A stretch of DNA of 64,000 nucleotides, taken from positions 930,001 to 994,000 of the forward strand of contig BCIO01000001.1 of assembly GCA_001599975.1 (NCBI GenBank), in the 5' to 3' direction. The notes beneath the pieces are model-generated. The model was given only the letters and a program-made list of their open reading frames with translations. It made no database searches and was not told where the DNA came from. Origin of the DNA: Cystobasidiopsis lactophilus. Its lineage: Eukaryota > Basidiomycota > Agaricostilbomycetes > Agaricostilbales > Chionosphaeraceae. This document shows, piece by piece, positions 1 to 64,000 of the stretch (position 1 is the stretch's first letter; the number at the start of each line of letters is the position of its first letter). The position numbers and the translations under genes are program-made.

Positions 1-707
1 TCGCCCGTCACCTCCAAGGCCCGCTACACCGTCCGCACCTTTGGCATTCGCCGCAACGAAAAGATCGCTGTGCACGTCACCATCCGTGGCCCCAAGGCGG
101 AGGAGATGTTCGTCCACGGCTCCTTGCAGTTGACTAGAATTTGGGAGACTGAATCGGGCCATGGCGTGAACAGCTTGGAGCGAGGCCTCAAGGTCAAGGA
201 GTACGAGCTGCGCAAGAGGAACTTCTCTGACACTGGCAACTTTGGGTGCGTTCGCCAGGCTTTACGATCTCAGGAAATGGGAAACTGATGCCAAGTCGGC
301 TCCACAGATTCGGGTTGGTCTCTGTCCCTTCCGACGCTCTTTTGCGCAGGTTCTAAGTGCCATTGGACAAACAGCATCCAAGAACACATTGATCTCCAGC
401 TTAAATACGACCCGGCCATCGGCGTATGCCCCCATCCCTCTCCATCAATTTATCCCTACTGATGTCGTTGTGCTGGGCTTACAGATTTTCGGCATGGACT
501 TTTACGCAGTCATGAGCCGACCGGGATACAGGGTAGCCAAGAAGCGACGGGCCGTCGCAAAGGTCGGCTCGCCCCACAAGGTCACCAAGGAGGACACCAT
601 GGCGTGGTTCAAGCAGAGGGTAAGGACCCACCCACCACGCTCTAGTTGGCTTCTTAACTCAATACTGTTGGGTACTCTTACAGTTCGATGGCATTCTCAC
701 GAAATAG
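1..707 (+). CDS. RPL11: 60S ribosomal protein L11 (uL5), 5' end outside window
   Basis: Large-subunit protein of the central protuberance, which contacts 5S rRNA. The visible part carries the family signature [18 protein letters not shown], then [30 protein letters not shown] and the C-terminal [10 protein letters not shown], ending FDGILTK and a stop at 705-707. The exons I can support are 1-107, 174-245, 308-313, 375-423, 485-619 and 684-707, separated by GT-AG introns of about 60-66 nt. The 6-nt exon restores the universally conserved Gly-Asn-Phe-Gly-Phe-Gly-Ile; without it two residues are lost. The start codon and first residues lie before the window. Identification is by direct family resemblance and is near certain; the microexon is inferred from protein conservation. 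Confidence 0.95.
308..313 (+). other. RPL11: 6-nt microexon in RPL11
   Basis: The bases ATTCGG sit between an acceptor (cacag) and a donor (gttggt). Joining 174-245, 308-313 and 375-423 reads Phe-Gly-Phe-Gly-Ile-Gln, which is the conserved L11 sequence. Skipping it gives Phe-Gly-Ile-Gln in frame but two residues short. The flanking introns (246-307, 314-374) are then both about 61 nt, the usual size in this window; without the microexon the intron would be 129 nt. Confidence 0.8.
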
Positions 708-1276
708 AGAGCGGGAGAGACACAACCAATTTCTTGTCATTTTTTGGGGGACCCACCTTTTTGCTCTCTTCTTGTGAGACGAGACGCACTCTCTTGGATC
801 GGGAGAAGCGTCTCGCTTGCGCTCTTCCCTTGCATTTTTTTACCCTGGCTTTCCATGTGGGAAGTTGGAACCGGAAATTTATGTGGTGGCGGCTACGAGC
901 TTGAGGTCGATGGACCAGTCGTCCTGCTCTCGGTTGGGCCTTTTTGGTGTTCTTGCGCCTTGTCTGCTTGGAGAGAAGGTCCAGCTTGAGCGTCGCCACT
1001 CAGCCAAGCGCTCCATCGCGTGAATCCGGCCCTCAGACTCATGAGAGGTCGACTCGCTCTGCTGTCCAACGCGCGTTGCTTTTTGGCCATGCTCCCGCTC
1101 AAGCATGAAGAACTGCCTTGCTCGGAACCCTTGGACAACTGTGGAGAGCGCGCGCGCCCCAACTCTAAATGAAGCTGATTGGCGAGCCGATCTGTTTGTT
1201 TTGAAGGCGGCGTTCTCGAGAAACGCCCAGCTTGGCTCATCACTTTGCTGCTGTCAAGCCAACGCACGGTTCAAGC
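708..1276. other. Intergenic region between RPL11 and the acid phosphatase gene
   Basis: About 570 bases holding the 3' flank of RPL11 and the promoter of the next gene. I see overlapping short open frames on both strands but no conserved protein, RNA gene or repeat. Confidence 0.6.
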
Positions 1277-3304
1277 ATGCTTCGTTCAGCTGCCATTGCT
1301 ACAGCCTTGTTCGCTCTCGAAGCGCTGGCGGCCCCTTATGCGGGCTCGACCAGCGCGGACGTCTTCCCGCCCTCCAACCCTCAAGCTCCAACCTCGCTCT
1401 TCCCCGATTTCGAGCAAGTAGGCAACTATGGTCCTACACCCACCGGGGCCGAGCCGTTCGTCCTACAAACACCCAAGAGCAAGCGCCCTTCCAACTTTGC
1501 GCGCACCGAGGACCCGTTCTACCCTTTGGTCATGCCTCCCGCCCTGGATCAGAAACCAGACGATGGGTTTTCTGCGTTCAACCATTTGGGCAACCTGTCG
1601 CCAAGGAGATCCTTGGGGAGCGAGGAGTTTGGGATGAGAAAGGAAACGACCCCGATGGTCCCGGAGGGCTGTGAGGTCGTACAGGCCCACTTGCTCTTTC
1701 GACATGGAGCTAGATACCCGACCAGAGGATCGGCTACGTCCTACTTTGCCGCCGAACTCAACAAGGCTGCCACTGCTGGGAATCTGACAGCCACTGGCCC
1801 GCTCGCTTTTCTGAACACTTGGTGGGCTGCCTTGCTGAAGACGAAAACGTATGGTGTTGACTGGTGGTTTCGCAGGACTTACAAGCTCGGGGAAGAGATC
1901 TTGACGGCTTTCGGCAGATCCGAGTGCTACCAGCTCGGCATTGCCCATCGGTTCCAATACGGCCAGCTCCTAAATCGATTCACAGAACAGAACTTGCTGC
2001 CAGTTATTAGGACAGGGGTGCGCAGTCGCCTTCCTGTGATCCACGTTGCATATGCTGAGGACTCGTTGTGTTGGTGACGATCCACAGAGCGAGTACAGAA
2101 TGGTGCAAACCGCGCAAGAGTTTGCAGCTGGTTTTTTTGGCTGGCCAGTGCAGGACCAGTTTAACTTGGAGATCGAGATCGAAGCCGATGGCTTCAACGC
2201 CACCGAGAACCCGAGCACGAATTGCCCCAACGCCGAACTTTGGAGCAACAATGTTGCCAGTGCGGTTGTACCTCCTCTTTGAGAATGCTTTGTATCAAGG
2301 TGCTCAGTGCAAAGTGTGACAGTGAACCAAGCCACCTCGGTCTTCCCAGAAAAGGCCTTCACCCCTACAGCCACCCGCTTGCAAAAGTACCTTAAGGGTG
2401 TGACACTCTCTCCGGGCCTTTCGATTGGCATGTTGGAGCTCTGCGCGTACGAAACTGTCGCCCTGGGCTACTCGGACTTTTGCGGCTTGTTCACGAAGAG
2501 CGAATTTGTCAGTCTATTCCCGTTCCTTCCAAGGCCTTTTGACTATCACTCATGAATACGATGGTTTGGCAGCTCGCATATGAGTACACGGTAGATTTGA
2601 ACTTCTACTACAGCTTGGGCAACGGGAGCCCGTAGGTCATTTTCTCCCGCTGCCATTGCCACCGGTCCCCTGATATCAGGTGAACAGGATCGGTGCAGCT
2701 CTAGGGAAAGGATGGGTCCAAGAGCTGGTCGCCCGCCTGACACGGACGCCCATACAGACCTACGACTCGTCCACCAACTCAACGCTGGACGAAAACACCT
2801 TTACCTTTCCCTTGAACTCATCGCTATATATGGACGCGTAAGCAACCACCTACCAGATCGATTGGAGTCTGCTCTGAACGCAATCTCAACTAGGACTCAT
2901 GACTCCTTCGTCTGGACGATTTTGACCACGCTAAATCTCTTAGACAATGGAGCTCCCTTACCCTTGGACCGCATCCCGAAAAACCACCGCTACACAACTT
3001 CAAAGGTGGTTCCATTCAATACCAACCTGGCGGTCCAGGTGCTGGACTGCACTCGGTGCAAAGGATCAAAGCAAAGCTCCAAGCAGCTTCGATTCATCCT
3101 GTTCGTCTGGCTTCCCTTCTCGAACTTGAAAATTCATGAGTCTGACAACAAATGTTTAGGAACGATGGTGTACTTCCTCTGAACAAGGCTTTCAAAGGCT
3201 GCCCTGCGGATGTCAACGGTCTCTGTCCTTTCGATACCGTCATTACGGCCCTCCAGAAACGACTCAACTCTATTGATTGGGCTTGGGATTGTACTGGAAA
3301 CTAG
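1277..3304 (+). CDS. Secreted histidine acid phosphatase (phytase-like)
   Basis: Histidine phosphatase superfamily, clade 2, the group of fungal acid phosphatases and phytases that release phosphate from monoesters. The start at 1277 gives a hydrophobic signal peptide (LRSAAIATALFALEALAA). The catalytic RHGARYP motif follows at about 1700, then YRMVQTAQEFAAGFFGWP, the cysteine-containing ELCAYETVALGYSDFC, and after an intron ending near 2891 the second catalytic motif THDSF. The last exon ends CPFDTVITALQKRL and a stop at 3302-3304. At least six introns are needed; those around 1849, 2250-2330 and 3085-3165 are uncertain. Cysteine positions and the signal peptide indicate secretion. Phytase versus general acid phosphatase cannot be decided from sequence. 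Confidence 0.87.
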
Positions 3305-3616
3305 TAAGCCACTCATGAGTCCGGAGTTGCGCAGATGGGCTCAATCCGCGCTCGCAGCACGGCTCCTGTGGCTGGCAAGAACCTGCATGGCCAGGCCCCT
3401 CGACCATAAATAAGCGATCTGGATCAAGGATTCTACCTTTGCTTGCGACGCCGGGCACGCCGGGCATTGGTGAAGGCAGTTCACCGCCCACGTGAAGACC
3501 ACCACTTTCGCAATCTGTCCTGAACGGCCATAATCTCCACCTCCTACCTCACCACCCTCCTTTGCACCTTATATTTTCGGAGCGGGCTTGCTGGTCAGGC
3601 CTGGGAGCTGGCCTCC
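3305..3616. other. Intergenic region upstream of the small membrane protein gene
   Basis: About 310 bases between two plus-strand genes. It contains only the 3' flank of the phosphatase gene and the promoter of the next gene; no recognisable element is seen. Confidence 0.5.
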
Positions 3617-4259
3617 ATGTCGACGCGGGCGTCCAACTCTTCTCATCATTCTAGCGCCACCTTCGCTTCGTCCGCTCCATCGTCTTCGAAATCGGGCCAA
3701 GTCGGGAAGCTGGGGAACGTATGGAAAGGAATGCTGTAGGTGTTACTCCTCGGCTTGCTCTGGCCGAGCTCAGAGGTCCAAGGCAGAGTTCTTTTTGGTG
3801 GCGCAGGGTAAGCGACTCGTGGTGCACCGTTGCTCCTTGGCCAGTATGAGTGCTTAAATCACCCAAAACTCCAGGTTCGTACTGCTCGCCGGGTTTCTGT
3901 GGATGGTCTGGCAACGGCGGCGTCGCGCAGCTAAACTTGGGGCTTCCGAAGGGGCGGACACTTCCGGGCCCGACCAATTGCCGCCTTATGGCCAGTCTCA
4001 ACAAGCTGGATCACATGCTCAGGCTCCAGCCAAGATGCAGCAGCCGCAGAACGGTAGCATGCAGTCGTATCCAACATTCTCGCAGGTTCAACCCCTCCAG
4101 CCAGTCTCCTTCGGGCAACAGCCCGGCTTTCAAGCAGGCTCTTTCCAGCAGCCTTCAATGCAATTCGCTGGAGGTGGGAGTTTCCAGCAGCGTCAAATGA
4201 CATTTGCGGGAGGTGGAGGTCAAATGATGCAGCAAAGTCTTCCTCAAAGGTTTGGGTAA
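3617..4259 (+). CDS. Small single-pass membrane protein, Gln-rich tail
   Basis: Not a family I recognise. A Ser-rich N-terminus (MSTRASNSSHHSS) leads to GKLGN, then an intron from 3719 (gtatgg) to an acceptor just before GTCCAAGG, then VLFGGAG, a second intron (gtaagc...ctccag) and one hydrophobic segment FVLLAGFLWMVW followed by the stop-transfer cluster QRRRR. The remaining 90 or so residues are rich in Gln, Gly, Phe and Met with repeated motifs such as MQFAGGG and MTFAGGG. The topology suggests a short membrane anchor with a low-complexity cytosolic tail. The stop at 4257-4259 is followed closely by the convergent gene at 4377. Function unknown. Confidence 0.6.
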
Positions 4260-4376
4260 CGAATAGTAGCAACCGGAACCCTCTACGAAATGGAACTGGT
4301 ACAACACGATGAAAAGCACTGTCCACTGCACAGATCCTCTATTTGCCACCCAAATTCGCGCCCTAAAAAGTCCCTT

Positions 4377-6299
4377 TCAAGCAGCCGGCATTAGGTTCAA
4401 GTTCATGACTGAATCAAAATTGTTGTCCAGAGGCGCAGTCGATGGCGGAGGAGTCTGCATATAGGCGTCGTGGCGCATGCCGCCTTGTCCCTGCTGTGGA
4501 GCAAATAGCTCGCTCTTGAAGGCTTGGAACTGCTGGAGAGGGACGGCTGGAGCGGTGAAGGGGCCTTTGGCGCTTGGCAATCCGGGAGTGTAGTCAGTTG
4601 GCATAGCCCATCGCACTGTAGGGTTGGTAGTCGCCGTCGCCACCTTCGACGAGCATGTCGTCAGCTATGTTTCGCAGCGCTGAACAACCAAACGGAATCA
4701 CCGTCAGATCCTGCCGCTTTCGTTTGGAGGAGCTGCGGTCACCAAACTGTAATCGCGCATGCGCCTCGAGCTCTAGGCGAGAAAGGACCTGGAGCGCCGT
4801 GAACGGTCTGAGCCATGGCGGCCCGGCAGCGACGGGAGGCGCTTACCTTCATGGGGTGGTCGTCGGGCAAGTGATTGCACTTTCTGAAATGCTCTCGAAT
4901 GAGCACTGGGCGCTGCATACAAGGGATTAGCTTGTCTTAGCCCGTCGATTGGATTAAACGAACCTTGTTGCCGAAGCCTCGAGCATATATGCAGCTCGGA
5001 CCGCAAACTTGAGCCTTCAAGAATTCGTTAGAGCTCGGCCAGCCTTTCGCAACAACACCCGTCAGATAGAGATAGAAAGTCAAGAAGGCAAGATGAGCGC
5101 ACTCGAAGTCCAGGCCGGAATGGCTCGTGCCCCATCCTTCTCCCGAGCTTCCCTGGTCGTGCCGGCGGCGAAGGAGATATAGACCGAGTCGGGCCTTGAG
5201 AGGGCAGGCCGAGCCTCTTCAGAGTTCAGGCGGTATAGGCGGTTGTCGACCATGGAGAAGACGTAGTGGCTACCAGAAGAACACAGGGGGATTAGGAAGG
5301 CCCTCTTGTCGCAGTGAAGCAGGAGAACTCTTACTCGTCTTGGGCATTGTACTGTCTAGGAATGGCTGTGCCAATGGGCGATGAGGTGGAGCTCGAGCTT
5401 TGGGAGATGGGCATACGAGGCGACCTGTTGTCTGCCGAAAACGGGCGAGCCGATTGGGGCCGAGTCAAGAATGGAGTGTGGACGACTCGAGGAACCTGAA
5501 AGTCGGACACAGAGTGTTGCAAGCTGGGCATGTAAGCGTTACGCATAGGCGGCGCCCATGAGTAGGCCGGCTCCGGGGTCTGACCGGGTGGCGGACTGTC
5601 GTAAGCAAAGTCCGAAGCACCTTCTGAGGGCCACCAATGAGCTCAATGAACGAGTAACGAGAAGGGTTTGCGCGCACCTCCCGACGTCTGGCTGCTCAAG
5701 GTCCGCAACGGGTGGCGAGCCGGCAAGCCACTCAAATTGGCGGGGTCTGCAGCTCTGTGTTGAGCTGCTGAATGGTACACTATGAATGGAAACGCACTGT
5801 TAATGAAGCTCATGAAGGACGACCACGTAACCTGCATATAAGTCTGGTCGCTGTCGGTGAGCCGCGGGGTGATGAGGAACCTGAGAGAGGTGTGAGACGG
5901 CGTTCCTTTTCTTGTAGCCATGTACCAGCTTACCCGTTGGAACTGTTGAAGAGAAGAAGGCGTCAGACCGGTCTCGGGCAAACTTGTGAAGGAGACCGCT
6001 GCTCACCTGGACAGCAGCAGAGGTTCATGCGAACCCATCTGGGAAAACGGGAAGTCCTGACGGCCCTGATCCTCGGAGAGAGACGGCGGCGTGTCGGAGC
6101 AAGAACTGGTCGAGTCGGCGTCGGCGTCCCTCCGCCTGAGTGCCACCGGGGCATCAGAGGTGTAGCCAGAGGGGGAGAAGATGTCGCTGGGGTTGATGCC
6201 GTTGATGCCGCTGATTCCGGAGCGCGCCTCGGGGGCAGAGCCAGGTGTAGGCTCAACGCTAGCGGGCATCGCCCAGGTCGTGGTGGTGGCCATTTGCAA
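4377..6299 (-). CDS. Uncharacterised regulator-like protein, Cys/His-containing
   Basis: A multi-exon minus-strand gene that I could only partly assemble. The N-terminal part (start near 6299) is Ser/Pro/Asp-rich with GISGINGINPSDIFSPSGY. The middle has ASDFAYDSPPPGQTPEPAY and a Ser/Thr-rich stretch up to 5331, followed by SHYVFSMVDNRLYRL. A Cys/His-containing stretch follows (CGPSCIYARGFGNK, an intron at about 4960, then REHFRKCNHLPDDH), then SSSKRKRQD, which resembles a nuclear localisation signal, and a Gln/Pro-rich tail ending MNLNLMPAA. Composition and the basic patch suggest a nuclear regulator, possibly with an atypical zinc-binding element; this is inference. A 9-nt exon at 5934-5942 between normal-sized introns is possible. 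The frame is unresolved between 5640 and 5880. Confidence 0.45.
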
Positions 6300-7167
6300 A
6301 GCGGGCAGAGGTGGCGCGGTTCAAGAGACAGTTGTGCGCACTCGAACGCAGGAATGGAATGAGTCCAAGAGTAAGACAGATCCCCCCAAGAGACAGAGGA
6401 CAAGGGGCCTCGGTGCGACGCGAACAGGCAGGGGATTCCCCTTGTTCACGCTTCTTGCGACAGACAGAAGTAGGTCGACGACGAGTGAAATGAGAAGTAG
6501 TTGTGAAAACCACGCCAGAAACCACGGCAGGAATTGTGTGAGAGGGTCAGCGGGCATGCATTGCGACGCGAGACCATTGGGAAGGAATTCGGCTCCAGAC
6601 GAGGGCACATCCAGGAGGCGCATGTGATGCTCTGAACGCTTCCGCAAGCCTGCATTCGGCCGCGTCCATAGAGCTGACTTAACAGTAGTCCCTAGACAGG
6701 CATTTATCTTCTAACGAAAGGAAGACCGAGGTCGCCACCCCAGGACAAGATGTGTTCGACCAAGACAGCCAGCCCGGGGGCGCGACCGAGAAGCCGTTGC
6801 TGGTCTTACCTAGAACGACACGAACGCTTGAAACTGCTGAACTGCTGCTTGCTGGATACCGAGACGCGTGCGCTGCAGACACGTCGTCTAATCGACTTGG
6901 CTGCATGAAATTATGGCCAGCCGGTGACACTGCCCGCAATGCTTCCTCTGTGCCTGGATTACTTCCTTGCCTTGCTACCAAACTGCTTGTACTGTGCTGA
7001 AGAAGGAGAATGACGCACTCTGCTCCGCCCCACGGCAGATCCACAGCGAGGCTTTGGCCTGCCAAAAGCAGGAGGCTGACAGTGCCACCCACGCCGATCC
7101 CTCAAAAGGACCTCTAGGACTCCCTTGCTCCGCATCAATATCGACTTGCTGTTCAACATTTTGCTAT
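6300..7167. other. Intergenic region between divergent genes
   Basis: Nearly 900 bases between the regulator-like gene (minus) and the transporter (plus), so probably two promoters. Several short open frames occur on both strands, none with recognisable protein similarity. No RNA gene or repeat was seen. Confidence 0.5.
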
Positions 7168-9674
7168 ATGACGGAGATTGCGAGCAGAGGAGACCGGACG
7201 GGGTTGGCATCTGTTCAAGACCATTTCAACCTCAACGCACAACCCGTCGAGGCCTAGTACGCCTTTATCTCCATAGCACTACTCTTGATTCGTTCTGAAT
7301 ACGTTTTGCTCAAAGCCTTCATTATGCGAAGATTGAACGAGACCATGAGAGCTCTGCCGACTTTGCAGAAGCCCAGAGCTCCGTCTACAGCGAGCTCTTC
7401 CGCAAGTTGACTGGCACATATAAGAAGTCTTCCGCAAAGGCCAACAACGAATCGGACACCATAACAAGCCAGCAGCTGGACAAATCACCTACCAAGCTCG
7501 ACGAGAAGGACGGAGAAAAGCAGGCTCTGCCCGTCACTGTAGTCGTCACGGAGAGCGAGAAGATGGTGGCCTACCGCGCTTTGAGAACCGCCTCATGGCA
7601 GGGCGTCTTCTTCCTCATCACGACTGATATCCTCGGCCCGACTTCGGCGCCTCAAGCGCTTTCCGACCTCGGGTATGGCGGAGGAATTTTGGTCTATGCC
7701 GTGTTCTATGCCTTGGCATTCTTGGGAGGTCAAGCGCTCTGGAGGCTCTATGTGGACCTGGATAGCCCTCAATACCCGTGTGCTCCCTTCTCGTCTCAGA
7801 GCCAATCGTGGACTGACTGGTCCAACAGGATCAAATGCTTCGCTGATCTTGGGGAACGGATGCTCGGAAAGACGTTTAAGCACGTCTGCAACATCGTCCA
7901 GAGCTTACAGCTACTGCTGAACGTGGCGATTCTGCTCGAAGGTGACTTTTGGGCCTTGATAAGACCTTGCTCGCGACCTACTCACAATTTTGGGGCAGGC
8001 AACGCCGTAACTTTGGCCACCCTCATTGACTACAAGCTCTGCTATGTGGTCATCACACTGATCTGGATGCTGGCTGGCGGCATTGGCGGACAGGTGAAGA
8101 GCTTGCGGAACTTCAGCATCTTTGCGAATTTGTAAGTTTCGAATCTCCCTACGAAATGCGGGTTGAGCTGATCGGTGGTAATTTAGGAATATCTTCCTCA
8201 ATGGTACATTGTCTCACTCGTATTTCAGGATAGATCAGCGCTGAACATGATAAACAGTGGTGGTGATCTTGATGACCAGCGAGTAGCCGTGCCCTAGAGG
8301 TTGCGGCCACGCTTACCTGTCCAATACAGTTGCTGGTGCTGCTGTCTACGCGCCCATCCCGACTTTGAACTTCCCCTTTCTGAAGCCTCCTTTTCCGCCA
8401 ATTATGCACTCCGCGTTCGCGCCAAATGGCAGCGGGTGGTACGTGCAAGTCAACGGGGTAATCTACGCTGTGTTCGCCTATGGTATGTCTTTCTCCGAGG
8501 CATTGATGTGGTCTAAGGCCAGCCGACAGGTGGCGCCATGCTCTTCGTCGAGTTCATGAGCGAAATGCGGCGACCAATGGACTTCTGGAAGGGCGCCTTT
8601 CTGGCCCAGACATTCATCTTCGTCATCTACTTGGTTTATGGCCTTACGATCTATGCCTTTCAAGTGAGCTTGATTTCGCACAAGCACAAGCAGAAATCTG
8701 AGCCGAGTTGGTTAGGGTCAATATGTCTACATCATCCCCAGCTTGAACGTCACGAACGCCAAGTTTCAGCTCGCCGTCAATATCATTGGGCTAATCACCA
8801 CGATGATAGCCGCCGTAAGGCTTTGCTGTCCGCCCATCTCCGTGGAGCCATGACTGAGCAGCCTTTCCGACAGTGGCTCTACTCGAACATTGGCTGCAAG
8901 ATTTTCTATATCAACTTCTTGCAGGCCTATTTCCGCTTTCCAGAGCTGTCCACCCACAGAGGCCGGATCGCGTGGACTTTCTCCGTCGCTGGCTACTGGC
9001 TGACCGCCTTCATCCTGGCTTCTGCGATTCCTGTAGGTCATTCCTGCAGGTTCACAAAGAGATGTCTGGTCAGACTAAAGCGGATGATTCAGAACATCTC
9101 ATCGTTGATCGTATTGGTTGGAGGTAAGTTCAGACAGACTTGTGTAATCTGAGGGACGAACCTAAGGCGGCCTCCAGCTCTCGCCATCATTCATTTCTGT
9201 AAGTTTTGAGAGTTGTATGGCGAATAGGCAGTCAGACTAACAATCTTTCAGCCTACACTTTCCCACCTCTGTAAGCCTTTGAAGCTTTTCCACTCTGAAG
9301 AGCGGCACTCAGTTTCTCTCAACCAGACTCTTTGCGGCGTATATGGTCCAAATTGACGCCACGAAGGCTGACAGGCCTTGGACGCCGGACATCGTGCCCT
9401 ACTCGAACCGAATCGACACTTGGAGAGACCTCTCCCGGTGGAAGCGCGGCTTTGCGCCCCGTTGGTGGCTCAAGGCCTTCCTCCTCTTGCTATCTTTGGG
9501 TGCGCTGGCCCTGTCTGGCCTTGGCTGTTACGCTGGCGTCACAGGCATCATCGTTCGTTCTCCATCCGCTTTCACTCTCGCGCGGCGTGAACTCAAATTG
9601 CGAGATAGGACACGTTCAAGACCAGCGGCTCGCCTTCTGCGTTCTCTTGCAGAGCACCTGGACAGCCCGCCTGA
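7168..9674 (+). CDS. Amino-acid/auxin-permease-family transporter
   Basis: Multi-pass membrane protein of the AAAP (transmembrane amino acid transporter) superfamily, expected to move amino acids across the plasma or vacuolar membrane. Family-like segments are ALRTASWQGVFFLITTDILGP at about 7580, then GYGGGILVYAVFYALAFLGG, SLQLLLNVAILLEG, LCYVVITLIWMLAGGIGGQ, GCKIFYINFLQAYF, and a last helix near ALALSGLGCYAGVTGII, with a short tail ending at 9674. A cytosolic Lys/Ser/Glu-rich N-terminus of about 110 residues precedes the first helix. The start is uncertain: ATG at 7168 spliced to 7316 keeps frame, but that intron (113 nt) is longer than usual here; the reading frame is certain from 7317. At least six further introns. 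Substrate cannot be inferred. Confidence 0.75.
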
Positions 9675-9913
9675 GCAGGAACCGGTAAAAAGAAGACTTG
9701 GCTCGATTGCCACCCAACGCTGAGCGCCATGGTGGCCTCGAAGCCAACTCTGCCTGTGCATTAGTCGAACAAACAGCTTATTGTACACCAACTTCTTGTG
9801 TACAAATATGAAATCAAATAAGACTGCTAAAGCCAGAAACCACGGACCTCGGATTTGTTGTCTCCAGGCGAGCTGGACGAGCGAGCTTGCGCGTTTACAC
9901 TCAAGCAGCGATT

Positions 9914-11542
9914 ATGTCGGAGGCCTCAACCAGCAACGCGGCGCCACCGCCGTCACCAAAGCAGATAGCGATAGAGCAATACGTGCGCCCTCAATTTGGA
10001 GCGCACGAGCAGGTCTGACGAGTCGGCGAGAGCAGAAAGCCAAGATCAAGCAGCACGAGGAGATCTCTGACTCTCTCCGGACTTGTTCGTGGCTTGCCTG
10101 GCTTTATTGGCAGTCTGTTAATAAGATGTGCTCGCGTGGACAGTGCGGGCGTCGATCAAGAGCCTGGAGAACGACTACGAGCAGTCAGAGGAGGACATCA
10201 AGGCGCTCCAGTCGGTCGGCCAAATCGTCGGCGAGGTGCTCAGGCAACTTGATGAGGAGCGCTGTGAGTATTCATGTCATTCAGGGGCAAGTGAGCAGCG
10301 GCTCAGACAAGCAAACGAGCGCAGACATCGTCAAGTCGTCAGCTGGCCCTCGCTACGTCGTCGGCTGCCGCTCCTCCGTCCCCAAGCACAAGCTCAAGCC
10401 CGGCGTGCGCGTCTCGCTGGACATGACCACCTTGACCATCATGCGCGTCCTGCCCCGCGAGGTCGACCCTCTGGTCTACAACATGTCCATCGAAGACCCG
10501 GGCAACGTCTCCTTCGCCGGCATCGGCGGCCTCACCGAGCAGGTCCGAGAGCTGCGCGAGGTCATCGAGCTGCCTTTGAACAACCCAGAGCTCTTCCTCC
10601 GCGTGGGCATCAAGCCGCCAAAAGGCGTCCTCCTCTACGGCCCACCGGGCACCGGCAAGACCTTGCTCGCCAAGGCCGTGGCCAACACCATGGGCGTCAA
10701 CTTCCTCAAGGTCGTCTCTTCCGCCATCGTGGACAAGTACATTGGCGAGTCGGCGCGGCTGGTGCGCGAGATGTTCGGCTACGCCAAGGAGCACGAGCCG
10801 TGCATCATCTTCATGGACGAGATCGACGCCATTGGCGGGCGGCGGTTCAGCGAGGGGACCAGCGCGGACCGGGAGATCCAGAGGACGCTCATGGAGCTGC
10901 TCAACCAGCTGGACGGCTTCGACTACCTCGGCAAGACCAAGGTCATCATGGCCACCAACCGGCCGGACACCTTGGACCCCGCTCTTCTCCGCCCTGGGCG
11001 CCTGGATAGAAAACTAGAGATTCCTCTGCCAAACGAAGGTCAGTTCACGCGCTTGGTGCCTGTCTGCAAGCCAAAGCTGAGTCTGTTGGCGCAGTGGCTC
11101 GGACTGAGATTTTGAAGATTCATGTCGGCCCGATAAGGAAGTCGGGCGAGATCGACTACGAGGCCATCGTCAAGCTGTCAGACGGCTTCAACGGGGCGGA
11201 TTTGAGGAACGTGGCGACTGAAGCTGGTGCGTCTTCTTGCCCAACTAGTCCACTTGGCTTCAATTGACTTTGCCGTCGCTCTCCCAACGCACAGGCATGT
11301 TTGCGATTCGAGACGACCGGGATTTCATCACTCAAGAAGACTTGAGCAAGGCTGTTCGCAAGTTACAAGAAGGTGCAGCTTGTTTCTTCCTATTCCCAAA
11401 GCCTTTTGAAAACTTTCTCATTATGATCGATCTTTTACAATCCCAGCCAAGAAGCACGAGGGTAAAATTGTAAGTTGTTTTGATGGTTGTAGAGGAAAGA
11501 AAAGTGATGGAGTTGGTATTGTAGGATTATGCGGCGGTTTAA
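9914..11542 (+). CDS. RPT4: 26S proteasome regulatory ATPase subunit Rpt4
   Basis: One of the six AAA+ ATPases in the base of the 19S regulatory particle, which unfolds substrates. The N-terminal coiled coil ends in [20 protein letters not shown], the OB domain has GPRYVVGC and [16 protein letters not shown], and the ATPase shows Walker A GPPGTGKT, pore loop [13 protein letters not shown], Walker [18 protein letters not shown] region [19 protein letters not shown] and the C-terminal [12 protein letters not shown]. These match Rpt4 (PSMC6) rather than other Rpt paralogs. Introns at 9983-10032, 10085-10143, 10264-10324, 11039-11094, one near 11227-11294, and two near the end give a C-terminus KKHEGKIDYAAV with stop at 11540-11542. 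Intact. Confidence 0.96.
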
Positions 11543-12001
11543 GAGAAGGCAAACGCGGTCGCAAGGCGCTCGAGCTGCTCGACCCTCACGCCGATGGCCA
11601 TTCAGCTTGCTGCGGACAACAAGAAGGAAATGGCTGGACCGAGAGAGGTGGCAGGCCAGCGAATGGACTTCGAAGGGACAAGAAAGCCTTTGGGTTCACA
11701 TCTCTTTGCACTGTTCCAAACCCTTTTCCACGTCACCCTTGCACGATTAACCAGCCCAGAGCGCTCTTGCTGGACGTCTTGGGGGAATCCTCGCGTCTTG
11801 AAATGGGCTTGGCAAGGTCGAGCGAGCCCGTCTTCAAATCAGAGCAGCCAAGAAGTGGTCCGCATTCACCAGAGTCGCTCAGACCAGGTTCGAGGGAATA
11901 CAGAATGTGGCAGAGATTTGGTGTAGGGTGGTAGGACAGTAATACGATACATAGACGAGGAAGATGTACAAGGGGAGCCGAACGCCTTCCTTTGGACCCA
12001 T
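11543..12001. other. Intergenic region between convergent genes
   Basis: About 460 bases of 3' flank shared by RPT4 (plus) and the orphan gene ending at 12002 (minus). Nothing recognisable is seen. Confidence 0.5.
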
Positions 12002-12687
12002 TCAATATACGCCAATGCCAGCGCCCTGTTCCCAGTATCCAGATCCAAAGTCAATGTCTTGACCAAAGGGCCGGAAGACAACCGGGGGAGGCGCGCCGAG
12101 GTTGAGCGGCGTCGGTGGTGGCGCAAGGTCCCCGAGAGGCATCGTCCATCCTCTTTGCGAGGTCAGTTGCAGGCGCGACATTGCTGTGGCCATCATGATG
12201 GAGAACAAGTCCATGAGCTTCTTTTCGAGGGCTGCAGGCGTTGGCCGTGCATCGCCACCCCAAGGCGCCGTCGCCACATCGAACATTGACGGTGGCGAAA
12301 CATAATTCGGGTCTGCCCAGACGTCTTGGACATCTGGAACGCCATTCTGAAAGAGGACGTGGAGGCAGCCGCACACCGGGGGTTTGTCCGTAAGAATGGG
12401 GAGCACGAGGATGTACAGCCGCGCTTGGAGAGGATTGCCGGTAAGAAACTGAGGGAATTGGTAGGGGTCAAGGGGCGTGACGCTGGCATCCTTGCCTGTG
12501 TCACTCAGCGAATCAGCCTCAAAGCGCAAGGGAGAGCATCGAGGGATGACAAACCTGAGTAGTCTCCGAAGAGGTCCGGCAATGAGATGAAGAGGCTGAC
12601 CGCCAGCGATTGACTCGCGAAGGCACCGAGAATGATGTCGAGCTCCAAGGTGGTCTCGTCGGTGGGTAGGAGGCCAACAAAGTCCAT
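12002..12687 (-). CDS. Hypothetical protein
   Basis: Two-exon gene of roughly 210 codons whose family I do not recognise. The start at 12687 reads MDFVGLLPTDETTLELDIIL, and the first exon ends at GDYS. An intron of about 60 nt (gtttgt...acacag) joins to GKDASVTPLDPYQFPQFL. The second exon has ILVLPILTDKPPVCGCLHVLF and DPNYVSPPSMFDVATAPWGG, then an amphipathic segment LEKKLMDLFSIMMATAMSRL, and ends in a Pro/Gly-rich tail with stop at 12002-12004. There is no signal peptide or clear membrane span, so it is probably soluble. The long frame and consistent intron support it as real. Confidence 0.6.
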
Positions 12688-13092
12688 TTTGGGCGAGGGA
12701 CAGGGAGAATTGGGTGGTTGGAGGGCAAGAGAGAACATCAAACCTGAACCGAGGCGTTCCCTTTGTTCAGGTTTCGCATGGAGTGAGGTCAGGACGAAGG
12801 AGTGTCTTACCCTGTCATTCCGTCCACCCTCTTCTCAAGCCCAAGTTTCATGTGCGGAATGGCTCCAAAAAGCTTGGCAATACCACGCAAAGGCCAGCCA
12901 ATACGGCGCCTCGGGGAGCTAATCGCTCGTATCTTATGGCCGAGGAATTTGCAAGTGGAGGGCGGTGTCGAGGTGTCGCAACGTCGCAACTCCTGAGGCC
13001 GCGAAAGAAGTTCGCCACCAGACCTGGTGAGCCTTGCCGCCACAGCATTGACCTTTGCATCTCTGAAGCCGAGTTGGAGCACCATTTAGGGC
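12688..13092. other. Intergenic region between two minus-strand genes
   Basis: About 400 bases between the end of ALG3 and the start of the orphan gene. It should contain the orphan's promoter; no recognisable signal or extra gene is seen. Confidence 0.5.
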
Positions 13093-14946
13093 TCAATAGG
13101 TGCGCAAGAAGGTCGGCGGGCCGGTCCCTTTGTAGTCGTCCACCTTCTGGCTGATTCTGACACACAGAAGTACGAAGAGCACGGCTAATGAGATGCAGAG
13201 CGTCAAAGCGTGAGGCCAGCTACCGCAAGAGTCGAGCAGGTCGCCAGCTTTGTATTGTAGCCTGTAGCAAAAGAACGCAGACACCGAAGCCGTCAGAATC
13301 AGGCCTGAAACACCGACGAAAAGTGCCGGGTCAGGTGAAGGTGCATGTCGCTCACCAGCCGTTGTATCCCAATTCGATGCCCAAGGCCAGGAGAGGCCGG
13401 TAAAGCCACGGCACCTGCGCCGCGTGGTAAAGCAACGGCAAGGTGTAGTAGACCCAGGAGTAGAACGAGTAATGAAGGCTCCGGGCGAAGATGAAGCCCG
13501 TGAAATGCGACACGCAGAGCAAGGCGGCGACGTGGAAGCGAGAGGGCGAGAAGTCGAAGTTGCCCGGCAGGCTGCCAAGGTCGCGATAGCGAAGCCGGTA
13601 AATGACCCAGGCGCAGGAGGTCAGATGCAAGACGAGAAGCAGTCGCGCAAACCAAGGCGAGTAGAAGACTTCTTTGGGGACCCATTTCCAGCTGTGAGTA
13701 CGACACGCCGAGGTAAGCCCAGCGTCGCAGAAGTGCAAGCAAAGCGGACGCTGGCTCACTTCATCGAGTTGAACCACGCAAACTTCCTATTGAGTTGGTA
13801 CGCCCGAGTAATGTAGCTGACGGGATGCGTCAACAAGAAGGGCAGGCCAACGAGCAGCTGCCAGCCCACGGCCAAGCGGCAGGCCTCAGCCGTCTTTCGC
13901 CACCCGATGGACTGGACAAAGTGGTAGGCAGCTCCGGGGCCCCAGAGCAGGCCGTTCATCTTGACCGAGGCGCCAATGCTGAAGAACAGGAGCGCTGTCG
14001 AGGGCGCGCTCTTCTTGAGCGTGTGGATGACGCCAAGCAGGCTGAAGGCCACTTGGAACCTGCCTCAGAGCTCTGTCAGCAGGTCCGAATTTTGAATGAC
14101 TGCTTCATGGTGACGAACGGATCATTGAAGAGGCCATTCACGAAGACGTTGCGGACCTGTTAAGAGACCTCCAAATTCATTTCGGGCGGAATGGACAAAG
14201 AGGTTCACCAACCCGGACAGTGAACAGAAAGAACAAGCAGTCCAGCTCGGGCGTTGGGCTGGCCAAGGCGTACAGCACGTGGACGACCTTCATGAAGGCG
14301 ACTTGGAGGAAGACGAAGACGACTTGGGCGCCAAAGAACTCGGGCGCGTCCATTGATTTGTTCACTCCAAAGATGCGCTCAAACCACGAGAAGAACAGGA
14401 CGTGACCGCCAGCTGTGCAAGAGAAGCTTAGCTGGGAGGCTTGACGCCATGGAGCAGAACCAAGACGAACGATACTGGGGAGAGCGGCTTCAGGCTTCAA
14501 GCTGGATTCGACAGATGTGCGAGTGAGGACTTACAACCAACGGCCCAGTAGCTGGTGAGGCGAGTTGAGAGCCTGCTGTTCGATTAGAAGGGTGCACTTA
14601 CGTCCAGCGATTTTGGCGTCTGCAACTCGAGGTCAATCTTCCTCTTAGCCAGCTCTCATTTAGCATCCCACCCACAATCCAGTTCTCCATCAGCCCAAAT
14701 TTGATGCAGTTGCACCAGATAGGTCGGGTAGTCGATCACTATGCCAGTCAAGAGCAAAACATTGAGCAAACAAGGGCCGTGCATACGAATTGGCCAAGCT
14801 TTACCGTGGAGAGGGCCAGTATAAACGAAGAAGCAGTTCAAAGCAAACTCGCAGAGCAGCAGGTACGTCGACCAGCTCAGCTTGTAGGCGCGGTAGACGG
14901 CGGCCACCTTTTGGAGCAGCGGGTCGTATTCATGCTTGGATGGCAT
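13093..14946 (-). CDS. ALG3: Dol-P-Man:Man5GlcNAc2-PP-Dol alpha-1,3-mannosyltransferase
   Basis: ER membrane mannosyltransferase that adds the first dolichol-phosphate-mannose-dependent residue to the lipid-linked N-glycan precursor. Start at 14946 (MPSKHEYDPLLQK), then IVIDYPTYLVQL (equivalent to the luminal EIDW region), AGPTGPLV assembled over short exons near 14560-14620, GHVLFFSWFERIFGVNKSMD, and the family hallmark IGASVKMNGLLWGPG at about 13960. It continues LLVGLPFLLTHPVSYITRAY, SFYSWVYYTLPLLY and a final helix before YKGTGPPTFLRTY with stop at 13093. Multiple hydrophobic helices and length fit ALG3. Several introns are confirmed by frame continuity; those between 14410 and 14640 are least certain. 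Confidence 0.88.
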
Positions 14947-15185
14947 TCGTGTCGGGCATTCGTAACGCGGTCGTTCAATAAGTCTAATGGCCTCTAATCC
15001 TGAGAAATGCGAGATGAGGGTGCTGGACGTCCCGGAGCAACGCGCTGACCTAAGGAGGAGGCCGCCGAGAGCGGAGGGATCCCTCTGCAGGTGACCACCG
15101 AGGCTCGTTGTCGTTCGCAGTACTTATTGGCTTCAGCTGTTCTCCGAATACCCTCGTTGTGCCTGCGAATACGTGAAGAGGGCGA

Positions 15186-17359
15186 ATGGCCGTGGATTTG
15201 AGCGACGCAAACCTGGCAGGCGCCATCCAGGACCTCGTCAATGGCCACGCAGACTGGCTCCGGGTGTCCTACGCGGCAAGAGACCGGATCGTCCTCGCCG
15301 CCAAGGGGTCCCAAGGCATCGAGGAGCTCAAGTCTAGCCTATCCGTGCGTATGCTTTGAACATTATGCGCATTGAGCATGGAGCTGAACCGTGAATCGCC
15401 CAGTCCTCGTCGGTCGACACGGAAGAGGCTCACTTTGGCTTCTTGGTCATGGAGCACAAGGTCTTGCTGTGGAGCTACTTGCCAGACATTGGGTATGGAC
15501 GCGTCTTGCGTGATTCGCCAAAAACCATCTGATGACGAGAGACCGCATTCCACAGCGGCGTAAAACGGGCCAGAGCTCTAGTCCACAGCCGGCAGATTGG
15601 CGCGTTGCTCGACCATCAAGCCACCTTCTCCTTCAGCGCCATCTCCGAGTTCACCGTCAGCGTGGCCCGGGCGAAATTGCGCCTCGATGGCAGCTCGTCC
15701 ATCCCACCATCGCCGAACCCGGCGTCTCCGGTAGTTGCCACGAGCTCTTCGTCACCTACAAGTGACAAGACCATCGTGGCCGGCGCCGGGCGCTCCAGGT
15801 CGCCCCAATTGCCACCCAAGTCTCCTTTGCAATCCAACTTTGCCGGGCGCGAAAGCCCTCGGTTAGGGACACCGCCGCCACCAGCGCCGCCATCTGCTGC
15901 AATGCCGACCGAACCTGCGCCTATGCCCTCTCCCATCCCTATGCCAGGCCAGTCTTACAACTTCAACCAGTCGGGCACCACCGAACCTCCACCACCACCG
16001 GCAGCAGTTGCAGCACCTCCGCCTCCGGAAGCAGCTCAGAACGGCAGCTCCCTGGAGCCACCCCAATCCGAAGCAGCTGATAATGTGTCTAACCAAGCGG
16101 TCGTCGGCGTGCCTATCGAGCCCAAGCAAGGCTTGACAATCGATACCACCACCGAACCCGTTCCAGCCTCGACGACGGACGAAGGCCTAACGCCGTCAGA
16201 AGCCGTCAAAGCCATGTACGAAAACAAGCAGGAGGACCTTCCCCCTACGCCAACGAACGGCACCGCTTCCAAGACTTCCTCGCCGCGGCCTGTGTCCGCC
16301 TTCCAATCCGCGCCCGCCGCGCCGCCCTCTTCCCCTAAAGCGCTTTCAATGCGCGAGCAGAGGCTCAAGGAGCTGCAAGAGGTCGAAGCGGCCAAAGCCA
16401 AGCGGAGAGCGTCCCAAGCGTCCACCATGAAGACGCACTCCCGGTCGGGGTCAAGGTCAGAAGAGCCCGACTTCGCCTCGCCTCAACACAGGGAACAAGC
16501 CCGACTAGCGGAAGAGCGGGCCCGAGCGCAATACCAAGCGCAAGAGGCGGAGCGGGAGCGGCTGGGGGCAATCGAGAGGGAGAGGCTCGAGCGGGAAGAG
16601 ATGCAAAGGCGGCAGGCTGCCGAGCGTCTCAGAAAAGAGGAGGAATGGAGGGCGGAAACAGCGCGGAAGGAGCTCGAGGCGGAGGCACTCAAGAAGCAGG
16701 AGGAGGCCAACGCGGCCAAAGTGGAAGAGGCCCGGCTGGCCAAGCTGGAAGCGGAGCGCAAGGCAGCGGAAGAGAAGGCCAGGCTGGAGCAGGAGGCCAA
16801 GCAGAAGCTGTTGGACAAGAAGGAAGAGCAGGAGCGGCTAAAAGCCCAGTTCGTCGTGCTGCGCGAGCAAGGGCAGACCATGCTCTCCGGCTTCGTCTCG
16901 GTCCAAGGCGGCAACTCGATCATCTGGAAACGAAGGTGGTTCGAGTTGAAGCGAGGGGCGCTGTCGTTATACAAGAACCAAAATGTGGGTTGCCCCTCTC
17001 CTCTCCAGTTTTCGGGGTCGAGCCGTGATGCTGAAACTCGGGTTTCAGGAGACCGCCAAGCCGGTCGATTGGCTCAATCTCGACCCATCACGGCGGGCGA
17101 GAGTGTCAGACGCGGAGGAGGAAACTCTGTTGCCACTCAGCTTCAAGATCAGGTTTGCCCCTCTCGAGCTCTCCACGCCTCTTGACCCACGCTGACGCGT
17201 CTGCAGCACGGATGACGAGGAGGACACCTACCTGTTCTATTGCGATGAGAAGGTGAGCATTCCTCAGCCGACAGGAGACGATCATGCCAGAAGCTCAATC
17301 ATGCGCACTAGGCCGACCAAGACTTGCTCTTGTCCGCTCTCGAGCAGGCCATGCATTGA
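15186..17359 (+). CDS. ADF-H (coactosin/drebrin-like) and PH domain protein with coiled coil
   Basis: Start at 15186 (MAVDLSDANLAGAIQDLVNG) opens an ADF-homology domain of the coactosin/drebrin type (VLAAKGSQGIEEL, AHFGFLVMEHKVLLWSY, RARALVHSRQIG, FTVSVARAKLRL), which normally binds F-actin. A long Ser/Pro-rich linker follows, then about 150 residues of highly charged coiled coil (RLAEERARAQYQAQEAER and onwards) and a PH domain starting SGFVSVQGGNSIIWKRRWFE, continued over introns through YLFYCDEK and ADQDLLLSALEQAMH, stop at 17357-17359. Introns at 15348, 15491, 16984, about 17153 and 17252. The architecture suggests an adaptor linking cortical actin and membranes. The role is inference from domains. 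Confidence 0.8.
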
Positions 17360-17593
17360 ACACCTCTCTCCCCTGCTTGTGAGACCAGGTATCAAAACGC
17401 GAACCCCTCTAGCGAGACTTCAAGCACATGCGTTAGCTTCAAACTTTTCGGGTTGACAAAGACGAGAAGGCCGCGTTCAGTCCCTCCTCCGCTTGCACAA
17501 GGCTTGCTCTGGCACGACCACTGGCTTCATTCTCCCACTTGCTGTTCCCTTCCTTTGACATCAACTGTACGCTCTCTCAAACCCATCGCCGCC

Positions 17594-18770
17594 ATGAATC
17601 TCCTCTCGCTCTTGCCCGCTGCCCTCTTCTCGCTGGCTCAAGCCTCGACCTTGATTGTTTACAAACGTGCGTCCTTGGCCTCCCTTTAGCAATGAGCAAC
17701 TGCTAAATCCCAGTTGTCGGTGCACAGCGAGTGCGTCGGTGTCTTTGCTTAGGCTTTGACAGGGCAGCAAGTTTTGACAGGCCGTCCTTAGGAATCATCA
17801 GCCCCAACGCTCAAAGCTTGTGGATCGCCGGTCAAGAGCAAACGGTGACTTGGTGCGTTTGCAACGTTACCTCAGCTACTTGGTCGGTAGCTTAGGCATC
17901 GCGGGGGACTGCACAGGGATCCAACTGGCATTCCTGAAGGCTACACCGGCCGTGTCTTGCTCGCCCACCCTACTGAAGGCAATGAGCACCTCAACACCAG
18001 TTCGTGTCGTCCTTCTTTCCCCTCTCAGCGCACTTGGGCTGAAGTGGTGCTATCAATGAACAGCTGATCCGCTGGCCATTGGCTTCAGCCTCACCGACGG
18101 CTCCGTCTCCTTCATCTTGCCGGCCGACGTCGAGCTCGGCTACGCTGCCATCGCCCTCCTCGGCCCCGCCGACAACCTCTCAGAGGAGTTCTTGAGTTCG
18201 TCGCGTCGCACTCTCTAAGCCACCTTCCTTTGACTGAGGCTTGTCTGCCGCCGAACAGTCGTCTAAGCATTCCCAGCTTTCGAACGCACGCTTCTGGCGG
18301 TTGTATATGTGGCGTTTCCGATACAAGAGGACTCATCAAGCGCCACCGGATGGCAAGATTGTAAATCTCAGACGCCAGAGGGGGGGATTTCTGAACGAGC
18401 TTTTCCCCAATGAACACGGACCTTTTGGCTTTCAAACCACCCTTTCTACGCATGAATTGACTGTCAGTAGCGTCTGAGGCCACCCAGAACTTGAAAGCCC
18501 TGCCCGAAAGCCAACTCGAGAGCGCGAGTGCGTTCCTGCCTTTGGACAGCCACTCTCGCCTTGCCTTGATGGCTGGCCACCCACGCCAAATCCTGTGGAG
18601 CATGGGCGCCATGATGTCGTTCAGTGAGTGCGACTGATCGGCAGCGGTCGAGCGCCCGAGCTGAGGATGCTCCTCTCGCGCGAAAAGTGCTCGGCGGCTA
18701 CTTTGTGATCAAGGATCGCAACAAGAAGGGCTGGGAGCTAGGTTCGCAGTCTTTCATCGAGATCAAGTAG
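17594..18770 (+). CDS. Secreted Kre9/Knh1-like protein
   Basis: Short secreted protein with an N-terminal signal peptide (LLSLLPAALFSLAQAS) and the Kre9/KNH-type N-terminal domain of extracellular fungal proteins: LIVYK, then SPNAQSLWIAGQEQTVTW, PTGIPEGYTGRVLLAH, DPLAIGFSLTDGSVSFILPADVELGYAAIALLG and DNLSEEFL. The last readable exon is VLGGYFVIKDRNKKGWELG, ending at a stop at 18768-18770. The order is typical of the family, whose members sit in or near the cell wall. The middle, 18195-18680, could not be assembled with confidence, so internal exons are approximate. No GPI signal is seen at the C-terminus. Confidence 0.65.
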
Positions 18771-19731
18771 GCTTTGGGCTTATGGCGAAAGCGCAGCGGA
18801 GGACAACGGGATACGGCGGCGGTATCAAAAGTAAACTTGAAGGCGGCGAGCCAGCTCTCAAGAGTCGACGAGGGTCACAGGGGCAGATTGGTGGCAGAAG
18901 CTTGCTAATAGCTGTTGTACAAAAGGATCCCTTTAAAGAAAACCCTTCCAAGTCATGACTCTACTTCTCCAGGAAGCCAAAGCGCCCAAGGTGGCGCCCT
19001 GTTCCCAGGAAACAAATCTAAAGGGGTGTTCGTGAATTCTAGCAAAGTCTAAGGGGGGTGGATGCATCGTGGCAGTAGTCGTTTCCTTCTTGTTGGAGTT
19101 GGTGTAAATGCTTTGGTTGTTTTTCCGGCTCGACGCGCAGTTTTGTTGTAAAAAAATGGAGAAGGGGTATCGAAGAACGAGGTGGTTGTTTTTTGCGCGC
19201 GCAGAGGCCCAGAAAAAGAGTAAGGCCGAAGAAAGAAATGATGTGGTGCCCGACGGGGGCGATGCAACAATGGCTTTCGTGCTGGATGCTTGATGCAAGG
19301 GGAGAGGGTGAAAGCTGGACAAAAGCCAGTGTTGGTCTAGGGCGTGTGATGATGGCCGACGTGGTGCCGGCTTGGAGGTTAAGACTTTGTCGAAGTTCGT
19401 GATAGAGTCTAAGGGAGGAAGCTGAAGGGAAGTTGGGGATAAAGAAAGGGACCAAGTCGTTGGTGTTAAGGCTTTGCTTGTCGGATTCTTCTCGGCGCCC
19501 GGAAAGCAAGACTAGTGAAAGTCTCTTTAGGCTGAGAAAACAAGCCGACCAAGTCCAAAGTCGTTATGAGCAAGCTGCCAATTTGACACACAGAGAAGAC
19601 GAAAGAGGCGAAGAGTCGAGAGCGAAAGCCGGATTAAAGGAGTAGCGTTATCGACATGGCGAAACCGAACCGAACGGAACTGAAAGGAGGAAGAGGCCGC
19701 TTTGGTGGGGTGGGGGGTGCGCTGGGCGCGT
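18771..19731. other. Intergenic region between convergent genes
   Basis: About 960 bases between the Kre9/Knh1-like gene (plus) and DED1 (minus), so 3' flank of both. It is pyrimidine-rich on the minus strand (e.g. near 19130-19210), which is consistent with a long DED1 3' UTR. No conserved protein or RNA gene is seen. Confidence 0.5.
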
Positions 19732-22117
<2,386 letters not shown>

Positions 22118-22460
22118 ATAGAGTTTGTTGTGGTGGAAAAGGAGCAACAGGCTTCGAGGCGAGGCTGGGAGGAAAATTCTTGCCTGAGCGTCGATCCGTA
22201 AACCCGTGGTGCAGATCCGGTCCCTTCCAGAACTTCGCCAAACCACTCAGTATGGTCGACTGACAGCCCTCGTGAGCAAGAAGTGTTCAGGGTAAATGCG
22301 AACGACACGACGATGAAGAATTGCAGGATATCTCGATGTAAGGGGGAATTTGCCACTCTCAGGTGAAATGATACGGATAGACCCGGCAATGCCTAGGCTC
22401 CACGCCGTGGATCTGGTATAGACCAACAATTGAAGAGGCCAGGTTGATACAGAGGGTCGC
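22118..22460. other. Intergenic region upstream of DED1
   Basis: About 340 bases that should hold the DED1 promoter and 5' leader plus the 3' flank of the next minus-strand gene. No recognisable regulatory motif was identified. Confidence 0.4.
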
Positions 22461-23320
22461 CTATAAGCCTTTGAAGCGTGGGATCCGAGACGGGCTCGAG
22501 TGGCGACTGTCGGTGGACGAGGCTTCTTGGCGGGCCAGGCGCGTCGTGATGTGGTGCGACTCGGGGTGTGAAAACGAAAAGGAGGACTCGAAGTGCGGTT
22601 GCTGGGCCAGCGCCGACTGCCCTTCGGTGATCAACGAACCCAGCGTGCCTGTCGGTGGCAAACCGCCCGTGAATTGGACATCACACTATGCACAGGTAGA
22701 GAAGGCCTCACTTTTGAGCTTGAGGAACTCTGGGTCCTCCTCGTCCACGCCCTCGGTATCCATCGGCTGGAAGGAGCTGGTGGTGGGCACGGGAGCGAGG
22801 AAGCTTGGCGGGATTCGCCTGGACAGCGAGACCCTGCTCTTGAGTCTGTCGGTGCTCCTCCGCCCTCCCGAGCTCGGTCTGAAAGGAGGTTTGCTGGTTG
22901 ACTGTTTCGGAAAGGGCATCTACGCGCGCATCGTCACTATCAGTAAGACTTTCATTAAACATGCGGCGGGAGACTCCTTACCGAAACGAGCTGGGACTCC
23001 TCGTAGGAAGGAGGAGGGTTTTCAGAAGAGCTAGAGCCTTTCCAATAGCTGTACGCGGCCTGGGAGAGAACGCGGCGCGCATCAGTGGCGTTCCTGGATC
23101 GCTCTGGGGCGCTCAACACCCTCACCAGTCCAACTGCTGCAGTGATTGCCAGGCCTGAGATCACCGTATTTCCAACTGCCGATGCGAGCGTCCAGCCAGC
23201 AGCAGAAGTCTTGCGCCTCTTGACAGCCGGTTCATGCGCGTCGAATTCGCCCTCTGCCTGAGCCCAGGACACCTCAGCTGATGCAGCTTCGGACGAGTAT
23301 GCCCTCTTGTGCGACGACAT
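22461..23320 (-). CDS. Hypothetical membrane-anchored protein
   Basis: Start at 23320 (MSSHKRAYSSEAASAEVSWA). It has a basic patch AVKRRKTSAAG, directly followed by a hydrophobic segment WTLASAVGNTVISGLAIT and AAVGLVRVL. After this come PPPSYEESQL (a PPxY-like motif, a known WW-domain ligand), an intron near 22935-22980, a Ser/Pro-rich region FQPMDTEGVDEEDPEFL, a second intron, and a Ser/His-rich end SRIPRFKGL with stop at 22461-22463. One membrane span is likely. The family was not recognised. The PPxY motif makes a ubiquitin-ligase adaptor role conceivable, but this is speculation. It is divergent from the F-box gene at 23541. Confidence 0.55.
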
Positions 23321-23540
23321 CGCTGAGGTGGTCGAGCGAGAGCAAAACACCACAGGGCCCCCAAAAACCGCGGGCGAGCGCACAGACCATCAGCGCTCAG
23401 CCTCAGCGACTGGCAAGTCGCCTGTTGACCACCACCCAAAGCATCAGTCGTCCAGCATCAGCACACACTTTGTCGTTCACAATCGTTCCTCGCAAGCGCA
23501 AATAGAGCATGCCCCAGTAAACTTGTGACAAAGAAAGCAG

Positions 23541-25145
23541 ATGGAGTCGTCGAGCCCGCCCGACGCTGTCAAAACAGCATGCACCTGTGAGAGCTGCCGT
23601 TCCCTGCAGGACCCTACCAAGGTGTGTCCCATCATACTTGTTAACTGTGTGCGATGCAGGTTGACGGAGCCTTGGGTGCGTTGGCCCTGCTGCAGCTTGG
23701 TGACAGCGACCCAAAGAAGGTCGCCAGTCCCCAAAAGGCCTTGCCGCTCGAAATCATGCTCATGGTGTTTGATGAGCTGGGTCAAACCTATAGCGGAGCC
23801 AGCGGCATCTTGACAAGACTTCCACTCCTTTGCCGGCGCCTCTACTGGCCCGCCCAGCGCTTGCTTTACGAGAAGATCCTCTGCGGCTCTGGCATCGACG
23901 CCGACGGTCTCATCACCACTCTGGAGGCGCGTCCAGACCTCGCCAAGCTCATTCGAACTGTGCGCCTGCTGTACCGCCACGATGCCGGCGAGGACGGTTT
24001 CTGCGAATGCGACCGTTGCCTATCGGCCCCGGAGAGCCAAAGAATCTTCGAACTTGCGGGTGGCAACATCAAGTCTCTCGTCGCCGAAGCCTGCTGCGCC
24101 CCCCGTGCTCAACTGAACCTGTCATCCGAGGCGCTTCAAGCCGCCTGCGCCACTGTTGAAAGGCTCCAGGTCCAGTGGGACGATGACGAGCTGGTGCCGC
24201 TCCATTCCCCCGTCCTCCACCAGCTGCTTTGCGCCTGCCCGTCCCTCAAAAGGTTGCACCTCAGCTCTTGCTTCGAGAGCCTGCCAGGCACTACCGTCCC
24301 CGTTTTGGCCTCTTGCCGCTTGACCTCCTTGCTCCTCGGCGCTTCGGACATATCTGGACCTCATCTCACTGCTTTACTCGCCGGTATGCTTCCGTTGCCA
24401 AGCAGGAAAGCAAAAAAGGGCTGACTCGGCGAGATGGTGATCCTTCAGCTTCCCACGCCAGTTTGAGGGTCCTGTCTGTGAGTTCTCTTTCAATCCCTTT
24501 TACTCTTCGATCTGCGATAAGTTGACGGCCCCAATGATGCTTTAGATCCGAGCTTCGCAGCACCTGTCCGTATGGGGCTTCATTGGCCTGCTCTCTTCGA
24601 GCGAGTATGGCGTCCGCGAGTTGCATCTGGAGGTCCACCCAGAGACCATGCCTTCGCGAGAGATGGAGAAAGAGTGGACCGCTCAGTTGCTGCCTCTGTT
24701 GCGCCGCTTTCCCCGCCTCCAGATCCTCGCTCTCGTCTACGGCTCGCTGAAAGGGGTCTTCTCCGAGCTCGGATCTCTCAAGATGGCCCAATCGCTCAAA
24801 ATACTCTCGGTTTCCGAAATCTCTAGATCGTCCTCCAGTAGGCGTTTCGTAGGGGGCGGAAGCGCGCGTCGGTCACTCACAGCCTTCCGCACAGTCTGCG
24901 CTTCTTCGATCTCTCGTCTGGACCTTGACTCCTTCCCTCTTCTCAAGCTCATCACCACGCCGGCTGTTTCGGCCATCCAACCCGCCCATGCGACGTGCGC
25001 CTGCACCATCGGCAACTTTGTCGCTGAATGCAAGCGCAAGGGAATCGCCCTGACCAGCGGTGTTCACCGTTTGTATGTCTTCATCAGGGTTTGAGTCCAT
25101 TTTTTGCGCTTAACCTGGGCGTCACACAGGTCCTACGCTGTGTGA
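23541..25145 (+). CDS. F-box-like protein with leucine-rich C-terminal region
   Basis: Start at 23541 (MESSSPPDAVKTACTCESC) with a short Cys-rich leader. An intron at 23621-23658 joins to VDGALGALALLQLGD, followed by an F-box-like segment ALPLEIMLMVFDELGQ and RLPLLCRRLYWPAQRLLYEKI, the usual fungal F-box arrangement that would bind Skp1. Leucine-rich stretches follow (CPSLKRLHLSSC, SCRLTSLLLGASDISG, FPRLQILALVYGSL). Introns lie near 24385-24545, 24838-24890 and 25068-25129, giving a C-terminus HRLSYAV with stop at 25143-25145. Likely an SCF ubiquitin-ligase receptor. The last 80 residues depend on splice choice. Confidence 0.65.
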
Positions 25146-25356
25146 TCGTCGGCGCTGGCGTGATCCCTCCAGCTACCCGCCGCAGCAGCAATCAGACAGC
25201 CAAGAAGGGGACAGGAGTTTCTGAGATGCAATGCAATGAGCACAATAGAAAGGCTTCACGCCAAAGTCCATTTCGAATATAAGCACAAGCGTGGATTGGG
25301 TCTAAATTTCCCAGAGTCTTGAATTAGAAGTGTCCGTGTGTGATAGGTAATGTCCT

Positions 25357-27005
25357 TTAAACGATTGTTAAGATAATACATGCTGCAAACGAGATGGCCA
25401 GCAGGCTGGCAGATGCGAGAGTGGCCGACGATTCCAAGAGAACAGCCGAGCCCTTCAGGGTAGCGAATCCGACGGCGGCGCCGTCTTCATCCGATTTGAA
25501 CGCCGTGTAAAAGTTCTTCAAGAGAGTCCTGTAAGCTTCATTCTTAGCTCTCAGGTAGTGGGTGTAATGCAGAGAAGGCGCACCCTCCGCATAGCCATTC
25601 GGGCGTCGTCTGATTCAGCACGAACAGAGCGGCCAAGCAGGTGTCGCCCGAGTTGTCCGTTGTGCCCAGATTGAAGTCGTCTTTGTTGATAGGATAGGCG
25701 ATTCCTGGAACAGCACAGCCATTGAGCGTTTAGGTTAAAAATTGAAGTTGGCCAACTCACCACCAAAGGTGATGGAAAGGTTGAAGACAGCATTACAGGG
25801 GTATTCGTAATACCCTGTATAGGCACTGCTGACGAAAGAGCCAGGGATTTGTTCAAAGACAGCAGCAACGCCGTCCGCCGGGCCGCCTAGGAGCGAAGTT
25901 CCGGTGTCGACCGCCACTTTTGTGCTTGATGTGCCCGGGATAAGGTTGCCGCTGACTTGGATGCCGTTTGAAGCAATGAGCCAGTACGACTCGGACGTAA
26001 CGTCGTGGTAGGTGATGTTGCCGTCAAACAATGTCTTGTTCACCCCATTGACCGTCATGTATCCTCCAGGTTCGACCTGGACAGCGGTGGAATCGTGAAG
26101 GTATCTGCGACACCTCCACGTAAGACTCCGAAGAGCAGGCAACCAACGTCAAAGCTCACCGGGTGAAAGCAAATCCCATTTCGGTGATGTTGGCGGCTTG
26201 CCACCACGGCTCGGACTTGGTGGAAGCCAAGCTCTGGAAGCCGAGTCCAAGAAGCCCTGAGAGGGGACCGACGAGCATGCTGTTCGTCACATCGTTACAA
26301 AGGCCTGGATGGCACGCTTTCGTGAGCACGGATTTGTCAGACTGGCAACAAAGCGAAACGCACCAAAGGCCTGGTCCTCTACTGTGAAGCCGGCAAATGT
26401 GACAGTATCTCTTGCTACAACTCCGGAAGCAGCCCCGGTGCCGTACGTGATGGAAAAGGTTTGGTCGGTGATGTTGGCACTGCTGCTGTCCGATCCTTCA
26501 TACGTTTCCGTGTTGGTATCGCATGCGCTGCAGGCGTATTGTGCAATCCATAAATCGGCTGGAAAGGGGATCAGACGGTGCCCGAATACAAGAGCTATCC
26601 AAGGAGCTTACAGCTGCCAGTGTCAATCGTTACTTCAAATGACTGCGGCGGAGTGCCGATTTGGATAGTACCAAAGTACTCGCTGTTCAAGCCCAATGTT
26701 AGCCGAAGCCCAGCCCAAGGAAGGAAGTAATAGCCGCACCTGTCTTTATTAAGGTTGTCTAAAAGTTCGACGGTCTCTGCCCGCTTCACCAGGCCGCTGC
26801 TCCCAGCATTGCCATATTTGCTTCGGACTTTGGCAGCCTCTCGCTGGGACCATTCCAGAAGAGACTCCGGTGTGGACCGTTTGGCCAAGGCTGCTCGATT
26901 TGTGAACAGCTGCACTCCAGCGGGAGAAGAGAGGCTTGGCAGAGCAGGCAACGGCGATCCAGCGGCGATCGACACCAGCAGGAGCAGTTCTGCCGGGAGC
27001 CACAT
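25357..27005 (-). CDS. Secreted/GPI-type pepsin-family aspartic protease
   Basis: Family A1 endopeptidase. Start at 27005 gives a signal peptide (MWLPAELLLLVSIAAGSPLP) and a propeptide with a basic KR site (GLVKRAETVELL). The first catalytic motif is GTIQIGTPPQSFEVTIDTGS at the end of an exon near 26610; the second is VAVDTGTSLLGGP at about 25905. TTPEWLCGG, LLKNFYTAFKSDEDGAAVGFA (equivalent to the last strand of the family) and a hydrophobic C-terminus LLAISFAACIILTIV ending at 25357 suggest a GPI-anchor signal like yapsins. At least five introns. Both catalytic aspartates are present, so it is probably active at the cell surface. Confidence 0.87.
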
Positions 27006-27326
27006 CGTTGTATGTACAGGACAGAGCTGATGCTGAACGGGAGCAAATCGCTTGCCCAGAGCCCGAGGACAGGTACAAACATCTGACGTCGGAGGCTCGC
27101 TTCCCGAGCCAGGCTGATCTGAGACATGCTCCGGCAAAGGGGCGTTACAACGCGCTCCAAGCAGTAGCATTGAGGTAACGAGCGAGTATTTGATAGCGAG
27201 CCAGAGTTGCCAATTGGTGAAACGCATTCAACTTAAATTTCACAGCGACCATCAGACCTGGTGGCAAACTTTGGTCACCGGCCACCCTCGATTTGGCAGT
27301 TCCACATTCATCCCATTTTGTACACT
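27006..27326. other. Intergenic region between two minus-strand genes
   Basis: About 320 bases holding the promoter of the aspartic protease and the 3' flank of the epoxide hydrolase. Nothing else is seen. Confidence 0.45.
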
Positions 27327-28907
27327 TTAAGAGAGACGCTTGTCCACAAAGGCCTTCATGACTTCATTAACCTTGTCCGGCTCTTCGCTGGCTAGCCAGT
27401 GCGAAGACTCGAAGGGGACGACTTCAAGGTCCTTCATGAACATGGGCATGGTCTTCTCGTAGAGCTTGGGCTGGCAGGCTGCGTCATTGGCCGTGCTCAA
27501 GAACAAGACGGGCTGCTTGATGTGCTGGAAATTCGAGCGCGGTCAGCTGGTGAGGGTAGTGGCAAATCCGAAGAGCCAGCAACGTACAGCACAATCGTCA
27601 GGCAAATCTGAACGCCCAATCAAGTCAGCAACTGTCATCCGAGCGCAGACTGTCAACGCACATTGCTCGGTTTCGAAATGGATGTCCTCCTGGCAGGTCC
27701 TGTACCACATGAGGTTATAGTCGATGTCCCTCTGGATGATCGTGCGGTAATGGTCGAGCTCCTATGGAGACTTGAAGAGTGAGGACGATGCTCAGGGGCT
27801 TAAACGAGGAAACTTGCCTCCTTGGTCATTTTCGAGTTGAGCGGTCCTTGTCGGTTGCTCAAAACCCATTCGCGAGCCTTGCCAGTCGGGCAAAAGTGGT
27901 TGCGCCACGTGTCTGGGTTCTTCTCGCTGAACATGAGCGCCATGAAGGAGTCAATGTTCTCCTTGATGTATTTGGTGGCTTCGGTAGGGCTGCCGTCTTT
28001 TGAAACAGCGCCAGTGAAAGTGCTGTGCGCTCGTCATCAGCATGAGGCCTTTGTGTTTGAAAGACGGCTTACAAGTAGCCCATGGTCTGAGGAAAGATGG
28101 GGAGGTCAAAAGAAGGAGCAGAGGGAAGGAACGGAGTCACCATACCTCGTAGCCCACTGTCGACACAGCGAAAGCGTTGAAGGCAGGGGTGTCCCAGTGA
28201 CCTTTGGGAGGAAAGTAGCCAGCCGCCAGCAGGATCAATGAGGAAGAGCGCTCGGGCTGGAGGATTTGGCATGAGCCAATGGACTAAGTTGGTGGCGGCT
28301 TCGCGACGCACGAAAGCATTCAGCATGCGAGCAGCTGGCAGACTGCCCCAGTCATGTCCGACTGACTCCTACTTGAGAATCCGAAGCATGGGCTCCTGCA
28401 TGAAAATCTCACTCACCCACGACCACCTTGTCAAGGCCTTCGTGATCCATGATGTCGACCACATCTGCCGTGACAGAGACATGAGCGTATGCCTTGAGAT
28501 CATCAGGCTTGTCGGTTTCGTCCTGCAGCGAATGGAAAGCGGGGCTCTCAGCTCCCATTGCCCGGCAAGATCAGCATGATCGTCTCACATAGCCCAGCAA
28601 ATCAGGAGCAAGGATGCCATAGCCCTGCTCGCTGAAGAACTTCACTTGATGCCTCCAGCAGTACCTGGGAGCAAGCTGTGTTTGCTACGTGCTGGTCCGA
28701 CCCCAAAGCAGCAGGAACGAACTTGGACTCCGGGAAGCCTGCCAACACGTCCCACCTTGTCGATCAGCATTCTAGGTTGCTTTCGCGAAAGCCTTTGCTC
28801 GCACCATGCAGGAAGAGGAATGTGGGCTTGCTGCCTTGTGCTTTGGCGAACCAATAGCCGTAGGAGTAGCCTCGCTTGACGGTGAACTTTTTGGTCTCGA
28901 AGGTCAT
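27327..28907 (-). CDS. Soluble epoxide hydrolase-like alpha/beta-hydrolase
   Basis: Alpha/beta-hydrolase of the epoxide hydrolase group, expected to open epoxides to diols in the cytosol. Start at 28907 (MTFETKKFTVKRGYSYGYWF). The oxyanion motif HGFPES is created by splicing near 28730-28830, followed by RHQVKFFSEQGYGILAPDLLGY. The nucleophile elbow GHDWGSLPAARM supplies the catalytic Asp at about 28350. The C-terminal VVPFESSHWLASEEPDKVN carries the catalytic His, followed by a stop at 27327-27329. At least six introns of about 45-65 nt. All expected catalytic motifs that I checked are present. Natural substrate unknown. Confidence 0.85.
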
Positions 28908-29202
28908 TTCACTGGCTGCTGTACGCCAAGGCTACCGCTCTGCTGGACTGTCCACGTCGCGGCCTTTCAACACCCCACTGCACAAACGCTGCGTCTTCAA
29001 ATAATGCGGTCCTTGGCTGCCCTTTCGCGCGGGACTTTAACTTTTACCGCGGCGCTTATCCGGCCCCGCGTTTTACTTTACTCCACATTTGACTCCTCGC
29101 CTTGGCTCATCTTTAGTCCCGTTGTGGAAATCTGCCGTCCCAGAGCTCCTTTAACGCCCTGCCAATAGTTTATTTCTTTCTGCTCGCCACCAGCTCTGCC
29201 CG
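28908..29202. promoter_or_regulatory. Shared divergent promoter region
   Basis: Only 295 bases separate the start codons of the epoxide hydrolase (minus) and the FAD oxidoreductase (plus). A GC-rich segment with ccgcgg lies near 29048. Coordinated expression is possible but is only inferred from spacing. Confidence 0.4.
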
Positions 29203-31443
29203 ATGGACCGCGCGATGGAGACCTTCCAGCAGGTCCGATCCCAGTTCGCTGACAATGCTGCCCTCCGCAATACAGCCATCGCCATTGGTGTATATCTCTT
29301 CTTCTCGACGGTCTGGTCTTACATTAAATACCGAATCCGTGATCAATACACCTCTATGGAGGACGTCAAGGTGTTGGGCAAGGCCCGCAAAGGTCCCAAG
29401 CTACCGGGCACAGCAGTCGTCGCTGGTACGTGGCTCGCACCTTCGATTCATGTGAACGCGTCCCTTATCGATATCGATCTCATCAGGCGGCTCCTTCGCC
29501 GGCTTGGTCTGCGCTCGCATGCTGTCCTTCCATTACGAGAAGGTGTTGGTGGTGGGTCCCGTCTTTGTACTACTGATGTGGCGGCCACTCATCTCTACAA
29601 CTTCTCCAGCTCGAGTCTGAAGACGTCGTTATTGGCAAGCCTCGCAAGTTTGTGCTGCAATACCAGCAGGTGCGGATTTGAGATTCGCTTTAGCCTACCA
29701 GAGAGAGCCCTGGCTCATATGCCCTGCAGCTGCACACCTTCCTGGCCTTCGTTACCAAGGCTGTCACCGCTCTGTATCCCGACTTCAAAGGTACGAGCCC
29801 CTCCCTCTTTCGCCACTGTTGAGCGTCAGCTTATTTGGTCCCAAATGCCAGATCGTATGATCGACTACGGCGCCCGCTACGGCGACTTCGTCTTCCCCTT
29901 CTGGCTCGGAGAAGGCCTCAGGAAGGACCCGCCTCGCTACGCCGAAGACACCCTCTTCATCTCGCGCTCCGGCATCGAAACTCTCCTGCGCACTCTCTTG
30001 ACCGACCGGTGCAAGAATGTCGAGATCCGCTACAAGACTTCGGTCACGGGCATGGAACTGGATGCCAACCAGCGCGTGTCTGCCGTCACCGCTCGCGAAG
30101 GCGATAAGACCCAACGCATCGAGTGTGCCCTCCTCATCGACGCCAGCGGACCGGCCATTGCCAGCCGCAAGTGGCTCAGCAAGGCCGGCTTGGAAGCTCC
30201 CGAGAAGATCACCTACGACCCCGGTGTGGTTTACGCGTCCACCATTTTCGAGATGAAGAATCTCAAGGACCGCGCTTATGTCGACCCTCCCTGCCCCGAC
30301 CGCGAAGGCTACATCTTTGCCTGCCGCCCCGCCGTTGGCAAGTCTCGGTACAGCGGCTACATGTCCCGCATTGAAAACGACCGCCTTCTTGTCTGCGCCG
30401 CCAGCTGGAATGGCGACGAAGGCCTGCCCCGCACCCTGGAGGAGTTCCCGGCCTACTTCAAGCAGCTTCCTCACTGGCCCCAGCACGAGTTGGTCCTTGG
30501 TTCCTTGTGCCGCGACATGCCCGACAACGAAGTCATGATCGCCCGCCCGCCACCTTGCCACCGCATCCAATGGCCTGCCGTCAAAATCCCCGACAACTTC
30601 ATCCCCATTGGAGACACTTGCCAGAGGTTGGTTCTCTCTCTTCTTCGGAATATTTGCGGGTCGGATCTGACATCGATTCAGACTTAACGCTCAGTACGGC
30701 CAAGGCTGCTCCCAAGCCGCTGTCTGCACCGCCACCTTGAACAAGCTCCTCATGGGAGAGAAGGGACCCGCTTTGAGCAAGGACTTTGGCAACCGATACA
30801 TCAAAAAGCTCTACGGCCGCATCACCGTGAGGCTGACCTTTCCTCGGCTCGAAGCTAGTGAATCTGACCTAGGCTTGTTTGACTGTACAGTATCTTTGGG
30901 ATGCTTCTCGTCTTACGGATTATGGCTGGCCCAACACCGTTCCTGCTCCTGGCGAGACTCTGCAGACCGGCGCTTTCGAACGGTGAGCTTGTTGATCCTG
31001 GTCAGTTTGCCGGTCCGCATGCTCAAGATCTTTCTCCGTCAGATGGGTGCAAGAAGTCGTGGTTGAGGCCATGTGCATCGACGTAAGGATGCCTTTCGCC
31101 ACTCGTTGATCCGTGCTCACCTTAGTTGCCATCCCTCCCACAGCCCAAGGTTACCGAACATGTCTACAATGGATCTGCCCAAGTATGTGTTTCCTTTGAA
31201 ACAGACCCTGGACGTCTCTAACCCCCCTGCAACAGGTGTTGAACCACCACCTCTTGGAGCTGCTCAACCCCCGCTTGATCTACTGGTGAGGTTTTTGCTC
31301 TGCCTCTTCTTCGATCAATCCACTGATTGTGCTCGCTCGTCGCTAGGCTCATTCGCCTGTCCATCTTTGGCTCGCCACCCGCCAGCAAGGTGCCAGCCTA
31401 CCGCATCCCTCCTCGCACCGACCTGAAGGAGGGCTTGTTCTAA
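29203..31443 (+). CDS. Membrane-anchored FAD-dependent oxidoreductase
   Basis: Start at 29203. An N-terminal hydrophobic segment (AIAIGVYLFFSTVWSYI) is followed by the dinucleotide-binding start TAVVAGGSFAGLVCARML, formed by splicing 29425 to 29486, a variant of GxGxxG. Further family-like features are RSGIETLLRTL, CALLIDASGPAIASRKWL, and the second FAD motif DNFIPIGDTCQR at about 30595, as in flavin monooxygenases and geranylgeranyl-reductase-type proteins. The C-terminal part assembles as NAQYGQGCSQAAVCTATLN, LWDASRLTDYGWPN and GSPPASKVPAYRIPPRTD, stop at 31441-31443. I do not know the substrate. Introns near 29425, 29547, 29670, 29790, 30627, 30827 and further 3'. Confidence 0.75.
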
Positions 31444-31711
31444 TCGCCTGTTGTCTGGCTTGCTCTTGGTAACGTAAAGAGCAAGTGCGTGGGGGAAAAC
31501 TCCGACGGCGAAGGCTTGTTGCCGCCACTAGAGCGTTCGAAAGAAGAGAGACTTTGGAAAGAAGTGTGTACACGAAGCGTTTTTGAAGCTAGGGAAACTC
31601 TATGCAACTACTGTGATCTGCTTGTGAACTTGTCCCAACTGCACGCGGACCCCAGCTGGGCGCGCCTCAATTAAATTTTGTTGCCCACCGAAAGCCCATT
31701 TCACACGAACG

Positions 31712-33879
31712 ATGGCTAACAATGGCAACAGCAGCTCAAGTGGCCTTGGTGAGACTGGCATTGATTGGCAACAAGCAAGCACCCAGGCTGACCCTGGCCA
31801 AACAGCGCTGCTCTCCGTCTCTGACAAGACGCAGCTGCTCGAGTTGGCCCGCGGCTTGACGGCGCTCAACTTCAAGCTGATTGGCTCTGGCGGCACGGCT
31901 AAAGCTGTCAAGGAAAGCGGCTTGGAGATTACGTGCGTCGCGTTGCTGGCCCAAGGCGGCGGGAGAGAGGCTCATTGGAAAAAGTTTTGAACAGCGAGAT
32001 TGCCGACCTCACTGGAGCGCCAGAGATGCTGGGCGGCCGCGTCAAGACGCTTCACCCCGTTGTTCATGGTGGTGCGTTGACTGTTGCAGCCAGGCGGGGG
32101 AGAATCAAGGCTGAGCATGGGCATTTGCAGGCATCTTGGCCCGCGACATTCCTTCTGACCTCGCCGACCTGGCCAAGCACCACATTGACCAGATTGCACT
32201 CGTCGTCTGCAACCTCTACCCATTCTCCAAGACGGTGTCCAAGACGCCAGCTCCAAGCGTTGCTGAAGCGGTCGAGGAAATTGACATTGGCGGGGTCACC
32301 CTCCTCAGAGCAGCTGCCAAGAACCACCAAAGGTTAGTGTGCTTCTCTTTCTTTCATCAGAATCCCGTCCTGAATCGGGCGATTGACCAGGGTCACTGTC
32401 CTTTGCGATCCGGCCGACTACGACACCTTCCTGACCGAGTTCAAGGAGAACTCTGGTGTCACCGAGGCCCTGCGCAACCGGCTCGCTCTCAAGGCTTTCA
32501 CCCACACTGCTAGCTACGACACCGCCATTTCTTCCTACTTTCGCCGCCAATATGCCAGCGCGGACTCCATTTCCGCCGCCGCCCCAGAGGCCAAGGCCGC
32601 TCTCCGCGAGACCGTCCAGCAGCTCACCCTCCGATACGGCGCGAACCCCCATCAAGCCCCCGCCCAGGCTTTCGTCACCGAAGGCAAGCTGCCCTTCACC
32701 GTGCTCTGCGGCTCGCCCGGCTACATCAACCTCCTCGACGCCCTCAACTCGTGGGGCCTGGTCAAGGAGCTCTCCGAGGCTTTCACGCCCTCGGTCCCTG
32801 CCGCGGCCTCTTTCAAGCACGTCAGCCCAGCCGGTGCAGCCATTGGCGCCTCGGAGCCGCTCAGCGACGTGGAGATGAAGGTGTTCGACTGCGACGGTGT
32901 TGGCGAGCTCTCTGGGTTGGCCAAAGCGTACGCCCGTGCTCGAGGTGCCGATCGCATGTCCAGCTTTGGCGACTTCATTGCCCTCAGCCACACTGTCGAC
33001 ACGCCCACCGCCAAGCTCATCTCCCGCGAGGTCTCGGACGGCGTGATTGCGCCCGGCTACGAGCCCGAGGCGCTCGACATTCTAAGGAAGAAGAAGGGTG
33101 GCAAATACTGTGTGCTTCAGGTGCGTTTTAGGAGCCCCTCCGCCAGTTGACCTCCAGCTTATTGCTGGAGCTGCCTGCAGATGGATCCCACCTTTGTTCC
33201 TTCTCAACAAGAGACTCGTCAAGTGTACGGCGTCTCGCTCGAGCAGCGCAGGAACGACATCAAGATCACACCCCAACTTTTCACCAATGTTGTTTCCAAG
33301 AACGTCGAGCTGCCGCCCCAGGCCCTCACCGACCTGCTCGTCGCCACCCTGGCGCTCAAGTACACCCAGTCCAACTCGGTCTGCTACGCCCTTCGTGGTG
33401 GTGTCATTGGTCTCGGTGCCGGCCAACAGTCGCGCATCCACTGCACCCGATTGGCAGGCAGCAAGGCGGACGCATGGTGGATGCGCCACCACCCGTCCGT
33501 GCTTGACTTCAAGTTCAAGAAGGGCATCAAGCGCGCCGAAAAGTCGAACGCCATCGACCTCTACGCTTCCGGCGAGGTGTGGGAGTGGGAGCAGGCCGAC
33601 AAGGAGCGCGCCGAGTGGGAGGCCATGTTCGAGGAGGTGCCGGCCCGCCTGTCCGACGCCGACCGCAAGGCATGGATGCTCAAGCTGCGCGACCAAGGCG
33701 TCGCCCTGTCCTCGGACGCCTTTTTCCCCTTCCCAGACAACGTGGGCCGCGCCATCCGCAGCGGCGTTCGCTACATTGCCGCCCCGGGAGGCAGCGTCAT
33801 GGACAGCGAGGTCATCAAAGCCGCCGACGACGCGGGTCTATTCTATACCTTTCAGCCTACGCGGTTGTTTCACCATTAA
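31712..33879 (+). CDS. ADE16/ADE17: Bifunctional AICAR transformylase/IMP cyclohydrolase
   Basis: Catalyses the last two steps of de novo purine synthesis in the cytosol. The N-terminal cyclohydrolase domain shows [63 protein letters not shown] and [15 protein letters not shown]. The transformylase domain has [15 protein letters not shown], the catalytic Lys-His in [16 protein letters not shown]-equivalent [16 protein letters not shown], and TQSNSVCY...[15 protein letters not shown]. The C-terminus ends [12 protein letters not shown], stop at 33877-33879. Introns near 31935-31995, 32068-32130, 32331-32390 and 33120-33180. Complete and in frame. Confidence 0.95.
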
Positions 33880-34596
33880 AGATTACAATAGCGATATGAA
33901 ATTGGAAGTTTTGAGGAATATTGATCATCGTTTTGCCATTGGGCGTCGACGTGCACAAGCCTTGGACCTGAGCTTCCCGATGCTCGCCTAGAGCTAGCCA
34001 CGGGTCTTGGCGCTTTGACAACCTGATAAGGACCACCAATGGCCGGGAGCGACTCCGATTTTTCTTGATGCAACGTTTTGCCACCGCACTTCATGGAACG
34101 CCAGTGCTCTTGCTCGTGACAAAAACGACTTTTTGAGTTTCTCGAGAGCCGTAGTGCTCAATCTACGCACAAGTCGCGCCGGGCCATGGAGCGAATTGGC
34201 CGGCGAGTCGACACATTGCCAAAATTCTTCGAAGTCCGAACAGACTGTTGCCTGCCCTTCCAAGAGGTTTCTTACGTGCCCAAAGAATGTGCAACCATGA
34301 TATTGCTTCACGCTCGGAGCCTGAGGTTCAGTGTTCGCGTTGCAGGCCTTGTCCTGGCTGGGGTCAATGGGAAAGCTCCTGCTGTCCTTGCTTTCTCCTA
34401 GCTCCAAAACCGGCTGTTGGCTCCGCTTTTGAAGCCACGCAAAACGTGCACCCGAGCGTACCTCTGCCACAAGGTTGCCATTTTGGTTCAGCCTTGGTGT
34501 CTCACCGCCAGACCTGAATCCCCACGATGCTGGCAGATCTGTCGCTGGCGATCAGTCACCCAGTGGTCTTTCTTGTTCTGCTGTCGCCATTTGTCC
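33880..34596. other. Intergenic region upstream of the S13 peptidase gene
   Basis: About 720 bases between two plus-strand genes. Open frames of 70-158 codons occur on both strands but with no recognisable similarity or coding-like composition. No tRNA or repeat is seen. Confidence 0.5.
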
Positions 34597-36436
34597 ATGA
34601 CCCTCTTACTCTTATTCGTTCTGGGGTGCCTTGGTTCGACTTGGGGAGCGGCACTCACTGCGCGGAGTGATCAGGTCGATGCGTTTGACGCCGCCGTCAA
34701 GAATGTCACCTCTCAACCTCAGTTTGAGCATTCCAACTGGGGCGTGTCTGTGCGAGACCAAGACTCGGCCGCTGAAATCTACGGATTTCGGTCCGCTGCT
34801 CTCTACACCCCAGCCAGCACAATGAAGGTGGGCTTGCCTTACACACTGTCGCTGAATACGACGAAGAAGCTCACTTGTGTTTCACTTTCATAGACAGTCA
34901 CCTTGTCCGCAGCCTTGCGCTACATCGGGCCGGACCACATTCTCAAGACCACCTTGATCTCGCCAAGCGGGCCAGCCAAGAACGGCACGGTGAACGGAGA
35001 TCTGGTCTTGGTGGCGGGAGGCGATTTCTCCTTCGGCCTCCGAGAAAGCGCATTTAATTTCAATGGAAGCATGTACTACACCTCGCTGCCGGATGTCGAT
35101 CACAAGTGAGTCCGATGGGACTCTTTGCTCGAAAGAGGAAGCTGAATCTTGGTAGCTATGCCGACACTGGCCTACCAGGCAAGACAGCTCTCGGAAAAAG
35201 TTTTGTTCTCGTGGGCTGATGCTGTTACTTGCCAGGGGTCAAATTGGTGCCTGGAGATCCGTTGGCTGGCCTCAAGAAGCTGGTTGGGCAGCTTAAGGAC
35301 GCCGGCATTAGGACGATCAAGGGCGACGTTCTTGTCGACACGTCATTATTTGAAGAATACTCTGGGTGGCGTGAGTAGTTCTTGGCCCGCTGAGGGTGTT
35401 GCTCAAAGAGGCGAGCAGCGGACGGCATCATCTCGCCGATTTGGATGAACGAAAACGTGCTCGACATTTCGCTGAAAGCGCCCAGCGATACATCAGGCTC
35501 AGTGGAGACTGACTACCTGCCCAAAACTGGCCTGTTTACGGTCGACTTCAATGTGACGGTTGTCGACCAATCGCAGCCGACGGAGCCTCTGCACGTCGCA
35601 CAGTCCTCCCCAGGCCAAGTGACGGTGACTGGCGACCTGGCAGCTGGATCCGGCACAACTGGATTGATCTTCCAAGTCCCCGACCCAGCGCTTTGGGCGC
35701 GCTCTGGACTGCTCAAGGTCCTCAAGGATGAAGGCCTCAAGGTCTTGGGCGGCTCACCTCTCAACTTCAGCGAGCCCGCTTCTTCTCACATGGGCACCAC
35801 TCTTGCCACTTACAACTCAAGTATACTCGCCGAGCAAGCCAAAATGATTCTGAAGATGTCGTACAATCGTGGAGCCGATCTCATGGCATGCTTATTGGCT
35901 GTCAACGCTGGGTCGACATCTTGTCCGTCTGGAGTCTTCGATGTCGTCAAAAACCTGGTCGACCTCGGTGTTGGGAATACGACGGTCTACCCGTACGACC
36001 CTGCAGGCTCCGATGAACGAGATCGCGCGTCCCCTGCGGCCATGAGCCTCCTTCTGGCGAAAGTGATTAGCACCGAGTGGGGCAAATCGCTCTACAACGG
36101 CATGTCAATATTAGGAGTGGATGGGACGGAAACCGACAACCAAGCAGGAAAACGTGAACCCCTTCCTCATTTTTGCCACCTGAAGAACGCTGATTTGTCT
36201 TGGCAGCCGTTCAAGGGCACGCGAGGGTCAAGGGTGGCACCAGAGCAACAGCGACTCCTGCCGACCAGCCGCTTCTCACAGCACTGACGCTGGTCGGCTA
36301 CGTGACAACGCACTCTGGCCGGAAGTTGACCTTCGGTGTCAGTCTCAACAATTTCGCCTTCAGTGCGATTTCAGAGACGCTCTCCGCCGCCAATTACCTC
36401 GGTGGCATCGTCAATTCCATGTACGAGGTCTTTTGA
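34597..36436 (+). CDS. D-alanyl-D-alanine carboxypeptidase, PBP4 family (peptidase S13)
   Basis: A serine peptidase of the DacB/PBP4 type, which in bacteria trims or cleaves peptidoglycan peptides. Start at 34597 gives a signal peptide (MTLLLLFVLGCLGSTWGAA). Motifs: SxxK as TPASTMKVTLSAALRYIG; GDLVLVAGGDFSF; IRTIKGDVLVDTSLF; SxN as MILKMSYNRGADLMACLL at about 35850; and a KTG-box equivalent VKGGT near 36230, completed by splicing (intron about 36152-36208). The C-terminal VGYVTTHSGRKLTFGVSLNN matches the family, stop at 36434-36436. It contains at least four fungal introns, so it is not contamination. Fungi lack peptidoglycan, so the substrate is unclear: bacterial wall peptides or other D-amino-acid peptides are guesses. 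Confidence 0.85.
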
Positions 36437-36573
36437 AGCGAGCGATTAGGGGAGAGGGGCACCATAAGACGGATGCGCCCGGGGCCGAAGATGTTCTCGC
36501 GTACCAGGATGTTTTGCCTTGCTTTGAAGGACAGCCATCGCAGCAGACTGAACTTGAAGTCTCCGCGTAACCA

Positions 36574-37660
36574 ATGGTTCTCCAAGAAACAGCGGAGTCT
36601 CTCAAGGCTCGAATTGCCGAGCATTACAATCAGCTCTCATCCTATTATCTGTCGCTCTGGGGCCAGCACATCCATCACGGCTATTATGAAGAGCAGAATA
36701 TCACGAAAGAAGAAGCCCAACAGAAGCTCATTGAACTGTTGTGGGATACATCTGGGGCGGAGGAAGGCAGCCGAGTCTTGGATGTCGGAAGCGGCATTGG
36801 TGGAACCAGTCGCTTCTTGGTCGAGAAGAAGGCTTGCACCGTCGTTGGCGTGACGATTTCAGCAGAGCAGGTAAGTGAAGGCAGTTCGAGGAGGATTCTC
36901 TCGAGGAACTGAGGCTCACGCAACGTCTTAGGTGAAGATGGCGACAGAATTGACCCAGCAAAGCGGCATCTCAACCGAGAAGCTGTCGTTCCAACTTCGA
37001 GATGCAGAATTACTCGACTTCAAGGACGAGTTTGATGTTGTCTGGTTCTCCGAGAGCCTCTCTCACATGCCGCACAAGGAGCTCGTATTTCGAAACGCTG
37101 CGCTTGCCCTTAAACCGGGTGGAAAGCTGGTGAGCTCCTTTGCTCCAGATCGCCGAGTCGCATTTTTGCGGTGCTTGAGCATTGTCACAGGTTATTGCCG
37201 ATTGGTTCAAAGCGGACAATCTGACGCCGGAAGAGCACGCAAGCTCTATCACGCCCATTGAGGGTGCGCGCTTCTAGACCATCGTAGCCAGGCTAATTCT
37301 CAAACCTTGACCAGACGGAATGCTACTGCCACCCCTCTGCACCTCCCAACAATACGTAGACTTTGCGAAGCAAGCAGGCTTCAACGTCCTATCCGAGCCT
37401 CGCAACATCTCACGCAACGTTGCCAAGACGTGGGACATCTCACTAGAGCTCATATCCAACCCTGCGCTCTGGAAGATTGCTTTGAGCATGGGGAGAGACG
37501 CAATAGCCTTCCTGCGCGCTGTTCGTCGTTTCTTCTACAATGTACCGTCAGGATCTCTTTGTGACTTCTTATCATCTCCTCTCAGTTTGCCAGTATGAGG
37601 TCGGGCTACAGCAGTGGCCACTTTCAATACTCGGTGATGGCGCTAGAAAAGGCGTCATGA
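36574..37660 (+). CDS. SAM-dependent methyltransferase (tocopherol/sterol methyltransferase-like)
   Basis: Class I methyltransferase. Start at 36574; the N-terminal AEHYNQLSSYYLSLWGQHIHHGYY resembles small-molecule methyltransferases of the gamma-tocopherol methyltransferase group. SAM-binding motif I is VLDVGSGIGGTSRFLVE, then VVGVTISAEQV, motif II-like FDVVWFSESLSHM and ALALKPGGKLVIADWFK (by splicing at about 37130). The C-terminus, spliced at 37541, reads FASMRSGYSSGHFQYSVMALEK and ends at 37658-37660, also as in that group. Introns near 36871, 37130, 37262 and 37541. It lies 137 bp after the S13 peptidase gene in the same direction. Substrate unknown. Confidence 0.8.
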
Positions 37661-37749
37661 AGTGATGGGCAGCCAGGTGAAGCGCACAGCGCAAGTTGTA
37701 CAATGCACGAGATGAGAGAAATACAACAGGACAGGAAATGCTATACACA

Positions 37750-39683
37750 TCACATAAATGCTGGCGGGTCGAAGCCCTGCAAAACGAGGTCCTCCCAGCT
37801 CACGGGAAGCCCTGACTCTTCGGTCCGCTGCCAAATCGTCTCAATAAGCGCCGCGTTGTGGGCAAAACCGCCAAAGCCGGCGAGCCACGGCCGAAGCGCA
37901 TCTTGGTCTGCGGGTTGAACGGCAACGCTTGCGAGCATAAAGATGGGAAAACTGATAGCGGCCCGGATGATGGGCAATTGGGGATCGTGGGCTGCGTTCC
38001 AGGCGGGGATCGTCTCGCGGACGATGCGCTGGATGATTTTAGTAAGAGGGCCACGCCGGAAGATGATCTGTCATAGACAGCGTGCCCGCTTTAGTAAGGT
38101 GCCCCAAGACAGGAGCCAACAGCATTCTCACCTGGTGGATGTAGATGAGGACAGAGGCGCGCCACATCAATCGTCGGGCTGCTGCTGGTGAGTGTACAGC
38201 CCTTTCGGCTATGCTGTCTGGATCAAGGCTCTCGAGCGCTTCCAGAACCTCGACCAACTTGTCCGCTCGCTGCTTTTGCTCGGCGGTCATTACAAACTGC
38301 CCCAAAATTCGAGTTGCTGGTGGCGAGGTGCGCTCTAGCTCCCCTCTGAGCTCGGCGGCTTTGGCAAGGCACCAGACGACTGGCAGCGGAGATCCGCATA
38401 GGCGCTGCGTAGGCATCATGAGCCGTGCAAAAAGCATGAAAAGGCTGGCAGGTCTCACTTCAACGCTCAGTTCGGTTACGGCTGACGTCTTCAGCACAAA
38501 GCACAGCGCTAGAGGAAACCGAGTCTGAGCAGAGATCCTCCAAATTCAAGGCAATACTCACTAGGAGCGGTTCTGCACGCTGCTGCCTTGTAGATATCCA
38601 GCAGAACCCACAGCATTATTGCGTAATGGTTGAGCGTGACACAGGCCAGATCCAATTCGACTCGGTTTCCAAGGACGGCTCTTGCGAATTGGGTGCACCA
38701 TTCGAGCGTGCTGTTGTACGATTTGACGCTAACGGGATACTGTTCAAGCATAAGCGAGGGTTGTTTCCATTCGAAGGTTGACCCACTTCGGCAAGGCAAA
38801 GGTTGACCAGAGCTTGCATCTTGTGTTGAGGTGAAGCACGGCCAGTCCGCACCCAGACCTCGACCGCCCGCCACGTCGCCTCTCTCAAGCTTCCGGCACC
38901 GCCTATGGTGGCGCGAACCACTTCCACATCTTCTGAAAAGGTGGCCACCTCTCGGCTGTACCCAGCGGTCCGTAAAGTTTGCAAGGCTTGATTGTTTGGA
39001 GTCGGCAAAAAGGTCAGAGAGAAGAGCAGCTCCGCTGCCCAAACAGCTTCGTGCTTCTGACAGCCTGGTGAGATCGCGCGTAAGTAGTCGATAAGAGAGG
39101 CATTTTCGAGGTGTGAGTTGGTGAAAGCGATTTGGAGAAAGTGATGGGCCGATTTGCTGCTCCTTCTGTATAGGCCCGAATTGGACAGATCTAGTGGAGC
39201 GATCGCAGAGAGGGTAGAAAGAGTGGGCCAGAAGGAGGTGCCAGCGTTGACCAACCATGGAGCGATGCCGCCATCCGACTCGAGGGTGTGCAAGGTATCA
39301 AGGCCGGCGTTCCGTGATGCGTCGGCAGTGAATCCGGGGCTTTCTATTGCCCACTGAAATAAGGCGAGTTCATCATTCGTCGTGGAAAGCGTGCTAGAAG
39401 TGGCGGTAGTGGCTCCCGAGGGCGTGGAAACATTGCCGCTCCCTTTGCTTGCCTTTGAGGGGTGTGAGAACCGATTTAGAGGTTCGGCCTATATACTAGA
39501 CGAGCGGTTACGCACAGATGGAGGCCAGACGCATTCCCGCTGCAGGCGCACGCACGTCGCGCAGACCGTCGAACCTGGAGTTCCTGGGCACTTCTTGCGG
39601 GCCTTTCTACAAGACAAGCAGCCCGTCCGGCTTCTTTCCAGCCCCGGAGTACGCTTAGGCTTTGTGCGTACTGGTTCCTCCAT
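37750..39683 (-). CDS. Zn2Cys6 fungal transcription factor
   Basis: Start at 39683 (MEEPVRTKPKRTPGLERSR). The binuclear zinc cluster is at residues about 22-52 with spacing C-x2-C-x6-C-x8-C-x2-C-x6-C, containing CLSCRKARKKC and CATCVRLQREC; basic residues around it fit DNA contact. The rest, with several introns, resembles the helical fungal-specific regulatory region: LYRRSSKSAHHFLQIAFTN, HEAVWAAELLFSLTFLPTP, SVRASVLIYIHQVRMLLA-like segments, ending VLQGFDPPAFM with stop at 37750-37752. A nuclear regulator; the target genes are unknown. Neighbouring enzymes (methyltransferase, mannosyltransferase) could be targets, but nothing in the sequence shows it. Confidence 0.82.
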
Positions 39684-39876
39684 GTTGCCAGGAGTCCAGG
39701 TGGACGATCCGACGAGGGCGGCATTTTGGGGAGATTTTGGGGATTTTGGGTCCGGGGTCAGCGGCGAGGCTTGTGGTGGGCGGCTGCGCTGCAGCGATTG
39801 CGATTAACATGCTGGATGCGACGGTCTAGTGTTACAAGTATGCAAAACGACAATGTCCGTAAACCCAAGCTCGAGA

Positions 39877-41612
39877 TCACTTATAGACGGTGAGGTCGGC
39901 CGGGCACCCCTCTCTCCCTGTTACAGCCGCCGAGAAAGCCGGCCAATGACAAGACTGCAAGGCGGGTTCAGCAAGCAGATTAACGCCGGGGGAAAAGCAG
40001 TGGAGGCTCACTCGGTGGTTCCTGATCAGTTCGCGAAACCAGGGCACCATAGGCCCAAGCCCCTGGTCCCACCATTTTACCCACAACTTCCCAACGCCAG
40101 TCCGCATGATGTAGGTGTGTTGCAAGTACCTGGGAAGATGGCACGAGTCAGCCGAGAACCCCAGCCCATTGGCACCAAACGAAAGACGCACCAATTGTAG
40201 GTGTACGCCACCTGCACTGTCGGGTTTACGACAATTTTGGGGTTCCCGTGGAGCAGGTGCAAGTCGTACGGAAGGAGCACTGTGGGATTTCCATGAGCAC
40301 TCTGGCATGAGGCCAAACCGGCAAAGCTGAACGCACTGCACTCCGATGCCTCGCATTCTGTTTCGGACCATTTTCGAAATTTGAGTGGCAATTGAACGCC
40401 TGTTAAGTCACCCTGTGAGCCAGAAGCAATCGATATCGTGGCAGCGACTTGCCGTTGATAGCAGCATCCGGGGAAGCCAGAAATGGCGCAGCGTCGAACA
40501 CCGTCATTCCGTTCCAGCACGAGGCTACCTCGAAAGGCTTCTCCTCGCGGTAGAGCTGTACCGCGAGAGGGTCGTGAAAGGCAGGCCACATTGGCCGAGT
40601 TGGCGTGCCGCATCGATCCCGCAAGACCCCTTTGCGCGCCCTCGCGAATGAGCCTCCATGTACGACGGAAGCAGCAGTGCAGCTCACAAGTGTCGTAGAC
40701 GCCAACGCCCGCAAAGTCCAGCGCGCAAGCCATGTCGTAGTCGCCGCCGCGGGTGTTGATCAACCGCATCGCCGCTTCGAAGGAAAAGAAGATGTCGTTC
40801 AGGAAGAGGACTTTGACGTCTGAGCGCAAGGCTGTGGTGTTGGCAAGAGCGGGGAACGCCGTCGCGAGAGGGGCGAGCGCGCGGTTGCGGGCGTTCGCCA
40901 AGTAGGCGATCCGACCGTCGTCGACGCCGGTGAAGTTTCGTTGGAGGTCGTCTTCTAGCACAATGGAGCGCTTGTAGCCCTTGAGGTACAATTTGAGATC
41001 GAGGAGGGAGAGGACGGCTTTCGTAGAGTCGTGGGAGTTGCTTTCGTAGATCGACACGAACGTGCGTTCGGGGCCCAGGTGGTCGACAAGCCGGAGGAGC
41101 GAGTCTTGCCAGTACGGTAGGACCTTTTCGTTGTTGTACAAGTTGGCAGCGATGAAAAAGTGACGGTTGTCGGTCGGGTCGAGAGGGGCCGGCCGGGCCT
41201 CTTTGGGCGCTTGGAGGCCACCGCACGCCAAGAAAACGACGACGACGATGCTGAAGAGCGCCCTGCTCCACCGAAAGATGGACCACGACGGGAGCGGTTG
41301 CTGCTCCAATCGGTAACTTCGGTAAAGGGCCGAGCACTCGAGCAGGAGGTAGAATGGCCAGGTGAGGACGAAAGCGAGGAAGATGGGCAGGGTGGACCAG
41401 AAAGGCCAGTAGCTGAAGCCCAGCAGGACGAAAGAGAGGAAGACGCCCCAGGAAAACTTGAACTTGAAACTGAAGGGGTTTGCTGCTTTTGCGGGAGCGG
41501 CTTCGATGTTTGCGCCCGGGGACGATGGCGGCGACGCCAGGATCAAAAAGTCCTCCTCGCCCGCCTCTATATCCTTCTCCATCACTGGCTTTTCGTAGAG
41601 GTGGAAGGCCAT
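39877..41612 (-). CDS. CAP59/CMT1-family alpha-1,3-mannosyltransferase
   Basis: Type II membrane glycosyltransferase of the cryptococcal mannosyltransferase family (CAP59_mtransfer), acting in the Golgi on extracellular glycans. Start at 41612. Membrane segments GVFLSFVLLGFSYWPFW and LFSIVVVVFLACGG precede the catalytic domain: HFFIAANLYNNEKVLPYW, VSIYESNSHDSTK, RIAYLANARNRAL, KVLFLNDIFFSFEAAMRLI and DYDMACALDF. After an intron near 40680 it continues RDRCGTPTRPMWPAF, SCWNGMTVFDAAPFL, SECSAF, VNPTVQVAYTYNW and VKWWDQGLGPMVPWFREL. The 3' exons are inferred; the stop used is 39877-39879. In capsule-free fungi the family probably modifies wall or secreted glycans. Confidence 0.85.
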
Positions 41613-42652
41613 CTCTGAGCCCCTTTTCTTCGCAAAATGGGGTAAAATAAGCGGCGCCCTAAGGCAGCTGGGCGCGCGCGCTTGAGGGCAACACCGGTTG
41701 AGGATTTGGGCTTTGTACTTTGACCCAAGACGTTGTTTGTTGGTGGTCGAAAGCGGAAACTTGGATTTTTGCGAGCGACGAAAGGGGCGCTGTTGTTATG
41801 CGCGCGTCCAGGAATGATGTGAGGCCGGGAGCCGGCTCGCGCGAAAACTGATGACGATCCCAAGACAAGCCTTAAAAATTGCTGGGGCTCCTCGTCACCT
41901 CTCATGGAGAGGATAGAGGCAGGGAGGAGTTGAATCCGCGGAGAGAGAGAGGAGAGAGGAAACAGCTCATGCTGGAAGGGCAAAGTAGCCAAGGGCTTTT
42001 CCTCGGCGTGCGGCCGCATTTTCGCGCAGTCTGTGGCCGGTTTGCTGTTTGCGGCCAGCCAAGCGAGCGAAAGGTTGTTGCAGACCGCGGCATTGTTTCC
42101 GAGGACATGGTTGATGCGAACAGAAGAGTCCTTCGACCTTATTCTTGCTCGACGGAGAAGACCGAGTGTGTCCGGTGTTGCTAGTCAGCATGAAAAATTC
42201 CTTGAATCGCTCTACGACCGTTCCTGGATGGACTTTGGGCTATACAACGCCAAAATCGAGCGACAAAGAGCGCGATGGGCAGATGTCGAGACGCGATTCA
42301 ATTTAAGTGGCGACAACTTCAGTTCATGCCCTGCTGCCTGTCTCTCTCTGACTGAACGCGTTCTCGTCTTTACTGTCCTGTCTTCAGTCATTCAAGAGCT
42401 CATCTGGTGGTCCATTCTGTTCAGAACTCAGCACCATTCTTGTGGGACGAGACACTCTTCCTCGGTCCTTCTTACGCCAACGCAACGAAGGCTGCTCCTC
42501 GTCTGTTGGCTCTCGACCACCATGGCAGCGACCGCTGATGCGCAAAGAGTCCTCATGCGAGGCGGCAGCGGCGCCTGCTCTGTTTGTCGCCTTCCGCTGT
42601 CGGAGAGGGCGAGCTGCAAAACGTCGTCCAAGGCTTGCGAGGCCAATTGAAC
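41613..42652. other. Intergenic region between divergent genes
   Basis: About 1 kb between the mannosyltransferase (minus) and the F-box-like gene (plus). A purine-rich stretch (gag repeats) lies at about 41920-41965, as often found in promoters and leaders. Open frames here show no recognisable protein. Part of the 5' end of the F-box-like gene may lie within 42520-42652. Confidence 0.45.
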
Positions 42653-43986
42653 ATGGACGACATCAAATGGCTGACCGAGCTCTATGCGAGTGGCAGTCTG
42701 ATCTACGGTTTGCTCATGAAGTTCAAGTCCATCGGTGAGCGACCCAAACGGGCCAGCACCTGAAAGCGTTCATCTCATACGTCCAACTCGCCAGGTTTCC
42801 TGTTGACTAGCCAAGGATCGGGCTCGTTGATGATGACGAACCAAGAGGTGGGTTTCACAGCGTGCTGGGGTCTGTGGTCTGACCCACTGAATCGGTCACC
42901 TTAGGAGAATGGACGCAGCGTGGGTCGCTCGTTCTCACTTTCGCCGGGTACAGACCTTAAATTAAGAGACAACAGATTTTTCTGGCCCACGGAGCCTGCT
43001 TGGACATGTTGCGCTGCGTCCTAAAGGCCTTTGGCGACAGCTTCGAGGATAGATGCACTTTGGCCGAAGTGCAATACTTGCTCACTTGCGAAGTGAACGG
43101 CAAAGTGAGCCCACCTTGTACAGTTTCTCTTGCTCGCTGGGACGTATTGAGCCGTCCTTTGCCCTCGCAGATTCGCGAGGTCGACTATGGAACGCAACAG
43201 CCTACCTTGGACTCTGCGCTTTGGACTCTCCGTGCTCCGAATCATACGACCCTCGAGTTTCATGGCTTCAATTGGAAGAAAGCTGCTCGCCTTCGTGCCA
43301 AGCGCCCTTGGCTGCTCGCCGACCCTAACAAGTAGCTTAGGCGCCTTGTCCTTCGCTTTCTACAGAGTTTGACTTGAACTGTTTGCAGACTACCTGCTTT
43401 CCGCGATGTCGTGCCTCGCGAGAAGCTCGAGTCTCTGGCTGCCAATCAGCAGGCTCAACGTGGAGCCTTGGGCGAAATTTTGGCTCATCAGCCTGACGTT
43501 CTGCACAAGATATTCTCCGACCTCGCCCTGTCAGACACGCTCGCCTTCGTTGCCTTCTCTCAAACCTGCAAAGCCGCCCGGGAGGCTTTCACGCGCCACT
43601 TTCAACCGCTCTACCGCCAGATCTGCATGTATCGGTTCTCCTATGCCGCGTTCCGCATGGCCAAAGTCGACCCTTCCCATCCTTTGGTCTTGGCCCCTTC
43701 TTTGAAGAGCCCGCGCGACGGGGACTGGTCGGGCTACTTGGCTGACCTGGTGTCCCCTCAAATCTGGCCTTCGCTCATGGCCAGGCGCCGCACAGTCCTC
43801 ATCTGCCAGAGCATCCAGCAGCAGCGCCAGACCAAACTCGACCAAATACTTCAGCAGGAGGGACCGGGCGCGCAGGACGAGTGGCGAATCGGCTTCCAGC
43901 CATTTTACAGCGCTACCACCTTGGCCATGCAGCTCAGTGCCAGTGAGGCGAATGCCCTATTTGTTTCCCTTCCGCGTTGCAGCTAA
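42653..43986 (+). CDS. F-box-like protein
   Basis: Start placed at 42653 (MDDIKWLTELYASGSLIYGL), the first ATG in the continuous frame after an upstream stop; an extra 5' exon is possible. After introns it reads GFLLTSQGSGSLMMTNQE, then FLAHGACLDMLRCVLKAFGD, IREVDYGTQQPTLDSALWTL and FNWKKAARLRAKRPWLL. The last exon carries an F-box-like segment QPDVLHKIFSDLALSDTLAFVAF and SQTCKAAREAF, followed by QICMYRFSYAAFRMA, ending at 43984-43986. The F-box match is by pattern (Leu/Ile-Pro-x-x-Ile-type spacing and the trailing R/F), so assignment is moderate. Probably an SCF-type adaptor. Confidence 0.5.
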
Positions 43987-44076
43987 TAAGAGAGGCCTCC
44001 ATTCCAAGGTATGACAGCCAGAACTCAAGGTCGAGGCGTTTTTTCGGGGCGACCCTCGTAGGCTCCCTCTTGTTTT

Positions 44077-44583
44077 TCAAAACGACAGGTCGAACGTGTA
44101 CTCCATTGGCGAGGTAGTGAAAGATCCCTTGCCCTTGATGCCTTCCAAGCCTCCAGCTGCGAATAGGAAGGCCTTGGTGTGAGATCCACGAACATGGTTT
44201 GAAATTGAGAACAAAGAAAGCGCTCACTGCCGGTGTTGGGCACGACCTCGAAAGGACCTTGAGCTACATAGGTCTTTCCGTCAAAGGTGCCGGTGCCCGA
44301 GGCGATGAACGAGCCCTCTTTGCCGAGGAAAGTGCCCTTGACCTCGTCGACTGTCCGCGCACTTTGGTTTCTGTGACAAAACACGGCTTGGGGCAACATG
44401 CGCACCTTTGGTGAAGACAGCGTTGCCTCCGTCTGCGGTGTAAACCATGGTGTAGTGGGTTTTTATGGAGATGCCCGATTCGAGCTCGACATCAACGACG
44501 GCGGGCTGGACGCGCGGGGTTTCTTTGCTGGAGCGATCCTCGTCCCATTTCAGAACTTTGAAGGTGTGGGTGGTAGCTGGCAT
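44077..44583 (-). CDS. DUF3224 domain protein
   Basis: Small beta-barrel-type protein of about 130 residues of the DUF3224 family, which is mainly bacterial and of unknown function. Start at 44583 (MPATTHTFKVLKWDEDRSS). Spliced segments read HYTMVYTADGGNAVFTK, then VDEVKGTFLGKEGSFIASG, TGTFDGKTYVAQGPFEVVPN, and after a second intron TGGLEGIKGKGSFTTS and MEYTFDLSF, stop at 44077-44079. The G-x-x-G-S-F and T-G-T-F-D-G motifs and length are those of the family. The two introns (about 44344-44403 and 44161-44226) show that it is a nuclear fungal gene. It diverges from the gene at 44752 with 168 bp between starts. Confidence 0.75.
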
Positions 44584-44751
44584 GGCTGCTTTGCTTCTCG
44601 AGCTTTGGTTGAGCAGGGAAGGGAGTGCGACTGTGGGTGCGAAGTGAGGCGCGTCGACGTGATTTCCGAAACGCAAAATGTGGTGCTCCCTCATCAACTT
44701 GCTACAGCAGAAGGTTGGACGAGTCCACCAGCCACCTTTGCTCTATTTGCC

Positions 44752-46885
44752 ATGGAGGACTGGGGTGGATCCGGAGGCTGGGGCGATGAGCAGGCTCTGC
44801 CCAGTTTCAAGGCGGAAATCAGCTGGTCGCCGACGCTCAAGCCATTGGAAGACGACCAACAACAAGCCGCAGACGATTATGCGTGGCCCTCGCAGACCAC
44901 AGACGTCTCCTTTGGCGGCTTTGCTTCTCCGCCTGTTGATGTGCCGTGGCATGTTGAGCCAGAGCCAGTTGATGAGCCAGAACCAGAGCGGGAAGAGCGG
45001 GAATTGGGATCACCGAGGCAGGACGAGCAGGAGGACGAGGCAGAGGAGGAGCAGGAGCGCAGCCAAAGCCCGTTTCAAGTCGACGCTTTGGAGCTGCAGG
45101 CCATCTCAGAGCCGGACGAGGAAGCGGTAGCAGAGCGGGAGGCCGAGCCGCTGGACGAAGGCGCCTGGGGCTCGACCTACTTGCCACCTGTCCAAGTTCT
45201 CGACGACCAAATGCCGACTTGGCAGCCCAGTGACCATGTCTCAGCTTCATCACCTGTCGTGAACGATGCTGTTGCCGACGAAGAAGAGACGCCGGTTGCT
45301 GGTGCTGATCCCTGGGGGTCGGTCAGATCCAACCTGCCCTCCCAACCCAAGCAGTCTTTCTACATGGTGCGTTTGGTCTGCCGAACATCACTCGTGATTC
45401 TCAGATCCTCAGTTTGAATGCAAATGCACAGAGGCCTGAATTGGTACAAGAGATTGTGGCAGAAGCGCGCAAGCTCACCGAGGCCGCTTTCAAGGTCAAC
45501 CCGGCAGAAGCTTTTGCGCCTCCAAAGGGCCTACACATGAATTTGGACTCCCTATTAGAGCCAGACGGTGAACTGTGAGGCTTCTGATCCTTTTGTTGTT
45601 GTGAAAGGGAAGTATCTGACGGCACGTAAACAGTGGCCAACTTACCAGCAAGCTAAAGCGACAAGTGCCTGAGCGCATCAACTTTGCAGCTAGCGAAGTG
45701 GGCTCCCAGTTTCGCCAAGCGTTGGATTCCACTGGGGCCCGGACCGTCGAGATCCTCAAGGGTTCCGCCACCGGCAGACGCATCGCATCGGGCTCTCGGT
45801 CCATGATGGCTCCCTCGTTCTTCTCACCTGCTGGCACGACCGACCCGGCAGCAGAAATGGCCGCGTTCGACCGATTTTTTGGCCCGACTGCTGTTGCGGA
45901 GCCAGCTCCCTCCACCAAGCCAGCCGCGTCGGCCTTTTTTACGAACCTCTTTAGCGGCAGCAACGCCAAGTCGCCTGCGCCACAGACCGACACGACCAGA
46001 TCCAACGCTTCTAAGGACACGCTGGCACGCTCGACCGACTCAACTTCCGCCTTCCCTGATTTTATGACACCGAGCTCTCCAAACCGAGCATCCATCGATT
46101 CCAACAACTCAGAGTCCCCATCTGGAGTCAAGCGCTTCTTCTCTCGCTTTTCACGCAATCCCAGTGATGCGCACAAGCGGCAGTTCTCGGAGGACGACGA
46201 TTTTCTGGGCTCCAAGGAGATCTCCGTCTTGGATCGCTCAGGCATCCCGGTCGCCCCCAAAGGCTATGCGGACGAACAGGAGGACTTTGGGTTTGGGAAC
46301 TACGCTGAAGGAGGCTTGCTGGACCAAGATTCGCCGGCCAAGGCCATCCGGAGTGCTCCGCCGCCACCCATTAAGTCGACGGACGCCATCGACGACTTCT
46401 TCAACACGCTCACCTCTGCACCCTCCAAGACGGCGTCAAAGTCAGATTTGGACCTGCTGGATCCTTTCTCATCCTTGTCTGTCACCAAAGCGCCGATTGT
46501 GGCCGCCGCACCTCCAGCTGCTGCGCCTCGAACTGTGACTCCAATTTCTCGCGCTTCGACTCCCAATATCCCTCTCCCTCCTTCTCGAAACCCAACACCA
46601 CTCCCGCTGTTGCCACCGCCAGCAGCGTCACACAGCATCTTCCTCCCGCCACCGCCGGCAGCGAGCAAGCCTCTGAAGCCAGTCAATCTTCTAGCCGACG
46701 ACGACGATGACTTTGGCGATTTTGCCTCCTTCTCTGCGCCTGCGCCAGTGTTGGCAAAGGCCTCGTTGCCGCTGCCAGCCTCCAAGCCGTCATTGCCTGC
46801 TCCGCTTCTGGCAAGCGGACCCCCGAAAACCCAAAGCGGCGGCGGACTGTCGAAGACCGACTTGTCGTTCTTCGAAGGGCTGTAA
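44752..46885 (+). CDS. Acidic, Pro/Ser-rich protein with DFGDF motifs (possible trafficking accessory)
   Basis: Start at 44752 (MEDWGGSGGWGDEQALPSF); about 660 codons over three exons (introns near 45366-45431 and 45575-45635). The N-terminal half is strongly acidic. The middle exon, ELVQEIVAEARKLTEAAFKVN, is predicted helical and continues into QVPERINFAASEVGSQFRQAL. The C-terminal half is low-complexity with SPSGVKRFFSRFSRNP, SVLDRSGIPVAPKGYADEQ, DAIDDFFNTLTSAPSK, the acidic DDDDDFGDFASFSAP and the final LSKTDLSFFEGL. DFGDF-type peptides bind gamma-adaptin/GGA ear domains in known accessory proteins, so a trafficking role is a reasonable guess; no domain proves it. Its 3' 770 bp were duplicated (see 50264-51030). 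Confidence 0.65.
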
Positions 46886-47936
46886 CATGTCTTTCGTCGT
46901 TTCCATCGTGGCCCCATTTATGCTGCAATGTGGCTTCATTTTCCCACACTTGGGTGCATTCCGTTTCACGCGCCAGCTCGCTGGCTTCCCGTCCTCCCCT
47001 TTTTTTTGATATATCTTTTGTCCTGTGTGTTCTGTTTGACTTTGGTTGATGGCAGCAGAGAGCACGCCATCTGCGCGTCCGATCCAAGTCCGAGCGGAAG
47101 CGGGCCCTACCGCGTGGATTCCCTAGGTGCTGACTAATTGGCTCTCGCCTGGGAAGGTTCACAACTACAATGCACACCAATTTCGAATGCCGCTTCAGTG
47201 GCTTTCCTGTCGCAACCACCAAGGGTCCACCGGAATTCATTCTTGCTGCCCACACCACATGTAAAAGGTTGGTCGCGAACTCCAAACTGTTGAATGCGCT
47301 CTTCACTAAGTATCAGTATATGCAGAGGGACGGCAGATATCGGCGAAGATGCTAGCTCACAAGGTAGAGACCAGAGTTCGGAGCCAAGGCCAACCCACCC
47401 TGACAGGCGAGATGCGAGCCTTACTTCACAGACGCATCGCATCTGGAAGAACGGGCCTTTACCTCTTCTCGTTCGGTACCTTGGTCCACCGTAAACGCCA
47501 AAATCTACAGGTTTTGGTGGCAAACAGTGTTCTTCAGCAAAGGCAAATTGGTGCGCGTGTTCCTGCAGTAGATGTGGCTCATACGTGCGGCGGGACGCTG
47601 GTTACATTTCTCTTACAGGGTAAATATGGAGGTTGTCGGACAGGCGCAACCACAAGGGGAGAACTGGTGTCTTAGCGCGGAAGAGATCCGGCTCGATCCG
47701 AAATTTTCCTCCGTCGGCCTGCCAGTGCCGGCTTGGCGCTTTTGTTCGTACTCGATGCCGGTCAACAACAGCTGAAGGCAAACGGTAGTACTTCTTGCTG
47801 CTGGATTGGCGACCAGGGAAGGCCGCGGGTCTTGGGTGCCCACCGCCAGTCGAAGTTCGCTTTTGCCGGCTTCGCGCTGTCTTGGATCTTCGCCAGGTCT
47901 TGAGGGACTAGCGCGTTGCCTTCTTTCTGGGCATAA
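46886..47936. other. Intergenic region inside duplication unit A
   Basis: About 1050 bases between the DFGDF gene and copy A of the adenylate-forming-like gene. The first 130 bases match the copy in unit B closely; the promoter part matches more weakly (for example the segment with ggtgctgactaat). No other gene is seen. Confidence 0.5.
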
Positions 47937-49992
47937 ATGGCGTACAAGCCGCCGCAAGTCGAGGCAACTTGGCCTGCAGCCATCAGGCGCTATGCGCAAG
48001 AAGCGCCCGACAGCCCGGCATTTTATGTGCCCAACGACGATGGGGACACCAAAACGTGGCAGACTATTACCTTCGCTCAGTTCCACAAAGATATCACACA
48101 AGCGGCGGCTTTCTGGCAAAGCTTGCTGGACTTGCCGCCGTACAGTGTCGTAGGGCTGTTCTTTCGCGGGGTGGGTTTAGCCTCCTTCATGCTCGACGGC
48201 GCTTTGCTCAGCGGATCCAACACAGACGACCTATCTAGACTGCGTCACACTGGCGGCACTAATGAAGGCCTGCTTCACCGTCCTGCAATTCCCCCTGCGG
48301 GCGAGCTGGAACTCCCAATCTGTGGCGAAGCAGCTTTCTCTTGCTCCCGACACTGCCTCTCTTCTATGTTTGACTGAATACTACGAAATGTGTCGTTCTG
48401 CGACCGACGTGCCGACCTTTCAGCTTCCGACCTTGCTCCGAACGTATCGAGACGCGACTCGCCTCAAGTTCAAACAGCACCTCGACAGCCCGCTCAGGAC
48501 TGTTCTGCTTTACACCCTCTTTGATATACGAGCAAGCTTTATAACCGTTCCGCTGGTGCCGAAGAACTGGGAGTTTATGCGGCAAAGCTTGACGGCGGTC
48601 CAAGGGGTGTGCAGAGTGCCGGAAAGCAGCGTCTTATCGGGGCCCATCAGTTCTGTCGTTGGTATTGCCGCCAGTTTACTCTCGCCTACGTGGTGGGGCA
48701 AGGCTGTTGTGATCCCCCAAACTCCCGCAATCTCTGCAGAAGGTTCGGCATGCTCACTGGCCCCTCGGCCGCCAATCTGAATTGACTTCTCAACAGACTT
48801 GATACACATGAAGCAATGCGTGCCTGTTGGGATGTATGGGCTTCTGGCAACCCATTTTGAAGAGATCGTCCGCAAAGCCGTGGCGTCGTCGTCTCTGAGC
48901 AAGCTCAAAGGCACCTTATTCATGGTTTGTGGGTTTAATTTTGGTTCCCGGATTGGTGGTATATTGCAACAGCTAAATAAGCTGTGTTTTTGGCAGTTTC
49001 TCCGCTCTCCACCCACACGAGATTCATGAAAGCTCGACATTTTGCGGCCTCGCCTGTGGCTGAAGCAATCTCACAGCTGGATGCGACCGTGTTCATGGGT
49101 CGAGGATTCCAATGGTTGACATTGGGGTCTGTCGGGAAAGACTTGGATCTACTTAAACCGTGAGTGGACGCCCATTACCCTTGGCCTGACATCGCTAAAG
49201 ATTGTTGAAAGGCTACATCCACCAAATGCTCAACGTTTCGAACCACTCTTTCCTGGCTCCCCTTTGGTCGAGCTCATTCTTACAGAGCATCACCCGTCGG
49301 TCAAGTATAAGACCCTGACGCCAGACGAGAAAAGGGAAATTCGCACCGGCGATGTGTGAGCCTTTGCCTCATCTAACTTTGCGCGCCAATTTGACAGTAC
49401 GCCAGTTTCACCTGTCATGTGGATCCCGAGACTGGCGCCGCTCGATACATGTGCCGCGCAGCGTTAGGGGCGGAAGACGGCATTTCAATACCTTGCGCTG
49501 ACCCGAGGTTCGTCCACTGTCGCCCCGCCTTGTTCTGCAAAACTTACGAAAGGCATGCTGTCATATCACCTAGGGCAATTTATGGCGTCATACAAGCACA
49601 CTGCGGTGACCTGGTGGCGAACGCTGTGGTGCTGGGCTCGGCAAATCCCAGATTTGGCTTGGTCGTCGAGCCGACAGAGGACTGTAACCTGAACGAGCTG
49701 CGGAAGACTTTGGTGGCGCGATTCGAAACCTACGCAGAGGCCATCGCCCCGGCCGTTTTGGACAGCCCGAAACGAATCGCGGTCTTGCCGCGAGGCAAGT
49801 TCCTACCTCGAAAGGTGGGTTTCACCGACCTCTTGGCTGTTGTGGCTCTACTCAGACTTTGAGGACTTGCAGAACGATGGAACGATCGACCAAGAGCAGA
49901 TCATGAAGACTTTAGACGACAAAGTAAACGCCTACCTGTCGGAACGCAACCAATACGCCTTGAGCGCCAATATGGGCAAGATGAACATTTGA
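47937..49992 (+). CDS. Adenylate-forming (ANL/AMP-binding-like) protein, tandem copy A
   Basis: Start at 47937 (MAYKPPQVEATWPAAIRRYA). The order of segments follows acyl/aryl-adenylating enzymes: TWQTITFAQFHKDITQAAAFW, YSVVGLFFRG, CVTLAALMKACFTVLQFPLR, later REIRTGD (equivalent to the A7 YxTGD), ALGAEDGI (A8-like), AVVLGSANPRFGLVVEP and a lysine in LPRGKFLPRK (A10-like). However, where the glycine-rich P-loop TSGTTGxPK is expected the protein reads LYTLFDIRASFITVPLVPK. Introns include 48743-48796, which copy B lacks. Stop at 49990-49992. All exons join in frame, so it is probably expressed. Enzyme activity is doubtful; substrate unknown. Confidence 0.75.
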
Positions 49993-50263
49993 ATTCTATC
50001 GTGCACGCGTTTGTTATACCTTGTACTCTCCATACCTAGCGCGGGCGGGGATGCTTAGACATTGTCGCGTCCTCACAGCGATGGACGCCCCCTCATAGAA
50101 CCTATCTTGTATCCAGAGCATTAGGTCATTGTATTCAAAAAGCGAAAAAGAAGAACGCTCACGAGCGAGAGAGGAAAGAAACAGGAAGCTTGCCACCAAT
50201 CGTCGACCTTCAAGGTCGAAAGCATGCCAATGCTGGACTCGCTTGCGTACAGGCTCGGCTAGC

Positions 50264-51030
50264 CCCCATCTGGAGTCAAGCGCTTCTTCTTCCGCTTCTC
50301 ACGGAGCCCCAGTGATGCACACAAGCGACAGCTCTCAGAGGACGACGACATTTTGCAAGTTGGGCTCCAAAAGGAGACCTCCGTCTTGGATCGCTCAGGC
50401 ATCCCGGTCGCCCCCAAAGGCTATGCGGACGAGCAGGAGGACTTTGGTTTGGCATTTACACCGAAGGAGGCTTGCTGGACCAAGATTCGCCGGCCAAGGC
50501 CACCCGGAGTGCGTCGCTACCACTCAAGTCGACGGACGCCATCGACGACTTCTTCAACACGCTCACCTCTGCACCCTCCAAGACGACCTCAAAGGCAGAT
50601 TTGGACCTGCTGGACCCGTTCTCGTCTTTGTCTGTCACAAAACCCTCGGTCGCGGCGCACCTCCAACTGCTGCGCCTCGAACTGTGACTCCAATCTCTCG
50701 CTCTCCGACTCCCAACATCCCTCTCCTACTAGAAACCAAGCACCACTTCCCTTGGCGCTACCGCCAGCAGCTTCACACAGCATCTTCCTCCCGCCACCCT
50801 CAGCAGCGAGCAAGCCTCTGAAGCCAGTCAACCTCCTAGCCCATGATGACGATGACTTTGGCGACTTTGCTTCCTTCTCTGCGCCTGCTCTAATGCTAGC
50901 AAAGCTCCCGTTGGCACCTCCAGTCTCGAAGCCGTCCTTGCCTGCTCCGCTCCTGGTGAGCGGGCCCCCGATAACCCAAGGCGGCGTCGGACTCTCGAAG
51001 ACCGATCTGTCGTTATTTGAAGGGCTTTAG
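50264..51030 (+). pseudogene. 5'-truncated duplicate of the DFGDF gene
   Basis: Matches the last 257 or so codons of the gene at 44752-46885, from PSGVKRFF to LSKTDLSLFEGL and a stop at 51028-51030. It has no equivalent of the first two exons or promoter. Recognisable blocks are SVLDRSGIPVAPKGYADEQ, DAIDDFFNTLTSAPSK and DDDDFGDFASFSAP, but they fall in different frames: shifts occur between 50350 and 50370, near 50450, and around 50650-50740. It is therefore most likely a dead fragment carried along by the segmental duplication. The last block stays open and well conserved, so a short product from an internal start cannot be fully excluded. Confidence 0.8.
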
Positions 51031-52127
51031 CATGTCTTTCGTTCCCGTCGTGGCCCCATTTTATGCTGCAATGTGCCTTCATTTTCTCACACTTGGGTGC
51101 ATCCCCCTTCACGCGCCAGCTCGCTGGCTTCCCGTCCTCTCCCCAACCTCCCCAATGATGTCGCTTGAGTCTTGCCTATTTCTTTAGCTTTTGGCTGATA
51201 TGTAGGAGCAGAACGTACTCCACGTGCTGATCCGGCTCGAAGTCCGAGGGGAAGCGACGTCGGTGGCGCGTGAATTCCCCTGGTGCTGACTGAAATAAGT
51301 TTCTCCCTGGGTGATTGATGAACGACCATACAGATACTTCAGAGACTGATTCGTTTAGTCCTTTGTTTGGTCCACCATCGACCAAGAGAGTAGCTTTCTT
51401 GCCAGTTCTTCCCAGGCGCTCTATCTATCGACAAGGTACGTGGTTGGCAGCTCCATTGCAATGTTCTCTGTTTTGATGTAGCTCGCAAGTCCTTACAGGC
51501 GAATTGGATCACACAAGTCTGGTGGCTGAACGCGCTTGGGATCATTTTCAAATGGCCAAGGCCACTTCGGCAAGCTAAAGAGCGAGCCTCGGCCGACACA
51601 CACCACACCGCCTCTTGAAGAATCCTAGCCACTGCTATGCTTCGTCGCAATCTTGGTCAGCCGTAGCCCTTGATCTACAGGTCTCGGTGGCACCAATGGC
51701 CTCCAAAGAGGTAAATGCGAGGGCGCGTTTTAATACGTAGTTTGTAACTCAAATGCGCTTTCAGGCCCCGAATGTACTCCTCTGAGAAAGCAGTACGGCG
51801 CTTGTCTGGACGCGACAGATGAGCAGCCGGGAACTAATGTCTCAGAGCGGAAGTGGAGCCGTCTCCCCTCGGCACGGCGAGATTCCCGGGCCTTCCCTGT
51901 GCGCTTCTTGGGTTTGGCTGAGAACGCCATGCAGGTCATGAGCTGCACGTCCTCTCATCCTGGGGGTTCTTGCTGTTGAGCTTGGCGGTCGAGAGAAGTT
52001 GCAAGTCTCGGTTGTTGACTTGCGGCATCGAGGATTCGAGACTGCGCTTTGCGCCCAGCTTTTCGCATTGCCTTGGATCTGTGCCACTCCTTGAGGGACT
52101 GAAGCCTCGCTTTCATTCTGGCCACGA
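51031..52127. other. Intergenic region inside duplication unit B
   Basis: About 1100 bases corresponding to 46886-47936. The first 120 bases closely match the 3' flank in unit A; the rest is diverged promoter sequence for copy B. Nothing else is recognised. Confidence 0.5.
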
Positions 52128-54181
52128 ATGGTCAGCAAGCCGCCCCAGGTCGAGGCTACTTGGCCTTCAGCTATCAGGCGCTATGCCCAAGATGCGCCCG
52201 ACAGCCCAGCGTTCTACGTGCCCAACAAGGACGACGACGGAGACAGCAAAACATGGCAGACCATCACCTTCGCCCAATTCCATCAAGATGTAACGCAAGC
52301 GGCCGCTTTTTGGCAAAGTTTGCTGGACTTGCCGGCGTACAGTGTCGTAGGACTGTTCTTTCGCGGGGTGGGTCCGTCTCCTCTAGACTTTATGGGCATC
52401 TTGCTTATCAGATCCCATACAGACCACTTATATGGACTGCGTGACGCTGGCGGCACTGATGAAAGCCTGCTTCACCGTCCTCCAATTTCCGCTGCGGGCG
52501 AGCTGGAACACCCAATCTGTGACGAAGCAGCTGTCCCTCGCCCCAAAAACAGCAGCTCTTTTATGCCTCACCGACCACTACGAGATGTGCCGGTCGGCGA
52601 CGGACGTGCCTTGCTTTCAACTGCCAACCCTGCTCAGAACATATCGAGAGGCAACACGCCTAAAGTTCAAGCAGCACCTCGACAACCCGCTCAGAACGGT
52701 TGTGCTATACACTTTGCACGATATCCGGGCGAATTTCGTGACTGTCCCGCTGGTGCCGAAGAACTGGGAGTTCATGCGGCAAAGTTTGCAGGCAGTCCAA
52801 GCGGTGGCCAAGGTGCCGGAGAGCAGCGTCATGTCTGGGCCTATCAGTTCAGCAATAGGGCTGGCAGCGTGAGTCGTTAGCCTCCTTTTGGCCCCAAATT
52901 CTCAGACGGCTCGTAGTTCGCTGTTGCTGCCTACCTGGTGGGGAAAAGCGGTGGTCATTCCTCAAGAACCCGCAATCTCGGCAGAAGATTTGATACACAT
53001 GAAGCACTGCGTTCCTGTGGGGATGTACCCGATCCTAGGGAACCACTTCGAAGAGATTGTTCGCCAAGCCGTGGCATCCTCGTCGTTAGCGGATCTCAAA
53101 GGCACCAACTTCATGATTTGTGCGCTTCTCTTCATCACATACTCTCTCACTGCTGATCAATTGCGAAGTCTCGCCGCTGTCGACTCACACGAGAATCTTG
53201 AAGGAGCGGCATTTTGGAACCTCCTCCCTAGCTGAGGCGATCTCAGAGCTAGATGCGACTGTTTACATGGGTAGAGGGTTTCAATGGTTGTCTCTGGGAT
53301 CTGTGGGGAAAGATCTAGACTTGCTAGAACCGTGAGTGGCTGCCCTCTCCCACTTTGATCTGCGTCTCTAACCATGTTCGAAAGCCTCTATCCACCAAAT
53401 GCTCAGCGCTTCGAACCGCTCTTTCCTGGTTCTCCTCTGCTCGAGCTCGTTCTTACAGAGCACCACCCTTCGGTCAAGCATAAGACGTTGGCGCCAGACG
53501 CAAAAAAGGAGATTCGCACAGGCGATGTGTGAGTCTTGTCCGTTGGCCAGCTCTTCGCAACAAGAGCTGAACAGCACGGGATCAGGTTCACTCGGCATGT
53601 CAACTCTGAGACGGGCACGCCTCAATACATGTGCCGTGTGGCTTTAGGCGCCGAGGACGGCATCAACATCCAGTGCGCTGATCCAAAGTTCGTTGCACTC
53701 TCGCTTTGGTTGTCACGTCTCTCCCAACTCACGACAATCACGTTGCCAGAGCGATTTACGACGCCATAAAGGCACACTGCAAGGACCTGGTGGCGAACGC
53801 CGTGGTGCTCGGCTCGGCGAACCCCAAGTTTGGCCTGGTCGTCGAGCCGGCTGAAGGGTGCAACCTGAACGAGCTGCGCAAGACGTTGGTGGCTCGATTG
53901 AAAACCCACGCAGAGGCCATCGCCCCGGCCGTGCTGGACGGCCCGAAGCGAATCGCAGTCTTGCCGCGAGGGAAGCTGCTCCCTCGAAAGGTTTGGGGCT
54001 CGCCACCGATTGTCGCTGCTGTTGAATCGCTCTTATTGTGGGGGGTCTTTGATGAAAACAGGACGACGGAACGATCGATCAAGACTTGATCATGAAAACT
54101 TTGGACGACAAGGTCAACGCCTACCTGTCGGAGCGCAACCAGTACGCCTTGACCGCCAGCGTGCAGAAGATGAAGATTTAA
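52128..54181 (+). CDS. Adenylate-forming (ANL/AMP-binding-like) protein, tandem copy B
   Basis: Paralog of the gene at 47937-49992. Start at 52128 (MVSKPPQVEATWPSAIRRYA). It has the same order of segments and the same atypical P-loop position (LYTLHDIRANFVTVPLVPK), with KEIRTGD, ALGAEDGI, AVVLGSANPKFGLVVEP and the terminal lysine in LPRGKLLPRK, ending ERNQYALTASVQKMKI and a stop at 54179-54181. It has an intron at 52869-52916 (gtgagt...ctcgtag) in the middle of LAASLLLP that copy A lacks, and it lacks the copy A intron before DLIHMK. All exons join in frame, so both copies look functional at the protein level despite the missing motif. Confidence 0.75.
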
Positions 54182-54444
54182 AGCTCTTCTCACCCGCACC
54201 GGACTTTTTGTTTGGATACCCTCTTTGGGTTGTCGAAGTGAGGCATACCCGGCGTTCAGTTGGTGAGATACTTTTATAGAGTCCATGGATGGACTAGAAA
54301 CACTCGGACAAGAGGATAAGCCCCTGCGCAAGCAGCGGAGCCACACGTTGTATTTATATCCCATAGCATGTAGTCCATTGCAACCGCAAAAAGAAGGCGG
54401 CATATTTGCACACCACAGAGGACCCATGCCCTCCTTTTTGCTCT

Positions 54445-56681
54445 TCAAGACAGCTTGCGAGACTTGACGACCTTCTTGCCGATGCCCGACTTCTCGCCGG
54501 CGTAGGACGTGCGGCCGGCGGAGGCCTGGTCGGCCTTGTAGACGGCGTGCATGGAGCCGACCTTCTTCTTGGCCTTGTCGTAGCGGGCCCGCTTCTTGGC
54601 GCGCGGGTTGCGGTTGAGCTTGTTGCGCTTGGGGGTGAGGCCCTTGTTGGCGAGGATGGCGTAGGAGATGGAGCGCGGGCCCTCGCCTTGCTCGGCTGCC
54701 AGCAGTGCCGTTCTGTAGACCGTGCCTCACTCACAATCAGCCATTCCCGAAGAGAGAAACGAGTCGCTAAAAAAACTGACCTATCCTCCAACCGGGCCGA
54801 ATCGTAGTCCTCCTTCTTGTCCACCTTGCGCTGCTTCTTGGCGCTCTGCACCAAATCGTAGTACCCCGACTCCTCCGCGTTCACCTCGGCCGCACCATTG
54901 AGCACCACCGCCCCTCCTCTCTCCTTAGCCACCTCGGCTTGGGCCGCCTGGGCTTTCGCGATCCTCGCCGCCTCCCGCCTCTGCGCCTCCCTCCTCTGCT
55001 GCTCCTTGGACACGAACGGGATGTCGTCGTCCCCGCCAGCGACGCGCGCCTCGGTCGCCCTGAGCCGCTGCTTTTCTTTAGCCGAGATCTGGGACGTGTG
55101 GAAGCGGAGCGAGTGGCGCTTGCTGGCTTTGTCGGCCGAGTCGGGGCGGGAGAGGGCGGTGGGCTCGAGGAAGTCATCCATCGCTTCCTCGCCTGCTGCT
55201 GGAGCTGGTCGGCGCGCGCGGCGGGGGTCGGAGGAGGGTTCGAGCAGGTCTCGGGTGGCTTTGGCGGCTCGTTTGGCGGCTCGGGAATGGCGGGCCTTCT
55301 TCTGCGATGGCTGCTCCATGGCCAAAGCCACTTCTTCCTCCTCTTCCTCCTCTTCTTCTTCTTCTGACTCCTCATCAGAGTCCGAGTCGAAGTCTTCGCC
55401 AGAGAAAGAATGGCCCTGGTTGCGAGCGAGGTCGAGGAGCTCCTTTTGCTCGACGAGCATCTTGAGCAGGTCCTCCTTGGACATCTTCCCCATCTCCCCC
55501 TCCCCCTCCATCTCCTCGTCTTCTGAATCTTCTTCTTCTGAACTGGAGCCGGCCTGATCGACCTGCATCCCCTGTTCCTCCACCTCCTCATCGGACGAAG
55601 GGGCGTCCAGAGCAATACCGGCTTCTTCCATGTTCGCGATCTGCTCCCTGACCGTGACCAGCCTCTTCAACACTTTGCCGACCAGGTCGCTTTTGGGGTC
55701 GCGGGAGAGGAGGGAGAAGTAAAAGGCCGAGACGGCGAGGTAGGTCTCGACGAGGTCGACCTGCAAGTGGGCGATGGCGGCCTGGGGCGAGTCGGGCTGC
55801 TTGAGGGCTGACAGGCGGGCTTGGAGCTTGGGCAAGAGGGCGGACAGGGTGCCAAAGTCGGACAGGAGGGACAAGAGGTAAGGCTGGGTAGCGAGGAGGT
55901 GGGCGATGGCCAACCCCCGGTTTTCGAACTGGACCTGCTCTTCTGGCACCAATTCTTGAGCTTCTTCTGGGGCTTCGTCCTCGGAGGGGGAGGAAAGCTG
56001 GCCAAAGTCTTCTTCGGCCAACAAGGCCCGCTGAGCAGCTTGGATGGCCAAGGCCTCTTGCAGCTCGTCCACCCCTTCGTCCGAGTCTTCCTCTTGGCCT
56101 TTCTTGCCCTTCTTGCCTTTCTTGGGCTTCTTGGTCGGGCGTGGCTCGGACTCGCGCTTGCCGACGTGGTATTGATTCCCCCATCCCTCCCGCTCTTCTT
56201 CTTCCTCCTCTGAAGACTCTGACTCTACTTCCGGTGCAGCAACTTGTGGAGCTCCCTCGTCGTCGTCGGAAGAGGCTTCAGAGGGGGAATCGACAGGTTG
56301 TTGTTGGGCCGGTCGGTCGAACCTGGAAGTTTTGGAAGGCGGCAATGGCGCGTGCTTGGACTTTTTGGGCCTGGAAGCAACCTTCTTCTTGGGCTCTGGC
56401 GCTTCCTCTTCTGAGTCTGAGCCTGAAGACGGCAAGCGGAGGTTCAGGGGCAAGACTTCGGTGAAATCTTCAAAGTCGTTTTCTGTCCGTTTCGCAATCT
56501 CCACTCAGACCCTTGGGGAGCGACTGAGGTGTGAAGGTAAAGAGAACGCACGGTATCGAGAAGTAGAAGCGGGTTCCAAGCCGACTTTATCAGCCTGCAA
56601 AGCGAACTCTTCCTCGCCCGTCTTGTCCGCCGCGTCCTCCCACGCATCGATCGCTTTCACTCGGGAAGCTCGGCGGTCCAT
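54445..56681 (-). CDS. SAS10: Small-subunit processome protein Sas10/Utp3
   Basis: Nucleolar protein needed for pre-18S rRNA processing. A first exon from 56681 (MDRRASRVKAIDAWEDAAD) splices near 56550 and 56502 to LEIAKRTENDFEDFTEVLP. The centre contains the Sas10/Utp3/C1D domain (ENRGLAIAHLLATQPYLLSLLSDF, DLVETYLAVSAFYFSLLS) flanked by long acidic runs. The C-terminal Sas10 domain is basic: ESGYYDLVQSAKKQRKVDKKEDY, an intron at about 54722-54780, then LTPKRNKLNRNPRAKKRARY, KAKKKVGSMHAVYKA and YAGEKSGIGKKVVKSRKLS, stop at 54445-54447. All domains are present and the length fits. Confidence 0.93.
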
Positions 56682-56882
56682 CTTTGCCTGGCGTTCTTAT
56701 AACGGTCACAAGCTCAAAGCAAAGAGGGGGTTGGACAAAGACCAAGAGTATGCGCGGACCTCTCGAAAGTTTTTAAGAGCCGATAAAGAGCGACAGGTCA
56801 CGTTGGGCAAGGCTGCCGGCTGCCGTTTGAAACGCAGGCCCTCTCTTCCGCCTTCATCCATCTTTGCGTCTTTGCGCAGAAC

Positions 56883-58385
56883 GATGCCGCCTCGAACTGA
56901 TTATTACGACGACGAATGTGCGTCCCCTTGCGTCCCTCATAGCTGCGCGCGGGGCGAGAGCTAAAGATTGATTGAATTGGGGCGTCACAGATTATGGCAG
57001 TTTGGGCCCGCAGCATCCGTCTGGGAGCACCAACGACAAGAAGGACAAGCGGAGAAGGTGAGCTACTACCCATCGTTGAATTGACAGAGCGCGGCATTGA
57101 TTAACGAGCGCGAAACCGAAACAAAGGGATATTGTCGACCGAGTCGAGCGCTTGCGCCGAGAAGGCATCGAGCGCAAGGATCTGTGCGTTGCCTTTTGCC
57201 CTTGGTTACTTGAGTTATGGGTTGCTAATGTCAATGGGGCGAAACAGCATCTTCGCCGAGCTGTACCGCAACATGCACTCCTCCCACCTCTCCCTCTTGA
57301 ACATGCCCCACCCCTCGCACCCGGCCTACCTCTTCCGCCTCTCCGAGCTCTCCATCGAGCGCGACATCCAGCTCTCCAACGTCTCCCAGCACGCCAAGTA
57401 CACCGACGACACCTTACAATCCTTGTACGACCAAGAGCTGGCCCGGATCGAGGACGAGTTCTCCCACTCGCGCAAGATCGTCAAGGAGCGCCTGCTGGAA
57501 GCGTGCGACGAGCGGGCCAAGAAGTTCAAGGAGGAGAAAGAAGGCGTCGAGCTCAACCTCGAGTCCTTCTTCGACTCCCAGCAGCCTAAAGCCCACGCCA
57601 CTCGGCAGCACCGCATCGCCCGCAAGTTCGCCGACCACGTCAACGGCTACGAGTCTTCCGGTGGTGGCAACAATGGCAACGGGAGCGTGTCGGGCAACAA
57701 CGGCGGAGCGGGCACGCCTTCCAATTCCAACTCGGGCACCACCCCCGCCGGCGGCGCCCTCTACCCCAAACCCTCCATTCCCCTCACCAACACCAACACC
57801 CACTCGTCCGGCACCCCTGTACCACCCGAGCAAGCGTCGGCACTGACCACCGGCGCGCCCGGCGAGCTCTTCCCCTTCTCCCTCCTCCCCTCCTCCCCCT
57901 TGCTCGCCTCCTTCCCGCTCGGCAACACAGCTGCCGTAGGCAACGGCGGCACGTCCTGGCTCAACCCGGCCGCCTTACTCTCCGCACTAGCGGCCATGCC
58001 GCCCGTCGCCTCTTCCTCCTCCACCTCTGCCCCTCTAGGACCTGGAGGCTTCAAGCGCGTGGGCAAGCGAGCTCTCAAAGACCCGCTAGCCACCAAGGAC
58101 GCTTTTGGCCAAGTCATCATGGCCGTCCATGGCCTCCCCACCTCTCTAGCCCAGCATTCAGTACATCCAGGTCGGTACGACTTCCTCGGCAAGTCCCTCC
58201 AAGCGCTCAAGCCGCTCATGGGCGACGAGGTCAATGAGGACATGGAGGGCCTGAGGGGTGGAGGGGGAAAGAAGAGGCGGACCAACGCCAACTACCTCGC
58301 TGCCCAGAACGGCACCGGCGAGTTCGTCCAGGGCGGAGTGGGCATGAGGCGGGGAGGGACCAAGAAGAGCAACGCCGAGTGGTAG
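56883..58385 (+). CDS. Sds3-like histone deacetylase complex subunit
   Basis: Start at 56883 (MPPRTDYYDDE), then by splicing YGSLGPQHPSGSTNDKKDKRR, DIVDRVERLRREGIERKD and, after an intron at 57182-57247, the Sds3-like domain: IFAELYRNMHSSHLSLL, HPAYLFRLSELSIERDIQ, TLQSLYDQELARIEDEFSHSRKIVKERLLEACDERAKKF, a helical region that in Sds3/Dep1/Breast-cancer-suppressor proteins bridges Sin3-Rpd3L. A Gly/Asn/Ser/Pro-rich linker follows, and then a conserved-looking C-terminus with GGFKRVGKRALKDPLA and LGKSLQALKPLMGDEV, ending at 58383-58385. The nuclear role is inferred from family similarity. Confidence 0.8.
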
Positions 58386-58541
58386 CTCCGACCAGAGCGA
58401 ATGTGGGAGAGAATTCCGGTTGTACTTGTATTTGGGCTCTTGTCGTTTTGAAAAAGACAAGGATTAACGAATTCATGATTACACGCACGAGTGCTTTCTC
58501 AAACCGCTGTGTATACGAAAAGTTACCCTGAATGGGATGTT

Positions 58542-59786
58542 TTATGAGTTAAAAGAGGCAGAGTAATAAACCTGGCGCGGCGGAGCGCACCGCCGGAATT
58601 TGACGTTGTAGCCTACGTCCTTCGCCACCCACTTGTTCTGCAAAGCCTCGACGATGTCTGGCCGTCGGTCAAAGGGGTTCTCCCGCCCGAAAGAGGGCAA
58701 GAAGAGCTGGGCGGTGGCGCCGGCCAAGAGGCCCTGGCGAGCGAAGAAGAGCCGGCCGACGGCCTTGGCGAGCGCTCTGTAACTGTCGGCGTCGTTGGGC
58801 GGTTGGGGTGCGAACTGGATGTCCTCCAGGCTCCACACCTTGTCAGAGGGGTGGGAGAGGATCAGGTCGGCCTCGCGGCGGAAGCGGACCGCGGTGTGCG
58901 TCCGGTCGGCCGAGTTAACCGCCGTCACGACGACGACGGCGTATACCGCCACTTTGTACTCCATCTTGGAGTTTGCTTCGGTCGAGAACGGCCGCGTAAA
59001 GATGGGGTGGCCAGCGGAGTCCAGACCAGCTGCAAAGGACCAAGCCGTCCGGTCGCCTGCTGGGGCCCGGGATCCCACGGGAACAGGCATGGCAACCGGA
59101 AGGGTATCCTGCTCTGGGCCGTACTTCAAGTTCCACCGAGGCAACGCTGGCCCCCACTTTTGGTGTTTGGGCATGGTAAAGCCGGCGTCCAGCCTGGCGC
59201 GGCGCCCGAGGTGCTGAAAGAGTTGGTCGATGAGAAAGCTGCAGCACCCAAGAGTAGAGTAGTGCTTTGGCTCTTGCCAAAACTTGCCCCAGACGTAGAG
59301 ATAAGGGTTGATCTGCAGGTTTCCGGATTCGAAAATGAACCAGCCCATGGCCACCAGCGTCTCCTCGGGGCCCTTCTTCTTGAGATGATCGACAGGCTCC
59401 GTGATCGCAAGGACACCTTCGCAGTGGTGCGCTGGGAACTGGTCCGACCACTCGCGGCTGGCGACCTGACCAAGCGAAGGCCAGTTGGTGGGCCAAGGAT
59501 CCTTCAGAGGCACGAAGTAGAGATGCCGCCGAACAGGGCGTTTAGGGCCGAACAGTCTGGTGGGACGCTCCAAGCCTGCGATGCAGGATAAGCCAAGGCC
59601 TCTGGGATGGACGCGCAGAACTACTTGCACGAGGTCTTCTCGGCCTTCGGGGCTAACAGCTTTCGGTAACCTTGCGGCCAAACTGAATAAAGAACAGCGG
59701 TCAGGTATGCCCTCTGGCGGGAAATCGAGACGCCACAGCTCACAGAAATCCTGGGCCCGTTGCTTGAACCTGAGATGGAAATCCAT
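58542..59786 (-). CDS. Hypothetical protein, unknown family, member 1
   Basis: A single uninterrupted frame of 414 codons from MDFHLRFKQRAQDFCELWRL (59786) to YYSASFNS with stop at 58542-58544. I do not recognise a domain. Notable segments are LVAMGWFIFESGNLQINPYLYVWG, CSFLIDQLFQHLG, KMEYKVAVYAVVVVTAV, KVWSLEDIQFAP, ALAKAVGRLFFARQGLLAGATAQLF and ALQNKWVAKDVGYNVK. Several of these align in order with the neighbour at 60663-61733, so the two are divergent paralogs. It has no signal peptide and no clear membrane span. Having no intron in 1.2 kb is unusual for this window. Confidence 0.6.
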   Translation of the reverse strand: MDFHLRFKQRAQDFCELWRLDFPPEGIPDRCSLFSLAARLPKAVSPEGREDLVQVVLRVHPRGLGLSCIAGLERPTRLFGPKRPVRRHLYFVPLKDPWPTNWPSLGQVASREWSDQFPAHHCEGVLAITEPVDHLKKKGPEETLVAMGWFIFESGNLQINPYLYVWGKFWQEPKHYSTLGCCSFLIDQLFQHLGRRARLDAGFTMPKHQKWGPALPRWNLKYGPEQDTLPVAMPVPVGSRAPAGDRTAWSFAAGLDSAGHPIFTRPFSTEANSKMEYKVAVYAVVVVTAVNSADRTHTAVRFRREADLILSHPSDKVWSLEDIQFAPQPPNDADSYRALAKAVGRLFFARQGLLAGATAQLFLPSFGRENPFDRRPDIVEALQNKWVAKDVGYNVKFRRCAPPRQVYYSASFNS

Positions 59787-60662
59787 ATGAAAGATAGTGG
59801 TCGCTCGACAGTCATTGAGGCGACATCGGCGTCAAGGCAGACAGAAGGCCACAGAGGAGGTGACAGAAGCGGACAGAGCACGGTTCTCGAGGTGGGAGAA
59901 CATTGGCAAGAAGGCAAACCGAGGCGGACAGAAGCCAAATCTCGCGCAAGAGACGGACAGAACCAGAGAACATCATTCGCGCGAATAATTGCGGCAGCCT
60001 CCTAAGGTCCCTCAACGTTGTTGGGGGATGAAGTGAATCAGGACAGGCCAGCTTCAGAACGCGAAAAGACAAAGGAAGCAAGAAGGACTTGTTTCTCTGA
60101 TGATCTGGTTCAAAGTAGAGGCCACCATGCGCCATAAGGTCTATGTGGTGGTGGCCAGAGAGAGCGCCGCCGAGCAAAATTTGATGGGAGAAGTCTAGGA
60201 AGCACAAACTAGAGCGGCGCGCAGGGCGAAGAGCAGTCATCTGGGCGACTCAGACTCTTCGTATCTATGGAAAGGAGAGCAGAAAGCGTCCAAGGCAGAG
60301 AAGCACTTTCATGGAACTCAGCAGAACTTGCAAGTTGGCTGCAGGCAGAATTGAAGGCAGACTCGGAGGCGCCTTTTGGGGGTCTTTCTTCATACTCATC
60401 GCACAAATACTATTGCGAAGAAAGGCAGCGGCGTGGATTGATACAGAGGATGGAGGCACGAGAACAACGGCAGCCTTGGCGACGCCGGCGACGACTTCGA
60501 ACTCGGTGGCGAACTTCCGACTCGTGTGGTAGAGTTGTGGTGACTAGGTTAATCGGGCTAACAATTGTTTAATGTTATATGCAAAATATCGGTCTGTCTA
60601 TTTGGGAGAGAGAAGAGCTTCTAAAGGCCAATCGGTCCGTTGGCACCATTCCGGACGGTTGT
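59787..60662. other. Intergenic region between the two unknown-family genes
   Basis: About 880 bases between two minus-strand paralogs, containing the promoter of member 1. Open frames here (for example 59812-60240, minus) show no similarity to either paralog or to known proteins. Confidence 0.45.
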
Positions 60663-61733
60663 CTAGGCAAGCCTGTATCCGTTTTCCGCCCAGTACGTTT
60701 TAAGCACCTCGATGGCCTTGGATAGATCCGTCGTATGGTTGCTCTTCGAGACCACAGGAGCGAGGTAAAGCTTAGTCCCTTTGAACAGGTGCTGATGCAG
60801 GAAGAGATTGGCGATCATATTGGCGATCCATCTCCAGGTCAGCTTCTGTCCTATTGGGTCTCGGCCGAGGCTTGTCAGCCCTTCGAGACACCAAGCTTCG
60901 AGAGTCGCGCTGAACAGTAGACCCAAGTCGACATCATGATGAAATTCGAATGATAGCAAGCCTTTGGGGTCGCCCGATGTGGAAATGCCGTACACGCGAA
61001 CATGGTGCAAAGTTTCGGGAGGTGAAGAATCAAGGTGGGAATGTACCCGACCGTCCTTCTCGATCGCCACCGCAAATGACCACCTCTCGATGGAAAGGCC
61101 ATCGCCCAAAGGGAAAGACCAGCTTTCTTTGGCCTCGTTTGAAAAGCCTGTCGAAATGCTCAGGCCGGTGTCGAATACCAAGGGCAACTTCGGGTTCAGA
61201 GCGAAGCGCTGGAGGACTTGAGCGAAGACAAACGGTCGAAGATGCTGTTCTTGGTCCTTGCCAACACCGTTCCATACGTATACGTCACGGCCGAGATGCA
61301 AATGACCTGCAAGAATCTGGGCCGGCACCATGGCAACGAGCATGTCTCCCGCGGCCTTCTGGATGGTCGAGCTCTGCACGACAGCCAGGATGCCGAGAAA
61401 ACCGTTCGCTGGGGTCGCTTCTTTAATCCGGGCTGGAACTATGCCTCCAAGGACTAGGTCCGGCGCCACCGAAATGGCCCACGTCGATTCCTCCGCCAGC
61501 AGACGCATGCGGCGTTCGACGGGCCGCACCATCTTGTCAGGCAAGACTAAGCCTGCGCGGACAGTCAGTCAGATGTCAAGATCAGTCTGTCAAGATTTTG
61601 AAGGATACCACTTGCATTGGCGGGACCTGGATGCGCGGGGTCTGACTGGCGAAAGAAGTCAAAACGCTGCATGCCCGTCAACTTTGAGCCTGGATGCCTA
61701 CATGCCTCGAGGAACTTTGCCATATCAGTGCAA
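60663..61733 (-). CDS. Hypothetical protein, unknown family, member 2
   Basis: Two-exon gene: the start at 61733 (MAKFLEACRHPGSKLTGMQ) splices by gtatcc...gcgcag (about 61546-61609) to LVLPDKMVRPVERRMRLLA, then runs uninterrupted to YWAENGYRLA with stop at 60663-60665, about 335 codons. Segments HLHLGRDVYVWNG, WSFPLGDGLSIERWSFAVAI, WRWIANMIANLFLHQHLFKG and AIEVLKTYWAENGY parallel those of the neighbour at 58542-59786. No known domain, signal peptide or membrane span was recognised. The two exons joining in frame through the start support the model. Function unknown. Confidence 0.6.
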
Positions 61734-62278
61734 GCAGCAGAAGAATGGTGGAAAGAGAGAAAGAGTGGAAGGCAGGTCCCATAGTGTTACTCGAGTCTCG
61801 ACTGGCTCTCGAGCAGAACAAAGGGGCGAGAGTCCGAGTACATATACCACTGACGAACATCAACAGGAAATAACAGCTACCAGAGGAAGAAAGCATAAAA
61901 AGCAAGAGCAGGTGGCGGAAGCGGGTACAATGTGAGCGAGCCGCGAAGGTCTCTCTGCGAGAGCCTCAGTCATGGTGCACGGTCCAAGTTCTCTAGAAGA
62001 TTGTCCTTCTCGCGACAAAGCGCATGCCAGATTTCAAAAGAGTGGCCCCCCTTCTTCTCCTTGCCCCTTCAACAAACCGGCAAGCAAAGAAAAAACAGCA
62101 AACTCCCTCAAATCAGATCTAAGGCTTCTACCGCAAAACCACCCTGCAACGACAAAGAAAAACAAGCAAAGGGAGAATGGTCCTTTTTGGGGGGATAAGA
62201 GGAGATGAGTGTAAAAGGTCGTAGGTTGGGCATTAAAGAGAGTAGGTAGTAGTATTGGTGGCAAAAATGGGGTGGCGA
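61734..62278. other. Intergenic region between two minus-strand genes
   Basis: About 545 bases: promoter of unknown-family member 2 and 3' flank of the transporter. It is A-rich on the plus strand near 62080-62170. No recognisable element is seen. Confidence 0.45.
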
Positions 62279-63935
62279 CTAGCGACCGCCCATGAGCTTT
62301 TGGCGCCATTGCTCGACGACTTCTGGCTTGGTCTTGAAGACGACGAGGCCGGCGAGAGCGATGCCGTAGCTGTAGGATAGCGATCTCTTTGAGCAAAGTG
62401 AAACGATTGCTCGGGCAACGACGGCAACCTACCCGACGAGTTGCGTAAAGGTGACGGTGGAGCCGAGGAGGATGACAGAGCCGCAGACCAACAGAATGTC
62501 CTTGACGACGCTGTGAGTGGTCCACAGAGGCTAATCAGCACTGGAAGCCTGATCAGAGGTGACCACAGCCCGACTCACCCGGACAAGGTGAGGACCAAGC
62601 TCGAAGCGACGCCGATGAGGAAGACGACGGAGCAGTTCAAGGCGAACGCGCACGAGGCGTTGGAGATGAGGACGAAGACGCCGAGGCGCTCCATGACGAG
62701 GTCGACGGGGGCCCAGCCTTCGTAGTAAGGGATGAGGCAGGCGTTCAGGGCGGCGCAGACGGGCGCGAAGTAGTAAAGCGACACTAAAGGGTCCATCTTG
62801 AGGCCGTGGAGCAGCTTTTGGATGGCGACCAGGCGGGCGGCTTCGAAGAGGATGCCGAACGCCTGGAAGGTGAAGCCGACCCAGCTGAAGTTGATCTCGC
62901 CCCAGGAGGCCAAGGCGACGCCGGCGGAGATGCAGAGCACGATGACCATCGTCCGCTTCGTCGGCGTTTCGAGGCCGAAGAGGACCGACATGAGCAGGAC
63001 GGCGACGGACACGAAAGCCTTGAGCCTGTGCACGCAACTCTGAAGATCAGTAGGGATCTACTATAGGGGAGTGGATGTGACGCACATTTGGATGAAGCTG
63101 ACGGAGAGGGTGAGGTAGGCCATGTTGGAGCAGATCAACGAGGCGGAGAAGAGGGCGCCGATGGGCAGGATGGACTTGCTCCAAAGCGAAAAGGTCATCT
63201 GTGCAGCCCCAAAAACCCATATGAGAACCAAGAAATATTAGATCTGAAGGGAAGGGTTCAAGACGCACCGGCACGTTTTGTAGGCCATCGAGGAGATGCG
63301 TTGTCCGGGCCAGCACGCGGGTCCCAATGGTGGCGAAGAAGAGGTGGAAGGTGGTCAAGAAGATGGGGCTGCAAGGCGAGCCAAAGCAGATGAGACCCAG
63401 GTCGGTCAAATTGGTTGCCGGCGAACTCACAAAGGGAATTCCAAGTCCGTCTACAGCTCGAAGTCAGTTCCCGGGGACGTGCTGAAACGGACAGGACAAG
63501 AACGCACCAAGATGTACTTGTTGTAGATGATGACGCTGGAGGATACTGTGCGTTGTGGGAAAAATATCAGACGAGGGTGAACTGCCTGTCAAAGCGGCGG
63601 ATCGCCCCAAACGCACGAGCAATCCACACGCAAATGACGGCGGCCGGGTTGAACTTCTTCTTCTCGTCTGCTACTGCTGTTGACTGTGCAAGGTCAACGC
63701 AAACAGTCAGCGCGCAATCAAAGGGGGCGACAAATTGCGTGGGCGGCGCACCTTCGCAGAGACGGGCAGCACCGTGCCCCGGTTGGTGTCGTTCAGCAGT
63801 CGGTCCGTGGCGCCTTCGCTCTCTGTCATCGCCAATGCGTGAGCTTGGGCAGTTCGCCAGAGGGGCAGCGAGCGCGGAGGGAGACGCACTGTCATCCATG
63901 TCAAAGACGACCTGGTTTTGCTCCTTGGATGCCAT
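62279..63935 (-). CDS. Triose-phosphate/nucleotide-sugar transporter family (TPT) protein
   Basis: Multi-pass Golgi/ER-type transporter of the drug/metabolite superfamily. Start at 63935 (MASKEQNQVVFDMDD); the soluble N-terminus is spread over small exons (MTESEGATDRLLNDTNRG, AVADEKKKFNPAAVICVW). Membrane core: SSVIIYNKYIL, FPIFLTTFHLFFATIGTRVL, ILPIGALFSASLICSNMAYLTLSVSFIQM with the family lysine in MLKAFVSVAVLLMS, CISAGVALASWGEINFSWVG, FEAARLVAIQKLLH, FALNCSVVFLIG and GYGIALAGLVVFKTKPE, ending KLMGGR at 62279-62281. The AYLTLSVSFIQMLKA signature is typical of the TPT group. Substrate cannot be assigned. Confidence 0.87.
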
Positions 63936-64000
63936 TGTTCGATGTTCTAAGCTGGTGTCTAAAGGAGCGATTCTAAAAGTCAAAGTCGAGGACGAATGGG

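Follow-up and report, generated by a model that had tools for sequence, protein, structure and literature searches.

Two collinear tandem genes, here called A and B, carry opposite states at two intron positions: A has an intron (iA) that B lacks, and B has an intron (iB) that A lacks, the two sites being separated by 71 coding bases. One of the two junctions is clean and the other is scrambled. This reciprocal presence and absence had been proposed in an earlier note on the DNA, and the coordinates, ends and lengths given there for both introns proved exact. So did the remark that all other introns compared are shared, as the remaining six agree between A and B in both position and phase. The window, that is, the whole stretch of DNA analyzed, is 64 kb long, and within it the introns of A and B were placed by comparing both copies and were then spliced in silico, which gave the following features.

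47937 to 49992, forward strand: copy A, eight exons, 550 amino acids, a putative diverged AMP-binding (adenylate-forming) protein (spliced model and alignment to B)
52128 to 54181, forward strand: copy B, eight exons, 552 amino acids, paralogue of A (spliced model and alignment to A)
48171 to 48225 in A and 52368 to 52422 in B, forward strand: shared intron i1 (A/B comparison, as for the other shared introns below)
48929 to 48996 in A and 53120 to 53168 in B, forward strand: shared intron i3
49160 to 49211 in A and 53332 to 53384 in B, forward strand: shared intron i4
49356 to 49405 in A and 53529 to 53585 in B, forward strand: shared intron i5
49508 to 49573 in A and 53688 to 53749 in B, forward strand: shared intron i6
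49815 to 49872 in A and 53991 to 54061 in B, forward strand: shared intron i7
48743 to 48796, forward strand: iA, in A only, 54 nt, GTTCGG...CAACAG, phase 1, between GAAG and AC TTG
Between 52987 and 52988, forward strand: empty site of iA in B, which reads GAA GAT TTG
52869 to 52916, forward strand: iB, in B only, 48 nt, GTGAGT...CGTAG, phase 2, between GCA GC and T TCG
Between 48671 and 48672, forward strand: empty site in A that corresponds to iB, assuming a precise event; A reads GCC GCC AGT

An old pair of genes and its surroundings

The two genes are 84% identical, and their spliced proteins share 460 of 550 aligned residues, with a single gap of two residues. Both proteins score just above the Pfam cut-off of 20.8 bits for AMP-binding_C_3 (21.7 bits for A, 23.6 for B) and below the cut-off of 29.9 bits for AMP-binding (21.2 and 18 bits); the one PDB match is weak (E 0.83). 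The tripeptide TGD is retained in both, at residues 394 and 396. The patterns that we tried for the glycine/serine-rich ATP-binding loop, a motif of adenylate-forming enzymes, matched neither protein. Read in this way, the product may be a diverged, perhaps inactive adenylate-forming protein. Both copies may be non-catalytic yet conserved.

The pair is old, and both copies still look constrained. By the NG86 method dN is 0.10 and dS is 0.97 (1.62 by the maximum-likelihood option), and dN/dS is about 0.10 for the whole coding sequence, with 0.09 upstream of iB and about 0.12 downstream of iA. The differences fall 76, 39 and 219 on the first, second and third codon positions, and 110 of 239 fourfold-degenerate sites differ (K2P distance of 0.73), while the shared introns are only 54 to 65% identical. 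Given an NG86 dS this high, the case is less striking than the words “tandem duplicates” suggest, and some intron turnover is to be expected in principle.

The surroundings have a history of their own. A gene upstream of A, here called X, is predicted at 42653-46885, and its 3' part (46113-47135) recurs between A and B as what appears to be a truncated, frame-shifted copy, X' (50261-51291). Across 763 nt the K2P distance between X and X' is 0.14, well below the fourfold-site distance between A and B, so X' was either copied later than the A/B pair or converted by X. A forced alignment of the spacers upstream of A (47136-47936) and B (51292-52127) gives about 51% identity, and the spacers are not recognizably related, short stretches aside, such as 63 nt at 75% identity directly before the start codons. 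Three further predicted genes lie downstream.

54445 to 56681, reverse strand: predicted gene matching the Sas10 C-terminal family
56884 to 58385, forward strand: predicted gene matching the Sds3-like family
62279 to 63935, reverse strand: predicted gene matching the triose-phosphate transporter family

The case for splicing of iA and iB

Both iA and iB have GT-AG ends, and their removal restores the conserved reading frame in both copies. Their lengths are multiples of 3, and each holds an in-frame TGA (48778-48780 in iA, 52870-52872 in iB), so that either copy would be truncated unless its insert is spliced. We compared them with a set of 173 introns, 14 placed by the A/B comparison and 159 predicted elsewhere in the 64-kb window, introns of predicted genes scoring under 15 having been dropped before the count; the gene finder's version of i5 in A, which had other ends (49354-49397), was left out of the set. 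The lengths of both inserts fall within the range of this set, with 37 of the 173 introns no longer than iA and 9 no longer than iB. A branch-like CTNA motif occurs in 144 of the 173 (60 after shuffling) and is present in both: iA has it at -44, -20 and -8, and iB has a single one, CTCAG, at -16. Speaking against iA, its donor, GTTCGG, is the sole instance in the set, though GTTCGT occurs there 11 times. Predicted folding gives a z of -0.08 for iA and of -1.92 for iB, whose folding is equalled by 8 of 200 shuffled sequences.

Could one of the inserts be no intron at all, that is, could A or B be decaying, or could the assembly be in error at that spot? Most of the details that lend themselves to this reading concern iB. 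A small gene finder, trained without the A/B locus on the 159 other predicted introns and run at four penalty settings, recovered iA exactly in two settings and iB exactly in only one; it used the donor of iB in all four and chose a different acceptor in three. The 3' splice site of iB is also weak, at the 11th percentile, but so are those of five shared introns (9th to 14th). Moreover, dN/dS remains low beyond each of the sites, and the GT-AG ends sit, in both copies, where splicing restores the frame, so we regard the non-intron reading as highly improbable. Judged from these sequence features, iA and iB appear to be ordinary spliceosomal introns, which would mark the host as a eukaryote; it is presumably a fungus.

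One junction clean, the other scrambled

The earlier note had each intron sitting exactly where the other copy reads through. Base for base, this is true of iA; the iB junction, by contrast, is ambiguous. At the iA site, 2 of the 24 flanking bases differ between A and B, against 2 to 7 of 24 at the six shared introns, and the empty site in B matches the spliced exons nearly throughout: the junction is clean. At the iB site, 14 of 24 flanking bases differ, which is the maximum of 543 windows; six windows (overlapping or other) reach 12 of 24. Two short features of A carry the contrast.

48673 to 48684, forward strand: codons 228-231 of A, AGT TTA CTC TCG, with 9 of 12 bases differing from B
48672 to 48674, forward strand: CAG in A, candidate counterpart of the last three bases of iB (TAG, 52914-52916) under a shifted gap, if the event was imprecise

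Codons 228-231 are the unique maximum among the 547 four-codon windows of the coding sequence, and of the 27 conserved serines only the one at codon 228 (AGT in A, TCG in B) switches between AGY and TCN codons. In draws matched for residue class, from pools that include the iB site itself, at least 9 differences arose in codons 228-231 in 64 of 100,000 trials. These junction tests were selected after the iB spot had been seen, and the six-fold degenerate codons found there can change freely.

How the gap at iB is placed bears directly on how the event occurred. A shifted gap, of 45 nt plus 3 nt, yields 8 matches and 5 mismatches, versus 3 and 10 for the precise gap, and it gains 12.3 nats, while the additional in-frame indel costs about 6.3; the 45-nt plus 3-nt placement, chosen after the fact, is thus favored by about 6 nats. 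Because A and B are equal in length here, an imprecise event requires a second 3-base change, and it also requires that the serine was retained by coincidence. The better fit of the CAG in A to the final TAG of iB is suggestive of an imprecise event at this site.

Loss, gain, and what the pair may tell us

The difference calls for two or more separate events, because 71 coding bases lie between the sites and the resemblance of iA to iB does not exceed that of shuffled sequences. This part of the earlier note's inference, of two or more gains or losses after duplication, stands; “after duplication” is likely rather than proven, because a duplication from two differing alleles gives the same picture. 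We posit, with about an even chance of being right, that an ancestor with both introns lost one of them in each copy, iA from B precisely and iB from A probably imprecisely. In this model, in which we infer both the direction of loss and the two molecular routes, the ancestral gene would have had eight introns, iA and iB included. The loss of iA from B would have been precise to the base, as expected if a cDNA copied from the spliced mRNA had recombined with the gene. The loss of iB from A was probably imprecise, as from a genomic deletion or break repair, and would have left the last three bases of iB in the reading frame of A, where they now read CAG, with a compensating 3-base change adjoining them.

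We take one loss per copy as the best guess because losses exceeded gains in two surveys of fungi. The Cryptococcus survey (Sharpton et al. 2008, PMC2395259) gives 31 unambiguous losses, 0 unambiguous gains and 18 unresolved cases, and the fission yeast study (PMC3629103) gives 677 putative losses versus 62 putative gains. In the latter, four losses in Schizosaccharomyces are described as imprecise: 3 or 6 bases stayed behind or were deleted with the intron, and the frame was kept, much like the 45-nt plus 3-nt reading of iB. There, however, outgroups fix the direction, and A and B, for their part, are equal in length at the site and need the second 3-base change. The Cryptococcus losses resemble the present case in that single internal introns are absent from one homologue with the flanking exons aligned; they were found between orthologues and at a very low rate, whereas here 2 of 8 positions differ at an NG86 dS of 0.97. 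Against the guess of two losses, at the highest Cryptococcus loss rate (5.2e-3 times dS), which we read as per intron and which, as the rate of another fungus, may not apply to this lineage, 0.03 to 0.04 losses would be expected among eight introns. The observed excess of about 50 to 66 times does no more than hint at faster turnover. A search of viral, bacterial/archaeal and plasmid collections found no relative, which says little given that none of these collections is fungal.

Alternatively, the copies may have acquired one or both introns once the gene had been duplicated, whether through break repair, through intron transposition or through a small duplication; in our estimation this falls somewhat short of an even chance. 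The iA site reads AAG|A, a proto-splice-like context, and of the 91 intron pairs scored for similarity, those of iB with i1 and with i5 of A tie for the top score (25). According to a review, introns are gained faster in paralogues (PMC3443670). Against this, no source sequence emerges: the best intron match is equalled by shuffled sets in 14 of 60 cases for iB and 35 of 60 for iA, the introns resemble neighboring exons no better than expected by chance (ranks 105, 123, 190 and 191 of 346), and the same is true of the empty sites of the other copy (181 and 256 of 500 shuffles). Gain by break repair finds little in the intron ends, as the longest word common to both ends is 4 nt in iA and in iB, a length also found in 4 of the 12 shared introns. 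In a gain of such age these traces, longer end repeats included, may have been erased.

The ambiguity at iB also admits a more particular gain, which we consider unlikely. That is, a 45-nt insert could have entered B before an exonic CAG and recruited the AG of that CAG as its 3' splice site, the protein length being restored by an expansion of 3 bases close by (CTG TTG CTG). A literature search on gains of this type returned only two papers.

Two further readings are weaker than the others. A single intron that relocated by 71 coding bases is scarcely credible: iA and iB do flank the same 71-nt exon piece and are similar in length, but their similarity is reached by 438 of 2,000 shuffles and ranks 26th of 91 intron pairs, a likeness test that is itself weak because the shared introns have diverged so far. 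It is just as hard to credit that iA and iB are copies of a mobile intron family. Such introners, which the earlier note had raised as something to search for, are reported from some fungi (PMC4457414; PMC9860276), but neither intron has a significant match among the 172 other introns of the set, the best matches elsewhere in the 64-kb window are only 12 and 11 nt long, and the idea thus finds no support within the window, whether against the 173-intron set or against shuffles.

How does the pair compare with what is known? Like other cases of intron differences in duplicated genes, A and B have a common frame, with most introns shared and few positions differing; they are distinctive in that the differences are reciprocal, lie within 71 coding bases and concern adjacent tandem copies. 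A literature search on reciprocal introns returned, among the matches listed, no title on intron turnover. The reciprocal introns of A and B thus seem to be of a known kind, a product of ordinary turnover, to which the case adds two events seemingly differing in precision. Tandem copies in opposite intron states allow the coming and going of introns to be compared, on a small scale, within one genome, and a clean and a scrambled junction only 71 coding bases apart suggest that the gene was changed by two different routes.
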